A stretch of 64,000 nt of DNA from Oceanobacillus halotolerans (GTDB lineage: Bacteria; Bacillota; Bacilli; Bacillales; Amphibacillaceae): NCBI RefSeq assembly GCF_010993955.1, contig NZ_WIXL01000006.1, positions 124,001 through 188,000 of the forward strand. Direction: 5' to 3'. The translations under genes were made by a program, and so were the position numbers. Positions 1 through 64,000 of this stretch are shown one piece after another; position 1 is the first letter of the stretch, and every line of letters begins with the position of its first letter. The notes under the pieces are model-generated. The model was given only the letters and a program-made list of their open reading frames with translations. It had not been told where the DNA came from and ran no database searches.

Positions 1-1
1 T

Positions 2-748
2 GGACATATGGAAACAAAACATAATTATCAATTACATCCTGGACAAGAAGTAACTATTTTAAAAAACAAAGTAGCTGTAAAGGAAAGTATGTTAATTGGA
101 ATGTCTATTTTATATGAGGACAGGGACTTGATTGTCATTTATAAAGAAGCAGGATTACTATCCATTGCTACACCAAAAGAGAAGAAACAAACTGCACACC
201 ATCAATTAATGGAGCATGTGCAACGGGAAAATCCACAAAATCGTATTTTTATCGTACATCGATTAGATAAAGATACATCAGGTGTCATGGTGTTTGCAAA
301 AAGTGAGCAAATGAAACGGAAATTACAACGTAACTGGAAAGAAAATGTAAAAGAACGAACGTATATGGCACTAGTGGAGGGACAAATCCAACAGGAAAGT
401 GGTACGATCTCATCGTGGCTGAAGGAAAACAAGATCCATGTTGTTTATTCTAGTCAAAAAAAAGGAGATGGACAGCATGCGGTTACTCATTTTAAAAAGG
501 TCCGTTCCAATGCCCAATTCTCCTTATTGGAAGTGGAATTAGAAACAGGGAGAAAAAACCAAATACGGGTTCATATGCAAGACTTAGGTCATCCAGTTGT
601 AGGTGATAAAAAATATGGTGCTACAACAAATCCGATTCAGCGCCTTGGATTACATGCAAAAGTACTAGCATTTAGTCATCCAGTAACTAATAAATTGATG
701 CGTTTTGAAGCACCAGTACCGAAGTCATTTTACCGAGCAGTTAGCTAA
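2..748 (+). CDS. RluA/RluD-family RNA pseudouridine synthase, 5' end outside the window
   Basis: Isomerises a uridine in rRNA or tRNA to pseudouridine. The family signature HRLDKDTSG begins at about residue 84 counted from the first in-window ATG at 8; the Asp of HRLD is the family's catalytic residue. NQIRVH and the GDKKYG segment typical of the family follow. The frame is open to the window edge, and the first visible residues (LHPGQEVTI) read like the end of an S4 RNA-binding domain, so the real start probably lies upstream; 246 visible residues against about 300 in the family agrees. The exact target cannot be assigned from sequence. It converges with the P1 peptidase gene across a shared hairpin. 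Confidence 0.9.
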   Translation, partial: GHMETKHNYQLHPGQEVTILKNKVAVKESMLIGMSILYEDRDLIVIYKEAGLLSIATPKEKKQTAHHQLMEHVQRENPQNRIFIVHRLDKDTSGVMVFAKSEQMKRKLQRNWKENVKERTYMALVEGQIQQESGTISSWLKENKIHVVYSSQKKGDGQHAVTHFKKVRSNAQFSLLEVELETGRKNQIRVHMQDLGHPVVGDKKYGATTNPIQRLGLHAKVLAFSHPVTNKLMRFEAPVPKSFYRAVS

Positions 749-750
749 TG

Positions 751-791
751 AAAATGGATTAGTAGTGTAGATGTTACTACTAATCCATTTC
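751..791. terminator. Bidirectional intrinsic terminator
   Basis: A perfect stem of about 15 bp (AAATGGATTAGTAGT and its complement) with an 8-9 base loop lies between two convergent genes. A-rich and T-rich flanks let it serve both strands. Confidence 0.85.
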
Positions 792-796
792 TGTGA

Positions 797-1777
797 CTAC
801 AATGGTGCTTGTTCAACAACGCGACCTTTTCGACCTGTGGTGGTTTCTGCATGTTTTAATGAATTAATAATTGCTTCTTCCGTTGCTTCAATGACTGCTT
901 GAAATAATTCATTCATGGCTGGGTCATCATCTCGGATATGAGTTAAATTTTCTAACTGTTCATTGGAGGCATGCTGATACATATTAGCTGTTGAAAAGGA
1001 AATCGCAATATCGCCACTTCCATTATGGATATGACTTCCTGTTCGTCCTAATCCAGCCGAACACCGTTTAACTAGTCGTTTTAGCTGACGATCATAAAGA
1101 GGTGCATCTGTTCCGACCACCATCATGATGGAGCCATCTGGTGTGTCGATCTTTTTTGTTGCCCAATCTGCAAATAACGCTTCTTCCCTTTTTCCAAAAT
1201 TGGATAACACAAGACAACCAACTGTATAGCCAGCAGAAGTGATACGGGATGCCGAACCAATTCCCCCTTTATATCCAAAACAGACCATTCCTTTTCCAGC
1301 ACCAACGGCTCCTTGTTCAAAATTATCGACTTGTTTTGCATTGTCGATAGCTTCAATCGCATGCTCTGGTTCGATTGCATGATGTCGGATCGAGTTTAAA
1401 TAACCATCATTGCATTCCCCTACAACGATATTAATTGTACTTGTTGTGTCTCCAATTTCTTTATCTTGTTGAAGCATGTATTGTAAGGTGCCATCCAATA
1501 CTGGACCGACACTAAAGGTGTTTGTCAACATGATGGGGGATTCAATAACACCTAATTCGTCTACTTGCACAAGTCCCGCTGTTTTGCCAAAACCGTTAAT
1601 AACACTGCTAGCAGCACGAACCTTTTTCGTAAATAGATTTCCTTCATGTGGTAAAATAGCCGTAACCCCAGTACAGATTGTTTCTTCTTCATTTACTTCT
1701 TCATATAATGTAACATGTCCAACTTTCACGCCGCTTACATCGGTAATATTATTTTTCTGTCCTTTTTGTAGTGGCAT
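797..1777 (-). CDS. P1 (S58/DmpA) family N-terminal-nucleophile aminopeptidase-like protein
   Basis: 326 residues, close to the usual family length. The DmpA/BapA fold family self-cleaves before a serine that becomes the new N-terminal nucleophile. Here Gly215-Ser216 in the context DGSIMMVVGTDAPL matches that site. Other family blocks are SGVKVGHVTL near the N-terminus, GAVGAGKGM around 157-164 and FGYKGGIGSASR around 168-178. The family releases N-terminal residues from peptides, amides or beta-peptides; the substrate here is unknown. The gene stands alone, with a hairpin 3' of it and a repeat element upstream. Confidence 0.85.
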   Translation of the reverse strand: MPLQKGQKNNITDVSGVKVGHVTLYEEVNEEETICTGVTAILPHEGNLFTKKVRAASSVINGFGKTAGLVQVDELGVIESPIMLTNTFSVGPVLDGTLQYMLQQDKEIGDTTSTINIVVGECNDGYLNSIRHHAIEPEHAIEAIDNAKQVDNFEQGAVGAGKGMVCFGYKGGIGSASRITSAGYTVGCLVLSNFGKREEALFADWATKKIDTPDGSIMMVVGTDAPLYDRQLKRLVKRCSAGLGRTGSHIHNGSGDIAISFSTANMYQHASNEQLENLTHIRDDDPAMNELFQAVIEATEEAIINSLKHAETTTGRKGRVVEQAPL

Positions 1778-1802
1778 ATTTACACTCCTATACTAAATAT
1801 TT

Positions 1803-2443
1803 TAGGCTCTTTTTGTTGTTTTCTACTACGCATAATCTATATTATGTGCAGTAGTTGGGATATGCACATAGCTTCGCTACGGAAAAACACTACGCTTTCA
1901 CCAGGGGCATAAGTGCGACATCTGTTCAAACTATTCGTTTTCACAATGTCTACTTTACCGCAGGCACGGCCTCAGACTCCTCTATAGAAAAGCTAAAAGT
2001 GCCTTGGTCACCCCCGACATGCTTAAGCCGAGCCTCGGCGTGGCGCTTTGTGCCACAAAGAGGATTGACTTAGGACCTCGAGGGGGTAGGCAATGTAGCT
2101 AGACATCGGAAGAAAACCACTTCCTGCTCAGGTCTGGACACGTGCTTTTCCTGCAGGAGTCGACTGTCCTACGCTCCAATCAACTATTGTTTAGCATTAA
2201 TGATGATATTAATAAGAAATAGAACACGAGCTAGCGTAGGAAAAACACGGAGACTCCTGCGGGAAGTAGGAGATCGGTGAGACCCCACAGGGCGCTAGCC
2301 CGAGGAGGCTTACCACTCCCCCGCGGAAAGCGAAGTGTTTTTCCGAAGCGAAGCAATGTGCATATACTAGTTATTGCGTATAATATATCAACTGTTCATT
2401 ATGATTTATACTTGAAAAAGCAACAATCTTTTAGAAAACAGCC
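1803..2443. repeat. Mosaic palindromic element, copy P1
   Basis: Noncoding element of about 640 bp filling the gap upstream of the peptidase gene. It starts with TAGGCTCTTTTTGTTGTTTT and has long imperfect terminal inverted repeats: the arm around 1870-1895 is mirrored near 2325-2350. Internal modules recur across the window: the block with GTGCGACATCTGTTCAAACT, the block with GGATTGACTTAGGACC, and the block GGAGACTCCTGCGGGAAG. It closes with AGCAACAATCTTTTAGAAAA, which also ends copies P6 and P11. It behaves like a MITE; no transposase is present. Confidence 0.8.
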
Positions 2444-2447
2444 ATAT

Positions 2448-2614
2448 TTTATCCCGCATGTAACGGGTAGTAAGACCCCCACTTCAAGATTTCTTAGGAG
2501 ATCAAAGAAAGATAAATAAGTGGGGGATCAAACTGCCCGTAAATGTCCGATTCGTTCAACTAACCATCAGTGGGGGAGGAAAGGAAACCCCCACTGATTA
2601 AAGTTTCACTTTAT
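2448..2614 (+). mobile_element. Non-autonomous IS200/IS605-like element, copy T1
   Basis: About 167 bp beginning directly after TTTAT. It has a short left hairpin (CCCGCATGTAACGGG), a nested middle hairpin closed by CCCCCACTT/AAGTGGGGG, and a right hairpin with stem CAGTGGGGG/CCCCCACTG, ending ACTTTATG. There are no terminal inverted repeats and no ORF. Near-identical copies sit at 17480 and 61022, and a left-end remnant at 62874, all after TTTAT. Subterminal hairpins plus a fixed 5' target string are the hallmark of IS200/IS605 mobility; the assignment is inference. Confidence 0.65.
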
Positions 2615-2766
2615 GTATTCTAACAGGTGATAGTTATATTATAACAAATATTCTAATAATAAGTTAGGAAAAGGGGAGTACAAACAACTTAAAGCAAATT
2701 TACATAGAGATGCTTTATACTAGGTCTAGGCATGGAAGTTAATATAGTGGAGGTTTAGGTTTTGTT

Positions 2767-3402
2767 ATGATTGCTACATGGATGCTTGAAACAATTTCTA
2801 TTTTAGTCATTAGTTTTATTGCAGGTTTTCTCTCTTTTTACATGGTAAGTTCTTTAAGTAGTCAAACCAAACGAAAACAAATCGATGAAATGGTATCATT
2901 GTTGATCAATTTTGTTTTGTTTATATGGGTTGCAAAGGTAGTATTAAATATAGATGTGTTTCTAAGTGATCCATTTGCAGTTTTAGCGTATCCTAGTAAT
3001 TCGCATGCTTTTTATTTAGCGACATTATTTAGTATGATTCATATAGGATACAAAGTGTGGCGCAAATCATTAGATATTGTTCTAACGTTGTACACGTTTG
3101 TCCATGTTTTTCTGTTTGCCTCATTTGTTTATGAGTTTATTCAAATTGTTTGGGTGAAAGATAGCTATACTTGGGGATTAATAGGTCTATTATTTGTCTT
3201 ATTATTAGTGTTAGTCTTTTTAACCAATCACTTATCAAAGAAGAATTTAAGTTTAGTGATGATAATAGGATGGAGTATAGGACAACTCATCTTAGCACTT
3301 TCACTTCCATATACAACGGTATTTGGGTATATGCTAGCACCATGGTTTCTCGTGGTTATTTTATTAGTAAGTCTTTTCTCTTGGCTGTTTTATCGGGATT
3401 GA
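2767..3402 (+). CDS. Hypothetical polytopic membrane protein
   Basis: 211 residues with about six hydrophobic segments (roughly 8-30, 45-62, 78-95, 103-125, 136-153 and 160-205) and short basic loops such as SSQTKRKQ. No cysteines are present, so it is not a CcdA-type thiol transporter despite the thioredoxin-like gene downstream. I do not recognise the family. It is preceded by about 150 bp without features after element T1 and followed by a P element, so it is probably monocistronic. Confidence 0.6.
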   Translation: MIATWMLETISILVISFIAGFLSFYMVSSLSSQTKRKQIDEMVSLLINFVLFIWVAKVVLNIDVFLSDPFAVLAYPSNSHAFYLATLFSMIHIGYKVWRKSLDIVLTLYTFVHVFLFASFVYEFIQIVWVKDSYTWGLIGLLFVLLLVLVFLTNHLSKKNLSLVMIIGWSIGQLILALSLPYTTVFGYMLAPWFLVVILLVSLFSWLFYRD

Positions 3403-3439
3403 CGCTTTTTTGAATAAAACCTAATGAATAATGGATGTA

Positions 3440-3985
3440 TGATGCGCAGTAAATGTTTAGCATGGTTTTCTCATATTATTTATAAGGTGAGTACTAAACC
3501 AACGCTGTGGAAAACACTCGCCTTCCCCAGGGGCACAAGTGCGACATCTGTTCAAACTCTTTTTGGTCGTTTTCACAGTGTCTTCTTTGCCACAAAGAGG
3601 ATTGACTTAAGACCTCGAGGGGGAGGAGCTGGAGCTAGACATCGCGAGCAAAAAGCTCTCGCTGTGGGGTCTTCAGACTGTTCCTTTTCCCGTAGGAGTC
3701 TCGCATTTTCCACAGCTTAGAATAATTTTCTATACAAGTAAAAAGACACTATATATCGAATAAGTCTATCACTCGCTTCAACTGTCGCATTGTCAATAGT
3801 AATGAGGATAGCACAACTTAGCGGAGGAAATACACGGAGACTCCTGCGGGAAGAGAGGCATAGGTGAGACCCCGGAGTGCGTAGCACGAGGAGGCTCAAC
3901 AGCCGCCCTGGAAAGCGTAGTGTATTTCCGTAGCGATTTTTATAGATAAAACTACTGCGCATAATGTGAAAAGCGTCTTTCTTTT
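3440..3985. repeat. Mosaic palindromic element, copy P2
   Basis: About 545 bp. It contains the GTGCGACATCTGTTCAAACT block near 3539, an ACGCTGTGGAAAAC arm near 3500 mirrored by TTTTCCACAGC near 3710, and the GGAGACTCCTGCGGGAAG block near 3836. It is nearly the reverse complement of copy P9 (41650-42222), including the unique middle with the CATTGTCAATAGTAATGA string. ORFs read through it on either strand are repeat-derived. Confidence 0.8.
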
Positions 3986-4086
3986 TGTTGATAAGCTCCT
4001 TTCGTAAAAAAAGATGATAGATATAGATAGCTTTAGCTTTAATCTCGTTCGTTATGGGCGAAATATGATAAACGGGAGGTATACCC

Positions 4087-4674
4087 TTGAAACAAATAAT
4101 TGTTGGTCTTTTATTGTTGGGCATGTTTGCCTGGGCAATTTATGAATTTGTCGGTCAATCCAATGAAAACGAAATGGTAGCACCTGAAAGTGAAGCAGAA
4201 CCGAATCAAGATGAAGAAGTAGATTCCAGTCAGGATCCAGCTAATGCTGAAGTAGGGTTAGAGAAAGGGAACTTAGCACCAGATTTTGAATTAACGACAT
4301 TGGATGACGAAACCGTTAAATTATCGGACTTTCGCGGGGAACGTGTTATGTTAAATTTCTGGGCATCCTGGTGTGGTCCTTGCCGTGCTGAAATGCCTGA
4401 TATGCAACAGTTTTATGAAGATAAAGATGTTATTATTTTAGCTGTAAACTTAACAGATACAGAAACAGAAATGAGCGATGTAACGAACTTTGTTGATGAG
4501 TATTCCTTAACATTTCCGATTTTGTTAGATGAAGAAACAGAGGTTGCTGATCTTTATCGGATCCAGCCAATTCCTACCTCCTATTTAATCGATTCAAATG
4601 GAATCATTCATAATGTAGCCTTTGGTGCATTAAATTATGAATTAATGGTCAAAGAGTTTGAACAGATGCAATAA
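4087..4674 (+). CDS. Membrane-anchored thiol-disulfide oxidoreductase (ResA/StoA type)
   Basis: 195 residues. An N-terminal membrane anchor (about 2-22) is followed by an acidic low-complexity linker (about 25-58) and an AhpC/TSA-thioredoxin fold. The active site is WCGPC (Cys96 and Cys99 in FWASWCGPCR), with the family's cis-proline in the PIPTSYL segment near residue 163. Such proteins reduce extracytoplasmic disulfides, for example in apocytochrome c or during spore cortex formation. The start is TTG, placed by a strong GGGAGGT Shine-Dalgarno 5-6 bases upstream; no better start exists. Whether it is ResA or StoA cannot be told without neighbours of either pathway. Confidence 0.85.
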   Translation: MKQIIVGLLLLGMFAWAIYEFVGQSNENEMVAPESEAEPNQDEEVDSSQDPANAEVGLEKGNLAPDFELTTLDDETVKLSDFRGERVMLNFWASWCGPCRAEMPDMQQFYEDKDVIILAVNLTDTETEMSDVTNFVDEYSLTFPILLDEETEVADLYRIQPIPTSYLIDSNGIIHNVAFGALNYELMVKEFEQMQ

Positions 4675-4716
4675 GCTCTCATCTCTGAAAAAATACAGTA
4701 AAAAGGAGCTAAGAAG

Positions 4717-4893
4717 ATGAAATTTTTAGTATATCAAATTATTGCGATTGCAATTATCTGGACTGGAATGGCATTTTTCTTTGATGAAATGAACGAAATG
4801 AGTAAAATGATCTTTTATTTGGTTACATCTTGGTTATTATTTTTAATTGTCCTACTGGTCAAGCAATGGATAAGAATGCGGAAAGCGAAGTAG
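4717..4893 (+). CDS. Small membrane protein, 58 aa
   Basis: Short ORF with a good Shine-Dalgarno (AAAGGAG) 9 bases before its ATG, 42 bp after the thioredoxin-like gene and in the same direction, probably one operon. Two hydrophobic stretches (about 4-21 and 32-49) are separated by the polar turn DEMNEMSK, and the C-terminus is basic (WIRMRKAK), which predicts a two-helix hairpin. I do not recognise the family; expression is inferred from ribosome binding site, spacing and composition. Confidence 0.6.
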   Translation: MKFLVYQIIAIAIIWTGMAFFFDEMNEMSKMIFYLVTSWLLFLIVLLVKQWIRMRKAK

Positions 4894-5006
4894 GGCTTTT
4901 TCTGGGCGGAAAGAAGCCGTATAATAAAGTGAGATGATAAAAGTGGATGTATCCTACCAATGCATGCGGAATACATACACAATGAACACGATAGGAAGGT
5001 TTTTAT

Positions 5007-6881
5007 ATGCTAACGGTTGAACAATTATATAAGTCTTATGGGGATAAAACATTATTTAAAGATCTCTCGTTTACAATAAAATCGCACGACCGTATTGGAT
5101 TAATTGGGGTAAATGGAACAGGAAAGTCAACACTGTTAAAAGTCATTGCAGGAATGGATACAGCAGAGCGTGGTACTATAAATTCGCCAAAAGATTACCA
5201 TATTGAGTATTTAGCGCAAGATCCAGAACTAGATCCTGCCTTAACTGTAATGGAGCAAATCTACCATGGTGATGCTACCATTATGCAAGTGATGCGAGGA
5301 TATGAAACCGCTCTTAGACAATTACAACATGAAGCTAATGATGAAGCAGCTCAAGAAAAACTATTGAATATGCAACGAAAAATGGATGAACACGATGCTT
5401 GGGAGGCAAATACAACAGCAAAAACAGTATTAACCAAATTGGGTATCACCGATTTTGATAAGCCTACAACTGCTTTATCAGGTGGCCAGAAAAAGCGGGT
5501 TGCTATTGCAAAAGCACTGATTCAGCCTGCTGATTTACTTATACTAGATGAGCCTACTAACCATTTAGACAACGAAACGATTGAATGGCTCGAACAATAT
5601 TTAACCTCCTATGCTGGTGCACTAATGATTGTTACCCATGATCGTTACTTTCTAAATCGGGTAACCAATACCATTTTTGAATTAGATAAAGGAAATCTTT
5701 ATAAATATGATGGGAATTATGAAGTATTTTTAGAAAAGAAAGCAGAACGGGAAGCATTGGAACAACAGGCGGAAGAAAAACATGCTAATCTACTGCAAAG
5801 AGAGTTAGCTTGGTTGAAGCGTGGGGCAAAAGCAAGATCCACAAAACAGAAGGCACATGTGCAGCGTGTCCATGAGTTGAAAGAGAAGACATTTGATACG
5901 AACAAACAAAATATTGACATTCAAGTAGGTTCTAAAAGATTAGGTAAAAAAGTCATTGAACTAAAAAATGTTTCCAAAACATATGAAGCGAAACGTCTTT
6001 TCCATGATTTTAGTTATTTGATTATACCAGATGATCGCATCGGAATTGTCGGATTAAACGGTTCAGGAAAAACAACATTATTAAATATTATGGCAAAACG
6101 AGTGGCACCTGATGAAGGGGAAGTGATCGTCGGGGAAACGGTTAAGATTGGCTATTATACACAAGGTGAGGAAGAATTGGATGGGAGCCTTCGAGTGATT
6201 GATTATATAAAGGAAGTTGCCGAAGTAATCCACACAAAGGATGGTAATGTTATCACGGCTGAACAAATGCTGGAACGTTTTTTGTTTACCCGATCAGAAC
6301 AATGGACCTATATTCGAAAGCTTTCTGGTGGAGAAAGGCGGCGCTTATATTTATTAAAAATATTGATGACAGAGCCAAATGTATTGTTTTTAGATGAGCC
6401 GACTAATGATTTAGATACCCAAACATTAACGATATTAGAAGAGTATTTGGGTCAGTTCCCAGGTGTTGTCATTACCGTTAGTCATGATCGTTATTTCTTA
6501 GATCGGGTTACAGATAAATTGCTTGTTTTCACAAATGAGGATACACCAAAACAATATATGGGAAATTATAGTGAATATCTAGAACAGCAACAAAAACAAA
6601 AGCAAACAGAGGCTAAACCGAAAAAAGAAGTGCCAAAACCGTCAAAACCGAAAAAGAAGTTATCCTATATGGAACAACGAGAATGGAATGTCATTGAGGA
6701 TGAAATCACATCATTAGAGGAAAAGATAGAACACCTGCAAAATGAGATTAACAATGCAGGTAGTGATACACAAAAAGTTCAGGAGTTATTTACCGAACAA
6801 CAAGCAATAGAAGAAGAACTAGAAAAGAAAATGGAACGCTGGGAAGAGCTATCCCTACTAGTTGAACAATACAATCAATAG
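5007..6881 (+). CDS. yfmR: ABC-F family ATPase, YfmR/Uup type
   Basis: Soluble tandem ABC protein of 624 residues with no membrane segments, the ABC-F pattern. The first Walker A is GVNGTGKST (35-43), with signature LSGGQKKR and Walker B LLILDEPTNHLD. The second half has GLNGSGKTT, LSGGERRR and LFLDEPTNDLD. A basic coiled linker lies between the ABC halves, and a charged coiled-coil C-terminal domain (about 540-624) follows a Lys/Pro-rich hinge; that C-terminal domain is typical of Uup/YfmR. These proteins act on the ribosome to relieve stalls. The ATG start has AGGAAGG upstream. The C45 hydrolase gene begins 25 bp after its stop. Confidence 0.9.
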   Translation: MLTVEQLYKSYGDKTLFKDLSFTIKSHDRIGLIGVNGTGKSTLLKVIAGMDTAERGTINSPKDYHIEYLAQDPELDPALTVMEQIYHGDATIMQVMRGYETALRQLQHEANDEAAQEKLLNMQRKMDEHDAWEANTTAKTVLTKLGITDFDKPTTALSGGQKKRVAIAKALIQPADLLILDEPTNHLDNETIEWLEQYLTSYAGALMIVTHDRYFLNRVTNTIFELDKGNLYKYDGNYEVFLEKKAEREALEQQAEEKHANLLQRELAWLKRGAKARSTKQKAHVQRVHELKEKTFDTNKQNIDIQVGSKRLGKKVIELKNVSKTYEAKRLFHDFSYLIIPDDRIGIVGLNGSGKTTLLNIMAKRVAPDEGEVIVGETVKIGYYTQGEEELDGSLRVIDYIKEVAEVIHTKDGNVITAEQMLERFLFTRSEQWTYIRKLSGGERRRLYLLKILMTEPNVLFLDEPTNDLDTQTLTILEEYLGQFPGVVITVSHDRYFLDRVTDKLLVFTNEDTPKQYMGNYSEYLEQQQKQKQTEAKPKKEVPKPSKPKKKLSYMEQREWNVIEDEITSLEEKIEHLQNEINNAGSDTQKVQELFTEQQAIEEELEKKMERWEELSLLVEQYNQ

Positions 6882-6906
6882 GTGCAAATGAGTTGGAGGA
6901 TGGAGC

Positions 6907-7959
6907 ATGAAACAAATATACAGTAATATTATTCAATTTCGTGGTACTCATTATGATTTCGGATATATGCAAGGGGAATTATTGAAGGATTCCTTAACGA
7001 TTGAAAACCGTCGAAAACAATGGAAGGTGAGAAAACCTCGATTTCATATCGATCCAAAAGAAGTAAAAGAAGCGCTCCTTCCCTATGTCCCTGGTGTATG
7101 GGAAGAATTAGAAGGCTTACAGGATGCGTTAAAATGGTCTATGGAAGATGTTTTAAAGGAATTCGGTGGTTATCGATTAGAATATGTCAAAAGTGGGTGT
7201 TCCGTCTTTACCGATGCGACTTATATGATTCGCAATTATGACTATCAGCCAAAAACATACGAAGGACGTTATACATTATTTCAACCATCTGAACACGGGT
7301 ATGCTGTGATTGGACCTAGTCAACGAATTACAGGTCGAATGGATGGCATGAATGAAAAAGGTCTTGTGATGGCATACAATTTCATGCATCGTAAAAAGCC
7401 TGGTGATGGCTTTATTTGTAATATGATTGGGAGGATGATCTTAGAAAGCTGCGCATCAGTTGATGAAGCAGTTTCAATGTTAAAGGAAATTCCACATCGT
7501 CACTCATTCAGTTATATTGTGTTGGATCGGAATGAACAAACCTATGTTGTGGAAACGTCTCCACGTCACGTGGAAGTGCGTCAATCTAATGTATGTACCA
7601 ATCATTTCGAACAATTAACACACGAAAATCGCCATCATTTAAAGGATTCGTATAAGCGGTTAGAAACCATGCAACATCACCAAAAAGACATTTCGAATCC
7701 TACAGAAGCATATCGCCTGTTAAATGATACAGATAAAGGTATCTTCTCTAAGGAATATAAGAACTGGGCAGGAACCATTCATACAGCTGCTTACTTTCCA
7801 AAAACATTAAAGGCTTGGTTTGCATTAGGTGGAGACCAGGATCCAATTGAATTTGACTTTAATGAATGGCTTAATGGGAAAGATTTATCACAACAACAAA
7901 TTACCGGTGAAGTGGATACAACCTTACCATTCGTTCATATGGATCAACACGCACGATAA
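6907..7959 (+). CDS. C45 family autoproteolytic acyltransferase/hydrolase
   Basis: 350 residues resembling the acyl-CoA:6-aminopenicillanate acyltransferase-like N-terminal-nucleophile family. That family self-cleaves at a Gly-Cys bond and uses the freed cysteine. Gly97-Cys98 in KSGCSVF, followed by MIRNYDY (the aligned R-N-D block) and GRMDGMNEKGLVMAYNF, supports this. The visible N-terminal propeptide is about 97 residues. It begins 25 bp after yfmR with its own GGAGGATGG ribosome binding site, so cotranscription is likely. The substrate is unknown. Confidence 0.8.
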   Translation: MKQIYSNIIQFRGTHYDFGYMQGELLKDSLTIENRRKQWKVRKPRFHIDPKEVKEALLPYVPGVWEELEGLQDALKWSMEDVLKEFGGYRLEYVKSGCSVFTDATYMIRNYDYQPKTYEGRYTLFQPSEHGYAVIGPSQRITGRMDGMNEKGLVMAYNFMHRKKPGDGFICNMIGRMILESCASVDEAVSMLKEIPHRHSFSYIVLDRNEQTYVVETSPRHVEVRQSNVCTNHFEQLTHENRHHLKDSYKRLETMQHHQKDISNPTEAYRLLNDTDKGIFSKEYKNWAGTIHTAAYFPKTLKAWFALGGDQDPIEFDFNEWLNGKDLSQQQITGEVDTTLPFVHMDQHAR

Positions 7960-8104
7960 GGTAAAAAATGTAATGAATTTCTTAAAAACGCATATACTAA
8001 AATGTGAAAGCTTTGTTTGGCATCATGACTTTAATATGTTTAAATAAGGATATATATGGAAAACTAAAATAAAAATACTGTGATGATTTAGGAGGAACCC
8101 TCAT

Positions 8105-8776
8105 ATGAAGCTTTTTCAAGTTAGAAAAGGGCAATTCGTTTACTATAATAATGAATTGCATAAAGTATATGCGGTAAAACCGATGTTTAAAAAATCCATC
8201 CACCTATATCGGTTAAAAGATATGCAGCAAGTATTAACGAGAGCAAGTGACATTTATTTATATAAGCCAGCACATATGGACTCATTTATTTTTTATGGAA
8301 AACGTTTCACAATTGATAAAAATAAACGGCCAAACTCTGGTGATTATATACTTATTACAAAGCCTGCACCTGATTTCTTAGATCACTATTCATTAAACGA
8401 AATTGAGAAAGTAGATCATGTAGAAGACGGGAATGTGGTTACAACTAGGGATAATGGCGTTAAACACCATGAATATGTTGTGATGGTTCCTGGGGTTCTA
8501 GATGATAGTCAAGATATTGCTTACTATGATAAGAGTCTTGTAACAGAAGAACAGAAAGAAGCGGATGAGTCGCCGAAACAGTTATTAGAAGTGGATGAAG
8601 ATCTGACACCAGTAGTTGGGGACATTTACTTTGATAATAAAACGGGAACCAAAGCGATGATTGTTGCAAGAACTGCAGATGAAGTCATATTTGGGCATGG
8701 CGTGCGTGTACATGTGACAGAACTGCTAGATGACTCGAAGTATACCTTAGTTTATCGGGTTGAAGAAGATATATAA
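8105..8776 (+). CDS. Conserved hypothetical protein, 223 aa
   Basis: Soluble, acidic, with no signal peptide or membrane segment. It reads like two related beta-rich halves: an N-terminal part of about 120 residues (KLFQVRKGQFVYYNNELHKVY...) and a C-terminal part after an acidic linker (about 145-170, TEEQKEADESPKQ), where VVGDIYFDNKTGTKAMIVAR resembles a small KOW/SH3-like barrel. I do not recognise the family and assign no function. A good GGAGGA ribosome binding site lies 8 bases before the ATG. It is followed by an E element and a strong hairpin terminator. Confidence 0.65.
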   Translation: MKLFQVRKGQFVYYNNELHKVYAVKPMFKKSIHLYRLKDMQQVLTRASDIYLYKPAHMDSFIFYGKRFTIDKNKRPNSGDYILITKPAPDFLDHYSLNEIEKVDHVEDGNVVTTRDNGVKHHEYVVMVPGVLDDSQDIAYYDKSLVTEEQKEADESPKQLLEVDEDLTPVVGDIYFDNKTGTKAMIVARTADEVIFGHGVRVHVTELLDDSKYTLVYRVEEDI

Positions 8777-8786
8777 AAGTCTACTT

Positions 8787-8910
8787 TTAGAGAAACTCGC
8801 ATTCACTCGTCCTTTAGTGAATGTGTTAGTTTTTCTTATACTTGGGACATTAAAATTTTGTCCACGTCGAGTCCACTTCTTAGTTAAAATTTTATACTTT
8901 CCTAACGTGT
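8787..8910 (-). repeat. Terminator-associated two-hairpin repeat, copy E1
   Basis: About 124 bp, reverse orientation. On the minus strand it begins ACACGTTAGGAAAG and has an A/T stem (AAAATTTTA ... TAAAATTTT) enclosing TAAGAAGTGGACTCGACG, then a second stem with arms AGAAAAACT and AGTTTCTCT enclosing ACATTCACT/AGTGAATG. It abuts the T-tract of the hairpin at 8911-8950, as all full copies do. The second stem could also end transcription of the upstream gene. Confidence 0.75.
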
Positions 8911-8950
8911 AAAAAAGTCGGTATTCGCAAATGGAATACCGACTTTTTTT
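8911..8950. terminator. Bidirectional intrinsic terminator
   Basis: Perfect stem AAGTCGGTATTC/GAATACCGACTT with a loop of about 7 bases, A6 on the left and T7 on the right. It ends the 8105-8776 gene and is the docking site of element E1. Confidence 0.9.
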
Positions 8951-8999
8951 ATAAAGGTAAGAATGTATAAAAATTTTGCTTTATATTGTTCATATATAG

Positions 9000-9410
9000 G
9001 AACAGCCACGTCCAGCTTTGAGCGATTGACGTCCTAGTGTTGGCGTTGTCACAGGACGTGACGATTTTAGCCAGTGAGAGCGATTGACGTCCTAGTGCTG
9101 ATAGACATAAGGACGCACGAGTTTTCATCGGCCAGTGCCTACCCCCTCGAGGTCATAAGTCAATCCTCATTACGCGCAAAAAACGCCACGTCGAGGCTTG
9201 GCTTATGATTGGTAGATAAGAAAAACTTTCTTACTGCATAAGTGCAACTAAGGCTTTCGCCACTTGGCGACAAGTCAAGTTTTCTAATCGGGCGTGACCA
9301 AAGCGCTTACGCTTTTCTATAGAGGAGGCTGAGGCTGTGTCCATGAAAAAAACACTGTGAAAACGACTGTCCGAAACGGAATTCAATGGCGCAATTTTAA
9401 AAGCATTATA
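9000..9410. repeat. Degraded mosaic palindromic element, copy P3
   Basis: Contains modules shared with P5 (17737-18278): the CCCCCTCGAGGTCATAAGTC block near 9128, CGCCACTTGGCGACAAG near 9260 and CTTTTCTATAGAGGAGGCTG near 9312. The left part holds GAGCGATTGACGTCCTAGTG twice, at 9020 and 9077. It ends directly against the broken NSS transporter gene. Confidence 0.65.
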
Positions 9411-9413
9411 TAA

Positions 9414-9778
9414 TTATAACGTTCCTGGAATCGGTAAGACACTATAAAGGAGGACCCAGCCACCAACAACACTATAGAACGACATTAAGAGAAATGCTTC
9501 TAGCACCCCCCATTTTCCAATTATGGGCCATTCACTATTTGGAGCTAAATGCTTATAATGGCCTTTTTTTGTGCTCCTCGCCCAATTATGAATTCCGCTA
9601 TTAGTAAAGGAAATCCAACTATGACCGTAAAAAATATAAATAAAAGAAAAAATGCGCCACCACCATTCATTCCTGTCATATATGGAAATTTTCAAATGGC
9701 AACAAGTCCAATTACTGCTCCAGCAGATGATAAAATAAAGCCTAACTTGGATGACCATTGCTGATTTTTTGTACCCAT
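9414..9778 (-). pseudogene. Sodium:neurotransmitter symporter (NSS) family fragment
   Basis: Reading from the ATG at 9778 leftward gives MGTKNQQWSSKLGFILSSAG then [19 protein letters not shown] and [10 protein letters not shown], the hallmark N-terminus of SNF/NSS transporters. An expected Trp codon before KFPYM is TGA. The frame then shifts near 9556, after which [19 protein letters not shown] and MSFYSVVGGWVLLYS continue in another frame. Only about 120 of some 450 codons remain; the rest is missing, and the break coincides with element P3. Nonfunctional. Confidence 0.85.
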
Positions 9779-9859
9779 TCAAGAAAACCCTTTCTGTTAA
9801 AACGTTGATGTAATTTTTTTAGTATAGCACGTTTATTCTATTTGACCATTCTACGTGAT

Positions 9860-9890
9860 AATTTTTAGGAATAGCTTGTACCTAAAAATT
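9860..9890. promoter_or_regulatory. Inverted repeat upstream of the lysine-operon promoter, candidate operator
   Basis: Perfect 10-bp arms AATTTTTAGG and CCTAAAAATT separated by 11 bases, centred about 40 bp upstream of the -35 box at 9916. The IclR-family regulator encoded in the locus is the obvious candidate binder. This is inference; the repeat could instead be a weak terminator. Confidence 0.45.
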
Positions 9891-9915
9891 TATACTATTT
9901 ATACTTCATAAACAA

Positions 9916-9944
9916 TTGAAAAAACTATAGTTGTGTATTATACT
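9916..9944 (+). promoter_or_regulatory. SigA-type promoter for the aminotransferase operon
   Basis: -35 TTGAAA (9916-9921), a 17-base spacer and -10 TATACT (9939-9944). The expected start near 9951 gives a leader of about 47 nt ahead of the ATG at 9998. Confidence 0.7.
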
Positions 9945-9997
9945 TGTTGGTAGACAGATGAAATGGCATTTTAATAAATGAAACGGGAGGCTAGAAC

Positions 9998-11197
9998 ATG
10001 GCGTTTGTTTCGGAAAAAGTAAGTCAATTGCCACCATATTTATTTTCCGAATTCCAACGTAAGAAAAAACAAAAGCAAGCAGAAGGTGTCGATGTGATCG
10101 ATTTAGGAATTGGTGCTCCTGATTTACCAACACCAGATTTCGTAATTGATAAATTGACAGAAGAAGTAAAACAGCCAGCAAATCATCGCTATTCCACTTA
10201 TGGTGGTTGCCAAGAATTTAGAGAAGCTGTTGCATCCTTTTATGAAAAACATTATGGTGTATCACTTGATCCAGAAACGGAAGTCTTAACACTTATTGGT
10301 TCCAAGGAAGGGATCGCGAATCTAGTTCAATCTGTTATCAATCCTGGCGATGGTGTACTTTTACCAGATCCAGGCTATCCAGCATATCAGGCGGCCGTAC
10401 ACTTAGCGGATGGAGAACAGATTCTTCTACCATTGGATCCAGAGAATGGATATCAACCTAACTTTTCCACAATAGCTACAGAATCAATTCAGCGATCAAA
10501 ATTAATGCTTCTAAACTATCCAAGTAATCCAACAGCAGCAACTATTGATTTAAAAACATTTATGGAAGCGGTAACATTTGCAAAGAAAAATAACCTCGTT
10601 GTGGCTCAAGATGCAGCATATGACTTAATTACATTCGGAGATTATAAAGCGCCTAGTATTTTACAAGTTCCTGGTGCTAAAGATTGCGCTGTTGAACTTG
10701 GTTCCCTATCAAAAAGCTTTAATATGACTGGGTGGCGCATTGGTTATATTGTAGGAAATAAAACAGTCATTAAGGCGTTAGCAACATTAAAAAGCAATAT
10801 TGATACATCGCAATTTCTACCCATACAAAAAGCAGCAGCAACGGCCCTAACGAGTGATTTAGAAGCTGTTAAAGAGCATAATGCAGTTTATTATAAGCGA
10901 ATGGAAACGATGTATAACGGTTTACGAGATATGGGGATTGAAGTGGAAAAACCAGCTGGTACGATTTTTATTTGGGCAAAAGTACCAAATGGTCATACAT
11001 CCATGTCCTTTGCTAATAGAATGTTAGAAGAGGCTGGTGTAATTGTAACACCTGGAAATGCATTTGGATCATCAGGTGAAGGCTATTTCCGAATTGCATT
11101 GTCGGTTCCATCAGAACGATTAGAGGAAGTAGTCAGTAGGATGAAAAGCATGAAACGTGAGGGGTTGACGAGTAGTGGAAACAAAGACAGCAGCTGA
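9998..11197 (+). CDS. PLP-dependent class I/II aminotransferase, probable 2-aminoadipate transaminase
   Basis: 399-residue fold-type I aminotransferase of the DapL/AspC-like group. The cofactor lysine is Lys239 in SLSKSFNMTGWRIG; other family motifs are LGIGAPDLPTP near 36, NYPSNPTAA near 176 and the FRIALSVP C-terminal arginine segment that binds the substrate carboxylate. It is first in an operon that also encodes an acetolactate-synthase-like enzyme, an aldehyde dehydrogenase and, past a repeat, lysine 6-dehydrogenase. Transamination of 2-aminoadipate to 2-oxoadipate is therefore the likely job. This rests on context; sequence alone says only aminotransferase. A GGGAGG ribosome binding site lies 7-8 bases before the ATG. 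Confidence 0.8.
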   Translation: MAFVSEKVSQLPPYLFSEFQRKKKQKQAEGVDVIDLGIGAPDLPTPDFVIDKLTEEVKQPANHRYSTYGGCQEFREAVASFYEKHYGVSLDPETEVLTLIGSKEGIANLVQSVINPGDGVLLPDPGYPAYQAAVHLADGEQILLPLDPENGYQPNFSTIATESIQRSKLMLLNYPSNPTAATIDLKTFMEAVTFAKKNNLVVAQDAAYDLITFGDYKAPSILQVPGAKDCAVELGSLSKSFNMTGWRIGYIVGNKTVIKALATLKSNIDTSQFLPIQKAAATALTSDLEAVKEHNAVYYKRMETMYNGLRDMGIEVEKPAGTIFIWAKVPNGHTSMSFANRMLEEAGVIVTPGNAFGSSGEGYFRIALSVPSERLEEVVSRMKSMKREGLTSSGNKDSS

Positions 11198-12857
11198 GGA
11201 AGTGGTAACAAAAAAAACGATGACTGCTGCACAAGCAATTGTAACGTGTATGAAACATGAGGGCGTGGAAAATGTTTTCTGTGTTCCAGGTGAGAGTTAT
11301 TTGCCTTTATTAGATGCGCTTTATGATGAAGAGCAAATAGATGTGATTTCTACAAGACATGAGAGTGGAGCAGCCTTTATGGCAGAAGGATATGCGAAGT
11401 CGACATTAAAACCAGGGGTTGTTATGGCTACTAGGGGTGTAGGAGCAGCAAATTTATCAATTGGTGTACATACAGCGTATCAGGACTCGACCCCTATGGT
11501 TGTGTTATTAGGCCAAGTGCATCGGAAATTTAGAGGGAGAGAAGGTTTCCAAGAAGTCGAGTTGGATCAATATTTCCAGTCGATTGCCAAATGGTCTGTC
11601 GAAGTGAAAGATCCTGAGCGAACACCAGAGATTATCCAGCGAGCATTCCGTCAAGCACAAACTGGGAGACCAGGTCCAGTCATTGTGTCACTACCAGAAG
11701 ACGTGTTGCCAGTGGAAGCTGATATGCATTTTGGAAAGGCGGTAACAAAGCCTAAACCAGCACCTTCTCTAGAGGAAGTGCAAGCTATGGAAGAAGTAGT
11801 GGCATCAAGTGATAGACCATTAATGATTGTGGGTGGTGGTGTGAAAAGCTCTCAAGCAGAAGAAGCACTAGTTTCTTTTGCAGAAAAATATCACTTACCA
11901 GTCATAGCTGCTTTTCGTAGGCAGGATGCATTCCCAAATAATCATCCACTATATGTGGGACATCTCGGTCTAGGAACAAATAAGAAGATCATCGATACGG
12001 TAAACGAAGCAGATACCATTTTAGCCGTTGGAACGAGACTATCAGAAGTGACGACACAGGATTATCAGCTTATTCATGAAAAGCAGCATTTAATTCATAT
12101 TGATATTGATGTCGATACATTAGGCAAAGTGTATCCACCAACTATTGGAGTAGTGGCAGATATAAGGGAAGCAATGAAAACGATGAAGTCTATGGATCTT
12201 ACACCAACATGGCAAAATTGGGTACAAAAGCGTCGAGAGAAATTTGAAGAGACAAGTAATTTAAATGTGACAGAAGATGATGTATTGAACAAACAGATCA
12301 TTTCTATTTTAGCAGAAAAGCTTGATAAAAATGCATTACTGGCAAATGATGCGGGGAACTTTGCTGGCTGGTTGCATGGTTTTTATCCATTTACAGAAAA
12401 GCATACGTATGTTGGCCCAACCTCTGGCGCGATGGGCTATGGGATGCCAGCAGCACTTGGAGCCAAATTAGCCTTCCCAGAAAAAACGGTCGTAGCTCTA
12501 TCAGGTGATGGCGGATTTATGATGACCGCACAAGAACTAGAGACGGCAGTCCGTTATGACATTCCAGTTATCTGCTTAGTGTTTAATAATAAAATGTATG
12601 GAACAATTCGTATGCATCAAGAAATGCATTATCCTGAGAAAGTGATTGGAACAGACCTAGGAAGTGTATCCTTTACTAATTTAGCAAAAAGTGTTGGTGC
12701 AGAGGGTGTTTGTGTGACCAATGTGGAGGACTTTACAGAGGCACTAGAAAATGCATTAGAAAACCAAACACCTACCGTGATTGAAATTTTAACAGACCCA
12801 GAACAAATTTCGGTATCATCGACGATCCGTGACATTCGCTCACGATCGTTAAAATAG
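11175..12857 (+). CDS. Acetolactate-synthase-like TPP enzyme, candidate 2-oxoadipate decarboxylase
   Basis: 560 residues with the three thiamine-enzyme domains. The cofactor-activating glutamate is Glu63 (RHESGAAFMAEGYA), and the metal/diphosphate motif runs from GDGG (about 444) to NN (about 471). Databases would probably call it acetolactate synthase. However, the segment after NN reads KMYGTIRMHQEMHYP and lacks the QWQE-type tryptophan block of true synthases, no small regulatory subunit is encoded, and the neighbours are lysine-degradation genes. Decarboxylation of 2-oxoadipate to glutarate semialdehyde fits the pathway, but is inference. The GTG start overlaps the aminotransferase by 23 bp and has GAGGGG 9 bases upstream. 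Confidence 0.75.
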   Translation: METKTAAEEVVTKKTMTAAQAIVTCMKHEGVENVFCVPGESYLPLLDALYDEEQIDVISTRHESGAAFMAEGYAKSTLKPGVVMATRGVGAANLSIGVHTAYQDSTPMVVLLGQVHRKFRGREGFQEVELDQYFQSIAKWSVEVKDPERTPEIIQRAFRQAQTGRPGPVIVSLPEDVLPVEADMHFGKAVTKPKPAPSLEEVQAMEEVVASSDRPLMIVGGGVKSSQAEEALVSFAEKYHLPVIAAFRRQDAFPNNHPLYVGHLGLGTNKKIIDTVNEADTILAVGTRLSEVTTQDYQLIHEKQHLIHIDIDVDTLGKVYPPTIGVVADIREAMKTMKSMDLTPTWQNWVQKRREKFEETSNLNVTEDDVLNKQIISILAEKLDKNALLANDAGNFAGWLHGFYPFTEKHTYVGPTSGAMGYGMPAALGAKLAFPEKTVVALSGDGGFMMTAQELETAVRYDIPVICLVFNNKMYGTIRMHQEMHYPEKVIGTDLGSVSFTNLAKSVGAEGVCVTNVEDFTEALENALENQTPTVIEILTDPEQISVSSTIRDIRSRSLK

Positions 12858-12881
12858 ATTAATAATATAGGAGGAATGTAC

Positions 12882-14378
12882 ATGTCACAAACATTATTAG
12901 ATGTAAAAAAACTTGAAAATTTTATCGGAGGAGAATGGTTGGAAACTGGTAATACAACACCTGTGAATAACCCTGCAACAGGGGAGACAGTAGTTGAAGT
13001 GCCGCTATCCACTGCTGAGCATGTTAATCAAGCGGTAGCTACTGCAAAGAAAGCTCAAAAAGAATGGGCATTAGTACCTGCACCACAACGTGCGGAAGTA
13101 TTATTACGTGTAGGGAACTTGATGAAAGAACGGAAAGAACGCCTCTCCCAATTATTAACCATGGAAAATGGAAAAGTTTTAGAAGAAGCTCGTGGGGAAG
13201 TGCAGGAAGGAATTGACATGGCCTTTTATATGGCAGGGGAAGGACGTCGTTTGTTTGGTCACACAACTCCTGCAGAATTAAATGATAAATTTGCGATGAG
13301 TGTTCGTTCTCCTGTTGGAGTAGTGGGGATTATTACACCATGGAATTTCCCAATTGCGATCGCAACATGGAAATCATTCCCTGCAATTGTAGCAGGTAAT
13401 GCTGTGGTTTGGAAACCTGCAACAGAAACGCCGATCATGGCATATGAGCTAGCGAAAATTTTTGAAGAAGCAGGTTTGCCAAAAGGTGTGTTAAATGTTG
13501 TCTTCGGAAAAGGCTCATCTGTCGGAGATGCAATGGTACATCATGATGATATAAGGGTCATTTCGTTTACAGGTTCTAATGACACTGGTCGAAATATTGC
13601 TGCAGAATGTGGTCGTCAATTGAAAAAGGTTTCATTAGAAATGGGTGGAAAAAATGCAGTGATTGTGATGGATGATGCAGATCTTAACTTAGCCGTTGAA
13701 GGTATAGTATGGAGTGCATTTGGAACTAGTGGACAACGGTGTACGGCATGTAGCAGGGTTATTGTCCATGAGGATGTGAAAGAAGAATTAGAAAAACGAT
13801 TACTAGCTGAAATGGAAAAATTAACGATTGGTAATGGGTTAGATGAATCGATTAAAGTAGGTCCAATTATTAATAAGGCTGGGCTTGATAAAATTAAAAA
13901 ATATATGGAAATCGGTAAAAATGAAGGTGCAAAATTATTAGCAGGTGGCGAAGAATTAACAGGTGAAAACTTTAAAGACGGGTATTATTTCGCACCAACT
14001 CTATTTACAGATGCAACACCTGATATGCGTATCTCCCAAGAGGAAATTTTTGGTCCAGTTGTATCGTTAATCCCTGTTAAGAGCTTTGAAGAAGCAATTG
14101 AAGTGAACAATGGCGTTTCCTATGGATTGTCTAGCTCTATCTTTACAAGGGATGCGAACCGTGTCTTCCAAGCTCAACGTGACCTAGATACAGGTATTGT
14201 CTATGTCAATGCTGGTACGACAGGTGCAGAAATTCATTTGCCATTTGGTGGTACAAAAGGAACTGGAAACGGCCATCGTGACTCTGGTGTTCAAGCATTG
14301 GATGTCTTTACAGAATGGAAAGCAGTGTATGTTGACTATAGTGGTAAGCTACAACGTGCACAAATTGATGTAGATTAA
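12882..14378 (+). CDS. NAD(P)-dependent aldehyde dehydrogenase, probable aminoadipate-semialdehyde dehydrogenase
   Basis: 498 residues, full-length ALDH superfamily. It has TPWNFP and KPATETP in the nucleotide domain, FTGSNDTGR, the general base in EMGGKNA and the catalytic cysteine in [13 protein letters not shown]. The [17 protein letters not shown] segment resembles ALDH7-type enzymes. In this locus it would oxidise the semialdehyde made by lysine 6-dehydrogenase to 2-aminoadipate. The in-frame ATG at 12876 touches the AGGAGG box, so the ATG at 12882 with 7-base spacing is the start. It begins 24 bp after the TPP enzyme and ends at a hairpin. Confidence 0.85.
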
Positions 14379-14401
14379 GGATTAGTAGACTTACAGAAAA
14401 A

Positions 14402-14436
14402 GGAGAAATCGACTTTTATCCGTCGATTTCTTCTTA
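14402..14436 (+). terminator. Intrinsic terminator after the aldehyde dehydrogenase
   Basis: Stem GAAATCGAC/GTCGATTTC with a 9-base loop followed by TTCTT. It ends the three-gene operon, so lysDH downstream needs its own promoter or readthrough. Confidence 0.7.
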
Positions 14437-14589
14437 AAATAAGGATGGAGTCTACGTATTCTACCTCTACTAGTAGAGATTTTCTAATCAGAAGTAATTA
14501 AAACCCATGAAATCAACATGTTGCGGAGTTCATCTTACTTAAGCCTTAAAAAATTATTATAAGCTCTGGAAAATTTAAGTCTCTTCCGG

Positions 14590-14925
14590 AATAGGAGTCG
14601 ACTGTCCTACGCTCCAATCACTAAAATAAGCTATAAGTTGCTGTGTATTTGGAACTCATTTCTAGCGGAGGAAATACACGGAGACTCCTGCGGGAAGTAG
14701 GAGATCGGTGAGACCCCACAGGGCGGTAGCCCGAGGAGGCTCACCACTCCCCCGCGGTAAAGAAGACACTGTGAAAACGAATAGTTTGAACAGATGTCGC
14801 ACTTATGCCCCTGGTGAAAGCGTAGTGTATTTCCGTAGCGAAACTATGTGAATATCCTAACTACTGCGCACAATATAGATTATACGTCGCAGAAAACAGC
14901 AATGGGTGCAAAAAGAGCCTAGGAT
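14590..14925. repeat. Mosaic palindromic element, copy P4
   Basis: Carries the GGAGACTCCTGCGGGAAG block (about 14679), the AGTTTGAACAGATGTCGCAC block (about 14781) and the terminal arm GCAGAAAACAGCAATGGGTG followed by AAAAAGAGCCTA. It separates the aldehyde dehydrogenase from lysDH, ending about 30 bp before the lysDH start. The stretch 14437-14590 shows no other feature. Confidence 0.75.
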
Positions 14926-14955
14926 AAAGATATTAATAATGTTGGGAGTGGTCAT

Positions 14956-16128
14956 ATGAAAATAGGTGTATTAGGTTCAGGACTAATGGGAAAAGAAGCA
15001 GCAAGAGATTTAGTTTTAAGTGATGGTGTTGAAAAAGTTGGCTTAGCAGATATTGATTTGGATCGTGCAAAAGCGGTATGCGATCAATTAAATTCTGACA
15101 AATTAACGGCCTATCAGGTTGATGCGAGTGATGAGCAAGATTTGGCTAATTATATGAGACAATTTGATGTCATCATTAATGCTTTATTTTATTCGTTCAA
15201 TGAGATTGTTGCGAAAACAGCGATTGAAGTCGGCGTAAATTCTGTTGATTTAGGTGGTCATATCGGTCATGTAACAGATAAAGTATTAACAATGTATGAG
15301 GAAGCAGAAGCAAGTGGTGTGACCTTAATTCCAGACCTTGGTGTTGCACCAGGAATGATTAACATCCTATCTGGTTATGGTGCAGGGAAGTTAGATAACA
15401 TAGAATCTATTAAACTATTTGTCGGTGGAATTCCTGTTCGTCCAGAACCACCATTTGAATATAACCACGTTTTTTCCATGGAAGGTGTATTTGACCATTA
15501 TACAGATCCAGCACTGATTATTCGCGATGGCAAGAAACAAGAAATTTCATCCTTATCAGAAGTGGAAGAGGTTCATTTTGAAAAGTTTGGGCCATTGGAA
15601 GCATTCCATACATCTGGTGGTACGTCGACATTATCCCATTCTTATCCAAACTTGAAAACATTGGAATATAAAACAATACGCTATAAAGGTCATGCTGAAA
15701 AGTTTAAGCTGTTGGTCGATCTAAATTTAACTCGTGCTGATTATGAAGTAGATGTAAATGGCGAGAAGGTTAATCCTCGACAAGTATTATTAAAAGTACT
15801 TGATCCGATCGTTGATTTAAAAGATAAAGATGATGCTGTCCTACTCCGAGTTGTCGTAACTGGTGAAAAGCATGGAGCACCGAAAACCTATGAGTATGAA
15901 ATGACAACATATAAAGATCGAAAAACGAATGTAACGGCAATGGCACGAGCAACTGCAAATACGATTTCGGTTGTAGCGCAGATGATTGCGAACGGAACCA
16001 TTCAGAAACCTGGTGTATATCCACCTGAACAAATCGTTCCAGGGGAAGCGTATATAAACGAAATGAAAAAACGCGATGTTGTCATAAAGGAATCTGAAAA
16101 TGTAGAAAAAGTTTCGGTAAACACGTAA
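14956..16128 (+). CDS. lysDH: L-lysine 6-dehydrogenase (saccharopine-dehydrogenase-like)
   Basis: 390 residues with an N-terminal Rossmann motif ([16 protein letters not shown], residues 4-19) and the saccharopine dehydrogenase C-terminal domain. Blocks such as [37 protein letters not shown] and [11 protein letters not shown] closely match my recollection of the Geobacillus lysine 6-dehydrogenase. The enzyme oxidatively deaminates the epsilon-amino group of lysine with NAD to aminoadipate semialdehyde (cyclising to piperideine-6-carboxylate). GGGAG precedes the ATG. A P element lies just upstream, so its promoter is unclear. A strong hairpin follows. Confidence 0.85.
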
Positions 16129-16148
16129 AATTAATTTATAGGAGATTC

Positions 16149-16189
16149 CCTCTACCCTCCATAAGTAGAGGGTTCTTTCCTTTTTATTT
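16149..16189 (+). terminator. Intrinsic terminator after lysDH
   Basis: Stem CCCTCTAC/GTAGAGGG followed by TTCTTTCCTTTTTATTT. Element E2 starts at the end of the T-rich tract. Confidence 0.85.
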
Positions 16190-16304
16190 CACGTTAGGAA
16201 AATTTTAGCTAAGAAGTGGACTCGACGTGGCTAAAATTTTAATGTCCCAAGTATAAGAAAAACTAACACAATCGATAAGGACGAGCGGATGCGAGTATTT
16301 CTAA
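16190..16304 (+). repeat. Terminator-associated two-hairpin repeat, copy E2
   Basis: Starts CACGTTAGGAAAATTTTAGC, contains AAGAAGTGGACTCGACGTGG, then AATGTCCCAAGTATAAGAAA and the second stem around GGACGAGCGGATGCGAG. It is slightly shorter than E1, E3 and E4 (one early block deleted). It lies between the lysDH terminator and the IclR gene, whose ribosome binding site begins just after it. Confidence 0.75.
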
Positions 16305-16326
16305 TTAACAATAGGAGAATTTTATA

Positions 16327-17115
16327 ATGAATCAAAGTGTTGTCAAGGCCCTTAAATTACTCGATTTATTTACAGAAGGAAAATCAGAATTAACATTAAA
16401 GGAGATCGCAGACAAATCTCAACTGCCAAAACCAACTGTTTATCGATTGCTTTCATCACTAGAATTTGCAGGATATTTGCGAAAAATAAAAGAAACCGAA
16501 CATGATAGTCGTTATCGCTTAGGACTGAAATTATTAGAATTAGGCCAACTCGTATCAGACCAATTAGAATTACGAAATGTGGCGCTTCCCTTTATGGAGC
16601 AATTAGCGCATGATTTGAATGAAGTGATCCACTTGGTTATTGTGAATCAAGAAGAGGCGACCTATATAGAAAAAGTGGAAAGCAGTCGAGCACTACGCCT
16701 GTATACAAGAATCGGCAAGAGTTCTCCTTTATATCTTGGCTCTGGTCCGAAAATGCTGTTAGCAATGCTGCCAAAAGGAAAGCAGGAAGAAATATTACGC
16801 AATGCAGATTTATTTCGATTGAGAGATGAGGAACAGATCGGGGAAGAGGCATTAAGAAAGGAACTGGAAATGATACGGAAAAAAGGATATGCTTATAGTA
16901 TCGGAGAACAAGATGCTGATACAACTGGTATTTCCTTTCCTATCTATGATCATCAGCACCAGGTTGTTGCTGCATTAGCAGTAAGTGGCTTGTCCAAGCA
17001 TTTTGAAGGGGAAAACTTAACCTACATAAAAGAAAAAACACAACAGACAGCAACCAATATCTCCAGTGAATTAGGATATCGTAGTAAAACGGTTGACTGG
17101 GAGGAGATAACGTAA
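16327..17115 (+). CDS. IclR-family transcriptional regulator
   Basis: 262 residues. The N-terminal winged helix-turn-helix (about 1-65) contains LTLKEIADKSQLPKPTVYRL; a C-terminal IclR effector domain follows (about 80-250), with blocks such as LAHDLNEVIHLVIVN, GSGPKMLLAMLP and SIGEQDADTTGISFPI. Such proteins sense small carboxylates and often control the adjacent catabolic operon, so the lysine genes on both sides are the likely targets. ATAGGAG precedes the ATG. Its stop overlaps the start of the DUF3870 gene (TAATG), so the two are translationally coupled. Confidence 0.85.
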   Translation: MNQSVVKALKLLDLFTEGKSELTLKEIADKSQLPKPTVYRLLSSLEFAGYLRKIKETEHDSRYRLGLKLLELGQLVSDQLELRNVALPFMEQLAHDLNEVIHLVIVNQEEATYIEKVESSRALRLYTRIGKSSPLYLGSGPKMLLAMLPKGKQEEILRNADLFRLRDEEQIGEEALRKELEMIRKKGYAYSIGEQDADTTGISFPIYDHQHQVVAALAVSGLSKHFEGENLTYIKEKTQQTATNISSELGYRSKTVDWEEIT

Positions 17116-17426
17116 TGAAAACAGTTTTTATTGCAGGTCATGCACGACTTCCATCTGGAATGGCTGCCAAAAGTATCTATGAAACATTAACCATTACAGC
17201 AGAAATTGATAAAAAATACGGAGTAATTGTTACAGCAAATTGTACATTAGCTACAGAGCATGGGCGAGATTATGTACACCAACTATTACGGGGACATAGT
17301 TTACAGGATGGAATTGAACAGCCTGTACAGGAAGTGAAAAAGCATTATCTTGGAAAGGCTGGAAATGCATTAGCATCTGCCTTAAAGGATTTGTATAAGC
17401 AATATGAAACACATAAAGGAGAATAA
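17115..17426 (+). CDS. DUF3870-type protein
   Basis: 103 residues. The opening VFIAGHARLPSGMAAKSIYE and the NCTLATEHGRDYVHQLLRG block fit my recollection of the DUF3870 family. It is a small soluble protein with no signal peptide; Cys41 lies in the centre. The function is unknown. Coupling to the IclR gene by a 1-base overlap and its place inside a lysine-catabolism locus suggest a ligand-handling or accessory role. Element T2 begins 53 bp after its stop. Confidence 0.65.
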   Translation: MKTVFIAGHARLPSGMAAKSIYETLTITAEIDKKYGVIVTANCTLATEHGRDYVHQLLRGHSLQDGIEQPVQEVKKHYLGKAGNALASALKDLYKQYETHKGE

Positions 17427-17479
17427 AAATGCGCGTGACCATATAACATTTGCGCATATTTACTAGGTCCTGCTTTAGG

Positions 17480-17641
17480 TTTATCCCGCATGTAACGGGC
17501 AGTAAGACCCCCACTTCAAGATTTCTTAGGAGATCTAAGAAAGATAAGTGGAGGATCAAATTGCCGTAAATGTCCGATTCGTTCAACTAACAATCAGTGG
17601 GGGAGGATAGGAACCCCCCACTATTGAAGTTTTACTTTTAA
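17480..17641 (+). mobile_element. Non-autonomous IS200/IS605-like element, copy T2
   Basis: TTTAT followed by the CCCGCATGTAACGGG hairpin and the same three-hairpin body as T1. Small changes are a shorter GTGGAGGATC arm and an altered right end (TTTTACTTTTAAT in place of TTTCACTTTATG). No ORF. Confidence 0.65.
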
Positions 17642-17668
17642 TACATTATTGTTTTTCATAACAATAGT

Positions 17669-17708
17669 AAAAAGCATGTGAAAAGTTTTGCGATTTCACA
17701 TGCTTTTT
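17669..17708. terminator. Bidirectional intrinsic terminator
   Basis: Perfect 15-bp stem AAAAAGCATGTGAAA/TTTCACATGCTTTTT with a 10-base loop, downstream of the IclR-DUF3870 pair and element T2. Confidence 0.85.
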
Positions 17709-17736
17709 AATGCTCGTTCATTTACTTACAATGGCT

Positions 17737-18278
17737 GGATTCTAAAAGAGTCTTCGTGTTTTTCCTTCGCTAGCTCCTGTTTTATTTCTTATTAATATTA
17801 TATTGATGCTTATACAATAGTTGATGGAACGGAGTACAGTTGACTCCTGCGGAAAAAACACGCAGCTAGATCCCACAGGAAGCGGTTTTTGCTTCCTATG
17901 TCTAGCTACAATGCCTACCCCCTCGAAGTCTTAAGTCAACCCTCATTACGCGCAAAAAGCGCCACGCCGAGGGTCGGCTTAAGCTTGGCAGATAAGAAAC
18001 TACTTATTGCATAAGTGCAACTAAGGCATTCGCCACTTGGCGACAAGCCAAGTTTTCTAATCGGGGGTGACCAAGGCACTTCCGCTTTTCTATAGAGGAA
18101 GCTAAAAGCGTCTGTCCGCGGTAAAGAAGACACTGCGAAAACGAATAGTTTGAACAGATGTCGCACTTATACTCCTGATGAAAGCGACTGTCTGAAGTGG
18201 AAATCAACGGCTTTGATTTACTGCGCACCATATATAAGACGAAACGGTAAAAACCATCAAAGAAAGAGCCTTTATAAA
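17737..18278. repeat. Mosaic palindromic element, copy P5
   Basis: About 540 bp. The left part (TTCGCTAGCTCCTGTTTTATT...) is the reverse complement of the P1/P7 centre. The middle shares CGCCACTTGGCGACAAG with P3, and the right part holds AGTTTGAACAGATGTCGCAC. It ends AAGAGCCTTTATAAA beside the gabD stop. Confidence 0.75.
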
Positions 18279-18311
18279 TTAAGAGAAGTTACAAGATGTA
18301 CTTGAGTCCAT

Positions 18312-19757
18312 TTAGTTTCCGATTCCTAGTGATACAAATTTCTTTTCTAAGAATTCATCCATTCCTTGATGGCCGCCTTCTTTACCGACCCCAGATTGTT
18401 TCATTCCACCAAATGGAGCTTCTGGTGTAGCAGGAAATGCATCATTGATGCCGACAATACCGTATTCTAGCTTTTCCATTACTCGAATAGCACGGCTCGT
18501 TTTTTCAGTGAATAGGTAAGCCGCTAATCCATAATCCGTATCATTTGCTTTTTCGACCACTGTTTCCTCATCAGTAAAGGTTTGAATTGGCATGACAGGA
18601 CCAAACGTTTCTTCATTCATAATGCGCATATCGTCTGTAATGTCCGATATGACGGTCGGCTCAAAGAAATGTCCTGCTAAATCGCCACTCCATTTGCCGC
18701 CACCACAAACAACTTGTGCACCTTTTTCGACTGCATCATCAAGATGGGACTGTACTTTTTTAGACGCTTGTTCGTTAATTAATGGTCCAAGGTCTGTATC
18801 CTTTTCAAGTCCATAACCAACTTTTAGTTGATCCACTTTTTCTTTTAATGTTTTGGTAAATGATTCTGCAATTGATTCATGTACATAAATCCGATTTGCA
18901 CAAATACAAGTTTGACCATTATTGCGGAATTTACTACCGAGTGCCATCGTTGCAGCTAGATCAATATCGGCATCATCAAACACAAGAATTGGTGCATGCC
19001 CACCTAACTCAAGGGAAAGTTTTTTCACGTGATTTGCACTTTCGCGCATGAGGTGTTTTCCGACAGCCGTTGAACCAGTGAATGTAATTAAGCGAACTGT
19101 TTTACTTTGTAGCATCGTATCGCCTATCGCTTGTGCTTCTCCTGTCACCATATTAACAACTCCACTCGGCATTCCTGCACGTTCAAATATTTTCATAATT
19201 TCTATGGCTGATAACGGTGTTTCAGGTGAAGGCTTTAATACAACAGTACAACCAGCCGCTAAAGCTGGACCTAGTTTACGAGTGATCATAGATGCAGGAA
19301 AGTTCCATGGAGTAATCGCTCCTACAACACCGATTGGTTTTGGAACAACAAGCATTCGCTTTTCCTTAAAGGAGGATGGTACCCATTCCCCATAACCGCG
19401 ACTTGCTTCTTCTGCATACCATAATAAAAAGTTAGCAGCAGCTTTAATTTCACCCGTAGATTCTTTTAATGACTTCCCTTGCTCTGTTGTTAAAATCTCC
19501 GCTAAACGATCGACATCTTCTAGCATGAGTTCGTGTGCTTTGTATAAAATCCGTGAACGTTCACGCCCAGGTAGCTCTCCCCATGTTTTAAACGCTTCTT
19601 TTGCCGCTTCAATCGCTTCTTCTGTTTCTTTAGCACCACCATAGGCTACTTCTGTAATAGGTTCTAACGTTGCTGGGTTATAAATCGTATCTGTCTTCCC
19701 ATCCACAGCACGCCATTTTCCATCAATAAAAATACTTTTCGTTTGTTTCTCAAACAA
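18312..19757 (-). CDS. gabD: Succinate/glutarate-semialdehyde dehydrogenase (GabD-like)
   Basis: 481 residues of the SSADH class of aldehyde dehydrogenases. Features are ITPWNFPASMITRK, FTGSTAVGKHLM, LELGGHAPILVFDDAD and the catalytic cysteine in NNGQTCICANR; the last two are characteristic of GabD. Members oxidise succinate and glutarate semialdehydes. With a glutarate CoA-transferase and a glutaryl-CoA-dehydrogenase-like gene next door, glutarate semialdehyde is the likely substrate. The longer frame up to 19811 would start upstream of the promoter; the TTG at 19757, seven bases after GGGAGGGG, is the start. Confidence 0.85.
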   Translation of the reverse strand: MFEKQTKSIFIDGKWRAVDGKTDTIYNPATLEPITEVAYGGAKETEEAIEAAKEAFKTWGELPGRERSRILYKAHELMLEDVDRLAEILTTEQGKSLKESTGEIKAAANFLLWYAEEASRGYGEWVPSSFKEKRMLVVPKPIGVVGAITPWNFPASMITRKLGPALAAGCTVVLKPSPETPLSAIEIMKIFERAGMPSGVVNMVTGEAQAIGDTMLQSKTVRLITFTGSTAVGKHLMRESANHVKKLSLELGGHAPILVFDDADIDLAATMALGSKFRNNGQTCICANRIYVHESIAESFTKTLKEKVDQLKVGYGLEKDTDLGPLINEQASKKVQSHLDDAVEKGAQVVCGGGKWSGDLAGHFFEPTVISDITDDMRIMNEETFGPVMPIQTFTDEETVVEKANDTDYGLAAYLFTEKTSRAIRVMEKLEYGIVGINDAFPATPEAPFGGMKQSGVGKEGGHQGMDEFLEKKFVSLGIGN

Positions 19758-19781
19758 TAATAGCCCCTCCCTTTTTCCTTT

Positions 19782-19810
19782 ATTATAACGTACACGATGT
19801 TTGTTTTTCA
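19782..19810 (-). promoter_or_regulatory. SigA-type promoter of gabD
   Basis: On the minus strand: -35 TGAAAA (19810-19805), 17-base spacer, -10 TATAAT (19787-19782). It lies 25 bp before the TTG start and shows gabD can be transcribed separately from the operon upstream of it. Confidence 0.7.
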
Positions 19811-19889
19811 TTGTTTGTGCAATATAAATGCGAAATGTTTGGAAAAATCATTCTCTATTATACATAATGCTTAACCGTCCGTAATTATT

Positions 19890-20137
19890 CAAGGCTCTTT
19901 TCGCATACTTTGTTGTTTTCTACCTCGCATAATGTATATGATGCGTCGTAATTTGAGATAGCCTTATTGCTCCGCTTCGGAAAAACACTACGCTTTCACC
20001 ATGGGCACTTGTGCCCGTGGTGAAAGCGACTGCCGTGAGGTGGAAATCAACGGCGTTAATTTACGACACATAATACATCTTATATGCAAGACGTTTCATG
20101 CTAGAAAGCAACAATCTTTTAGAAAATAGCCTTATTC
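19890..20137. repeat. Mosaic palindromic element, short copy P6
   Basis: About 250 bp. The left arm AAGGCTCTTTTCGCATACTT and TTGTTGTTTTCTAC match P1 and P11; the core has a self-complementary CACCATGGGCACTTGTGCCC-type centre; the right end AGCAACAATCTTTTAGAAAA matches P1 and P11. An internally deleted version of the long form. Confidence 0.75.
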
Positions 20138-20205
20138 AAAGTTAGAGTAGGAAAGGTCGGTATGGTAAACAGTGGAGTCAACATACTAACCAACTTAATG
20201 GTAGA

Positions 20206-21408
20206 CTATTTGTTTACTAAGTCACCTTCCCAAGCAGGCAGCATTTTATTTAATGGTTTATCCTCACGATACCCTAGTACATACTCTGCTTGCATAATCG
20301 TATGAATTTCTCGGGTTCCTTCATAAATAACAGGTGCTTTGGAATTACGCAAGTACCGCTCAACTGGATATTCATCCGAATACCCATATGCGCCATGGAC
20401 CTGTACCGCATCATCTGCAGCTTTATTGGCGAAATCACACGCCTGCCATTTTGCTAAGGAAGTCTCACGGGTATTCCGTTTTCCTTCATTTTTCAGCTCA
20501 CCAGCACGATAGACAAGTAGACGACTCATTTGCAAGCCAGCTTCCATATTCGCAATCATTCGTTGTACAAGTTGATGCTTTCCAATTGGTTTTCCAAATG
20601 TTTCGCGTTCATGACAGTAATTTACACTTGCTTCAAGACAAGCCATAATTTGCCCAACTGCACCAGCAGCTACGGTGAAGCGACCATTATCTAAGGCAGA
20701 CATGGCAATTTTAAATCCTTCTCCTTCTTCACCTAATAGATTTTCTTTTGGTACTTTTACATCTTCAAAGAATATTTCCCCTGTATTCCCAGAACGAATA
20801 CCATGCTTTCCTTTAATAGCTTTAGAAGAAAATCCTTCCCATGTTCGCTCAACGATGAAGGCAGAAATTCCTTTATGTTTTTTAGACTTATCCGTATATG
20901 CAAAAACTAAGAAATGATCAGCTGTATCACATAGAGAGATCCACGTTTTTTGGCCATTTAAAATATAATAGTCACCTTCGTTTGTCGCAGTAGATTGTAG
21001 TGCAACAACATCAGAACCAGCACCAGGCTCTGTTAATCCATATGCGCCTATTTTTTCACCCCTTGCTTGGGGAACAAGATATTTTTGCTTTTGTTCCTCT
21101 GTTCCCCATTGTAATAATGTCATACTGTTAAGTCCTGTATGAACCGATACGGCTGTACGGAAAGCAGTGTCCCCACGTTCTAACTCTTCACAAACAATCG
21201 CTAAAGAGTTGTAATCCATCCCACTTCCACCATATTGCTCTGGGATACATACGCCCATTAATCCAAGATCAGCCAGTTTTGGCATAATCGAAGGATCAAA
21301 TTTTCCCTCTCGATCCCAGTCTGCGATATGTGGCATGATCTCTTTATCTACAAAACTTCTAACTGTATTACGTAGCATTTCTTGTTCTTCTGTAAAGTTA
21401 AAATCCAT
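20206..21408 (-). CDS. gcdH: Acyl-CoA dehydrogenase, probable glutaryl-CoA dehydrogenase
   Basis: 400-residue flavoprotein with all acyl-CoA dehydrogenase blocks: YGLTEPGAGSD, KTWISL, RETFGKPIGKHQLVQ, VHGAYGYSDEYPVERYLR. The catalytic base is Glu363 in IYEGTREIH. Arg84 in DTAFRTAVSVHTGL aligns with the arginine that binds the distal carboxylate in human glutaryl-CoA dehydrogenase (Arg94, YRSAMSVQSSL); most other acyl-CoA dehydrogenases lack it. Glutaryl-CoA would be oxidised and decarboxylated to crotonyl-CoA, with electrons passed to ETF. It lies 19 bp after the CoA-transferase gene, in the same operon. Confidence 0.8.
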   Translation of the reverse strand: MDFNFTEEQEMLRNTVRSFVDKEIMPHIADWDREGKFDPSIMPKLADLGLMGVCIPEQYGGSGMDYNSLAIVCEELERGDTAFRTAVSVHTGLNSMTLLQWGTEEQKQKYLVPQARGEKIGAYGLTEPGAGSDVVALQSTATNEGDYYILNGQKTWISLCDTADHFLVFAYTDKSKKHKGISAFIVERTWEGFSSKAIKGKHGIRSGNTGEIFFEDVKVPKENLLGEEGEGFKIAMSALDNGRFTVAAGAVGQIMACLEASVNYCHERETFGKPIGKHQLVQRMIANMEAGLQMSRLLVYRAGELKNEGKRNTRETSLAKWQACDFANKAADDAVQVHGAYGYSDEYPVERYLRNSKAPVIYEGTREIHTIMQAEYVLGYREDKPLNKMLPAWEGDLVNK

Positions 21409-21427
21409 CTAAAAATCTCTCCCTTAA

Positions 21428-22585
21428 TTAATTTGGTTTCGTTGTTTTTATATTTCCAAGTATTTGATCATTGTGCTCACCAGCATTAGGTGGGTGATGA
21501 CGAACTTGTGGTGGTGTACGTGATAGTTTTAAAGGACTTCCTACCATTTGGATAGGGCCAGCTGTTGGGTGGTCGCTTTCAATAAACATGTTGCGTGCCT
21601 GTAATTGAGGGTCGTTTGTAACTTCTTCTATATTTTGGATAGGACCACATGGAATCTTATTTTCTTTACATTGATCTTGCCAATAAGCAGTCGGCTTTTC
21701 CAAGAATGCTTCTTGTAGTAAAGGCACTAATTCTTCACGATGTTCCACACGATCTGGGTTGGTCTTAAACCGATTATCTGCTGCAAGTTCAGGTCTGTTT
21801 ATGACATCACATAGCTTTTTAAATTGACGATCATTGCCAACTGCGATAACCATTTCCCCATCCATTGTGTTAAAAGTTTGGTATGGAACGATATTTGCAT
21901 GTTGGTTCCCCAAGGCTTCTGGGATTTTTCCTGCCATTAAATAGTTGCTACCGACATTTACAAGAGCACTAACAGCAGAATCATATAAAGATAAATCCAA
22001 TTTTTGTCCTTTTCCTGATTGTGTTCGTTCTAGTAAGGCTCCCTGTATACCAATACAGGCATATAAGCCAGTAATAATATCAGTAATAGCAACTCCAAGC
22101 TTCTGGGGACCAGATTCTTTATCACCAGTAATGCTCATGAGTCCACTCATTGCTTGGATAATAAAATCATATCCTGGCATATCTTGATAAGGCCCTGTTT
22201 CCCCAAAACCGGTAATGGAACAATAAACAATTTGCGGATTAATGGCTGCTAATGTTTCGTAACCCAGTCCAAAACGTTCCATTGTACCAGCCTTGAAATT
22301 ATTAATGACAACATCACTAGTAGCAACTAATTCTTTAATCGTGGCAATGCCTTCTTCTGACTTTAAATCAACAGTTATGCTTTTTTTGTTACGATTTGCA
22401 CAAAGGTAATAAGCGCTAACACCATTTTGAAAGGGAGGACCCCATTTTCGTGTCTCATCACTTCCACCTGGTGCTTCTACTTTAATTACATCGGCACCAA
22501 GATCCCCTAAAATCATCGTGCAATAGGGACCAGCAAGCACACGCGATAAGTCTAAAATCCGTATATTTTCAAGTGCTCCCGACAC
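21428..22585 (-). CDS. Class III (CaiB/BaiF) CoA-transferase, SUGCT-like glutarate CoA-transferase
   Basis: 385 residues of the family III CoA-transferases, which move CoA between acids through an aspartyl-CoA intermediate. The nucleophile is Asp169 (GVAITDIITGLYA). Several stretches match human succinate-hydroxymethylglutarate CoA-transferase SUGCT (KWGPPF, NRNKKSITVDLK, IVYCSITGFGETGP, ANIVPYQTFNT), an enzyme that makes glutaryl-CoA from glutarate and succinyl-CoA. The gene is first in an operon with the glutaryl-CoA-dehydrogenase-like gene. The start is GTG, eight bases after GGAAGGAG. The 5' leader contains a strong terminator hairpin. Confidence 0.8.
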   Translation of the reverse strand: MSGALENIRILDLSRVLAGPYCTMILGDLGADVIKVEAPGGSDETRKWGPPFQNGVSAYYLCANRNKKSITVDLKSEEGIATIKELVATSDVVINNFKAGTMERFGLGYETLAAINPQIVYCSITGFGETGPYQDMPGYDFIIQAMSGLMSITGDKESGPQKLGVAITDIITGLYACIGIQGALLERTQSGKGQKLDLSLYDSAVSALVNVGSNYLMAGKIPEALGNQHANIVPYQTFNTMDGEMVIAVGNDRQFKKLCDVINRPELAADNRFKTNPDRVEHREELVPLLQEAFLEKPTAYWQDQCKENKIPCGPIQNIEEVTNDPQLQARNMFIESDHPTAGPIQMVGSPLKLSRTPPQVRHHPPNAGEHNDQILGNIKTTKPN

Positions 22586-22621
22586 AACTTCACTCCTTCC
22601 TGTTACTTTTTATTCATGGAT

Positions 22622-22681
22622 AATAAAAAAAAGCCAATCCAATATAACGACAGTCGTTGCTGACGTTACTTGAACTGGCTT
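22622..22681 (-). terminator. Strong intrinsic terminator, possible attenuator in the CoA-transferase leader
   Basis: On the minus strand an 18-bp stem forms from AAGCCAGTTCAAGTAACG and CGTTATATTGGATTGGCTT (two G-U pairs, one bulged A), followed by eight T. It sits about 37 nt before the GTG of the CoA-transferase gene and about 80-140 nt after a consensus promoter. It is therefore either a conditional terminator in that leader or the late terminator of the 22828-23187 gene. Confidence 0.8.
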
Positions 22682-22766
22682 ACATCTGTTGGAACAGAAC
22701 TGGAATTGAACTGTAAACAGATTAGGCAGTTTGATGAACTTATTGGTATTGTGTTGAATTAACTAT

Positions 22767-22795
22767 ATTATATCGAATTCAGAATAAAATGTAAA
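22767..22795 (-). promoter_or_regulatory. SigA-type promoter for the CoA-transferase-dehydrogenase operon
   Basis: Minus strand: -35 TTTACA (22795-22790), 17-base spacer, -10 TATAAT (22772-22767). GAATTC in the spacer and AATTC just after the -10 form an imperfect dyad across the -10 box, a possible operator. The predicted leader is about 175 nt. Confidence 0.65.
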
Positions 22796-22827
22796 CGCTT
22801 TATTGAAAGAAAATTTTTTTAATGGGT

Positions 22828-23187
22828 TTAGTCGATGGTAGAGAATGAGGATCGAAATGCTTTGTGATGATTAACTAAGAAATTGGCATGTTCTAAGAGT
22901 TGATTGAATTCTTCGTGTTGCTTTACGTTCTCGGTGACCTCCTCATAGTGAGAAAGGTTGCGAAATATTGCTTGACTGAAAAATAGTGTTTCATTTTCTT
23001 TTAAAGGAATAATCTCTTCTAAACCGATACACCCACCTTTTCCAGTTAAGTCATCAGCGCGATAAATGGTATTTTCCAGTGCACCATTAGCTAAATAGAT
23101 ATCATTAATTTGATCATATAGATCTATTAATGTGACGATATTTTTCTTTTTAACGCGATATAAATAAATGACTGTATACAAGCCCAT
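22828..23187 (-). CDS. Conserved hypothetical protein, DUF1428-like
   Basis: 119 residues, soluble. The segment GALENTIYRADDLTGK, then LKENETLFFSQAIFRNLSHYEEV, follows the pattern of DUF1428 proteins (small dimeric alpha-beta barrels), though similarity is partial and recalled rather than computed. Two in-frame starts are possible; the ATG at 23187 has AGAGGT 6 bases upstream, better than the GTG at 23190. Function unknown. Confidence 0.55.
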   Translation of the reverse strand: MGLYTVIYLYRVKKKNIVTLIDLYDQINDIYLANGALENTIYRADDLTGKGGCIGLEEIIPLKENETLFFSQAIFRNLSHYEEVTENVKQHEEFNQLLEHANFLVNHHKAFRSSFSTID

Positions 23188-23286
23188 CACCCTACCTCTT
23201 TTAGAACACTACATATATATTCAACAAAAAGAGAAAAAATCCTTTTTTTGTGTAGTGGAAACGGGCTTATAGCACAACAAGACGGG

Positions 23287-23585
23287 ATTTGCATGGGGAA
23301 GAACTGATCAGTGCGGGAACTGTTTGGAGATGAGAAAAGTGAATTAAGAATGCTGCTCGGTGAAGAAACCGGTGATGGAAGATGAAGAAAGTAAATCGAT
23401 CATGCTTGTCGGAGCGCAAATAGGTGATAGAGATACAAAAAGTAAAACGAGAGTGCTGCTCTGTACCAAATCAACAGGTAATAATGCAAAACGGTAACAG
23501 AGCAAGTCTCTCAGTGGCCAAACCAACCAGCAAAACTGCAAAACGGTAACAGAGAAATCCCAATCCGCGAGGCTTCTATAAATTA
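23287..23585. repeat. 52-bp tandem array R1 (GTAACAGAG family)
   Basis: At least five clear degenerate units. Unit starts are at 23339, 23391, 23442, 23494 and 23546, i.e. spacings of 52, 51, 52 and 52; a weaker unit precedes them. The best units open GTAACAGAG and contain CTCAGTGGCCAAAC-like text. The phase is kept though the sequence has drifted. 52 is not a multiple of 3, so it is not a coding repeat. It fills the gap 3' of mreBH. Confidence 0.8.
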
Positions 23586-23589
23586 AAAT

Positions 23590-23626
23590 ACACACGTTAT
23601 TTCTGAACAAGCAAAATAACGTGTGT
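23590..23626 (-). terminator. Intrinsic terminator of mreBH
   Basis: Perfect 13-bp stem ACACACGTTATTT/AAATAACGTGTGT with an 11-base loop, followed on the minus strand by ATTTTAATTT, 16 bp after the mreBH stop. Confidence 0.8.
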
Positions 23627-23641
23627 CATCTGTAAACTGTT

Positions 23642-24649
23642 TTACTTCGCTGCTTTTTCTAATTTAGAGATCATTTTTAATGAACGGCCTGTACCAATCG
23701 CAACAGATTCTAACGGGTTGGGAGCTAGATGGACTGGTACAGATAGTTCATGGGTGAGCCATTCTTTCATTCCTTTTAATAGTGCGCCACCACCTGTTAA
23801 GACGATACCGTGATCGACGATATCCCCACTTAATTCTGGTGGGCAATTTTCAAGCGTAGTCTTAATTGCCTCTAAAATTTGCTGTAGTGACTCCCGAAGT
23901 GCGTCATACACTTCTTTAGACGAAATTGTAATGGTTTTTGGTAAACCTGTTACCATATCACGTCCACGTACCTCAACCATTTCTTCTTTATGGTTTGGGT
24001 GTGCGTAGCCAATTTCCATTTTAATATTTTCTGCAGTACGTTCACCGATCAAAACATTATAATGTTTACGGATGTGGTGGATGATTTCATCGTCCATTGT
24101 ATCCCCACCAGTTCGTACAGAATTAGAGGAAACAACACCGCCAAAAGAAATAATCCCAACTTCTGCTGTTCCACCACCAATATCGACGACAACATTGGCG
24201 ATTGGTTCATCAACTGGAAGGTCTGCACCAATAGCTGCTGCTACGGGTTCTTCAATAAGGTGTACTTGTTTTGCACCATAGCTTGTAATCGCATTGTGGA
24301 TTGCACGTCTTTCCACCGTCGTACTGCCAGTTGGTGTACAGACAACAACAGTTGGCTTTCGCATCGATCTCCCCAGTTTTTTACTCACTTTTTTTAAGAA
24401 GGCTTTTAGCATTTGTGCCGTAATATCATAATCTGCAATGACACCATCTTTTAGTGGACGAATTGGAACAATATTGCGGGGGGTTTTTCCTATCATTTCT
24501 TTTGCCTCATGTCCAACAGCTACGACATTTTTCGTGTTTATATCGATTGCCACTACAGATGGCTCATTTAATACTATCCCTTTTGACTTCGTGTAAATAA
24601 GAATGTTTGCAGTACCTAAATCGATACCAATTTCTGCATTTGATAACAT
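23642..24649 (-). CDS. mreBH: Rod-shape-determining actin homologue MreBH
   Basis: 335-residue bacterial actin. The N-terminal phosphate loop is [13 protein letters not shown]; blocks such as [34 protein letters not shown] and [21 protein letters not shown] match B. subtilis MreBH rather than MreB or Mbl. Forms membrane-bound filaments that position lateral-wall synthesis and autolysins. The second phosphate motif reads [10 protein letters not shown], with Ala in place of the usual Thr of GGGTT. Monocistronic, with its own terminator; GGAGG lies 7 bases before the ATG. Confidence 0.9.
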
Positions 24650-24832
24650 AAACGTTCCTCCATGATGTTATTCTATCACTATATCATTTCTATACTTTAC
24701 CACAATTTGAGGGGGTTGGTGAATTTTTTTGTCGTATATTGTCCCAATCCAAAATTACCTGCAAAAAACAAATACTTTCCAAGCTGATTACTATATCAGT
24801 ATAATAAATATGTCGGGAATGGAGGGACTAAG

Positions 24833-25597
24833 ATGGGACTGATACGTTCATTAGGCATCTACTTGTATGCTGGAATTCTTGTAATTGGAACTTACTTTAA
24901 ATTACAAAAGGCAAAAAGATTATTTCAACAGGAGAGTAATCCATCCATTAATGAGAAAATATTTTCTGAACCAAAAAATGTTTCACAAAAAGTAATTAAA
25001 CGGACAGGTTCACAAGTTATTGTTAAGGGTAATGAAAAACTGCCAAATGAAGCAGTATTATTTGTTTCCAATCACCAAGGGTTATTTGATATCTTAGCGT
25101 TTCTTGGATATCTTGGGAAACCTGTTGGCTTTATTGCCAAAAAAGAAATCCAAAAGCTTCCAATTATCCGTTCCTGGATGAAGCTGATCCACTGCGTTTT
25201 CTTGGATAGGTCTGACCGAAGACAATCCATTAAAGCCATAAACCGTGGTATTACGTTCTTAAAAGAAGGTCATTCCATGGTGATTTTTCCAGAAGGTACG
25301 AGAAGTAGAGATCGTACCTTAAACCCATTTAAGCCAGGAAGTTTACGTTTAGCTACGAAAGCAAATGTTCCGATTGTTCCTGTTGCGATAGATGGAACCT
25401 ACCAGATTTTAGAAAAGGGGAATGGACGTGATATTCGTTCATCCACTATCACGATAACTATCCATGATCCGATTTATCCAACGTCTTATAAAGGTCAAAA
25501 AAACACAGAGCTTGCAGCTAATTTACAAGAGATTATTCAAACAACACTCGATCAAAATAAAGGTTCCATTCCACATGATCAGGTTACTATCCACTAG
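24833..25597 (+). CDS. plsC: 1-acyl-sn-glycerol-3-phosphate acyltransferase
   Basis: 254 residues, membrane-associated. It transfers an acyl group to lysophosphatidate, making phosphatidate. The acyltransferase motif NHQGLFD carries catalytic His81 and Asp86; VFLDR and FPEGTRSR are the substrate-binding blocks. One N-terminal hydrophobic segment (about 5-22). A TATAAT box lies about 30 bp upstream and GGAGGG before the ATG. Single gene between mreBH (divergent) and glsA. Confidence 0.9.
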   Translation: MGLIRSLGIYLYAGILVIGTYFKLQKAKRLFQQESNPSINEKIFSEPKNVSQKVIKRTGSQVIVKGNEKLPNEAVLFVSNHQGLFDILAFLGYLGKPVGFIAKKEIQKLPIIRSWMKLIHCVFLDRSDRRQSIKAINRGITFLKEGHSMVIFPEGTRSRDRTLNPFKPGSLRLATKANVPIVPVAIDGTYQILEKGNGRDIRSSTITITIHDPIYPTSYKGQKNTELAANLQEIIQTTLDQNKGSIPHDQVTIH

Positions 25598-25692
25598 TTT
25601 TGGTTAAATTCACCGATAGTATTACAATTAAAATTGTCACATACTAAAACACAGTATAATCTTGCACAGGCTCTAAATAGTGAGGTGATAAT

Positions 25693-26688
25693 ATGGTCCA
25701 AGGAATTGCGAATTGGAACACAGAACAAACAGAAGAATGGTTACAAGGTTATGTCGATGATTGGGTAGCCTTTTTTCGGAAGCATACGAATGAGGGAAAA
25801 GTAGCTTCCTATATACCAGAACTCAAAAAAGCAAACCCAGATCAATTAGGAATTAGCATTGTAGGAACAAATGGGATGAAGATTCAATCAGGTGATACAT
25901 CCATTCCATTTACCATCCAAAGTATCTCAAAAGTGTTCAGTTTTATTGTGGCATGTATGGAACGTGGTGTATCTTATATGTTAGACCGTGTGGATGTGGA
26001 ACCAACAGGGGAAGCATTTAATTCCATTATGCACTTAGAGATGAGGCAAGTGAAAAAGCCTTTTAATCCACTTGTGAATGCTGGTGCGATAACGGTATCA
26101 TCCATATTAGAAGGGAACACATCTGATGAAAAGTTAGAACCAATATTTGAGCTTTTGGAGAAGCTTTTACATTATCGACCAGCTATTGATGTCGATGTGT
26201 ACGAATCAGAACGAGATTCCTCGATGCGTAATCGTGCCATTGGATATTATTTATTAGAGACTGGCTTTTTGGAATCAGACTTGAATAGTACATTGGAAAC
26301 GTATTTTAAACAATGCTCGATTGAATTGACGATTGAGGATATCGCTCGAATTGGAACGACACTTGCAAATGATGGCAGAGATATAGAGACAGATGAGGAA
26401 ATCATTCCACGTCCGATTGCCCGAATTGCCAAGGCTTTAATGTTAACTTGTGGAATGTATGATGCTTCTGGGAAATTTGCAACCTATGTTGGAATACCTG
26501 CAAAAAGTGGTGTGTCTGGAGGTATTATGGCTGTTGTTCCACCTCGTGTACGATCAGAGGACATGCCTTTTATTGAAGGTTGTGGAATAGGTGTGTTTGG
26601 TCCAGCGCTAGATAAACAAGGAAACAGTATTGCAGGTATTCGCCTATTAAAACATATTGCCAGACAGTGGGATTTGAGTATTTTTTAA
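25693..26688 (+). CDS. glsA: Glutaminase
   Basis: 331 residues of the serine-dependent glutaminase family, which hydrolyses glutamine to glutamate and ammonia. The Ser77-x-x-Lys80 catalytic pair is in TIQSISKVFSF; other family blocks are NPLVNAGAI, ERDSSMRNRAIGYYL, LTCGMYDASGKFA and KSGVSGGIMAVVP. In salt-adapted bacilli glutamate from this reaction can serve as osmolyte and nitrogen source. GAGGTGA precedes the ATG. The SRAP gene follows after 22 bp. Confidence 0.9.
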   Translation: MVQGIANWNTEQTEEWLQGYVDDWVAFFRKHTNEGKVASYIPELKKANPDQLGISIVGTNGMKIQSGDTSIPFTIQSISKVFSFIVACMERGVSYMLDRVDVEPTGEAFNSIMHLEMRQVKKPFNPLVNAGAITVSSILEGNTSDEKLEPIFELLEKLLHYRPAIDVDVYESERDSSMRNRAIGYYLLETGFLESDLNSTLETYFKQCSIELTIEDIARIGTTLANDGRDIETDEEIIPRPIARIAKALMLTCGMYDASGKFATYVGIPAKSGVSGGIMAVVPPRVRSEDMPFIEGCGIGVFGPALDKQGNSIAGIRLLKHIARQWDLSIF

Positions 26689-26710
26689 AAGGCTAAGGAG
26701 TGATTCGAAT

Positions 26711-27376
26711 ATGTGTGGACGTTACACGTTACTAGCGGAGGAAGAAGAAATTAGGCAAGCATTTGAGTTAGACATGCCGATCTCCAACTTTGAAAAAAGC
26801 TATAATGTTGCACCAGGTCAGCGTGTATTAGCGATTATACATGATGGACAAAAGCGACGTGCTGGGTATATGCGTTGGGGACTTGTTCCATCATGGGCGA
26901 AGGATGAAAGAATAGGTTACAAGATGATTAATGCTCGTAGTGAAACTGCTCATGAGAAGCCGAGTTTTCAAAATCTAATGGCACGAAAACGGTGCCTAAT
27001 CGTGGCGGATAGCTTTTATGAGTGGAAACGATCAGAAGATAAAAAACAACCCAAACGGATTCAATTGGCTAATAGAAAACTGTTTGCTTTTGCTGGGTTA
27101 TGGGATAAATGGGAACATGGGGAAGATGATCTTTTTACATGTACGATTTTAACGAAAGATGCAAATACATTTATGCAGGATATTCATCATCGTATGCCAA
27201 TCATATTATCTAAGGCAGAAGAGTCAGAATGGATTAAACCATATGAGGAAAAACCTCAAGAAATGCAACAGTTTCTTCAGACCATTGAGCCAGAGGCATT
27301 AACCGCTTATGATGTGGATACATATGTAAATGCTGCTAAAAATAATGATGAGACATGCATTAAACCAATTGCATAA
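26711..27376 (+). CDS. SOS response-associated peptidase (SRAP/HMCES/YedK family)
   Basis: 221 residues. After Met removal the catalytic Cys2 (MCGRYTLL) becomes the N-terminus and forms a thiazolidine crosslink with abasic sites in single-stranded DNA, protecting them during replication. Other active-site blocks are SYNVAPGQ, MINARSET, FYEWKR and HHRMPIIL (catalytic histidine). Close spacing to glsA suggests cotranscription but no functional link. An element-P copy follows directly. Confidence 0.9.
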   Translation: MCGRYTLLAEEEEIRQAFELDMPISNFEKSYNVAPGQRVLAIIHDGQKRRAGYMRWGLVPSWAKDERIGYKMINARSETAHEKPSFQNLMARKRCLIVADSFYEWKRSEDKKQPKRIQLANRKLFAFAGLWDKWEHGEDDLFTCTILTKDANTFMQDIHHRMPIILSKAEESEWIKPYEEKPQEMQQFLQTIEPEALTAYDVDTYVNAAKNNDETCIKPIA

Positions 27377-27384
27377 ATGATTTT

Positions 27385-27880
27385 GGATTTCACATACTGT
27401 TTGGTGCGCATTTTGTATATTATACGCAGTAACTTAAACGCCGTTGCTTTCCACTTCGGACAGTTGCTTTCACCATGGGCAAAAGTGCGACATCTGTTCA
27501 AACTATTCGTTTCACAGTGTCTACTTTACCGCAGGCCCGGCCTCAGCCTCCTCAGAAGCAAAAACCGCTTCTTGCTCAGGTCTGGACACGTGCTATTCCT
27601 GCAGGAGTCGACTGTCCTACGCTCCAATCAACTATATATTAGCTTAATGATGATATTAACAAGAAAATAAAACACGATCTAGTGAAGGGAATACACGGAG
27701 ACTCCTGCGGGAAGTAGGAGATCGGTGAGACCCCACAGGGCGCTAGCCCGAGGAGGCTTACCACTCCCCCCGCGGAAAGCGTAGTGTATTTCCGTAGCGG
27801 TATTTAGCTAAAACTATTGCACAAAAAATATCAACTATTCACTAAGATCTATACTTGAAAGCAACATCTTCTAATTAAAA
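27385..27880. repeat. Mosaic palindromic element, copy P7
   Basis: About 495 bp, same orientation and subfamily as P1: GTGCGACATCTGTTCAAACT near 27485, CAGGAGTCGACTGTCCTACG near 27601, GATGATATTAACAAG near 27650, GGAGACTCCTGCGGGAAG near 27700 and a GAAAGCGTAGTGTATTTCCG arm. It starts about 10 bp after the SRAP stop. Confidence 0.8.
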
Positions 27881-27981
27881 AATAATGCGTCACAAGTTTG
27901 GATGATAGATAGTGGAAAATGATGGTCGTTATCGCGTATAATTTTGATAGATGCTAAAAAGAAAGATGGTGATGATTCGGA

Positions 27982-28459
27982 GTGATACGAGTACTATTTG
28001 TATGTTTAGGAAATATCTGCCGGTCTCCTATGGCAGAGGCAGTGTTTCGGGATAGGATTAAAATGGAGCAGTTAGAATCAAAAATTGAGGTAGACTCAGC
28101 TGGAACTGGCAAATGGCATGTTGGTGAACAACCACACCAAGGGACAAAAGACTTATTAGAACAACGTAATATTTCATATGATGGCATTCTTGCAAGACAG
28201 GTACATAAAAAAGGATTGGGAAAAATTCGATTATATCATTAAAATGGATGAGCAAAATAAAAGAGATATACATCCTCCTCTAGATAAGGGAAACAATAAA
28301 CCAGTTATTGCCAAGTTAATGGACTTTGTAGAGGATGAGGATGAAAAGGATATTCCAGATCCATATTATACAGGGAATTTTGATTATACGTATTCGCTAG
28401 TCGAAAAAGGCTGTCAAAACCTGTTAGAGTCAATAAAAAGAGAACATAACATATCATAA
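27982..28459 (+). pseudogene. yfkJ: Low-molecular-weight protein tyrosine phosphatase YfkJ, frameshifted
   Basis: The first part begins GTG-encoded MIRVLFVCLGNICRSPMAEA, with the phosphatase P-loop Cys8-x5-Arg14, and runs to ...GILARQVHKK. The expected continuation DWEKFDYIIKMDEQN, and the catalytic-acid segment DIPDPYYTGNFD, lie in the +1 frame. One extra A in the six-A run at 28207-28212 would explain the break. Everything else is intact and yfkI-yfkH follow as in B. subtilis. It is a recent mutation or a sequencing error; as given, the protein would lack its aspartate. Confidence 0.85.
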
Positions 28460-28476
28460 AAAGGAGCGGATTTATA

Positions 28477-28779
28477 ATGGGAAAACGAAAATTAATGGTA
28501 GGAGTAGTTTTAGGCGCTATCCTAGGAGGAATTGTTGCATTATTTGATCGTGAAGCGAGACAGTATAGCAAACATCAATTAACCGTACTAAAAGATAAAA
28601 CAACAAATTCTGTCAAACATCCATCTGAAACAGTTCATAATCTAAAAGTTTCATTTGATAAATTAAACAAAAGTTTCACGAACAATGCAGAAAATGCGAT
28701 TAATGCATTAGAACAAGTTGAGCAAACACTTGATAAATTTACAAATAATGACCAAGCTAAGTTAGATGACACCATGTAA
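28477..28779 (+). CDS. yfkI: YtxH-like general-stress-type protein YfkI
   Basis: 100 residues. An N-terminal glycine-rich membrane segment (GVVLGAILGGIVALF, about 9-23) is followed by a charged helical tail, the YtxH-type layout. Position between the phosphatase gene and the YihY-family gene matches yfkJ-yfkI-yfkH of B. subtilis. GGAGCGG lies 9 bases before the ATG. A CCGCC/GGCGG hairpin (about 28801-28816) lies between its stop and the ribosome binding site of yfkH and may tune translation of yfkH. Function unknown. Confidence 0.75.
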   Translation: MGKRKLMVGVVLGAILGGIVALFDREARQYSKHQLTVLKDKTTNSVKHPSETVHNLKVSFDKLNKSFTNNAENAINALEQVEQTLDKFTNNDQAKLDDTM

Positions 28780-28833
28780 GTCTTAAAGGTATGGAGTTTT
28801 CCGCCCTTTAAGGCGGAAAGGAGAGATAGTTGC

Positions 28834-29658
28834 ATGGGTGAAATGGTATCGTTTGTAAAAGATTTGTACAAACGGGTAATGGACGACGATGTCTTTGGAT
28901 TAGGTGCCCAACTTGCATATTTCTTCCTATTATCTCTTTTTCCATTTTTGTTATTTGTCATGACCTTAATAGGGTATTTGCCAATTGAGGAAGACTATTT
29001 GATGGATTTCATTGAAACCTATGCACCAACGGAAATAATGGATTTAATTCAATCCAATATTCATCAGCTCGTGAATGATCAAAATACAGGATTACTTTCA
29101 ATCGGGATTATTGGAACGTTATGGCCAGCATCCAATGCGATTAATGCAATCATTCGTGCACTTAATAAAGCCTATAATGTGAAGGAAAACCGATCATTTA
29201 TTGTCGCGCGCTTGATCGCAATTGTTCTTACAATTGTAATGGTTGTAGTAATTTGCATCGCACTATTATTACCCGTTTTTGGTCGCATGATTGGGATTTA
29301 CCTTTTTTCATTTGTCGGATTATCGGATGATTTCCTTCAAGCTTGGGAAATGCTTCGCTGGATCATTTTCTCTGTCATCTCATTTATTGCATTAGTAGCT
29401 TTATATAGACTAGCACCCAATAAACGGATTCGGATAAAAAACGTTTTAGGTGGTGCCATTTTTGCAACACTTAGTTGGCAGTTAATTTCATTTGCATTTT
29501 CATTTTATATTAATACAATAGGAAATTACTCTGCGACATATGGAAGTTTAGGTGCTGTGATTATTTTAATGATCTGGTTTTATATATTTGCGATTATTAT
29601 CATTATAGGCGGAATCATTAATGCCATGACACGTGAACGTAAAACTCAAAAAAGGTAG
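28834..29658 (+). CDS. yfkH: YihY/virulence factor BrkB family membrane protein YfkH
   Basis: 274 residues with six predicted membrane helices. Family blocks are GLGAQLAYFFLLSLFPFLLF near the start, GTLWPASNAINAIIRALNKAYN in the middle and FSFYINTIGNYSATYGSLGAVI near the C-terminus. Older annotations call the family ribonuclease BN, which is not supported; the function is unknown. Third gene of the yfkJIH operon, ending at a clear terminator. Confidence 0.85.
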   Translation: MGEMVSFVKDLYKRVMDDDVFGLGAQLAYFFLLSLFPFLLFVMTLIGYLPIEEDYLMDFIETYAPTEIMDLIQSNIHQLVNDQNTGLLSIGIIGTLWPASNAINAIIRALNKAYNVKENRSFIVARLIAIVLTIVMVVVICIALLLPVFGRMIGIYLFSFVGLSDDFLQAWEMLRWIIFSVISFIALVALYRLAPNKRIRIKNVLGGAIFATLSWQLISFAFSFYINTIGNYSATYGSLGAVIILMIWFYIFAIIIIIGGIINAMTRERKTQKR

Positions 29659-29686
29659 CTGTTACCAATCTGGTAGCAGCTTTTTT
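29657..29686 (+). terminator. Intrinsic terminator of the yfkJIH operon
   Basis: Stem AGCTGTTACC/GGTAGCAGCT with a 5-base loop and T6. The T-tract is joined directly to element E3. Confidence 0.85.
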
Positions 29687-29808
29687 ACACGTTAGGAAAG
29701 TATAAAATTTTAGCTAAGAAGTGGACTCGACGTGGCTAAAATTTTAATGTCCCAAGTATAAGAAAAACTAACACATTCGCTAAGGACGAGCGAATGCGAG
29801 TTTTCTAA
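29687..29808 (+). repeat. Terminator-associated two-hairpin repeat, copy E3
   Basis: Full-length copy: ACACGTTAGGAAAG, the AAAATTTTAGC/GCTAAAATTTT stem, AATGTCCCAAGTATAAGAAA, then CATTCGCT/AGCGAATG within an AAAACT/AGTTTT arm. Same orientation as the terminator it follows. The rest of the gap (29809-29912) shows nothing else. Confidence 0.8.
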
Positions 29809-29912
29809 ACTTGTATATTAATGAAAAGTAAAGCATAGATTTAATTTGGAGCGGGTATTTTTTCTATACTATAACAGTATGGATTGTATGAATATAACAG
29901 AGTTAAAATTCG

Positions 29913-29941
29913 TTGAAAAATAAATTGTTAACTGTTATAAT
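29913..29941 (+). promoter_or_regulatory. SigA-type promoter for the amino-acid ABC genes
   Basis: -35 TTGAAA (29913-29918), 17-base spacer, -10 TATAAT (29936-29941), about 40 bp upstream of the start codon. Confidence 0.75.
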
Positions 29942-29981
29942 TTTCTAGTGTTTAATTATTATACAATTTTAAGGGGTGTTA

Positions 29982-30833
29982 ATGATGAGAAAGTATATAG
30001 CATTTATTGTATTGGTTTCCATCCTCATACTTACTGCATGTGGTAATGATGATAGTGGTAATGAGGCTGAGAAGAATGATAAGGTATGGAGTGAAATTCA
30101 AGAAGCAGGAGAAATTGTTGTTGGTACAGCAGGAACATTGTATCCCGCCTCCTTTTATCCAGAGGACTCTGATGAACTAACTGGATACGAAGTCGAAGTA
30201 TCTCGTGAAATTGCAGATCGTTTAGGAGTTGACGTACGGTTTGAAGAAATGGCATTCGATGCAACATTATCTGCTTTAGATAGTGGCCGAATCGATATGA
30301 GTTTAGCTGGCCCTAGAGAAAATAGTGAAGAAAAGTTTGGATTTAGTGAACCTGTTAAATACTCTTACTCAACAATGGTTGTCCGAGCAGATGATCATTC
30401 TGGAATTGAAACCTTGGAAGATTTAGAAGGAAAAAAAGCTGGAGGAGCAGCAACAACTGTATATAGTGATATTGCTAGAAAATATGGGGCAGAAGTGATC
30501 ACATATGGAAATGTTACCAATGATGCTTATTTAAGGGATGTACATAATGGCCGAACAGACACCGTTATTAATGATTATTATTTACAAAGTCTTGCTTTGG
30601 AAGGGTTTCCAGATTTAGATATTGTCTTGCATCCTGACTTAAAATTTCATCCAACAACAAAATCGGTTGTCATGGATAAAGAGGCACATACATTTATGGA
30701 AAAAGTAAATACTGTCATTCAAGAAATGAAAGAGGACGGCACATTAGCAGAAATCTCAGGTCAATTCTTTGGTGGCCAAGATGTTTCCCAAGAACCTGAA
30801 GAGGATATTATCGAAATCGAAGGCATTGAGTAG
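29982..30833 (+). CDS. Amino-acid ABC transporter substrate-binding lipoprotein
   Basis: About 283 residues. Lipoprotein signal peptide with the lipobox LTAC (ILILTACGNDD); the cysteine anchors the protein to the membrane outer face. A type-2 periplasmic binding fold follows, with the polar amino-acid signature LTGYEVEVSREIADRLGV and FGFSEPVKYSYSTMVV. The C-terminal tail is acidic. ATG codons at 29982 and 29985 both suit the AAGGGG box. The permease gene follows after 16 bp; no ATPase gene follows. Confidence 0.85.
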   Translation: MMRKYIAFIVLVSILILTACGNDDSGNEAEKNDKVWSEIQEAGEIVVGTAGTLYPASFYPEDSDELTGYEVEVSREIADRLGVDVRFEEMAFDATLSALDSGRIDMSLAGPRENSEEKFGFSEPVKYSYSTMVVRADDHSGIETLEDLEGKKAGGAATTVYSDIARKYGAEVITYGNVTNDAYLRDVHNGRTDTVINDYYLQSLALEGFPDLDIVLHPDLKFHPTTKSVVMDKEAHTFMEKVNTVIQEMKEDGTLAEISGQFFGGQDVSQEPEEDIIEIEGIE

Positions 30834-30849
30834 AAATAGGTGACGGGTA

Positions 30850-31542
30850 ATGTTTGATATCACAATTGATCAAGTCCAATTAAAAAATCTTTTTGACTTT
30901 CAGTTAGCATGGGAAAGTTTCCCCTTCCTATTAGAAGGGGTTCCCATGACAATGGCGATCGCAATAATTGGGATGGGATTAGGGTTATTAATTGGCTTTT
31001 TCTTAGCATTAGCTCGAAGTTCTGAACGAATTATCATGCGCTGGCCTGCACGCATGTATATATCATACATGCGAGGCACACCAATGATTGTTTTTTTATT
31101 TTTATTGTATTATGGCTTGCCAATTATTGGGTTAGAACTAACAGCATTTCTAGCGGCTTCTTTAGGCTTTGGATTAAATAGTGCTGCATATATTGCTGAA
31201 ATCAATCGTTCTGCATTGAGTAGTATTGACCAAGGACAATGGGAGTCTGCTAGAGCATTAAATATGTCCTATTGGAAAACGATGCAAAAAGTAATCCTGC
31301 CACAAGCAACAAGGACCGCGATACCACCATTAACGAATGTTTTTATGGATATTGTCAAAGCGACCTCGCTAGCTGCCATTATTACAGTACCTGAATTATT
31401 CCAAAAAGCTCGAATTGTAGCAGGACGTGAATTTGACTCGATGACAATGTATATTTTGGTTGCTTTGATTTACTGGCCTATTTGTATTGTTATATCCTAT
31501 ATACAAGATCGACTGGAAGAACGATATAGTCGGTTTTTATAA
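30850..31542 (+). CDS. Amino-acid ABC transporter permease
   Basis: 230 residues of the HisM/GlnP group with about five membrane helices. The EAA loop that docks the ATPase is ALNMSYWKTMQKVILPQATR (ESARALNMS... onward), and the N-terminal motif is LLEGVPMTMAIAIIGMGLG. It is cotranscribed with the binding lipoprotein and followed by a terminator, so the ATPase must come from another locus. Confidence 0.88.
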   Translation: MFDITIDQVQLKNLFDFQLAWESFPFLLEGVPMTMAIAIIGMGLGLLIGFFLALARSSERIIMRWPARMYISYMRGTPMIVFLFLLYYGLPIIGLELTAFLAASLGFGLNSAAYIAEINRSALSSIDQGQWESARALNMSYWKTMQKVILPQATRTAIPPLTNVFMDIVKATSLAAIITVPELFQKARIVAGREFDSMTMYILVALIYWPICIVISYIQDRLEERYSRFL

Positions 31543-31562
31543 GGCAGAGATCTTACGTCAAA

Positions 31563-31593
31563 CGAAGGGACCGAGTACATCGCTCGGTCCCTA
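31563..31593. terminator. Bidirectional intrinsic terminator
   Basis: Stem GGGACCGAG/CTCGGTCCC with a 7-base loop between the convergent permease and MFS genes. T-tracts are weak on both sides. Confidence 0.7.
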
Positions 31594-31618
31594 TCTAGTA
31601 CTTCTCTAACGTCCGTGC

Positions 31619-32779
31619 TTACGATGCAACTGCTCGCTCTCTTTTTAAAAGTATCGCACCAAATAAAAATACGAGCATGATCACAATGACATAGAAAAAC
31701 GATACACCTGGAACGTATTGGACGAATAAACCGCCAATATAAGGTCCACCGATACTCCCTAAACTAAAGGAAATCCCACACATAATGTTTCCAGCCGGTA
31801 GCAAGGCTTTTGGTAACAAGTCCGTCATGTAAGAGATTCCAAGCGAAAATAAGGATCCGACAAACATGCCTGATAAAGCGAATAATAGAAATAATGCAGG
31901 TACCGAAGCTTCCAAAAAGGTAGCAAGCCAAAAACAAAGTGCTCCCCCTAATATGACAACTAATAATACATTTCGCCTTCCTAATCGGTCACTCAATATC
32001 CCTAATGGAAGCTGTGAAATAAGACTTCCTGCGGCAAAGCAAGGGATAATTAAAGATAAGATATCCACATCATGTCCAATTCGCATCCCATAAACTGGGA
32101 ACACCCCATGTAGACTTGCTTCCATAAATCCATAGCCAAATGGTGCCAAAAATGCAACCCAAGCAATCTTTCCACTTTTTATAAAACGCTTGATGGAACT
32201 AGATGTTTGAACTGTACGATCATCGTCTTCTGGCCACCGATTTCGGACAAAGAACATCGTAGACCAAACGATAACACTTAATGAAGCGGATAGTAGAAAA
32301 GGTAGTGCTTCATTAACGGATAACAATCGTGTCATTAGTGGTCCCAATGTGAAACCTGCACCAAAGAACAGACCATATAAGGCAATACTTCGTCCACGTG
32401 TTTCTTTTTCAACAGTAGTCGTAACCCAAGTTTGTGTTCCAAAGTGAAGCATATGGTCACCGATCCCAACCATTACGCGCAAAATAAACCAAAACCATAA
32501 TGCCTGCCAAAACGGAAATAATGCTAAAGAGACGAATACAAGTATTCCTCCAATTAAGATGATTGGTTTAAACCCGAATTTGCGCATGGGTTTTTCCATA
32601 AAAGGAGAGGCTATTAAAACCCCTATGTATAATCCTGTTGCATGAAGTCCATTGATCGAGGAAGCGACACCATTTTGTTCTAAAATAACAGCTAATAATG
32701 GCAATAACATCCCCTGCGAAAAACCTGATATCGTTACAAGTGCGATAAGGATCCAAAACCGAATCTTTACAGATACCAT
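31619..32779 (-). CDS. MFS family transporter
   Basis: About 386 residues with twelve predicted membrane helices in two halves. The loop between helices 2 and 3 has MEKPMRKFGFKP, and the matching loop in the second half is LSDRLGRRNVLL. Overall this is a drug-efflux or sugar-type MFS protein; the substrate is unknown. In B. subtilis an MFS gene (yfkF) lies in the same yfk neighbourhood, so orthology is plausible. The long frame starts at 32842, but the ATG at 32779 after AAAGGCG gives the normal MVSVKIRFWILIAL start. Confidence 0.8.
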   Translation of the reverse strand: MVSVKIRFWILIALVTISGFSQGMLLPLLAVILEQNGVASSINGLHATGLYIGVLIASPFMEKPMRKFGFKPIILIGGILVFVSLALFPFWQALWFWFILRVMVGIGDHMLHFGTQTWVTTTVEKETRGRSIALYGLFFGAGFTLGPLMTRLLSVNEALPFLLSASLSVIVWSTMFFVRNRWPEDDDRTVQTSSSIKRFIKSGKIAWVAFLAPFGYGFMEASLHGVFPVYGMRIGHDVDILSLIIPCFAAGSLISQLPLGILSDRLGRRNVLLVVILGGALCFWLATFLEASVPALFLLFALSGMFVGSLFSLGISYMTDLLPKALLPAGNIMCGISFSLGSIGGPYIGGLFVQYVPGVSFFYVIVIMLVFLFGAILLKRERAVAS

Positions 32780-32924
32780 TTCATCACGCCTTTCTGTAAA
32801 GCATTGTAATTCCAATCTAATTGTTTTTTTGAAATAGGTCAATGCACATTTCCTGCTTCACCAATCAAAATAAGGTACGATAAATTACAAATACTAGTGA
32901 AGAATCGAAAAAGGAGTTGTTAGA

Positions 32925-33317
32925 ATGGAATTTCATATTACCGAACATGGCATGCGTTCGAATTTTGAGTATGGGGAATTGAATGTTTCAGGGAACGAAG
33001 AGCATGGCTTTCGTCCCTTCCAATTAATGGTAGCTTCTATTGTAGGGTGTAGTGGATCTGTCTTTCGTCGAATTTTACAAAAGCAACAGATTCCAATTAG
33101 TGATTTAAAGATTGCAGCTGAAGTAGATCGGAATGAGGATGAGGCTAATCGAATTGAAGCGATCCGCCTTCATTATACCGTTAGTGGGAAACGATTGGAT
33201 CCAGATAAATTATATAAAAGTCTAGAGATTGCTCGTAAGAATTGTCCCATAGTTCGATCAGTAGAAGATAGTATTAAGATAACAGAAACCATTCAAACCA
33301 TTGAGATAAGCGATTAA
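32925..33317 (+). CDS. OsmC family protein
   Basis: 130 residues. OsmC-fold proteins reduce organic hydroperoxides with a cysteine pair. GFRPFQLMVASIVGCSGSVFRRIL holds the first cysteine, and the second is in RKNCPIVRSVED. The N-terminal half is beta-rich, as in the family. AAGGAG is 9 bases before the ATG. It diverges from the MFS gene and precedes yfkD. Confidence 0.85.
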   Translation: MEFHITEHGMRSNFEYGELNVSGNEEHGFRPFQLMVASIVGCSGSVFRRILQKQQIPISDLKIAAEVDRNEDEANRIEAIRLHYTVSGKRLDPDKLYKSLEIARKNCPIVRSVEDSIKITETIQTIEISD

Positions 33318-33380
33318 CTAGGTATAATAATCATGTGTCTCGAAAAAACTAAGCAAAAATGAAAGGAATAGGTGGGACAC

Positions 33381-34178
33381 ATGAAAAATATAATCCTTAG
33401 AAGCGGTATTTTAACCATTGCAATGCTTTTCCTATTTTCGTTCAGCATTGTTGCCGAAGAAAAGATAGAGGAAAAAGATCCGTTTGAAATACCAGATCAT
33501 GTCTTGAAGATATCCAAAGAAAACACGTATACGAATTCATCTGAGGATCAAGAAGAAGTGGAACCAAGTGAATTCACAAAAGAATTGTTAGAAGACATGG
33601 ATATCCCAATAACGAATCCTGATTTAATCAAAATGTTGAATGAAACGTCGATTAATCCTTCACCAATTGCATTTGGTTATCGTGGCATGGTTTATATAGG
33701 TAGGTGGCCATTAAATTACCAATCAAATGAAACTAATGTAAATTGGGAATACCAAAAGGTTAATATGAATGAACTTAATAATATTGGTGGGGATAATGAA
33801 CAAAAATTAAGATATACTCAACAAGCCCAAAAAGAAGTGAAGGGTGCACTTACCAATAAAATTACAAATTCACAAGACATTAAGAAAATGATGTTATTAG
33901 AGGCCGAAAAAAATACCGAATTACCACTTGGGTATGAAACGATAATCGGGGAAAACACGAAATTAAACAATGAGTATAATGTTCCTGTTAAGAAATACGG
34001 ATATTTACATGCGTATGCACCAGCAGTTAGCGAAAAAGGAAAAGTGACGTTTGGAGAAGTTTATTTCCAATTGAAAGGTTCCAAGAAATCTCTTGTCGTA
34101 AAAAATGTAACAAAGCAAGATATTGGTGCATGGCTTCCAATTCAAGATCATGTATCCTTAATGTTTGAGCTAAAATAA
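33381..34178 (+). CDS. yfkD: YfkD-like secreted protein
   Basis: 265 residues. A cleavable signal peptide (KNIILRSGILTIAMLFLFSF, ending near VAEE) is followed by blocks recalled from B. subtilis YfkD: DPFEIPDHVLKISKENTY, SINPSPIAFGYRGMVYIGRW and AYAPAVSEKGKVTFGEVYF. The ATG at 33381 fits the AGGTGGG box; the GTG at 33372 does not. Function unknown; a terminator follows. Confidence 0.85.
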   Translation: MKNIILRSGILTIAMLFLFSFSIVAEEKIEEKDPFEIPDHVLKISKENTYTNSSEDQEEVEPSEFTKELLEDMDIPITNPDLIKMLNETSINPSPIAFGYRGMVYIGRWPLNYQSNETNVNWEYQKVNMNELNNIGGDNEQKLRYTQQAQKEVKGALTNKITNSQDIKKMMLLEAEKNTELPLGYETIIGENTKLNNEYNVPVKKYGYLHAYAPAVSEKGKVTFGEVYFQLKGSKKSLVVKNVTKQDIGAWLPIQDHVSLMFELK

Positions 34179-34213
34179 AACAGCCCTGGTGGAGCCTCCA
34201 GAGCTGTTTTTTT
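34177..34213 (+). terminator. Intrinsic terminator of yfkD
   Basis: Stem AAACAGCCCTGG/CCAGAGCTGTTT with a short loop and T7. Confidence 0.85.
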
Positions 34214-34223
34214 CTTATGTTTG

Positions 34224-34445
34224 GGATGTGATGAGCTTGTCGGTTACTTTGAGTATGAGTTAAAACTATTAAGTGGTAACAGAGCAAGCTTATCAGTGCC
34301 TGAACTGGTGAGAATAATAGGTGAAAGGTAACAGAGGACGTCTGTCAGTGACCAAATTAGTAAGCGAAGATAAAAATGAGTAACAGAGAAAGTTTGTCAA
34401 CGCCTAAACAGTCTAGAAAAGTACAAAAACGGTAACAGCGCTCGA
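34224..34445. repeat. 52-bp tandem array R2 (GTAACAGAG family)
   Basis: GTAACAG occurs at 34276, 34328, 34380 and 34432, exactly 52 bp apart each time. A weaker unit precedes (AGCTTGTC at 34234 matches AGCTTATC at 34287). Units read GTAACAGAG, then a TATCAGTG- or TGTCAGTG-like block, then an A-rich end; sequence between the anchors varies freely. It follows the yfkD terminator. Confidence 0.85.
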
Positions 34446-34609
34446 TTAAATTCATCCATATAATCAAAAAAAAACAATAAGTTTATAAAAATGTACTTTA
34501 TGGGTTGATTTTTTGACTTTAATACTTTATCATGATGAAGTGTTAAAGAAATTATATATAATCATCCAAACAAAAAATAAAAAGATAAAGATAGAGAGGG
34601 GAATACGGT

Positions 34610-35923
34610 ATGGAATGGGTTGTCGTTGTATCTGTTTTAGTCATGACGATTCTAAGTTTACTTCGTGTAAATGTTATTGTCGCTATTATTGCTGCTGCAT
34701 TAACAGCAGGTTTAATGGCTGGTTTATCGATTGTAGAATCAGTTGACATGTTAGTTGCTGGTATGGGAGGTCAAGCGAATACAGCATTAAGTTATATTTT
34801 ATTAGGTGCCTTTGCTGTGGCCATTAGTTATACAGGAATTACAACCATTTTAGTTAATTATTTAATAAAAATTTTAACTGGCAAGAAAACAATGATGGTA
34901 TTAGTAATTGCTGGTGTTGCATCGCTATCTCAAAACGTGGTTCCAGTGCATATTGCATTTATACCTATTTTAATTCCACCATTATTAAAATTATTCGATG
35001 AGATGCGATTAGATCGTCGTGGGGTTGCAACAGCATTGACATTCGGATTAAAAGCTCCATATGTCATGATCCCTGCAGGGTTTGGACTCATTTTCCATGG
35101 TACGATTTACGATGGGATGCAAGAAAACGGTGCAGCAATTTCCATGGGAGATATTGCACTATCTATGATAATTCCTGGTGCAGGCATGGTTTTAGGCTTA
35201 TTAATTGCTATTTTTATTACGTATCGAAAAGATCGTGTTGCTAAACCTGGTGCAGGTGGGACAGAAGTAATGGAGTCAGTGACGAATGAATTAAAAGAAG
35301 TATCCTTTAATCGCAATCACTTATTTACGATTATTGCGATCATAGCTGCACTAGCAGTACAGTTAATGACAGATAACTTAATTCTTGGTGCTTTAACAGG
35401 ACTTGTTATTATGTTTGCGTTAATGGTTGTTCCATTTAAAAATGGAGACAAAATTGTAAGTGATGGGATTGCCATGATGGGGACCATAGCATTTGTAATG
35501 CTTGTTGCATCTGGATTTGGAAACATTTTAAGTGAAACAGGCGCAGTGGATGCCTTAGTAGAAGTCTCTTCTGGAAGTATTGGGGATAACAAAGCAGTGA
35601 TTGCACTAATTTTACTATTAGTAGGGTTGGTTGTGACCATCGGAATTGGAACATCATTTGGTACGATACCAATTTTAGCAGCACTGTATGTACCTATTTG
35701 TTTAGAAGCAGGATTTTCACCAATGGCAATTGCAGTCCTTATTGGAACGGCTGGTGCTTTAGGGGATGCAGGTTCTCCAGCATCTGATAGCACACTAGGA
35801 CCGACTGCTGGGTTAAATGCAGATGGAAAACACAATCACATCTGGGATACATGTGTTCCAACATTTGTGCACTTTAATATTCCGTTAGTGTTGTTTGGTT
35901 GGATTGGTGCGATAATTTTATAA
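34610..35923 (+). CDS. NhaC/YuiF-type Na+/H+ antiporter family transporter
   Basis: 437 residues with about eleven membrane helices and a cytoplasmic loop near 205-235 (TYRKDRVAKPGAGG). The QNVVPVHIAFIPILIPPLL, GLKAPYVMIPAGFG and GDAGSPASDSTLGPTAGLN blocks are typical of the Na+/H+ antiporter superfamily resembling B. subtilis YuiF, which may instead export amino acids. GAGGGG is 8 bases before the ATG. No partner genes. The gap after it, to pdaA, holds nothing I can call. Confidence 0.82.
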   Translation: MEWVVVVSVLVMTILSLLRVNVIVAIIAAALTAGLMAGLSIVESVDMLVAGMGGQANTALSYILLGAFAVAISYTGITTILVNYLIKILTGKKTMMVLVIAGVASLSQNVVPVHIAFIPILIPPLLKLFDEMRLDRRGVATALTFGLKAPYVMIPAGFGLIFHGTIYDGMQENGAAISMGDIALSMIIPGAGMVLGLLIAIFITYRKDRVAKPGAGGTEVMESVTNELKEVSFNRNHLFTIIAIIAALAVQLMTDNLILGALTGLVIMFALMVVPFKNGDKIVSDGIAMMGTIAFVMLVASGFGNILSETGAVDALVEVSSGSIGDNKAVIALILLLVGLVVTIGIGTSFGTIPILAALYVPICLEAGFSPMAIAVLIGTAGALGDAGSPASDSTLGPTAGLNADGKHNHIWDTCVPTFVHFNIPLVLFGWIGAIIL

Positions 35924-36075
35924 GAAGCCTTTTAAGTAGTTAGGCTAGATAGATCTGAGTGAAAACTAAAAGTGGCTGCTTGAAGCGGAAGAGTAGTAAA
36001 AGAAATAATCGATATTAAAGAATAAGAAAAAGCGTTACAGGGCAAATTAAGGGAAAAACAATAGGTGGTTGGGTA

Positions 36076-36879
36076 ATGCAAAAATTTGTTAAGAAGCTAA
36101 CAATCATACTGATGTGTTTATTCCCTTTTTCTTTGTCTGTGACTATGGGTGAGCCTCAGGCAGCTGGATATGGTTGGGGATTTAAAAAAAACACAGAACA
36201 TAAAATTCCAGATGTCGGGAAATACAAAGAAATGTTAGATAAATATGGTGCCTTTTACGCAGATCACTCTGGTGATAAACATATATACCTTACATTTGAT
36301 AGTGGGTATGAAGAAGGCTTAACAGATGATATCCTAGATATACTGAAAGAAGAGGATGTCCCTGCAACATTTTTTGTCGCTGGCCATTATGTCGATAGTG
36401 AACCAGAGTTAATTAATCGTATGGTAGAAGAAGGACATATTATCGGAAATCATTCTTATCATCATCCAGAATTAACGATCCTAACAAAAGAGGGGATGAA
36501 GAATGAATTAGAAACATTGGAAAAAGCCGTTGCAGAGGTTTCTGACCAAAAGGAACTAAAGTTTTTACGGCCACCTAAAGGGGTCTTTAATGAACAAACC
36601 TTACAATGGTCCTATGAATTAGGCTATATTCATATCTTCTGGTCACTGACGCATATTGATTGGAATAAAACAAGTGAAGGATGGCAGCATCCATATGAAC
36701 AAGTTATGAAAAATATTCATCCAGGAGCGATTATTTTATTCCATACGATTTCTGAAGATAATGTGGAAGCATTGAAACATATAATCCCAGACTTAAGAGA
36801 GCAAGGGTATGAATTTAAAAGCTTAGATGATTTAGTTTTGAAACATACGCTACCTGAACCTATACTTGGATATGAATAA
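36076..36879 (+). CDS. pdaA: N-acetylmuramic acid deacetylase PdaA, delta-lactam biosynthesis
   Basis: 267 residues: signal peptide (1-30), the PdaA-specific YGWGFKKNTEHKIPDVG opening, then a polysaccharide deacetylase domain. Asp75 in TFDSGYE and the HxxxH pair in GNHSYHHPE form the metal site; RPPKGVF and PGAIILFHTISEDN complete the active site. PdaA makes muramic delta-lactam in the spore cortex, needed for germination, so the host sporulates. The C-terminus converges with the c-di-GMP gene across a shared hairpin. Confidence 0.92.
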   Translation: MQKFVKKLTIILMCLFPFSLSVTMGEPQAAGYGWGFKKNTEHKIPDVGKYKEMLDKYGAFYADHSGDKHIYLTFDSGYEEGLTDDILDILKEEDVPATFFVAGHYVDSEPELINRMVEEGHIIGNHSYHHPELTILTKEGMKNELETLEKAVAEVSDQKELKFLRPPKGVFNEQTLQWSYELGYIHIFWSLTHIDWNKTSEGWQHPYEQVMKNIHPGAIILFHTISEDNVEALKHIIPDLREQGYEFKSLDDLVLKHTLPEPILGYE

Positions 36880-36912
36880 AAAAGTGAGGCAATAATACTT
36901 GCCTCACTTTCG
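36878..36912. terminator. Bidirectional intrinsic terminator
   Basis: Stem AAAGTGAGGCAA/TTGCCTCACTTT with a loop of about 8 bases between convergent genes. Confidence 0.88.
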
Positions 36913-36915
36913 TCA

Positions 36916-39582
36916 TTATAAGTGATGCTTTTTCAAATACGTATATGGATTCTCGTTGATAAATGGTGTATCTGGTATCATCCGATTATTTCGTTGGAGA
37001 ACGGTCATTTTGTTGATGACACCGACAAGTAGATCTTCTAAAACTTCATTAATACGGAATTGAATCCCATAATAAAACGCATCGCCTCTTGCTTCATTTT
37101 TCCATGCAAGGGTTCCCTCTAATTCAAATTCCTCGCCCATTAAATTAAGATGAAAGATAAATTTAATTCCAGCATTTATAGGTAGCTTAAGTGTTGATAA
37201 GATTTTTAATCCACCGAGACTTATGTCTTCCACTAATACAGGTGCAGAACCAAGGTTAACTTTTTGTTGATTGACTTCATAGATTGTCATCTCACCTTGT
37301 ATATGATGGTCAAACTCTAATCGAAAATGACTACGGCGCTCATCTTCTGGCATTTGAATCGTTTTCCATTTGGTTGGTTTAAGATACCCTGTATTCATCA
37401 TTTCGGTAAACATCTCAGCTGGTACAGGTTTTGAATATAGATAGCCTTGAATGACATCACATTCTTTTTGTCTTAGAAATTCCAGTTGGTCAAATTCCTC
37501 GACACCTTCAGCGACAACTTTCATATCCAATTCTTTTGCTAAATGCAATATAGAAGAGATTATCACTTTATCACGCTTATTTGACGAACTGATATTTTGT
37601 ATAAATGTTTTATCAATTTTAATGGTATCTGCTTGAAAGTCATGTAAATAGGTTAGAGAAGCATGCCCTGTACCGAAATCGTCAATCGAAAGGCATATTC
37701 CTAATTCTCTTAAGCGATGTAAAGTGTTTAATACATTTTTATCATTCTGTAATAGGGAACCCTCCGTAATTTCAAACACAAGATATTTACCAGGGATTTG
37801 ATAGTGTTTAAGCTGTTCTTGGACAAATTCTACTAACCCTTTTTTCAAAAAGCGGATCGGTGAAATATTGATGGATATTGGTTGGATGGCAAAGCCTTGA
37901 TCCTTCCAATTCCGTAACTGTGCACAGACTTTTTTTATAACCCAATCGCTAATTTCATTAATAAGATGATTTTCTTCGGCTAATGGTATAAATTCATCTG
38001 GAGACACTAGTCCCCACTCTTCATGTAGCCAGCGTATTAATGCTTCCGCACCTTGAATAGTGCCATTTTTTGGATCGACTAGTGGTTGATAAAATAACTC
38101 AAATGTTTCGTCTTTAATAGCATCTCGCATGTGCTGTTCAAGCTGATACCGCTTATAGGCAGAAATATCTTTTGTAAACGAATAAAGCTGTATATTACTT
38201 TTCCCAAGTTGCTTAGCATGATATAAAGCAGAATGTGCTGTTTCGATTAAGGTCAGTTTATCACCCCCATCTTCTGGGAAAAAGCTTACGCCTATACTTA
38301 AGGTTACGTGCAGCTTAAAATCGTTTACGATAATCGGATTCTCGACTCCTTTAATTACATTTTCTGCAAACTGAAAGAGATCATCCTTGTTTACATATTC
38401 TTTGACGATTAAAATAAAGTCGCAGCTTGTTAACCTTGCTAGGTAGCTGTTTTTTGGCAATGATTCAAGTATTCGTTTGGCAGCAATCTTTAAAACTTCA
38501 TCCCCAATATGATAACCTAGTGAGTCATTAATAAGGCTAAGTCGTTCAAGATCAAGATAAAGTAGTGCAAATGGTTCTTGTTTATTGTTTTCACATAGTG
38601 CATCCAGTTCATCATATAAACTACGCCTGTTTGGCAAGCCAGTTAAGGTATCATGTGTCGCAAAGTATTCTAATTGCTCTCTCATTTCCTTTTCGGCGGT
38701 AATATCAGCAAGCAACCCAAATACATTTGTTAATTTTCCTTGATCATCAAACCATGGTACAGCCTGATCGTATACCCATTTCATTGTGCCATTTCCAGTT
38801 GTTATTTTATATTGATGATATAACGTTTCCCCACTAGCAAGCGATTTTTGGGCTTCAAGTACTCCCTGTCTTGATGTCGGATGAAGCATTTCTTCCCATG
38901 AATTAGGATTGTTATATAGGGAATCCCTAGAGGTTTCCAAAATATTTTCTGCACCTTTAGAAATAAACGTCAGCTTTCCTGTGTCATATTCTCGAACCCA
39001 AATTCCTACATCTAAGTGGTTAAAAATATGTCTATACTGTTCCTGTGTTTTTTCTATTTGCTCCTCCAGCATTTTTTGCTTAGTATAATCTCTAATAACT
39101 CCAACTAATTTTACCGTTTTATTGTTTTTACAAACAGCCTCTGCATGTACTCGAATAAAACGTATGTCATCTTTTTTATTTCCCTTAAAAATTCGATATT
39201 CTCTTTCATAGATTTTTCCTTTTCGAATGTCTTTTTGTAATATATGTTTTGTTTTTTCATAGTCTTCTGGGTGGATTAATGCAGAAACTTCTTCTAACTT
39301 TGGATCCTTTAGTGACTTACTGAGTCCAAAAATATCGTAAAATGCGTCGGATAAAAACATTTTATCTTCTTTCACATAGTATTCCCAGCTTCCAACATTC
39401 GCGATTTGTTGGGCATGGGATAGATGACTTTCGGTTAATTGTAATGCTTCAACTAATGCTTGATATTCTGTGTTTGCAATTCCATCCCTATCTGATGACG
39501 GTTGTGATTGATTTTGAACAAGGTATTTTTTAAAAAAATGCGTTAGAAATTTTGATTTGTTAGAAGAATGCTTTGACATCAT
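36916..39582 (-). CDS. PAS-PAS-GGDEF-EAL-PilZ cyclic-di-GMP phosphodiesterase/receptor
   Basis: 888 residues. Two PAS domains (about 50-170 and 175-300) lead to a GGDEF domain (about 310-465). Its active loop reads ARLTSCDFILIV in place of GGDEF, so cyclase activity is probably lost. The EAL domain (about 470-725) keeps its motifs: EALIRW (near 511), DDFGTGHASLTYL, KIDKTFI and QGYLYSKP, so c-di-GMP hydrolysis is likely. A C-terminal PilZ domain (about 745-870) has RRSHFR and VEDISLGGL, the c-di-GMP-binding signature. No membrane helices, so it is a cytoplasmic sensor. No ribosome-binding doubt: AAGAGGTG precedes the start. Confidence 0.88.
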   Translation of the reverse strand: MMSKHSSNKSKFLTHFFKKYLVQNQSQPSSDRDGIANTEYQALVEALQLTESHLSHAQQIANVGSWEYYVKEDKMFLSDAFYDIFGLSKSLKDPKLEEVSALIHPEDYEKTKHILQKDIRKGKIYEREYRIFKGNKKDDIRFIRVHAEAVCKNNKTVKLVGVIRDYTKQKMLEEQIEKTQEQYRHIFNHLDVGIWVREYDTGKLTFISKGAENILETSRDSLYNNPNSWEEMLHPTSRQGVLEAQKSLASGETLYHQYKITTGNGTMKWVYDQAVPWFDDQGKLTNVFGLLADITAEKEMREQLEYFATHDTLTGLPNRRSLYDELDALCENNKQEPFALLYLDLERLSLINDSLGYHIGDEVLKIAAKRILESLPKNSYLARLTSCDFILIVKEYVNKDDLFQFAENVIKGVENPIIVNDFKLHVTLSIGVSFFPEDGGDKLTLIETAHSALYHAKQLGKSNIQLYSFTKDISAYKRYQLEQHMRDAIKDETFELFYQPLVDPKNGTIQGAEALIRWLHEEWGLVSPDEFIPLAEENHLINEISDWVIKKVCAQLRNWKDQGFAIQPISINISPIRFLKKGLVEFVQEQLKHYQIPGKYLVFEITEGSLLQNDKNVLNTLHRLRELGICLSIDDFGTGHASLTYLHDFQADTIKIDKTFIQNISSSNKRDKVIISSILHLAKELDMKVVAEGVEEFDQLEFLRQKECDVIQGYLYSKPVPAEMFTEMMNTGYLKPTKWKTIQMPEDERRSHFRLEFDHHIQGEMTIYEVNQQKVNLGSAPVLVEDISLGGLKILSTLKLPINAGIKFIFHLNLMGEEFELEGTLAWKNEARGDAFYYGIQFRINEVLEDLLVGVINKMTVLQRNNRMIPDTPFINENPYTYLKKHHL

Positions 39583-39599
39583 AACACCTCTTATCCTTA

Positions 39600-39848
39600 G
39601 GCCGTTTTCTGAAAAAAATGTTGCTTTTTTAATTATAAATCTTACTGCATAGTTGATAGATTATACGTCAAAATGTTTAACATGGCTTTCTCACATTATT
39701 TATAAGGAGGGATAGCACAACTTAGTGGAGGAAATACGCGGAAAGCGAAGTGTATTTCCGTAGCGGTTTTTATAGATAAAACTACTGCACATTATATACA
39801 AGATGCGACGTTAAAAAACAGTAAAGAATGCGAAAAAGAGCCTATTTG
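39600..39848. repeat. Mosaic palindromic element, short copy P8
   Basis: Deletion derivative of the P2/P9 type. It has AGCACAACTTAGTGGAGGAA joined directly to GGAAAGCGAAGTGTATTTCC and ends GCGAAAAAGAGCCTA, the usual right terminus. It lies upstream of both the c-di-GMP gene and the acyl-CoA synthetase gene. Confidence 0.75.
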
Positions 39849-40027
39849 TAGAACATGAAAAAATAGTTAATTTGTACTAATTATATAACAAATTTCCCAT
39901 ATAGAAAATAGGAATTTGCAATAATTTGTCGAAAAAAGTCGATCCGTTACTAATTATCAATATAGTATTTAAAATTTTTAAAACAATTGATATACTAATA
40001 GAAATACTAGTAAGGGGAGTGACAGTA

Positions 40028-41605
40028 GTGAAAAAAGAAGATCTGATTGCACCGATGGATTATAATATTGTAATGGAAATGGAACGTTATGCGCTAGAGG
40101 CGGATCGGAAAGCACTGATTTGGCAAAGTGAATCTGGACAAAAGAGAGAGATGACTTATGCTGAATTAATGAAAAGTGTCAATAAAATTGGAAACGCTTT
40201 CTTGGAAAGTGGACTGCAAAAAGGAGATAAAGTCCTTGTTATGATTCCGAGAATGATAGAGGCTTATGAAGTATATTTAGCGGCATTAAAGACGGGCATG
40301 ATTGTCATCCCAAGTTCAGAAATGTTAAAAACAAAAGATTTACAGTATCGTATTACACATGGGGAAGTATCAGCAGTTGTCACTTATTTTCCATATGCTG
40401 ATCAATTTAAGCCAATCAGCGAATTTAACCAATTAAAACGTTTTGTCGTTGGCAAACCAGCAGATGATTGGCAGTTTTTAGATGGTTTAAAGGAAGATGC
40501 ATCAGAGCAACTGGAAATGGCTTCTACAACAAAAGAGGATATGGCCTTTTTATCGTACACATCTGGAACAACTGGAAATCCAAAAGGGGTTGTCCATACG
40601 CATGGCTGGGGGTTTGCACATTTAAAAACAGCAGCCGAAAATTGGTTATGTATTGAAGATGGTGATACGGTTTGGGCAACAGCAGGTCCTGGATGGCAAA
40701 AGTGGATTTGGAGTCCGTTTTTATCTGTGTTAGGTTCAGGCGCAACTGGGTTTGTCTATCATGGTAAATTTGAGCCGAAAACCTATTTGACATTGTTACA
40801 AGACCATGAGATTAACGTATTATGCTGTACGCCAACGGAATATAGGTTAATGGCTAAGGTTGATAATTTAGAAGACTATCAATTTCCTGCATTACATAGT
40901 GCCGTTTCAGCAGGGGAGCCATTAAATGTAGAAGTGATTAATACATTCCGTCGTTATTTTGATTTAACGGTACGAGATGGATATGGACAAACGGAAAACA
41001 CCCTTTTATTAGGTGTGATGAAGGATATGGAAGTAAAGCCAGGATCCATGGGTAAACCAACACCTGGAAATGATGTTGCTATTATCGATGAATTTGGTGA
41101 AAAAGTACAAGCAGGTGAAATCGGGGATATTGCTGTGAAGGTAGATAGTCCAGCATTATTTCGTGAATACTATAAAGATACAGAACGTACAAAAATGTCA
41201 CAGCGAGGCGATTATTACGTAACAGGTGACCAAGCTTCGATTGATGAAGATGGCTACTTCTGGTTTGAGGGACGCAGTGATGATATTATTATTAGCTCTG
41301 GCTATACGATTGGACCATTCGAAGTAGAAGATGCTTTGGTCAAACATTCAGCCGTTCAAGAGTGTGCAGTAGTCGCAAGTCCAGATGAATTACGTGGTAA
41401 TATCGTCAAAGCCTTTGTTGTGTTAAAAGAAGATATTAAGCAAGATAATCCCGAATTGGTCAAAGAGTTACAAGACCATGTAAAAAGATTAACAGCACCA
41501 TATAAATACCCACGAGAGATTGAGTTTATAGATGAACTACCAAAAACAACATCAGGAAAAATCAGACGTATTGCCCTACGGCAACAGGAAAAGGTAAAAC
41601 AATAG
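40028..41605 (+). CDS. Acyl-CoA synthetase (AMP-binding), MbcS/YtcI-like
   Basis: 525 residues. It activates a carboxylic acid through an acyl-AMP to acyl-CoA. The P-loop is YTSGTTGNPKGVVHTHG; the core motif is DGYGQTENTLL, the hinge GYTIGPFEVEDAL, and the C-terminal catalytic lysine is in LPKTTSGKIRR. Overall it looks like the medium or branched-chain acyl-CoA synthetases related to AcsA. The frame is open from 39926, but that start has no ribosome site; the GTG at 40028 with GGGGAG 8 bases upstream is preferred. Terminator follows. Confidence 0.83.
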   Translation: MKKEDLIAPMDYNIVMEMERYALEADRKALIWQSESGQKREMTYAELMKSVNKIGNAFLESGLQKGDKVLVMIPRMIEAYEVYLAALKTGMIVIPSSEMLKTKDLQYRITHGEVSAVVTYFPYADQFKPISEFNQLKRFVVGKPADDWQFLDGLKEDASEQLEMASTTKEDMAFLSYTSGTTGNPKGVVHTHGWGFAHLKTAAENWLCIEDGDTVWATAGPGWQKWIWSPFLSVLGSGATGFVYHGKFEPKTYLTLLQDHEINVLCCTPTEYRLMAKVDNLEDYQFPALHSAVSAGEPLNVEVINTFRRYFDLTVRDGYGQTENTLLLGVMKDMEVKPGSMGKPTPGNDVAIIDEFGEKVQAGEIGDIAVKVDSPALFREYYKDTERTKMSQRGDYYVTGDQASIDEDGYFWFEGRSDDIIISSGYTIGPFEVEDALVKHSAVQECAVVASPDELRGNIVKAFVVLKEDIKQDNPELVKELQDHVKRLTAPYKYPREIEFIDELPKTTSGKIRRIALRQQEKVKQ

Positions 41606-41611
41606 ATGAAA

Positions 41612-41645
41612 CAGACAGGCAGGGAAAAGTCCCTGTCTTTTTATT
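41612..41645 (+). terminator. Intrinsic terminator of the acyl-CoA synthetase gene
   Basis: CAGGGA/TCCCTG stem extended by GACAGG/CCTGTC alternatives, followed by TTTTTATTTT. Confidence 0.75.
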
Positions 41646-41649
41646 TTGA

Positions 41650-42222
41650 GTTTTTTTGCAATATGTTCCTGTTTTCTTTGTCGCATAAGCTATATTTTGT
41701 GCAATAGTTTGGTCTATGAAAATCGCTACGGAAATACACTACGCTTTCACCAGGGGCATAAGTGCGACATCTGTTCAAACTTTTCGTTTTCACAGTGTCT
41801 TCTTTACCGCGGGCGGCTGTTGAGCCTCCTCGTGCTACGCACTCCGGGGTCTCACCTATGCCTCTTTTCCCGCAGGAGTCTCCGTGTATTTCCTCCGCTA
41901 AGTTGTGCAGTCTTAATTTTTATCATTACTATTGACAATGCGACAGTTGATTGAAGCGAATGATAGGGACTTATTTGATTCACATCGTCTTTTTACTTTT
42001 ATAGAAAGTTATTCAAAGCTGTGGAAAATGCGAGACTCCTACGGGAAAAGGAACAGTCTGAAGACCACACAGCGAGCGTCTTTTGCTCGCGAGGAGGCTG
42101 AAGCGTTCCCCGAGGAAAGCGAGTGTTTTCCACAGCGTAGGTTTTGCAATCACTTTATAAGAATTAAGGAAGACATGCTAAACATTTACTGCGTATCATC
42201 TATCTTATATGCATGACGTAAA
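41650..42222. repeat. Mosaic palindromic element, copy P9
   Basis: About 570 bp, nearly the reverse complement of P2 over its length. Shared marks are GTGCGACATCTGTTCAAACT near 41763, CTCCTCGTGCTACGCACTCC near 41826, CATTACTATTGACAATGCGA near 41923 and TGGAAAATGCGAGACTCCTA near 42023. Outer arms are GCATAAGCTATATTTTGTGC and a GCATGACGT end. Confidence 0.8.
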
Positions 42223-42231
42223 ATGTGTGCT

Positions 42232-42300
42232 AATAAGCAGAATTGACGTGGTTATAATTCTAATGTCCCAAGTCCGCCTTCCCAAGCGAATGTGGGTTTT
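42232..42300 (+). repeat. Partial two-hairpin repeat, copy E5
   Basis: Keeps GACGTGG, AATTCTAATGTCCCAAGT and AAGCGAATGTGGGTTTTTT of the E family but lacks the left third and part of the second stem. Confidence 0.6.
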
Positions 42301-42314
42301 TTAATAAAAAACAC

Positions 42315-42343
42315 TTGAAAGTCAAAATTGGTCAGAGTATAAT
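42315..42343 (+). promoter_or_regulatory. SigA-type promoter of clpE
   Basis: -35 TTGAAA (42315-42320), 17-base spacer, -10 TATAAT (42338-42343), about 92 bp before the ATG. The spacer is itself a CtsR-type site. Confidence 0.85.
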
Positions 42344-42376
42344 ATAGGTGTAAGGTCAAAGATAGTCAAAGTCAAA
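42320..42376 (+). promoter_or_regulatory. CtsR operators of clpE
   Basis: Two direct-repeat heptad pairs match the CtsR pattern RGTCAAA-N3-RGTCAAA: AGTCAAA-ATT-GGTCAGA (42320-42336, in the promoter spacer, one mismatch) and GGTCAAA-GAT-AGTCAAA (42354-42370, exact). A further AGTCAAA half-site overlaps its end (42370-42376). Repression by CtsR with release on heat or protein stress is expected, as for clpE in B. subtilis. Confidence 0.85.
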
Positions 42377-42434
42377 CTTGTGAAAAACAAAATTAAATAA
42401 ATGAACCAAACAAAAAAATGAAGGAGGAACGATT

Positions 42435-44576
42435 ATGCAATGTCAACAATGTGGTAAAAATCCAGCTACTGTTAATGTTGCGATGCAATTGAACAATGAG
42501 AAGATGCAGATGCACCTTTGCCAATCATGTTTCCATGAAATCCAAGGAAAAATGATGAGTGGCAATGACTTTTTCAATGATTCATTCTTCGGTGGGAACG
42601 CAAATGATGTATTTTCGAAAGGATTTCATGCAAATGGTGCAAATCAATCAGGAACAACCACACATACGCAAGCAAATCACGGAGGAAATGGATTGCTCGA
42701 TCAGCTAGGGAAAAACGTTACCCACGCTGCACGTGCTGGTTTAATTGACCCAGTTATCGGACGTGATCAAGAAGTAAAACGTGTGATTGAAACACTAAAC
42801 CGTCGTAATAAAAATAACCCTGTATTAATTGGGGAGCCTGGTGTAGGGAAAACGGCCATTGCAGAAGGCCTTGCACTAAAAATTACAGAAGGCAATGTAC
42901 CAGCAAAATTAATGAATAAAGAAATTTATGTATTAGATGTTGCATCACTAGTGGCAAATACAGGTGTACGTGGTCAGTTTGAAGAACGAATGAAACAATT
43001 AATTCAAGAGCTGCAAAATCGTAAAAATGTGATTCTATTTGTCGATGAGATTCATTTACTTGTTGGAGCTGGAACTGCAGAAAGCTCGCAGATGGATGCT
43101 GGAAATATCCTGAAACCAGCACTAGCACGTGGTGAATTACAACTAATTGGTGCAACAACGTTAAAAGAATATCGTCAAATTGAAAAAGATGCTGCACTAG
43201 AACGTCGCCTGCAACCAATTATGGTAAAAGAGCCATCTATTGAAGAAGCCGTTCAAATACTACATGGTATTAAAGATCGTTATGAAAAATTCCATGAAGT
43301 TCGATACTCTGATGAAGCCATTCGTGCATTTGTAACATTGTCAGAACGTTACATCCAAGATCGCTTCTTACCAGATAAAGCAATTGACTTAATGGATGAA
43401 GTAGGATCACGCTTAAACCTTTCAAATGCAGAAAAAGATTCCAACTCAATTGAAAAGCGATTAGAAGAAATCGTAAAAGAAAAAGAAGCAGCTGCAGAAA
43501 AAGAAGATTATGAACGTGCGGCCAATCTGCGTTATCAAGAAATTCAACTACAAAAACAACTAGACAAAGCAAAAGATGAGGATAAAGATATTCACGTCGA
43601 TGTTTCGGATATTCAATTAATTGTAGAAGAAAAAACAGGTATCCCTGTGACAAAGCTACAAGCTGACGAGCAAGAAAAAATGAAAAATATCGGCAAAAAC
43701 TTGAGCGAAAAAGTTATTGGACAACAAGTAGCAGTCGATAAAGTGGCAAAAGCAATTCGCCGTAGCCGTGCAGGATTGAAATCAAAATATCGTCCAATTG
43801 GTTCATTCCTATTTGTCGGACCAACTGGAGTAGGGAAAACAGAATTAACGAAAGCATTAGCGGAAGAATTATTTGGTTCACGCGATGCACTCATTCGACT
43901 AGATATGAGTGAGTATATGGAAAAACATGCCATATCTAAAATTATTGGTTCACCACCAGGATATGTTGGCCATGAGGAAGCTGGGCAATTAACCGAACGT
44001 GTCCGTCGTAACCCATATTCCATTCTTTTACTAGATGAAATTGAAAAAGCACATCCAGATGTGCAAAACATGTTCCTGCAAATTATGGAGGATGGTCACT
44101 TAACCGATTCACACGGCCGAACAGTTAGCTTTAAAGAAACGGTTATCATCATGACAAGTAATGCTGGAACAGGTGATAAACAAATCAATGTAGGCTTTAA
44201 TGCCGAAACACATGAATCTGTATCCACATTAGAAAACTTGAGTGAATACTTTAAACCAGAATTCTTAAACCGTTTTGATGCGATCATCCAATTTAACGAA
44301 CTGACAGAAGACAACTTACTAGAAATCGTTGACTTGATGCTTCACGATCTAGAAGAAACGATTGAAGAAAACAATATTGCGATCACGATTACAGATGATG
44401 CAAAACGCAAATTAGTAAGGTTAGGCTATGACAGACGATTTGGTGCAAGACCATTACGTCGTGTCATCCAAGATAAAATAGATGACCAACTTACTGATTT
44501 AATCCTTGAAGAAGAAAGTGTAGAGCATGTGAAAGTGGATGTCAAAAATGATGACATTGTTGTCGAGAAAGCATAA
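42435..44576 (+). CDS. clpE: ATP-dependent protease ATPase subunit ClpE
   Basis: 713-residue Hsp100 protein. The N-terminal zinc finger MQCQQCGKN...HLCQSC (Cys3, Cys6 and a second CxxC) distinguishes ClpE from ClpC. The first AAA domain has GEPGVGKTA and [11 protein letters not shown], then a UVR-type middle segment ([15 protein letters not shown]), and the second AAA domain has GPTGVGKTE and [13 protein letters not shown]. It unfolds substrates for ClpP and is induced by stress through CtsR. GGAGGAACG precedes the ATG. Monocistronic. Confidence 0.93.
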
Positions 44577-44587
44577 CTGAATTAGTG

Positions 44588-44636
44588 AAAAGGCTATAGC
44601 ATCTGTTGAGGGTGTTATAGCCTTTTTATTTTTTTA
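44588..44636 (+). terminator. Intrinsic terminator of clpE
   Basis: Stem AAAGGCTATA/TATAGCCTTT with an imperfect centre, then TTATTTTTTT. Element E4 starts at the end of the T-tract. Confidence 0.85.
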
Positions 44637-44760
44637 CACGTTAGGAAAGTATAAAATTTTAGCTAAGAAGTAGACTAAGGCGTTGCTAATATTTTAATGT
44701 CCTAAGTATAAGAAAAACGAACACATTCGCTAAAGGAAGATCGAATGCGAGTTTTTCTAA
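44636..44760 (+). repeat. Terminator-associated two-hairpin repeat, copy E4
   Basis: Full-length copy with ACACGTTAGGAAAG, AAAATTTTAGC and AAGAAAAACGAACACATTCG, ending GCGAGTTTTTCTAA; a few substitutions weaken the first stem (GCTAATATTTT). Confidence 0.78.
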
Positions 44761-44856
44761 TTGTTAGTTGCTACATATTACATGTTTATTGAATAAATAG
44801 AAATGGAATATAGTGTGAAAACTATGCATGGTAAGAAATAACGAAGGGTGTTTTGC

Positions 44857-45723
44857 ATGCAACAATCCATTCGAATTACTATCATTATGGTTTTATTTAT
44901 TTTTATTATTCCGATTAGTGGTTATAGCTATGAATCAAATCTGGAGGTTCACTTTATTGATGTTGGACAAGGGGATAGTGTCCTGGTTAAAACACCGAAC
45001 GATAAAGTCATTTTAATTGATGGTGGTCGTCCAAAGGTTGGGAAAAGGGTTGTGAACTATTTAGAAGATCATCATGTCAATGAAATTGACCTTATGATTT
45101 CAACACATCCAGATATAGATCATATTGGTGGTTTGATTGATGTAATGAAGCAGTTTAAGGTAAAACAAATTTTAGACTCTGGTAAACTGCATTCAACTGC
45201 AACATACGCCAAGTATATTAATGAAATACGAAAACAGGATATACCTTTTAAACTTGCCGAACAGGGGAAGAAAGTGAAACTTGATTCTGAATTAGAAATA
45301 CGTATTTTGAATAGTTATCAAGGAATGAAAACAAATAATCAATCTTCTATTGCTTTAAAAATGACCTATGGGGAGATTGATTTTTTGTTGATGGGAGATG
45401 TGGAGAAGAAACAGGAAGAACAAATGCTGCGTAGTTACGATGTACAGGCTGAAATTGTCAAAGTAGCACACCATGGTTCTGATACTAGTACAAGTCTACC
45501 GTTTTTATATGCGGTAGGACCGGAAGTTGCGATGATTACGTATGGAGAGAACAACGATTTTGGTCATCCAGTTAATCGTGTCATTGATAATTTAAAACAG
45601 GTGGGTGCATCGATTTACTCTACAGCAACTTATGGAAATGTATCGATTATATCAGATGGAGAGAGTTATCTTGTTCTGCCAGAAAAAGAACCTCTCGATC
45701 ATCTACCAAAAGAAGCTAGTTAA
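44857..45723 (+). CDS. Secreted ComEC C-terminal-like metallo-beta-lactamase-fold protein
   Basis: 288 residues. N-terminal signal sequence (about 1-25) then LEVHFIDVGQGDSVLVK, the opening of ComEC/Rec2-type beta-lactamase domains. Metal ligands are in STHPDIDHIGG (HxDxDH), the LLMGDV segment and VAHHGS; the HPVNRV block follows. No ComEC membrane part is present. Related free-standing proteins are proposed nucleases or phosphodiesterases; the substrate is unknown. The ATG at 44857 suits GAAGGGTG; the GTG at 44848 lies inside that box. Confidence 0.78.
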   Translation: MQQSIRITIIMVLFIFIIPISGYSYESNLEVHFIDVGQGDSVLVKTPNDKVILIDGGRPKVGKRVVNYLEDHHVNEIDLMISTHPDIDHIGGLIDVMKQFKVKQILDSGKLHSTATYAKYINEIRKQDIPFKLAEQGKKVKLDSELEIRILNSYQGMKTNNQSSIALKMTYGEIDFLLMGDVEKKQEEQMLRSYDVQAEIVKVAHHGSDTSTSLPFLYAVGPEVAMITYGENNDFGHPVNRVIDNLKQVGASIYSTATYGNVSIISDGESYLVLPEKEPLDHLPKEAS

Positions 45724-45750
45724 ATTAAATGAAGATGAGATTGGAAGCGG

Positions 45751-45775
45751 AGCGCCATATGGAATGGCGCTTTTT
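45751..45775 (+). terminator. Intrinsic terminator
   Basis: Stem AGCGCCAT/ATGGCGCT with a 4-base loop and T5, 27 bp after the preceding stop. Confidence 0.85.
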
Positions 45776-45852
45776 GTATGGAGTGGGAGTGGTGGGGAAT
45801 TTTGGATGGTGAATTGTTGTCAATGAAGAAAAGAGGAGTGAGGTCATTGAAA

Positions 45853-46020
45853 GTGGATCGAGGGAGCTTGTCAGTGCTAAGATCAGCCAGGGAAGGTCCA
45901 AAAAAGTAACAGAGGGAGCTTATCAGTGACCAAATTGGTAAGCGAATCACTAAAAAAGTAACAGAGCACGCGCTCCTCAATAACCAAACCACCAATTAAA
46001 TCTTCAAATAAGTAACAGAC
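45853..46020. repeat. 52-bp tandem array R3 (GTAACAGAG family)
   Basis: Units start at 45853 (degenerate), 45906, 45958 and 46012, spacings 53, 52 and 54. The unit at 45906 (GTAACAGAGGGAGCTTATCA, then GTGACCAAATTGGTAAGCGA) closely matches the R2 unit at 34328, showing a common origin of the two arrays. Confidence 0.8.
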
Positions 46021-46087
46021 ATCCACCCCTCTTGCTAATCTAACATTCCCTAGTCCACCTAGAATTCAAAAAATTCCATAATACTTA

Positions 46088-46137
46088 TTGACAAAACACT
46101 TTATTAGTTATATGGTTAGTTACATAAGTAATTAACC
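46088..46137 (+). promoter_or_regulatory. Promoter with GntR/YtrA-type operator
   Basis: -35 TTGACA at 46088-46093 and a -10-like TATGGT 17 bases on. Overlapping its right side is a 24-bp dyad at 46114-46137 with arms GGTTAgTTAC and GTAAtTAACC around ATAA. It lies 24 bp before the gntR start, so autoregulation of the operon is likely. Confidence 0.7.
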
Positions 46138-46160
46138 AATGAACGCTAAGGGTGGTTATG

Positions 46161-46538
46161 ATGAAACGAACATTAGATGAAAGTAAGCCCATCTTTTTAC
46201 AAATAAAAGAACAGCTAGAAGACTCTATTATCAATGAGACAATCCAACAAGGTGAACGGGTACCATCTACAAATGAATTTGCTGCGTTCTATGAAATCAA
46301 TCCTGCAACCGCCGCAAAAGGAGTTAATCAGTTGGTTGATGAGGGGATTTTACGAAAACGAAGGGGTGTTGGGATGTTTGTGACACAAGAAGCAAAATCC
46401 ATATTAATTGAAAAACGAAAAAAGACCTTTTATGACAATTACGTAAAGCCACTTAAAAGTGAAGCAGCGAAATTAAATATTAACAATGAACAATTAGTAG
46501 AGTTGGTTAAAAGGGGAGGAGAATTTGGTGAAAATTGA
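46161..46538 (+). CDS. GntR-family regulator, YtrA subfamily
   Basis: 125 residues. Winged helix-turn-helix (about 5-72) with PIFLQIKEQLEDSIINETIQ and the GntR core GERVPSTNEFAAFYEINPATAAKGVNQL, then a short helical C-terminal tail of about 50 residues, the YtrA pattern. Such repressors control a linked ABC transporter in response to envelope-active compounds. The ATG at 46161 has AAGGGTGG upstream. It overlaps the ATPase gene by 11 bp. Confidence 0.85.
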   Translation: MKRTLDESKPIFLQIKEQLEDSIINETIQQGERVPSTNEFAAFYEINPATAAKGVNQLVDEGILRKRRGVGMFVTQEAKSILIEKRKKTFYDNYVKPLKSEAAKLNINNEQLVELVKRGGEFGEN

Positions 46539-47385
46539 GGTAGAAAATGTCCAGAAGAAGTATAAGGATCAGTATGCTTTACAAGATGTTACATTCACAT
46601 TGGAAGGACCTAAAATTTACGGATTATTAGGTCGAAATGGAGCGGGTAAAACAACCTTTATGGATATTTTAGCTGGTAATATCCTTCCATCAGCTGGTCG
46701 GATCAAGATTGATGGCGAAAATCCTTTTGATAATCAACGTTTAACTCAATCGATTTGTCTGATTAAGGAAGGCAATAATTTTAAGAAAGACTTAAAGATA
46801 AAGAATGTGCTAAAAATATTTTCCTTCTTTTATCCAAACTGGGATCATGCATTAGCGATGGACTTAATCAAGGAATATAACTTAAATCCTAACGCTAAAA
46901 TTAAGACACTATCTAAGGGTATGGAATCGGCATTGGGGATTACGGTAGGTTTAGCTAGTAAGGCTCCAATTACTATTTTCGATGAACCCTATATTGGACT
47001 GGATGCAGCGGCTAGGAAGAAGTTTTATCAAATTCTCTTAGAAGAATACGAGGCGGAGGAACGGACAATCATTTTTTCCACCCACCTAATTGACGAAGTA
47101 AGTTTATTATTTGAGGAAGTCTTAATTTTGCAGGAAGGTTCACTAGTTTTACAGGAAAAAGCCGAGTTTCTACGGGAGAATACTTGTGCAGTTACAGGAA
47201 CTGTTGAAGAGGTGGAAGCTTTTATTAACGGAAAAGAAGTATTGGATAAAAAGGAATTAGCTGGAATGATGACTGCTTATGTTTATGCATCAATGGAGGA
47301 AGCGGAATCGAGTGGCTTTAAAGTGGAAGGAATACCGATTCAGGATTTAATGATTTATTTAACTGAACGAAAGAAGGGAGCCTAA
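46528..47385 (+). CDS. ABC transporter ATPase (YtrB-like)
   Basis: 285 residues. Walker A GRNGAGKTT (about 33-41), Walker B ITIFDEPYIGLD, and H-loop FSTHLIDE. The signature is degenerate: LSKGMESALG in place of LSGGQ, as is common in GntR-linked exporters of this type. The GTG at 46528 is eight bases after GGAGG; a TTG three bases earlier is less well placed. Followed after 3 bp by its membrane partner. Confidence 0.83.
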   Translation: MKIEVENVQKKYKDQYALQDVTFTLEGPKIYGLLGRNGAGKTTFMDILAGNILPSAGRIKIDGENPFDNQRLTQSICLIKEGNNFKKDLKIKNVLKIFSFFYPNWDHALAMDLIKEYNLNPNAKIKTLSKGMESALGITVGLASKAPITIFDEPYIGLDAAARKKFYQILLEEYEAEERTIIFSTHLIDEVSLLFEEVLILQEGSLVLQEKAEFLRENTCAVTGTVEEVEAFINGKEVLDKKELAGMMTAYVYASMEEAESSGFKVEGIPIQDLMIYLTERKKGA

Positions 47386-47388
47386 AAA

Positions 47389-48090
47389 ATGCAGAAACAA
47401 ATAAAAGGGTTACTATACTTTTACACAGCAGATATTCGTCATTCGTTGACTGTATTTTGGACAATTTTATTGGCAATATTGGTGGTGTCATTAACGTTTG
47501 TCTACTTTTTAGAAAGACTAGGAGATGGTTTTTTCACGTTTAGTTTAACAGGACCAATGTATGTTTATTGTGCGATTTTAGGATTTATCACTGTGAAAGA
47601 AGCCATTCCATTTTCTATTAAAATTGGAGCAACGAGAAAGAATATTTTTATCAGTTTAGGGATCTTTTTCTTTCTTCTTTCCTTTTCAATGGCTACAGTA
47701 GGAAGTTTGTTACAGGAGGCTATCAAGGGCTTAAATCAGTTATTGAATGTTGATATTTTTACCTTTCTCCATATCAGCCATTTCTTGAGTGATGTATGGT
47801 ATAGCCGGATTTTAATTGATACGTCCATTATGTTCTTTTTATTGACATTTATGCTTGTCGTAGGATTAATTTTTTATCGTTACGGCCTGTTAGGCGGAGG
47901 GACTTTCCTTGGTATATTATTAGTCATATTTCTCGTTGGCATTACACAAGACTGGTTCGTTAATTTCTTTGGAGAGGTATTTCTGAATATAGATCTAGTA
48001 TTCTTCATCCAACTATTTGGCATCGGGGTCAGCTTATATTTTCTTTCTTTCCTACTGTTAAGGCGAATCACCATTGTAAAAGTACGATAA
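47389..48090 (+). CDS. ABC transporter membrane subunit
   Basis: 233 residues with about six hydrophobic helices (about 18-42, 52-68, 86-108, 140-163, 172-190, 205-225). Little sequence identity is recognisable. Position as third gene of a tight GntR-ATPase-membrane operon, and the charged loop KIGATRKN, identify it as the channel part. The substrate is unknown; similar modules export antimicrobial peptides or tune envelope stress. Confidence 0.7.
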   Translation: MQKQIKGLLYFYTADIRHSLTVFWTILLAILVVSLTFVYFLERLGDGFFTFSLTGPMYVYCAILGFITVKEAIPFSIKIGATRKNIFISLGIFFFLLSFSMATVGSLLQEAIKGLNQLLNVDIFTFLHISHFLSDVWYSRILIDTSIMFFLLTFMLVVGLIFYRYGLLGGGTFLGILLVIFLVGITQDWFVNFFGEVFLNIDLVFFIQLFGIGVSLYFLSFLLLRRITIVKVR

Positions 48091-48193
48091 AGCTTAACTC
48101 ATTCGGTTCCGACTCGGCATGACGTGCTAGTACTAAGCGTTGCGATTGACGTGGCGTTCTTAGTCAGCCTGCTGGTTAACACGTAATAAGCAA

Positions 48194-48224
48194 AGGTCCA
48201 GACAATGATATGGTCTGGACCTTT
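48194..48224. terminator. Intrinsic terminator between convergent operons
   Basis: Perfect stem AAGGTCCAGAC/GTCTGGACCTT with a loop of about 9 bases. Upstream at 48110-48180 lies a GCGATTGACGTGGCG string that resembles the P3 left module. Confidence 0.82.
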
Positions 48225-48248
48225 CGCATGTATGAGCACGGTACTCGA

Positions 48249-49028
48249 CTAGTTTGCTAATTCTTTCTTTTGTAATGTAAAGGTTGCACCAATGATTAAT
48301 AGGATCGAGAGGATGAAGGTGACAATAGCTGCACCAATAAGATCACCTGGAATTTGTTCGATTAAAAGCATCTCATGAATGTGTTGGGCTATCATATTAG
48401 GACTCCAAGCTAAAACATGGCTAAATACTTGGGTGATTCCACTCATCGCGATGATCGTTGCTATCGTAAGAAATGCGACTAAGCCTGGTAATTTTACAAG
48501 TGTGTTATAAAAAATCGATAGGGATATTACGAATGTTAGCCATAATCCATAGAAAAAGACAACTTGGATAAAAGCAACAAAGGAAAGTTCACCAAATAAT
48601 AAATTGATATAATACCAACTTACGAATAAGCCTAAAAATAGAGAGAGCCAGATAAGTAACAGATAAGATGTCCATTTGGCTGAAACATAATTCCAGTAGC
48701 TAACTGGTTTTACTAAAATAAGTTCTGACACGCCACTTTTTCGCTCGCCACTAATGGTTCCCATCGACATTAAGACAATGACTAGCACACCCATTGTACT
48801 CAATTGGCCTAAACTCATCATCACTGCATCAGCTGGTGAAAATTCAGGTAACTCAAAAGCAGTTCCTTCTGGCATCCCTCCTGCCATGTCAATAATTTGT
48901 GGCATATAGTAATTGGCAAGTGGGTCAAGAATAGCTAATAAAATAATGACGAGTGGAACCCAAATCCATTTGACATTTCGCCAGTTCTCTAATAATTCTT
49001 TTTTGAAAAGTGTCATCCATTGCATCAT
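48249..49028 (-). CDS. yxlG: ABC-2 type transporter permease, YxlG-like
   Basis: 259 residues with six membrane helices. The cytoplasmic GTISGERKSGVSELILVKPVSYWNY loop after helix 2 is the ABC-2 docking segment. It overlaps the ATPase gene by 4 bp. The PLD_N protein, ATPase, permease order equals yxlE-yxlF-yxlG of the B. subtilis sigY operon, whose sigma and anti-sigma genes are not here. The substrate is unknown. Confidence 0.75.
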   Translation of the reverse strand: MMQWMTLFKKELLENWRNVKWIWVPLVIILLAILDPLANYYMPQIIDMAGGMPEGTAFELPEFSPADAVMMSLGQLSTMGVLVIVLMSMGTISGERKSGVSELILVKPVSYWNYVSAKWTSYLLLIWLSLFLGLFVSWYYINLLFGELSFVAFIQVVFFYGLWLTFVISLSIFYNTLVKLPGLVAFLTIATIIAMSGITQVFSHVLAWSPNMIAQHIHEMLLIEQIPGDLIGAAIVTFILSILLIIGATFTLQKKELAN

Positions 49029-49936
49029 TGATTCACCACTTTCATGAACATGTCTTCCAGGGTGGCGCGACTAATCGAAAAAGTTGTGAGCGGCCAATTT
49101 TTGTTTGCTGCTAATTGTAGTATGTTGGAACGAGTTTTTGCTATATCTGTTGTCGTAACATGCAGTAAATTCCGATCGATATGAGAATTTGTAACTTCTG
49201 GGAAAGAATCTAACTGTTGTTGATAGGTTTCTAAATTTGATTCAAATCCAAGCTCAATTTTTGTTGTTTGATATTTAGCTCGTAAATGCTCCATGGCTCC
49301 AGACTCTACAATATCCCCATTGTGGAGTAATAATAGCTCATCACTTACTTCTTCGGCATCCCCTAGAATATGGGTGGAAAAGAGAATCGTCATCTCTTGT
49401 TTCAGTTTTTCCATTAATGTGAGAACTTCACGGCGACCTATGGGGTCTAATGAGGATACTGGCTCATCGAGAATCAACATTTTTGGGGAATGGATGATGG
49501 CTTGAGCAATACCAAGACGTTGCTTCATCCCACCAGAAAATCGGTTAATTCGCTCATCCCTTGCCTCTTTCGTAATACCAACTTGATCAAAAACTTCATC
49601 TGCACGTTTTGTTGTTTCAGATTTTGATAAAAAAGCAAGTTGCCCACTATACATTAGAAATTCCCTTGCTGTCATCCAACCATGAAAAACAGGGTACTGT
49701 GGTAAGTAACCAATATAGGGACGAATGTCAGCATTGGCATCAAGCCCCTGAAAGGAAACAGTTCCTTCTGACGGTTTTAATAAGCCAGCTAAAATTCGCA
49801 AAATGGTCGTTTTTCCTGCACCATTTGGACCGATTAAGGCAATACATTTTTCACTTGGTAGGGAGAATTGAACATTGTTAACAGCTGTCTTTGTTTTATA
49901 GTGTTTGGATAAATGATTAACCTGAAGAATTTCCAT
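49025..49936 (-). CDS. yxlF: ABC transporter ATPase, YxlF-like
   Basis: 303 residues. Walker A GPNGAGKTT, signature FSGGMKQRLG, Walker B MLILDEPVSSLDPIGRRE and H-loop FSTHILGD. A C-terminal extension of about 80 residues (ELGFESNLETYQQ...) is typical of ABC-2 exporter ATPases and ends LEDMFMKVV. Cotranscribed with yxlE (2 bp apart) and yxlG. Confidence 0.82.
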   Translation of the reverse strand: MEILQVNHLSKHYKTKTAVNNVQFSLPSEKCIALIGPNGAGKTTILRILAGLLKPSEGTVSFQGLDANADIRPYIGYLPQYPVFHGWMTAREFLMYSGQLAFLSKSETTKRADEVFDQVGITKEARDERINRFSGGMKQRLGIAQAIIHSPKMLILDEPVSSLDPIGRREVLTLMEKLKQEMTILFSTHILGDAEEVSDELLLLHNGDIVESGAMEHLRAKYQTTKIELGFESNLETYQQQLDSFPEVTNSHIDRNLLHVTTTDIAKTRSNILQLAANKNWPLTTFSISRATLEDMFMKVVNQ

Positions 49937-49938
49937 GA

Positions 49939-50136
49939 CTACTGTCTCCTTCCAAGAATAAAGTATAAAATTGGTCCCAATGTGCTAACAAATAGGATTA
50001 TTAAGACCCACAGCCATTTTGGTCCATTTGTTTCTTTGGTTCGGATTAAATCAATTAATGCAACTACCATTAAAATAGCTTGGATCACCAAGATTGGTGC
50101 TATGATGGCCCAATTGATATTTGCGAGTTCTTCCAT
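49939..50136 (-). CDS. yxlE: PLDc_N domain membrane protein, YxlE-like
   Basis: 65 residues with two membrane helices flanking DLIRTKETNGPKWLWVLIIL, and the C-terminus GPILYFILGRRQ. This is the PLDc_N (cardiolipin synthase N-terminal) motif. First gene of yxlEFG. In B. subtilis YxlD and YxlE are negative regulators of SigY; whether that role persists without SigY is open. GAGGTGAG precedes the ATG. Confidence 0.78.
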   Translation of the reverse strand: MEELANINWAIIAPILVIQAILMVVALIDLIRTKETNGPKWLWVLIILFVSTLGPILYFILGRRQ

Positions 50137-50214
50137 TTTTTCTCACCTCGTAATTAAAGGATACCATTATATACGGATTAGGTCAGTAAAAGGTTCTAGG
50201 TAATGGGAAAAAGT

Positions 50215-50375
50215 AATCCACAAAGTTATGCACATTATCAACATTGTATTAATAGGATTTTTTTGTTATATCCACATTATCCACAGGTTGTAAATGAGTT
50301 ATCAACAAAATGTCTGTGCATAACTTTTGTCGAAAGACCCTGAAATATCAGGGTTAATTTAATTAGTTATGAACA
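50215..50375. promoter_or_regulatory. DnaA-box cluster
   Basis: Eight DnaA-box-like 9-mers in about 160 bp. Exact TTATNCACA: 50226-50234, 50277-50285 and, reversed, 50315-50323. One mismatch: TAATCCACA 50215, TTATCAACA 50235 and 50299, ATATCCACA 50268, TTATGAACA 50367. Two boxes directly abut (50226/50235), as do two others (50268/50277). AT-rich DNA follows to about 50420. No dnaA, dnaN or rep gene is near, so this is not oriC itself. It lies upstream of yxlE. Confidence 0.75.
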
Positions 50376-50435
50376 ACTGTTAATAACCTGTTTATAACTA
50401 GTGGAAATAAAGGATGTATTCTAATAGCTTGTTGT

Positions 50436-50740
50436 TTATTAAAGTATGGATCCTGATGGATAGTTGATATATTATGTGTCGTAACTTTAGCATGACTTCC
50501 TTCCATCCTTTATAAGGTGAGTGCTAATACGGTGCTGCAGAAAAATACGCTTCACCATGGGCACAAGTGCAACATCTGTTCAAACTCTCTCTGTTCATTT
50601 TCACAGTGTCTTCTTTGCCACGGGAACACTTCAGCCTCCTCATTGAAAAACGAAGTGACTATCCAGAGCGGAAAGAATAGCACAAAGTTACGATGCATCA
50701 TATATAAGCTACGACGTTAAGAAAACAACAAAGTATACAA
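50436..50740. repeat. Mosaic palindromic element, truncated copy P10
   Basis: Degraded and internally deleted. It has GGTGAGTGCTAATACGG near 50515, GGGCACAAGTGCAACATCTG near 50559, TTTTCACAGTGTCTTCTTTG near 50598 and an outer arm ACGACGTTAAGAAAACAACA near 50711. Confidence 0.7.
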
Positions 50741-50746
50741 AAAAAT

Positions 50747-50778
50747 AAAAAACCGAAGCTGTTAACTTCGGTTTTCTG
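50747..50778 (-). terminator. Intrinsic terminator of yfhE
   Basis: Stem AAAACCGAAG/CTTCGGTTTT with a 7-base loop; the stop codon of yfhE lies in the loop. The T-tract on the minus strand is TTTTTTATTTTTTT. Confidence 0.85.
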
Positions 50779-50890
50779 GCTTTGTGAATTGTTGTGATGC
50801 CTTATCTGCCTTTTTAAAATCACGCTGGTACAATACCTCTTGTGTTTTGGACAAAAACTTTAACCGTTCATTGTTCTTTTTATCCACCAT
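50762..50890 (-). CDS. yfhE: YfhE-like small protein
   Basis: 42 residues: MVDKKNNERLKF, then LSKTQEVLYQRDFKKADKAS, the conserved core of the YfhE family of Bacillaceae. The ATG at 50890 has GTGAGGG seven bases upstream; the longer frame to 50944 lacks this. Next to yfhF as in B. subtilis. Function unknown. Confidence 0.75.
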   Translation of the reverse strand: MVDKKNNERLKFLSKTQEVLYQRDFKKADKASQQFTKPENRS

Positions 50891-50955
50891 GTCCAATCCC
50901 TCACTTATTTTTAGTCTACTATTAGCGTTACCTCCAATTTGCAAATTATACGCGC

Positions 50956-51849
50956 CTATTTTTCGCTAATAGTTGCCTGTAAAGCTTCTTCTAAATGAGG
51001 GTAGTGAAATGAATAGTTGTGTTCGATGGCTTTTTCAGGGATTACATATTGCCCCTTGGTTACAAGCAGACTCATTTCCCCGATAAGGAGTCGAAGCATC
51101 AATTTAGGTACTGGCAGCCAATATGGGCGATTGAGGACACTTGCTAATGTTTTTGTGAAATCTTTATTTCGCTCAGGATTTGGTGCTGTCACATTAACAG
51201 GTCCCTTTATCGCTTCATGATCGATACAATATGAAATCATGTTCACAACATCATCAATATGGACCCATGATAACCATTGTTTTCCCATTCCAATTGGACC
51301 GCCAATAAAAGCTTTAATCGGGAGCATCATGAGAGGGAGGGATCCTTCTTTTCCTAAAATAACGCCAAATCGCATATAGACGGTTCGAATGCCGATTGCT
51401 TCTGCTTGTTCGGCACATTGCTCCCATTCCACCACAACCTTGGCTAAGAAGTCATCACCAGATTGTTCCGTATCTTCCGTGAACGTTTGCCTTTCAGATG
51501 TTCCATAAAATCCAACAGCTGAACCACTAATAAAGACTTCAGGTTTTTCTGCCATATTGTTCATTAAATCAATTGCTTTTTGGGTTGATTCGATACGACT
51601 GCGCAGGATTCTCTCTTTTTTTCTTTTCGTCCAATAACCAAATAAGGAATCACCTGCTAGGTTTACAACAGCATGTATGGTAGGAAGGTATTGTGCCGTA
51701 ACTTGATAATTGATGTATTTTACAAGTGGGGAATTTTCATACTTATATGGTGATCTAGTAAGTATATATACATAATGCCCCTGATTAACTAGCTGTTTGG
51801 TTAAATGTTTTCCGACAAAACCAGTTCCACCTGTCAGCAATATATTCAT
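50956..51849 (-). CDS. yfhF: TIGR01777-type epimerase/NAD-binding protein YfhF
   Basis: 297 residues, extended short-chain dehydrogenase fold. N-terminal Rossmann motif LTGGTGFVGKHLTKQL; the family signature AVVNLAGDSLFGYW and GSAVGFYGTSERQTFTE follow, then the C-terminal domain ending in HYPHLEEALQ. Substrate unknown. Divergent from recX, as in B. subtilis where recX (yfhG) is the neighbour. Confidence 0.87.
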   Translation of the reverse strand: MNILLTGGTGFVGKHLTKQLVNQGHYVYILTRSPYKYENSPLVKYINYQVTAQYLPTIHAVVNLAGDSLFGYWTKRKKERILRSRIESTQKAIDLMNNMAEKPEVFISGSAVGFYGTSERQTFTEDTEQSGDDFLAKVVVEWEQCAEQAEAIGIRTVYMRFGVILGKEGSLPLMMLPIKAFIGGPIGMGKQWLSWVHIDDVVNMISYCIDHEAIKGPVNVTAPNPERNKDFTKTLASVLNRPYWLPVPKLMLRLLIGEMSLLVTKGQYVIPEKAIEHNYSFHYPHLEEALQATISEK

Positions 51850-51996
51850 TTCTCACACTCCATTTGATTATGATCAATGATTTCTTTGTCTATTCCACCA
51901 TGTTATTTTTTTAGCTTAATCTATTCTATGCAATCTTGTTTCCACTAATGTGGTGATATGCATTTTCTAGTATAATAAGGCAAAAGGGGGATCGGC

Positions 51997-52809
51997 ATGA
52001 CAAAAATTACACGTATTACAACGCAAAAACGACGTAAAAATCGGTATAACATTTTTCTGGATGATGGTCATGGGGAAAAATATGGGTTTAGTGTCGAAGA
52101 AGATGTGTTAATTGAATTTAATCTACGTAAAGGACTCTCTTTGGATCAAGCTATGATTCAGCAACTAGAACAAAGAGATACATTTCATAAAGCATATGCT
52201 CTTGCCATTAATTATTTAAGCTATCGAATGCGGACAAAGAAAGAACTTTATGACTACCTTGTCAAAAAAGAAGTGGATGACGAACATATTCCTAAAATAA
52301 TGGACAGGCTAGAGCAGGAACATTTGTTGGATGATCGTCAATTTGCCGAAGCTTTTGTCCAAACACGAATTCAAACATCAAGTAAAGGTCCATTACTTAT
52401 CAAAAAAGAATTAATAGAAAAGGGAGTAGCAGCCTCCATTGCTGATAATGCGATCCAATCCTATTCTTATGAGACCCAGCTCGCTAAAGCAGAAAAGTGG
52501 GTTACCAAAAAACTAAATCATCGAAAAAAAGACTCCTTTCAAAACCAAATCCAAAAACTGCAGACAACCTTAATGCAAAAAGGATTTTCACAAGATGTGA
52601 TGAAAGAAGTTACAAGTGATTTATACGATGAAAAAGATGATGAATCGGAATGGACGGCACTCCAATATCACGGCGAAAAAATGCTTCGGAAATATAAATC
52701 AAAATATACAGGCTTTAAATTAGAACAGAAACTAAAAGAAGCATTATACCGAAAAGGCTTTTCACTAGATGATATTCAAGCTTTTATCGATAGCCTTGAT
52801 GACGATTAG
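51997..52809 (+). CDS. recX: RecA regulator RecX
   Basis: 270 residues, the long Firmicutes form, with repeated three-helix modules: YLSYRMRTKKELYDYLVKKE, LDDRQFAEAFVQTRIQ and KGPLLIKKELIEKGV, with similar modules again in the C-terminal half. RecX binds RecA filaments and limits or remodels them. An N-terminal KITRITTQKRRKNRYNIFLD segment is usual in bacilli. Followed by array R4. Confidence 0.9.
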   Translation: MTKITRITTQKRRKNRYNIFLDDGHGEKYGFSVEEDVLIEFNLRKGLSLDQAMIQQLEQRDTFHKAYALAINYLSYRMRTKKELYDYLVKKEVDDEHIPKIMDRLEQEHLLDDRQFAEAFVQTRIQTSSKGPLLIKKELIEKGVAASIADNAIQSYSYETQLAKAEKWVTKKLNHRKKDSFQNQIQKLQTTLMQKGFSQDVMKEVTSDLYDEKDDESEWTALQYHGEKMLRKYKSKYTGFKLEQKLKEALYRKGFSLDDIQAFIDSLDDD

Positions 52810-52824
52810 AAGTGCTGATAGTTT

Positions 52825-53030
52825 TTATCTCGAATGGAACGGATATGCTGACAAAAACGGTTTTATCCTTTACATAGGTTGTCACAGCTGATTGTATCAA
52901 AATATGAGAGAGAATCAACCGATATAAAGGCTGTCATGGCAGAAAGCACCTTATTTTAAGAGAGAATCGACCGATAGACAGCCTGTCGTGGTTGAAAGCA
53001 TACAAGTAATTCAAGCGTTTTTGTATGTTA
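52825..53030. repeat. 52-bp tandem array R4 (CCGATA/CTGTC family)
   Basis: Three related units: GGTTGTC at 52877, GGCTGTC at 52929 and GCCTGTC at 52981, exactly 52 bp apart; GAGAGAATC at 52908 and 52960 is also 52 bp apart. Sequence differs from R1-R3 but shares CCGATA with array R5. It lies 3' of recX and 3' of the convergent RHH gene. Confidence 0.7.
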
Positions 53031-53087
53031 ATTATGCTGCCCGTATATAATTTGTCGTTTTCTTCACGGTTAGTGAACGATTTATTT

Positions 53088-53267
53088 TTAGTCTTGATCT
53101 TTATTTTTTTCCTGCTTCTTCGGCAACCTTCCAGCCTTTTTGACCGATTCTCTAAGCAAAAATTCTATATGGCTATTTACGCTGCGGAATTCATCTGTCG
53201 CCCAAGCTTCAAGGGCTTCATATAGTTTCGGATCAATGCGTAGTGGGAAATTCTTTTTCTTTGCCAT
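53088..53267 (-). CDS. Small ribbon-helix-helix (Arc-type) protein
   Basis: 59 residues. [20 protein letters not shown] and [20 protein letters not shown] form the beta-strand and two helices of an Arc/MetJ-like DNA-binding dimer; the tail is basic. AAGGGG is 5 bases before the ATG. It follows the SPFH gene after 12 bp on the same strand, so the two are probably cotranscribed. Not long enough to be listed by a 60-codon cutoff. Confidence 0.75.
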
Positions 53268-53279
53268 CTTACCCCTTCT

Positions 53280-54134
53280 TTACTGGTATAGTGATCCTGT
53301 GTTTATGACTGGCTGTGTCCCTTGCTCAGATACAATGGATACAAGTAAATTGTTAATCATGGCGACTCGTCTTTCATCGTCTAAGTCGACAATTCCTTCT
53401 TTCTCAAGCCGTTCAACTGCATCTTGAGCCATTTCTACGGCTCCATCTACAATTTGTTTCCGCGCAGCAATAATTGCACTTGCTTGCTGTCTTTGGAGCA
53501 TCGCTTGAGCAATTTCGGTGGAATAAGCCAAATGTGTAAGTCTTGCTTCAATAACTTCTACTCCAGCAACCCTTAATCTTTCTTGTATTTCTTGGGTTAA
53601 TTCTGCGGATACTTCTTTTGCATTTCCTCTAAGCGTTAATTCGTCTTCTCCAAACGTGTCATATGGAAATTTCGTTGCAACAGCACGGATGGCCGTTTCA
53701 CTTTGGATTTCAACAAATTGTTCATAGCGATCAACTTCAAATACAGCTTTTGCTGCATCAATGACTTTGAACATAATGACTGCGGCAATTTCAATCGGGT
53801 TTCCATTTACGTCATTTACCTTTAATCTTTTGCTGTTAAAATTTCGAACACGAAGCGAAATCGTATTTCGAATTGTAAATGGGACGGTTAGTGCAATTCC
53901 TTCACGACGTATTGTCCCCACGTATCTTCCAAAAAAAATGACTACGACGGATTGATTTGGTTGAACCATCGTTATTCCAGACCCAAGTATAATCGTGATA
54001 GCAAGTAAAATTCCACCAATAACAAATTGCTCTGCTATAAAACTAAATACCGCACCAGTAAGGAATACCGCAATCGCAAATATCCCTACATACCCATTCA
54101 TGACCCAAGCATCTTTCTCTTTGGTACCATTCAT
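53280..54134 (-). CDS. SPFH/band-7 domain membrane protein
   Basis: 284 residues. Two N-terminal hydrophobic segments (about 12-30 and 35-55) anchor an SPFH domain (about 60-240) with VVIFFGRYVGTIRREGIALTVP and ERLRVAGVEVIEARLTHLAYS. The C-terminal helix has RQQASAIIAARKQIVDGAVEMA, as in stomatin/flotillin-like scaffolds of functional membrane microdomains. The ATG at 54134 has AAAGGTGG eight bases upstream. Coupled to an RHH protein gene. Confidence 0.85.
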   Translation of the reverse strand: MNGTKEKDAWVMNGYVGIFAIAVFLTGAVFSFIAEQFVIGGILLAITIILGSGITMVQPNQSVVVIFFGRYVGTIRREGIALTVPFTIRNTISLRVRNFNSKRLKVNDVNGNPIEIAAVIMFKVIDAAKAVFEVDRYEQFVEIQSETAIRAVATKFPYDTFGEDELTLRGNAKEVSAELTQEIQERLRVAGVEVIEARLTHLAYSTEIAQAMLQRQQASAIIAARKQIVDGAVEMAQDAVERLEKEGIVDLDDERRVAMINNLLVSIVSEQGTQPVINTGSLYQ

Positions 54135-54229
54135 AAAATATCCCACCTTTTCGATTTTAAATATTATTACTATATCAATATGATATCATGTTTATGAATT
54201 TTCGTAAAATTTATTGTCAATAAATAAAA

Positions 54230-54262
54230 AGAGCCCATTTCAAAAAATGGACTCAGAGTTTC
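54230..54262 (-). terminator. Intrinsic terminator of the SDR gene
   Basis: Minus-strand stem GAGTCCATTT/AAATGGGCTC followed by TTTTTATTTATT. Confidence 0.78.
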
Positions 54263-54303
54263 TATACAGTTGGAATTTATTAAATAACAGTAGGCCAATT
54301 CTG

Positions 54304-54963
54304 TTATGAATCGATTCGTATTTCTTTTCTCCCATCGTCTTGTTCATAAATAGCTTGTGCAACATCTTTTGGATCCTTTAGGCGTGATGGATCTGTAATA
54401 TGGTTGGAGTCCTTCCAAAACGGTGTGTTCATTCCACCCATGTAGACGGCTGTTAGGCTCACGGGTTCTTCTTCTAATTCCTTTTGAAGACTCTCGGTAA
54501 ATCCTTTGATGGCAAATTTACTGGCACAATAGATGGATTCATTCTTTTTGCCGCGTAATCCAGCAGTCGAGATGATAGTTAAAATACGTCCTTTACGCTC
54601 ACGAATTAATGGTAAGGCACATTGGACGGTCAAAATAGTACCTTTAATATTGGTGTTAAGTGTATCATCGATATCATCCATCCTATAATTTTCGACAGGA
54701 CCGAAAATACCAATCCCAGCATTATTAATAAAAATGTCTAATGTACCAATTTGTTGAAAAGCAATACTAACAGAAGCTTGTTCGCGGACATCACAGAGGA
54801 CGACTTGGGCTGTGCCACCCTGTTCGATAATTTCATTTTGAACGATATGAAGTTTATTATCAGAACGTCCTAATAGAAATACGTTATACCCATTTTTTGC
54901 ATATTGATGTGCTAGTGCACGTCCCAATCCACTACCAGCACCAGTAATAGCAACATTTGCCAT
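54304..54963 (-). CDS. Short-chain dehydrogenase/reductase
   Basis: 219 residues, classical SDR. TGAGSGLGRALAH is the cofactor loop (a following GRSDNK suggests NADP); then NNAGIG, the active serine in TIISTAGL and the YCASK catalytic tyrosine-lysine pair. The C-terminus is shorter than in FabG-type enzymes. Substrate unknown. Position next to yfhH differs from B. subtilis. Confidence 0.82.
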   Translation of the reverse strand: MANVAITGAGSGLGRALAHQYAKNGYNVFLLGRSDNKLHIVQNEIIEQGGTAQVVLCDVREQASVSIAFQQIGTLDIFINNAGIGIFGPVENYRMDDIDDTLNTNIKGTILTVQCALPLIRERKGRILTIISTAGLRGKKNESIYCASKFAIKGFTESLQKELEEEPVSLTAVYMGGMNTPFWKDSNHITDPSRLKDPKDVAQAIYEQDDGRKEIRIDS

Positions 54964-55048
54964 TCCATTTCCCCCTCCACTATCATTTCTATTATTTCCA
55001 TTTTCCTAAACTATTGGTAAAATGTAAACTAGTAGAGGGGGATTTATA

Positions 55049-55378
55049 ATGGATTATCGATATAGTGATTTAACTATAGAACAACTGCGAGATGAAGTAG
55101 GGATATTAAAGGAAAAAGCACAAAAAGCAGAACAATTAGGGAATATTAGTGAAGTGCAAATTAACGAGCGAAAAATGCAAGTTGCGATTTCTTATACATT
55201 AAACCCAGAAGATTACAAAGCTGGTGAAACCTATGAACTAAATGGGGATCCAGGTCATACCTTTAAAGTGAATTACATTAATGGAGTATTTGCTTGGGGA
55301 CACCGCGTAAATTTACTTGGTGAGGTTTATGATAAAGAAGAAGCTATTCCTATTTCGTTATTAGTTGAAAAGAAATAA
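55049..55378 (+). CDS. yfhH: YfhH, DUF1811 family protein
   Basis: 109 residues. RYSDLTIEQLRDEVGILKEKAQKAEQ forms a helical N-terminus and KAGETYELNGDPGHTFKVNYINGVFAWGHRV a small barrel, which is the DUF1811/YfhH layout. GAGGGGG precedes the ATG. Function unknown. The region to 55545 holds nothing I can call. Confidence 0.82.
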   Translation: MDYRYSDLTIEQLRDEVGILKEKAQKAEQLGNISEVQINERKMQVAISYTLNPEDYKAGETYELNGDPGHTFKVNYINGVFAWGHRVNLLGEVYDKEEAIPISLLVEKK

Positions 55379-55545
55379 TCCTAGTATTTATTCCATAGAA
55401 AAGTATTATTAATCGGAACTTAAGGGATTAACTAAATGACGATTCATCGGATAAAATGATGCGGATCCTCATTCCGCTAATTAGGTAAATAAAATGGAAA
55501 ATACCGTGTTTTAAGCATGTATCTTTGAAAAAAGCCAACAAACCA

Positions 55546-55580
55546 AAACAGCAGGGACGAAATTTCCCTGCTGTTTCGTA
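55546..55580. terminator. Bidirectional intrinsic terminator
   Basis: Perfect stem AAACAGCAGGGA/TCCCTGCTGTTT with an 8-base loop at the 3' end of yfhP. Confidence 0.85.
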
Positions 55581-55585
55581 ATGTT

Positions 55586-56572
55586 TTATACTGGATTATC
55601 GCCAATAAATAATTTATGCTGTAATTTATGCTCTGAAAAGATCCAACCTGTATAGGAGCTAATAATATCCATATTTTGATCTAAGTGGACAACAGCAACA
55701 AACGGATAATGTCCTTTCGATCTGTACCGTAAGTCAATAAATCGCACTTCCGTGAAATTATCATATTCATTGATTTCCCAACGATAGATCGGAGAGAAGG
55801 ATAAAAATGCCGAGACATTTTTATCTTTTTTTACTTTTTCCATTAAGTCATTGCTTGGTAAGGGTACTTTTTCAAATTCATCAATAATCTCAATATGCCC
55901 ATTTTCGACCGTGCCTACATAGAAGTGGGAAGTTGTGGTAATAGCAACCCGCCAAATATTTTGTTTAATCGTTGGCGAGGTAGCAACTTTTTCCGTCTCT
56001 GGAAAATGATCATGGATTTTCTTGACAATTTCTTTTTTATCCAAGTATCGCTTAACATAGTATAATAAGATGACGGTATAGATAACAATCCAAGTATAGC
56101 CTGGATTGGCACCAAGTAACCATGCGATAATCCCAGCTACATGTAGGAAAAAGATATAGGGATCAAACGTGTTAATAAATCCATGTGCAACCCACTTATT
56201 AGTAAAGGGACGATATGCTTGTGTTCCATAGGCATTAAAAATATCGACAAAAACATGGATGATAACAGCGAGAAATGTCCATGCCCATAAATGGAAAAAG
56301 TTTACCTGTGGTACAACCATATAAATGACACTAGCAATTAAAATCCCCCAAATTATAATGGCAGGGATTGAATGGGTTGCTCCTCGATGGTGACGGATAT
56401 AGGTTGCATTATTTTTTAATTTTAGAATCGTATCGAAATCTGGCGCATGGGAGCCGACAATTGTTCCAACTAACACTGCTTGGAAGAGTGTTGGGTCTTG
56501 TTGAACAACTGGGTCTATTGTTGCTAATCCCCCTAAAGCAACGCCCATCACAATATGGGTACCAGTATCCAT
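55586..56572 (-). CDS. yfhP: YfhP, YdjM-family membrane-bound metal-dependent hydrolase
   Basis: 328 residues. MDTGTHIVMGVALGGLA opens the family; SHAPDFDTILKL and RHHRGATHS hold the likely metal ligands (His, Asp and paired His). Four membrane helices occupy about 70-190, and a soluble C-terminal half of unknown role follows. Adjacent and divergent to mutY, as in B. subtilis. Reaction unknown. Confidence 0.85.
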   Translation of the reverse strand: MDTGTHIVMGVALGGLATIDPVVQQDPTLFQAVLVGTIVGSHAPDFDTILKLKNNATYIRHHRGATHSIPAIIIWGILIASVIYMVVPQVNFFHLWAWTFLAVIIHVFVDIFNAYGTQAYRPFTNKWVAHGFINTFDPYIFFLHVAGIIAWLLGANPGYTWIVIYTVILLYYVKRYLDKKEIVKKIHDHFPETEKVATSPTIKQNIWRVAITTTSHFYVGTVENGHIEIIDEFEKVPLPSNDLMEKVKKDKNVSAFLSFSPIYRWEINEYDNFTEVRFIDLRYRSKGHYPFVAVVHLDQNMDIISSYTGWIFSEHKLQHKLFIGDNPV

Positions 56573-56708
56573 ATTTAAAGGTCCTCCTTGGCCTTGTATT
56601 GGTGTAACTTTTTATAATATGAACAAAATCAGCTAAAACCATTCCACGAGTATTGGATCGGTTATTCATTTTTGGTTAATTTTATTTTAACATAAAGGTT
56701 GTGACAGT

Positions 56709-57776
56709 ATGGATAATAAGACTTTACAAAATATTGACATTTCTGCCTTCCAACATGATTTAATAGACTGGTATGAACGGGAAAAACGTGATCTTCCGTG
56801 GAGGCAAGACCAAGACCCCTATAAAGTTTGGGTTTCTGAAATCATGTTACAGCAGACAAAGGTAGATACGGTAATTCCCTATTTTTATCATTTTATCAAG
56901 CAATTTCCTACTGTATACGATCTTGCTGAAGCAGATGAACAGGCAGTTCTAAAAGCATGGGAAGGGCTGGGTTATTATTCCCGTGCACGTAATTTACAAA
57001 CAGCCGTCAAAGAAGTAGTTGCTTCCTATAGTGGGGAAGTCCCATCCGAACCGAAACAACTAGAAAAGCTAAAAGGAATCGGTTCCTATACAAAGGGTGC
57101 CATTCTCTCTATTGCATACGGACAAGCAGAACCAGCAGTAGATGGAAACGTGATGCGTGTCCTATCTCGAGTACTAAAGATTGAAGAAGATATTAGTGTT
57201 CCTCGAACGAAAAAATTGTTTGAATCCATTGTCCGTGAGCTTATCTCCAAGGAAAATCCATCTTCGTTTAATCAAGGTATAATGGACTTAGGTGCGATGG
57301 TTTGTACTCCAAAAGCCCCTATGTGTATGTTATGCCCGATTCAACAACATTGCACGGCGTTTGACGAGGGAATCGAACAACAATTACCAATTAAGTCTAA
57401 AGGGAAGAAAACAAAAACCGTTCCCCTTGTTGCCTTGCTAATTCAAAATGATCAAAAGGAATACTTGATTGAACAGCGCCCGTCAAAAGGATTATTAGCT
57501 AATTTATGGCAATTCCCGATGGCACCCATTGCAGAAATTGGGTTTGATCATATCGAAAATTGGTTCCAAAGTGAATATGGTATTGCGGTCACATTAATGG
57601 AGAATGTTGGAACGCAAAAACATGTTTTTTCCCATTTAGTATGGGATTTAGCCATTTATAAAGCGAACACTGTTGCAGAAGAGACATTAGATGAGCGGCT
57701 TACATTTGTGAAAAAAGAGGATCTGGACAATTTTCCATTCCCTGTTTCCCATCAAAAAATGATGACCTATATTTGA
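56709..57776 (+). CDS. mutY: Adenine DNA glycosylase MutY
   Basis: 355 residues. It removes adenine mispaired with 8-oxoguanine. The catalytic glutamate lies in VSEIMLQQT, the helix-hairpin-helix in LKGIGSYTKGAI, and the catalytic aspartate in VDGNVMRVLSR. The iron-sulfur ligands follow Cys-x6-Cys-x2-Cys-x5-Cys (CTPKAPMCMLCPIQQHC). A NUDIX-like C-terminal domain (about 230-355) recognises 8-oxoG. Conserved place after yfhP. Confidence 0.93.
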   Translation: MDNKTLQNIDISAFQHDLIDWYEREKRDLPWRQDQDPYKVWVSEIMLQQTKVDTVIPYFYHFIKQFPTVYDLAEADEQAVLKAWEGLGYYSRARNLQTAVKEVVASYSGEVPSEPKQLEKLKGIGSYTKGAILSIAYGQAEPAVDGNVMRVLSRVLKIEEDISVPRTKKLFESIVRELISKENPSSFNQGIMDLGAMVCTPKAPMCMLCPIQQHCTAFDEGIEQQLPIKSKGKKTKTVPLVALLIQNDQKEYLIEQRPSKGLLANLWQFPMAPIAEIGFDHIENWFQSEYGIAVTLMENVGTQKHVFSHLVWDLAIYKANTVAEETLDERLTFVKKEDLDNFPFPVSHQKMMTYI

Positions 57777-57782
57777 CGGTTA

Positions 57783-57818
57783 AAAAGGTTACACATGGGG
57801 TTGCATGGTAACCTTTTC
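57783..57818. terminator. Bidirectional intrinsic terminator
   Basis: Stem AAAAGGTTAC/GTAACCTTTT with an inner CATGGGGTTGCATG loop, between mutY and the convergent small gene. Confidence 0.82.
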
Positions 57819-57826
57819 TTCTCCAT

Positions 57827-57994
57827 TTATTCTTTTCGACTATGCATTTCATCATTAATTTCGTGTAAAATGGTTAACCCTTCCGAATTTACATATGGTA
57901 AAAGCTGTGAAAGAGCATGTTGGAAATACATTAACTCATTATCGTCCCATTCTGTTTTACTCATCATTGATAATTCAGTAAAGTCTCTTCTCAT
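57827..57994 (-). CDS. Small acidic cytosolic protein, 55 aa
   Basis: MRRDFTELSMMSKTEWDDNE followed by LMYFQHALSQLLPYVNSEG and a polar end. The ATG at 57994 lies eight bases after a perfect GGAGG; a second in-frame ATG at 58003 touches that box and is rejected. Composition and ribosome site favour a real gene; I do not recognise the family. It is convergent with mutY and shares its hairpin. Confidence 0.6.
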   Translation of the reverse strand: MRRDFTELSMMSKTEWDDNELMYFQHALSQLLPYVNSEGLTILHEINDEMHSRKE

Positions 57995-58156
57995 ATCGAA
58001 CATCCTCCAAAAAGTGATGTTTGCTTCTAATGTATGTTAAATTCCTGATATTATTCTTTGGTTTGAACATGGTGATAGATGGATTACTTTACCATTTATG
58101 TTTTTCTCATAACTTCCGCAATCCTGGAGAAATTAAGTAATGCGGAGGTGATATTG

Positions 58157-58342
58157 ATGGCTAAGAACCCAAACAAAACACAGTCAGGTACTAATGTTCA
58201 ACATGTAAAGCAACAAAACCAAAAAGCGGCTCAAGGTCAACAACAGGCAGGCCAAGGTCAATATGGCACTGAATTTGCATCCGAAACAAACGCTCAAGAA
58301 GTGAGAAAACAAAACCAAAAATCTCAACAAAACAAAAAGTAA
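58157..58342 (+). CDS. sspE: Gamma-type small acid-soluble spore protein SspE
   Basis: 61 residues, rich in Gln, Asn and Lys, with two imperfect repeats (TNVQHVKQQNQKA and TNAQEVRKQNQKS) around the spore-protease cleavage context YGTEFASETN. It serves as an amino-acid store used during germination. The ATG at 58157 has GGAGGTG 6 bases upstream; the longer frame from 58079 does not code for family sequence. Place between mutY and ygaC is conserved. Confidence 0.92.
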   Translation: MAKNPNKTQSGTNVQHVKQQNQKAAQGQQQAGQGQYGTEFASETNAQEVRKQNQKSQQNKK

Positions 58343-58369
58343 CTGACGTATCTCCCCCAATTTTTAAAT

Positions 58370-58404
58370 AAAAAGAGCTTCCATCATGATGGGAGCTCTT
58401 TTTG
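58370..58404 (+). terminator. Intrinsic terminator of sspE
   Basis: Stem AAAGAGCTTCCATC/GATGGGAGCTCTTT with a minimal loop and T5. Confidence 0.87.
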
Positions 58405-58524
58405 TGTGGGATATTAAATGTGGTCGTAATACTTTATATTTCATTCTGTTCGCATTATAATGTATGCAAGATAAAAAAATTACTATAATTTATTATGAAA
58501 GTGGTGTGTAGAAAGGGAGATTCA

Positions 58525-59052
58525 ATGGCTGGACCAGGAGCAGGCGAAAAAGTTCAAATTAAAAGCTATAAACATAACGGAAAATTACATCGTGTATGGG
58601 AGAGTACAACTGTTTTAAAAGGAACGAAGAGCGAAATAATCGGAGCCAACGATAAAACATTTGTAAGAGAAAGCGATGGTCGCACTTGGACAACGAGAGA
58701 GCCTGCTATTTGTTATTTCCACGCCAAGTACTGGTTTAATGTTATTGGAATGTTACGCGGGGATGGGATTTATTACTACTGTAATATTAGTTCACCATTT
58801 ATTTTTGAACATCAAACGATTAAGTACATTGATTATGATTTAGATGTCAAGGTTTACCCAGATATGACATATGATTTGTTAGATGAAGATGAATATGATG
58901 AACATAAAAAACTAATGAATTATCCAGTAGTACTAGATCATATCTTATATTCCAACATGGATTATTTATTGCAGTGGATAAGACAACGGACAGGTCCATT
59001 CGCCCCAGAGTTTGTCGATCAATGGTATGAACGGTTTCTAACCTATCGCTAG
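58525..59052 (+). CDS. ygaC: Nucleoside tri-/diphosphatase, DUF402 family (YgaC)
   Basis: 175 residues. [20 protein letters not shown] starts the domain; [27 protein letters not shown] and [24 protein letters not shown] (given in part) are DUF402 blocks with the acidic metal ligands. The family hydrolyses nucleoside tri- and diphosphates. The ATG at 58525 after AAAGGGAG is preferred to upstream GTG codons. The B. subtilis ygaB gene is absent between sspE and this gene. Confidence 0.85.
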
Positions 59053-59071
59053 GTTAGGGGAAAGCTTTAAT

Positions 59072-59105
59072 AACCTTGTTACATAATAGGTAGCAAGGCT
59101 TTTCT
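59072..59105 (+). terminator. Intrinsic terminator of ygaC
   Basis: Stem CCTTGTTAC/GTAGCAAGG (one wobble pair) with a 7-base loop, then CTTTTC. Confidence 0.72.
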
Positions 59106-59211
59106 ATTTTTTATGTTAGGTTCATGACAATGTAGTAGTGGTATGACCATTAATCGTCTGCAAATGGATGAGCTTTTACCACATCAGAGTATATAAGGGG
59201 AAGGTAAATGT

Positions 59212-60978
59212 ATGAGTAGTGTGAAGCAGTACATGAAATATGTAAAGCCATACAAATGGAAGATTGTATGGACAATTTTAATTGGCGTGATTAAGTTTGC
59301 GATCCCGTTATTAATTCCGTTAATTTTAAAGTTTGTCATCGATGATATTATTAATGCACCAAACATGACAGACTCAGAAAAAATATCCCAGTTGTTTTGG
59401 ATTATGGGAATCTCGCTTGTAGTATTTCTTATTTTGCGGCCACCAGTAGAATACATTCGCCAATATTTAGCACAATGGGTTGGCAATACGATTTTATATG
59501 ATATTAGAGATAGATTATTTGATCATTTACAAAAACTGAGCTTACGCTATTATTCGACAACGAAAACTGGCGAAATAATTTCCCGGGTAATACATGATGT
59601 CGAACAAACGAAAAACTTTGTCATAACAGGTCTTATGAATGTGTGGCTAGATATGGTTACAATTTTAATTGCCATAGGTATTATGATGTCGATGGATTTC
59701 TGGCTCACGATAGGCGCAATCATTTTATTCCCACTGTATGGAATATCCGTGAAATTCTTTTATTCCAAATTACGTCGGTTAACACGGGAACGTTCGCAAG
59801 CATTAGCAGAGGTTCAAGGTCACTTGCATGAACGTGTACAAGGAATTCCAGTCACCAGAAGCTTTGCGTTAGAAGAATATGAGCAGGACCAGTTTGAAGG
59901 TCAAAATGGAAACTTCCTATCCAAGGCATTAAACCATACAGACTGGAATGCGAAAACCTTTGCTGTGATGAACACAATCACAGATTTGGCACCACTATTG
60001 GTTATCGCCTTTGCTGGTTATCAAGTAATCAGTGGTAATTTAACAATGGGGACGATGGTGGCATTTGTCGGATATATGGAGCGGGTTTATAGTCCATTAC
60101 GTCGACTCATTAATTCTTCGACTGTTTTAACCCAATCGATTGCTTCAATTGACAGGGTGTTTGAATTAATGAATGAAAAATATGACATCAAAGATAAAGA
60201 AAATGCGGAAACACTTCAACATGTTGAAGGTGTCATTGATATCGAAAGTGTAACCTTTAAATATGAAGAAGAGGAAGAAGAAGTATTAAAAAATATTAAT
60301 TTACATGTGGAAAAAGGAGAAACGATTGCCTTTGTCGGAATGAGTGGTGGCGGAAAATCTACGTTAATTAGCTTGATCCCACGATTCTATGATGTGACAA
60401 ATGGCTCCATCAAAGTGGACGGTACAGATATTCGAGATGTCAAAGCACGTTCATTACGTGATCATATCGGAATGGTGTTGCAGGATAACATTTTATTTAG
60501 TGAATCGATTGCGATGAACATTCGAATGGGAAATCCTGATGCGACAGATGAAGAAGTCATTGCTGCCGCAACAGCAGCTAATGCACATGTCTTTATTAAG
60601 GATTTGCCGCATGGATATGATACCTTAGTAGGGGAACGTGGTGTCAAACTCTCAGGTGGTCAAAAACAACGAATTGCCATTGCTCGGGTATTTCTAAAAA
60701 ATCCACCAATCTTAATTTTTGATGAAGCGACATCTGCCCTGGATTTAGAGAGTGAGCATACGATTCAAGAAGCAGTTGAAAAGCTAGCATCAGATCGAAC
60801 CACCTTCATTGTCGCACATCGACTTGCAACGATTACACATGCTGATCGAATTGTCGTTATTGAAAATGGAGAAATCCAAGAAGTAGGATCCCATGAAGAA
60901 TTAATGCGAATGCGCGGAAGTTATTATAACTTATATCAAGTGCAAAACCTCGATACACCAGAATATAGTCATACATGA
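59212..60978 (+). CDS. ygaD: ABC transporter with fused membrane and ATPase domains (YgaD)
   Basis: 588 residues: six membrane helices (about 15-300), then the ATPase (about 340-580) with Walker [10 protein letters not shown], signature LSGGQKQR and Walker [13 protein letters not shown]. The type-I exporter layout is the same as in MsbA/LmrA-like half transporters, which work as dimers. Conserved place between ygaC and gsaB. Substrate unknown. A terminator and element T3 follow. Confidence 0.88.
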
Positions 60979-60984
60979 TAACGG

Positions 60985-61026
60985 AGAGGGGTACAATCTA
61001 TATGGGTTGTATCCCTGTTTTTTTAT
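60985..61026 (+). terminator. Intrinsic terminator of ygaD
   Basis: Stem GGGGTACAA/TTGTATCCC with a loop of about 10 bases and a T-tract that runs into the TTTAT at the left edge of element T3. Confidence 0.8.
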
Positions 61027-61183
61027 CCCGCATGTAACGGGAAGTAAGACCCCCACTTCAAGATTTCTTAGGAGATCTAAGAAAGATAAGTGGGGGATCA
61101 AACTGCCCGAAAATGTCTGATTTGTGCAACTAACAATCAGTGGGGGAGGAAAGGAAACCCCACTGAATGAAGTTTCACTTTAT
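61022..61183 (+). mobile_element. Non-autonomous IS200/IS605-like element, copy T3
   Basis: TTTAT, CCCGCATGTAACGGG hairpin, CCCCCACTT/AAGTGGGGG nested hairpin with TTTCTTAG/CTAAGAAA inside, right hairpin CAGTGGGG/CCCCACTG, end TTTCACTTTATG. Inserted at the T-tract of the ygaD terminator. No ORF. Confidence 0.68.
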
Positions 61184-61272
61184 GAAAAATAGTGTACCCT
61201 ACACACATGTGCATGAATTGTCGGAGGTAATGTAGTAAACTCTGTTATGTTTAGGAAAGAGGAGGTCAATCA

Positions 61273-62143
61273 ATGGATTCGCTAAAGGATATGAATGAAG
61301 CAGTAAAATATATTGAGGAACATGCTCAGAAGATATAGACTTTAAACAAGTGGAAAAGATAGCCTATTGCTCAGAATACCATTTTAGTCGAATGTTTTCT
61401 TTTCTTGCTGGAATTTCATTATCCAAATACATTCGCCGAAGACGGTTAACACTAGTCGCATTTGAATTACAACAGAGCGAGAGACGAATTATTGATATTG
61501 CGCTGAAGTATGGTATCATTCACCAGATTCATTTACGAGAGCTTTTCATAGTTTATATGGAATCACACCATCTGAAGCGAGAAATCATGGTCAAGCACTA
61601 AAAGCATACCCACGCATGACCTTCCAATTATCGATTCGAGGAGGCAGTGAAATGAACTATCGTATGGAGGAAAAAAATCCATTTGAAATTGTTGGTATTA
61701 TGAAACGAGTCCCGATTGTCTTCGAAGGGGAAAACCTGGAAATCAATGCAATGTGGAACATGTTAGATAGCGGGAAAATCAAACAAATCACTGAACTTTC
61801 TGACATATAACCAAAAGGGATGATCCAAGCATTTACTAATTTTTCTGAAGGTCGTATGGAGAAAAAAGGGGCTTTAGATCACTATATAGGAGTGGCAACG
61901 ACTAAAAATACCCTTGAAGATTTTTCAGAACTTGACGTTCCTGCCTATACGTGGGCCGTATTTACATTGATAGGGTCGTTTCCAGATGATTTACAAGCAA
62001 CATGGGGACGTATTTATTCTGAATGGTTCCCATCCTCTACCTATCTACAAGTCAATGGACCAGAAATCTTGTCGATCAACAGTCCCGATTTAACGTCCCC
62101 ATCAGTGGAAAGCGAAATTTGGATACCTGTTACGAAACGGTAA
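61273..62143 (+). pseudogene. AraC-family regulator with GyrI-like effector domain, broken
   Basis: Starts ATGGATTCG with GGAGG upstream. Frame 1 gives [20 protein letters not shown] then a stop near 61336. Frame 0 continues with [20 protein letters not shown] and the AraC helix-turn-helix. After KYG near 61510 a base is missing and the rest ([20 protein letters not shown]) shifts to a third frame. The GyrI-like domain follows ([19 protein letters not shown]) with an in-frame TAA at about 61808 in a Glu-like position, ending [10 protein letters not shown]. Two frameshifts plus one nonsense codon: inactive. Confidence 0.88.
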
Positions 62144-62267
62144 ATATGGATATGGTGTTGGATGGGGATTGCTCAACGTACTATTCCATCACCGGAATGC
62201 CATCTCTGTTACCTAATGCAAGAGGTTAATAAAAAGTAATAACAGAGAGATCATCTCCAGTACTTTT

Positions 62268-62795
62268 CCAAAGGCACTTTTCGTATACTTTGTTGTTTTT
62301 TATATGCATTATCTATGTGCTGAGCAGTAACTAGTGGCCGTTACGTTTAGACGTATGCAATTGTTGTAGTTATTCTTTGGATCATTTAATGTTCTATTGG
62401 CTTTATTCCCGTTGATTCCGGTCCGATAGAGATGTTCTAACGGACTATTCGAGAGGTGATTCGTTGATTCCGGTCCGATAGAGATGTTCTAACGGACTGT
62501 TCGAGAGGGGATCCGTTGATTCCGGTCCGATAGAGATGTTCTAACGGACTATTCGAGAGGTGATCCGTTGATTCTGGTCCGATAGAGGTGTTCTAACGGA
62601 CTATTCGAGAGGTGATCCGTTCATTCCGGTCCGATAGAAACGATCTAATGGATTTTTTCTTTGTGTTTATTACCGTTTGTTCTGTATCGATTTTTAATAT
62701 AATTCATATGTTACCATTCACGTCACATCATCCGTCTTATATGCAGGATGTCTCATACCTAAAAGCAACAATCTTTTAGAAAACAGCCTTTCCAA
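62268..62795. repeat. Mosaic palindromic element P11, carrying array R5
   Basis: Left arm AAAGGCACTTTTCGTATACT and TTGTTGTTTT (62268-62300) and right arm GCAGGATGTCTCATACC then AGCAACAATCTTTTAGAAAA (62741-62785) match P1 and P6. The usual core is replaced by the 52-bp array at 62411-62670. Confidence 0.7.
62411..62670 (+). repeat. 52-bp tandem array R5 (GTCCGATAGA family)
   Basis: Five units starting at 62411, 62463, 62515, 62567 and 62619, exactly 52 bp each, with only a few substitutions per unit. Each unit contains the interrupted palindrome GTCCGATAGA-GATGT-TCTAACGGAC (10-bp arms, one mismatch) and a CGAGAGG segment. It is much better conserved than R1-R4, so it is recently amplified or maintained. 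Confidence 0.92.
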
Positions 62796-62816
62796 AAACA
62801 GTCACAATCCATAAAG

Positions 62817-62853
62817 AAGCCTACGAGACGTATCCTGTCTCATAGGCTTTTTT
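62817..62853. terminator. Intrinsic terminator near the hemL 3' end
   Basis: Stem AAGCCTACGAGAC/GTCTCATAGGCTT with T6 on the plus strand; the minus strand has a weaker TTCTTTAT tract. Confidence 0.8.
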
Positions 62854-62873
62854 AAAACACGATTTTATCCCGC

Positions 62874-62894
62874 ATGTAACGCGGAGTATGACGT
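62874..62894 (+). mobile_element. Left-end remnant of an IS200/IS605-like element, T4
   Basis: TTTAT followed by CCCGCATGTAACG, then divergent sequence. Only the left hairpin survives (one arm altered to GCGG), touching the hemL stop codon. Confidence 0.6.
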
Positions 62895-64000
62895 TATTTT
62901 TCTGCCATTTGACGAAAGGCATGTCCAACGGCTTCGATTGTTTGATCAATATCTGCTTCCGTATGTGCGGTAGTTAAGAACCAGGCTTCAAATTTAGATG
63001 GAGCCAAATTAATACCTTGTTCGAGCATCAATTTAAAGAATGTCGCGAAAGCTTCCCCGTCACTAGCATCTGCTTGTTCATAATTGGTAATCTCTGTATC
63101 ACCAAAGTAAACCGTTAAGGCACCACATAAGCGGTTAACGGAAATAGAAATGCCATACCGTTTCGCTTGTTCTAGGATTCCGTTTTCCAAGCGTTCGCCT
63201 AATTGATCAAGCTGCTCATAAACACCATCTTCTTGTAATACTTCTAGACAAGCGATTCCTGCTGCCATCGATGCTGGGTTACCAGCCATTGTTCCAGCCT
63301 GATAGGCAGGTCCAAGTGGTGCAACCTGTTCCATAATGTCTTGTTTTCCACCATAGGCACCGATTGGCAAGCCACCTCCGATAATTTTACCCATGGCCGT
63401 CATGTCCGGTTCAATACCGTATACCTGTTGTGCACTTCCATAGGTGAAACGAAAAGCGGTGATGACTTCATCGTAAATAACGAGTCCACCAACCTCGTGT
63501 GTTAGGTCATTTACAGCTTGTAAAAATCCTTCTTTCGGCTCGACGATTCCAAAGTTACCAACGATTGGTTCCACTAATACTGCTGCAATTTGATCTCCCC
63601 AATGATCTAGTGCTTGTTGAAAGGCATCCAAATCATTAAATGGAACGGTAATGACATCCTGTGCAACAGATTGTGGAATACCAGCAGAATCTGGTGTACC
63701 TAGTGTTGCAGGACCTGATCCAGCTTCAACTAATACAGCATCAAAATGACCATGATAGCAACCAGAGAACTTGATTATTTTATTTCGGTTTGTATAGGCA
63801 CGTGCAACACGAATCGTTGTCATCACGGCTTCGGTACCAGAATTTGTAAACCGAACCTTATCTAAGGATGGAATAGCATCCTTAAGCATTTCAGCAAATT
63901 GGTTTTCTAGACGTGTAGGTGTTCCATACAGTACACCATTTGTTGCGGCATTAGAGATTGCCTCAGCAATGTGTGGATGACCATGTCCTGTAATAATAGG
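62894..64000 (-). CDS. gsaB: Glutamate-1-semialdehyde 2,1-aminomutase, 5' part outside the window
   Basis: 369 codons visible, reading from the window edge ([15 protein letters not shown]...) to the stop. A class III PLP aminotransferase fold: [43 protein letters not shown] and the cofactor lysine in [18 protein letters not shown]. It converts glutamate-1-semialdehyde to 5-aminolevulinate for tetrapyrrole synthesis. Place after ygaD matches gsaB of B. subtilis, the second paralogue beside hemL; hemL itself cannot be excluded. About 60 N-terminal residues are missing. Confidence 0.88.

Follow-up and report, generated by a model that had tools for sequence, protein, structure and literature searches.

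A conserved DnaA-box array beside yfhE in Oceanobacillus halotolerans and relatives: the oriC box scaffold in a putative DnaA decoy

We analysed a stretch of 64,000 nucleotides of Oceanobacillus halotolerans DNA (hereafter the window), with attention to an array of DnaA boxes situated between yfhE and yxlE. Judged from sequence comparisons, the array is probably a conserved DnaA-box cluster (DBC) built on the scaffold of the replication origin, which would sequester DnaA as a decoy and in this way time initiation. We place it in the DBC system because of its position, its box content and the geometry that it shares with other arrays. Okumura et al. 2012 reportedly described B. subtilis DnaA-box clusters outside oriC, including gcp(tsaD)-ydiF, and may have discussed their spacing; Smith and Grossman 2015 is a further source on these clusters. 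The yfhE array is best read as a previously unreported member of this system. The array bears on how relatives of Bacillus limit DnaA between initiations; according to a 2026 review, it is unknown whether B. subtilis possesses regulators of the DnaA ATP/ADP balance (PMC13220808).

The array in the yfhE-yxlE gap and its conservation in the family

Allowing up to one mismatch to TTATNCACA, ten DnaA boxes were detected at 50214-50397, three of them exact (50226+, 50277+ and 50315-) and seven with one mismatch (50214+, 50235+, 50268+, 50299+, 50367+, 50378- and 50389-). A preliminary description had counted three exact and five one-mismatch boxes in 160 bp, some of them abutting and next to AT-rich DNA. 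The same count was found here in 162 bp (50214-50375), together with two same-strand abutting pairs (50226/50235 and 50268/50277) and a GC content of 28% in the array stretch versus 38% in the window, which ranks it among the lowest 1.5% of 184-bp stretches. Across the entire window, 89 boxes were counted against 95 expected, i.e. no excess, so that the signal lies in local clustering. When exact boxes were scored as 2 and near boxes as 1, the array (184 bp) scored 13, against a best 184-bp cluster of 5 in 40 Markov-1 simulations of 64 kb and a maximum of 5 when the 625-bp gap was simulated 4,000 times. The clustering is far above chance. As in other DBCs, the boxes thus form a dense cluster outside oriC, dnaA being located on another contig (C1). 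An Rfam scan yielded no family near its gathering score.

Both genes flanking the gap are encoded on the minus strand. The 3' end of yfhE (PF14152, 50762..50944) faces the array and, together with yfhF (TIGR01777 oxidoreductase, 50956..51849, minus strand), yfhE is its conserved neighbour; the next gene downstream is yxlE (49939..50136), identified by a match to the PLDc_N domain (PF13396). The array begins with distal box a (TAATCCACA, one mismatch, 50214..50222, plus strand), which occupies core position +63 in the orientation of yfhF and is kept in relatives, and continues after 3 bp with the exact distal box b (TTATGCACA, 50226..50234, plus strand, core position +51). The 33-bp spacer between the distal and proximal boxes (50235..50267) is conserved in length and not in sequence, offsets 9/51/12 being present in nearly all orthologues; in this genome it includes an extra one-mismatch box outside the conserved core (TTATCAACA, 50235..50243, plus strand), which abuts distal box b. 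The proximal pair consists of a one-mismatch box (ATATCCACA, 50268..50276, plus strand) and the exact core box abutting it (TTATCCACA, 50277..50285, plus strand). Beyond a 13-bp spacer (50286..50298, plus strand) follows another one-mismatch box (TTATCAACA, 50299..50307, plus strand), common in tsaD-ydiF arrays too, and 7 bp further, head-to-head with it, an exact inverted box (TTATGCACA, 50315..50323, minus strand) found at core position -38 in many orthologues. The three outer one-mismatch boxes (50367+, 50378- and 50389-; 50367..50397) are less conserved, and a perfect inverted repeat in the array region (ACCCTGA-AATA-TCAGGGT, ACCCTGAAATATCAGGGT, 50336..50353) is absent from the alignment of relatives.

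The remainder of the gap includes a stretch, 50408-50660, which adjoins the array without including it and belongs to a dispersed repeat. The same genome contained at least nine copies with 76-85% identity (nine of 278 candidates scored), and shorter related pieces occurred in several other genera; the stretch looks like an intergenic repeat or a MITE-like element. A similarity search using the whole gap mostly matched this repeat, not the array.

Conservation was assessed within the family, yfhF serving as the anchor in 119 of its genomes: 60 orthologous regions of 3-8 kb, best yfhF matches first, were compared with the window and scanned, with little tolerance, for boxes at offsets 0/9/51/63. 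The scan separated loci with the array (25-30 of 32 points) from loci without it (19-22 points). In 43 of 61 family loci representing 19 genera (including L087 and L096, which were placed by eye from sequence), the array was present just downstream of yfhE/yfhF, without any change of orientation, and in most loci it was situated 60-200 bp past the end of the YfhE match. The preliminary description had named a lack of conservation in close relatives as one of the grounds that would refute its proposal, and on this point the proposal holds. Conservation in relatives likewise supports, without strictly defining, membership among DBCs. The array was not found beside yfhF in the other 18 of 61 loci (about 30%), and in B. 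subtilis yfhE is not among the top DnaA regions listed, with no strong peak reported there (PMC4447404); from these two observations together, the array appears not to be essential.

The geometry of the array proved to be fixed. Same-strand distances between boxes were tallied over all 61 regions without presupposing any geometry, and peaks appeared at 42, 9, 12, 54 and 51 bp, shared by 36, 31, 31, 29 and 27 of the 61 loci, respectively, against a mean of 5. With boxes read as TTATCCACA, the core can be written as box-3 bp-box-33 bp-box·box (abutting)-13 bp-box, and in family loci an inverted box often lies 7 bp beyond its last box. Column identity reached 84% in the boxes and 46% in the spacers (p about 1e-14), spacer lengths being kept while spacer sequences diverge. 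Selection on a phased protein-DNA complex would be expected to result in such turnover at preserved length.

The comparison of orthologous loci also bears on transcriptional control. Upstream of yxlE, 61 bp before its start, lies a putative ECF-sigma-type promoter of yxlEFG (GAAC-N17-CGTA, 50172..50196, minus strand); the last box of the array ends about 17 bp short of this promoter, on its upstream side. A GAAC-N16-18-CGTM motif resembling ECF sigma factor promoters precedes yxlE in 10 of 36 loci. At several clusters in B. subtilis, DnaA acts as a transcription factor (PMC4447404). DnaA bound to the array might accordingly repress or activate yxlEFG, or affect read-through from yfhE, by analogy with sda and further targets in B. 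subtilis, and such control of yxlEFG, suggested in the preliminary description, is possible in this genome. However, only 6 of 43 loci have yxlE less than 200 bp from the array; in 18 it lies 0.8-3.6 kb away and in 19 it was not found in the fetched downstream stretch. The array is kept when its neighbour changes, which makes DnaA-dependent transcription an unlikely explanation of it and speaks against control of yxlEFG as the conserved role.

Correspondence to the oriC scaffold

The fixed geometry, and its match to the origin described here, go beyond the preliminary description. A degenerate pattern with gaps of 17-47 and 0-12 bp was found at no fewer than 118 loci of the named genome collection. 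Among the matches listed, the first gap measured 33-35 bp in 68 of 142 and 44-47 bp in 48 of 142, and the second 2-3 bp in 90 of 142 and 12 bp in 17 of 142, a distribution such as helical phasing would be expected to produce. Many of the matches listed adjoin dnaA, mostly on its downstream side and in one orientation; they come from Exiguobacterium, Thermoactinomyces and relatives, Kurthia, Clostridia, Deinococcales and Campylobacterota, distant phyla included. At oriC, what typically comes after the abutting pair is GCCCC or a similar sequence and then TACTACTAC, that is, a GC clamp and DnaA-trios. At least three trio units followed 39 of 44 oriC scaffolds among the matches listed, as compared with none of the scaffolds at 43 family yfhE, 7 named yfhF and 6 tsaD loci. 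In a second set, trios likewise followed the scaffold at none of 34 tsaD-ydiF and none of 31 yfhF loci. The oriC of O. halotolerans itself displayed a distal pair, 34 bp, a first proximal box and then a trio-like stretch.

In B. subtilis incC, a distal box was shown genetically to work with boxes 6/7 in a manner dependent on helical phasing, which was interpreted as DNA looping (PMC6669920), and boxes 6/7 with the trios constitute the basal unwinding system (PMC8287927). The yfhE element resembles the unwinding region of oriC in having a distal pair, an interval of 33-36 bp and an abutting proximal pair in the same order and on the same strand, so that tandem boxes with distal boxes at loop distance are present; the box at 50268 corresponds to the tandem boxes that stand by DnaA-trios at oriC in the named genomes. 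It differs from oriC in two respects: i) the 13-bp spacer next to the tandem boxes lacks the GC clamp and DnaA-trios found there in oriC, and the box at 50299 stands where oriC has trios, and ii) the element is not located beside dnaA-dnaN. As the oriC scaffold is present and the trios are absent, the element can be read as an origin scaffold, represented by its first four boxes, that lacks the opening sequence.

Identity of the box scaffold with that of oriC could also point to a remnant or dormant origin derived from a plasmid, a phage or a duplicated oriC, the first of which had been among the initial suggestions. Nevertheless, the array had no plasmid or phage sequence relatives at E <= 0.01, it contains neither trios nor a GC clamp, and many genera and families carry it in a single gene neighbourhood, with boxes kept while spacers diverge, unlike what a remnant would display. 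We consider an origin remnant highly improbable, and the plasmid version of it was abandoned in view of the missing matches, the missing trios and the deep conservation at one locus.

According to the decoy model, DnaA would load on the proximal and distal pairs, the spacer of about three helical turns providing the loop length, and would presumably oligomerise into the same loop that it forms at the origin. With the GC clamp and DnaA-trios of oriC replaced by another box, no strand opening would follow. The element would instead hold DnaA away from oriC in proportion to its own copy number, and this sequestration would delay or time initiation. Several points count against the decoy model: base-exact spacing is not obviously required by sequestration alone, some 30% of the family loci have no array beside yfhF, spacing at yfhF is looser in other families, and the model by which distant loci were collected favours this geometry.

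Related arrays at tsaD-ydiF and the titration of DnaA

To look beyond the family, we used R1, a sequence-only model of the core which was trained on yfhE arrays and whose matches are consequently biased towards this geometry. In the genome of O. halotolerans, R1 gave 71.7 bits for the window element and 36.2 bits for a second element at C1:432833, with all remaining matches, oriC among them, at 17.4 bits or lower. In the order, matches at E <= 0.01 were obtained in 248 of 249 genomes, a figure which includes oriC and leans to the trained geometry. The genes flanking R1 matches belonged mainly to two groups, tsaD(gcp)/rimI-ydiF and yfhF/recX/GNAT gene, and a box cluster was present beside yfhF/recX in nine other families of Bacillales. 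With gap lengths left free, 51/12 was chosen at 27 of 34 tsaD-ydiF loci of Bacillales and 51 or 52 at 18 of 31 yfhF loci of other families, both sets having been collected with R1 and sharing its bias. Spacing at yfhF is less strict in other families than in the family of O. halotolerans.

The tsaD-ydiF arrays connect the yfhE element to a characterised DBC. In B. subtilis, gcp-ydiF is one of eight high-affinity DnaA regions, where DnaA binds with a Kd of 0.15 uM and, at low concentration, ATP-DnaA is preferred 16-fold (PMC4447404, the only paper retrieved on gcp/ydiF and DnaA). Deletion of six DBCs advanced initiation (PMC5295017, PMC13220808), and B. subtilis DBCs are considered to act by sequestering DnaA (PMC11019786, PMC5010248). 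Like gcp(tsaD)-ydiF, the yfhE array is intergenic and comprises about 10 boxes in about 200 bp, and its core geometry is shared with 27 of 34 Bacillales arrays at that locus, the B. subtilis side of the comparison being known from papers. Unlike it, the yfhE array is situated at yfhE/yfhF/recX, in opposite orientation and farther from dnaA (medians of 19.6% versus 10.9% of the chromosome). The one paper found to name both yfhE and DnaA appears to deal with the glucose response. Among the three roles suggested in the preliminary description, titration of DnaA is thus the best supported by sequence, being favoured by a syntenic, conserved cluster outside oriC and by geometry held in common with tsaD(gcp)-ydiF.

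Titration could also proceed in a plainer form, in which the boxes merely soak up DnaA and their spacing reflects cooperative packing on B-form DNA, not mimicry of the origin. This strongest rival, which we hold to be quite possible, accords with the general helical phasing visible in the gaps of 33-35, 44-47, 2-3 and 12 bp among the matches listed, and with the sequestering role ascribed to B. subtilis DBCs (PMC11019786, PMC5010248). On the other hand, packing would permit many phased spacings, whereas one exact combination dominates at yfhE and tsaD, and that combination matches the oriC scaffold in both order and orientation. Plain packing and the decoy model differ in what they predict for spacer-length mutants; the confidence that we assign to the two overlaps, because in both of them the array sequesters DnaA.

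Chromosomal position and other clusters

The yfhE-side element was located 11.2-26.9% of the chromosome from dnaA (median 19.6, 23 genomes) and the tsaD-side element 5.1-16.6% (median 10.9, 24 genomes), the two being in opposite orientation relative to dnaA, in a set that includes weak matches and matches assigned by position and orientation alone. Because it lies 11-27% of the chromosome from dnaA, the yfhE element would be duplicated some time after initiation, and later than the tsaD-ydiF element. In two genomes (G077 and G323), the yfhE element occupied a mirror-image position on the opposite arm, its distance from dnaA being similar (812 and 900 kb). The conserved distance could be explained by vertical synteny, with no selection on distance itself.

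Conserved position raises a comparison with datA, DARS1 and DARS2 of E. coli, which are likewise non-coding box arrays whose internal spacing is fixed and whose relative distance from oriC is conserved, a likeness that concerns these traits and leaves box order aside. The E. coli loci contain sites for IHF (and Fis) and promote DnaA ATP hydrolysis or ADP release. By analogy, the yfhE array might regulate the nucleotide state of DnaA through its conserved head-to-head and abutting boxes. Its fixed internal spacing and the distance from oriC kept on either arm would agree with such a role; E. coli DARS2, too, functions at an equal distance on the other arm (PMC5010248), and the 2026 review leaves room for regulators of the DnaA ATP/ADP balance in B. 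subtilis (PMC13220808). Against it, B. subtilis does not possess IHF (PMC13220808) and its DBCs have so far been shown only to titrate DnaA (PMC5010248), so that we regard a regulator of the datA/DARS type as rather improbable.

A more general version of the decoy model can be proposed tentatively, with somewhat less than even confidence. Bacillales, and perhaps Negativicutes, may keep a class of origin mimics within a conserved range of distances from oriC, each with a base-exact loop scaffold but no unwinding sequence, on which a DnaA complex would assemble that cannot fire. The tsaD-ydiF and yfhE-recX elements, oppositely oriented and usually on the right arm, would then be direct competitors of oriC for assembled ATP-DnaA, or would alter the nucleotide state of DnaA. 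As the scaffold also stands beside tsaD in Negativicutes (see below), the tsaD-linked element may predate Bacilli. The occurrence of the origin's box spacing without its unwinding sequence, in one neighbourhood across families, renders the decoy-scaffold model testable, and natural variants are at hand in dozens of genomes, at two loci, with and without the element.

Several further clusters were observed in the genome of O. halotolerans. Exact boxes numbered 194 genome-wide, with positions taken from the first 100 of the 194, and among the matches listed, clusters lay close to spoIIR, to an htrA-like gene and, at a distance of about 10 kb, to dnaA. These invite comparison with the B. subtilis clusters at ywlC, yydA and trmE, respectively; those near the htrA-like gene and spoIIR recall the B. 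subtilis DBC set. The second array detected by R1 (C1:432810-432970) belongs to the opposite arm, some 377 kb away from dnaA, where it is flanked by genes for a putative lipoprotein and a GntR/UTRA regulator. The tsaD gene (C21:4362-5381) is followed by weak R1 matches only, at C21:5654-5787. The tsaD-ydiF array of this genome looks degenerate, though it is strong in many relatives, and more of the load may fall on the yfhE array here. Outside Bacilli, four loci of Phascolarctobacterium (Negativicutes; L225, L258, L302 and L320) exhibited the same box scaffold beside tsaD, with a spacer of 33-34 bp, the second gap being 3 bp in two of them and 12 bp in the other two.
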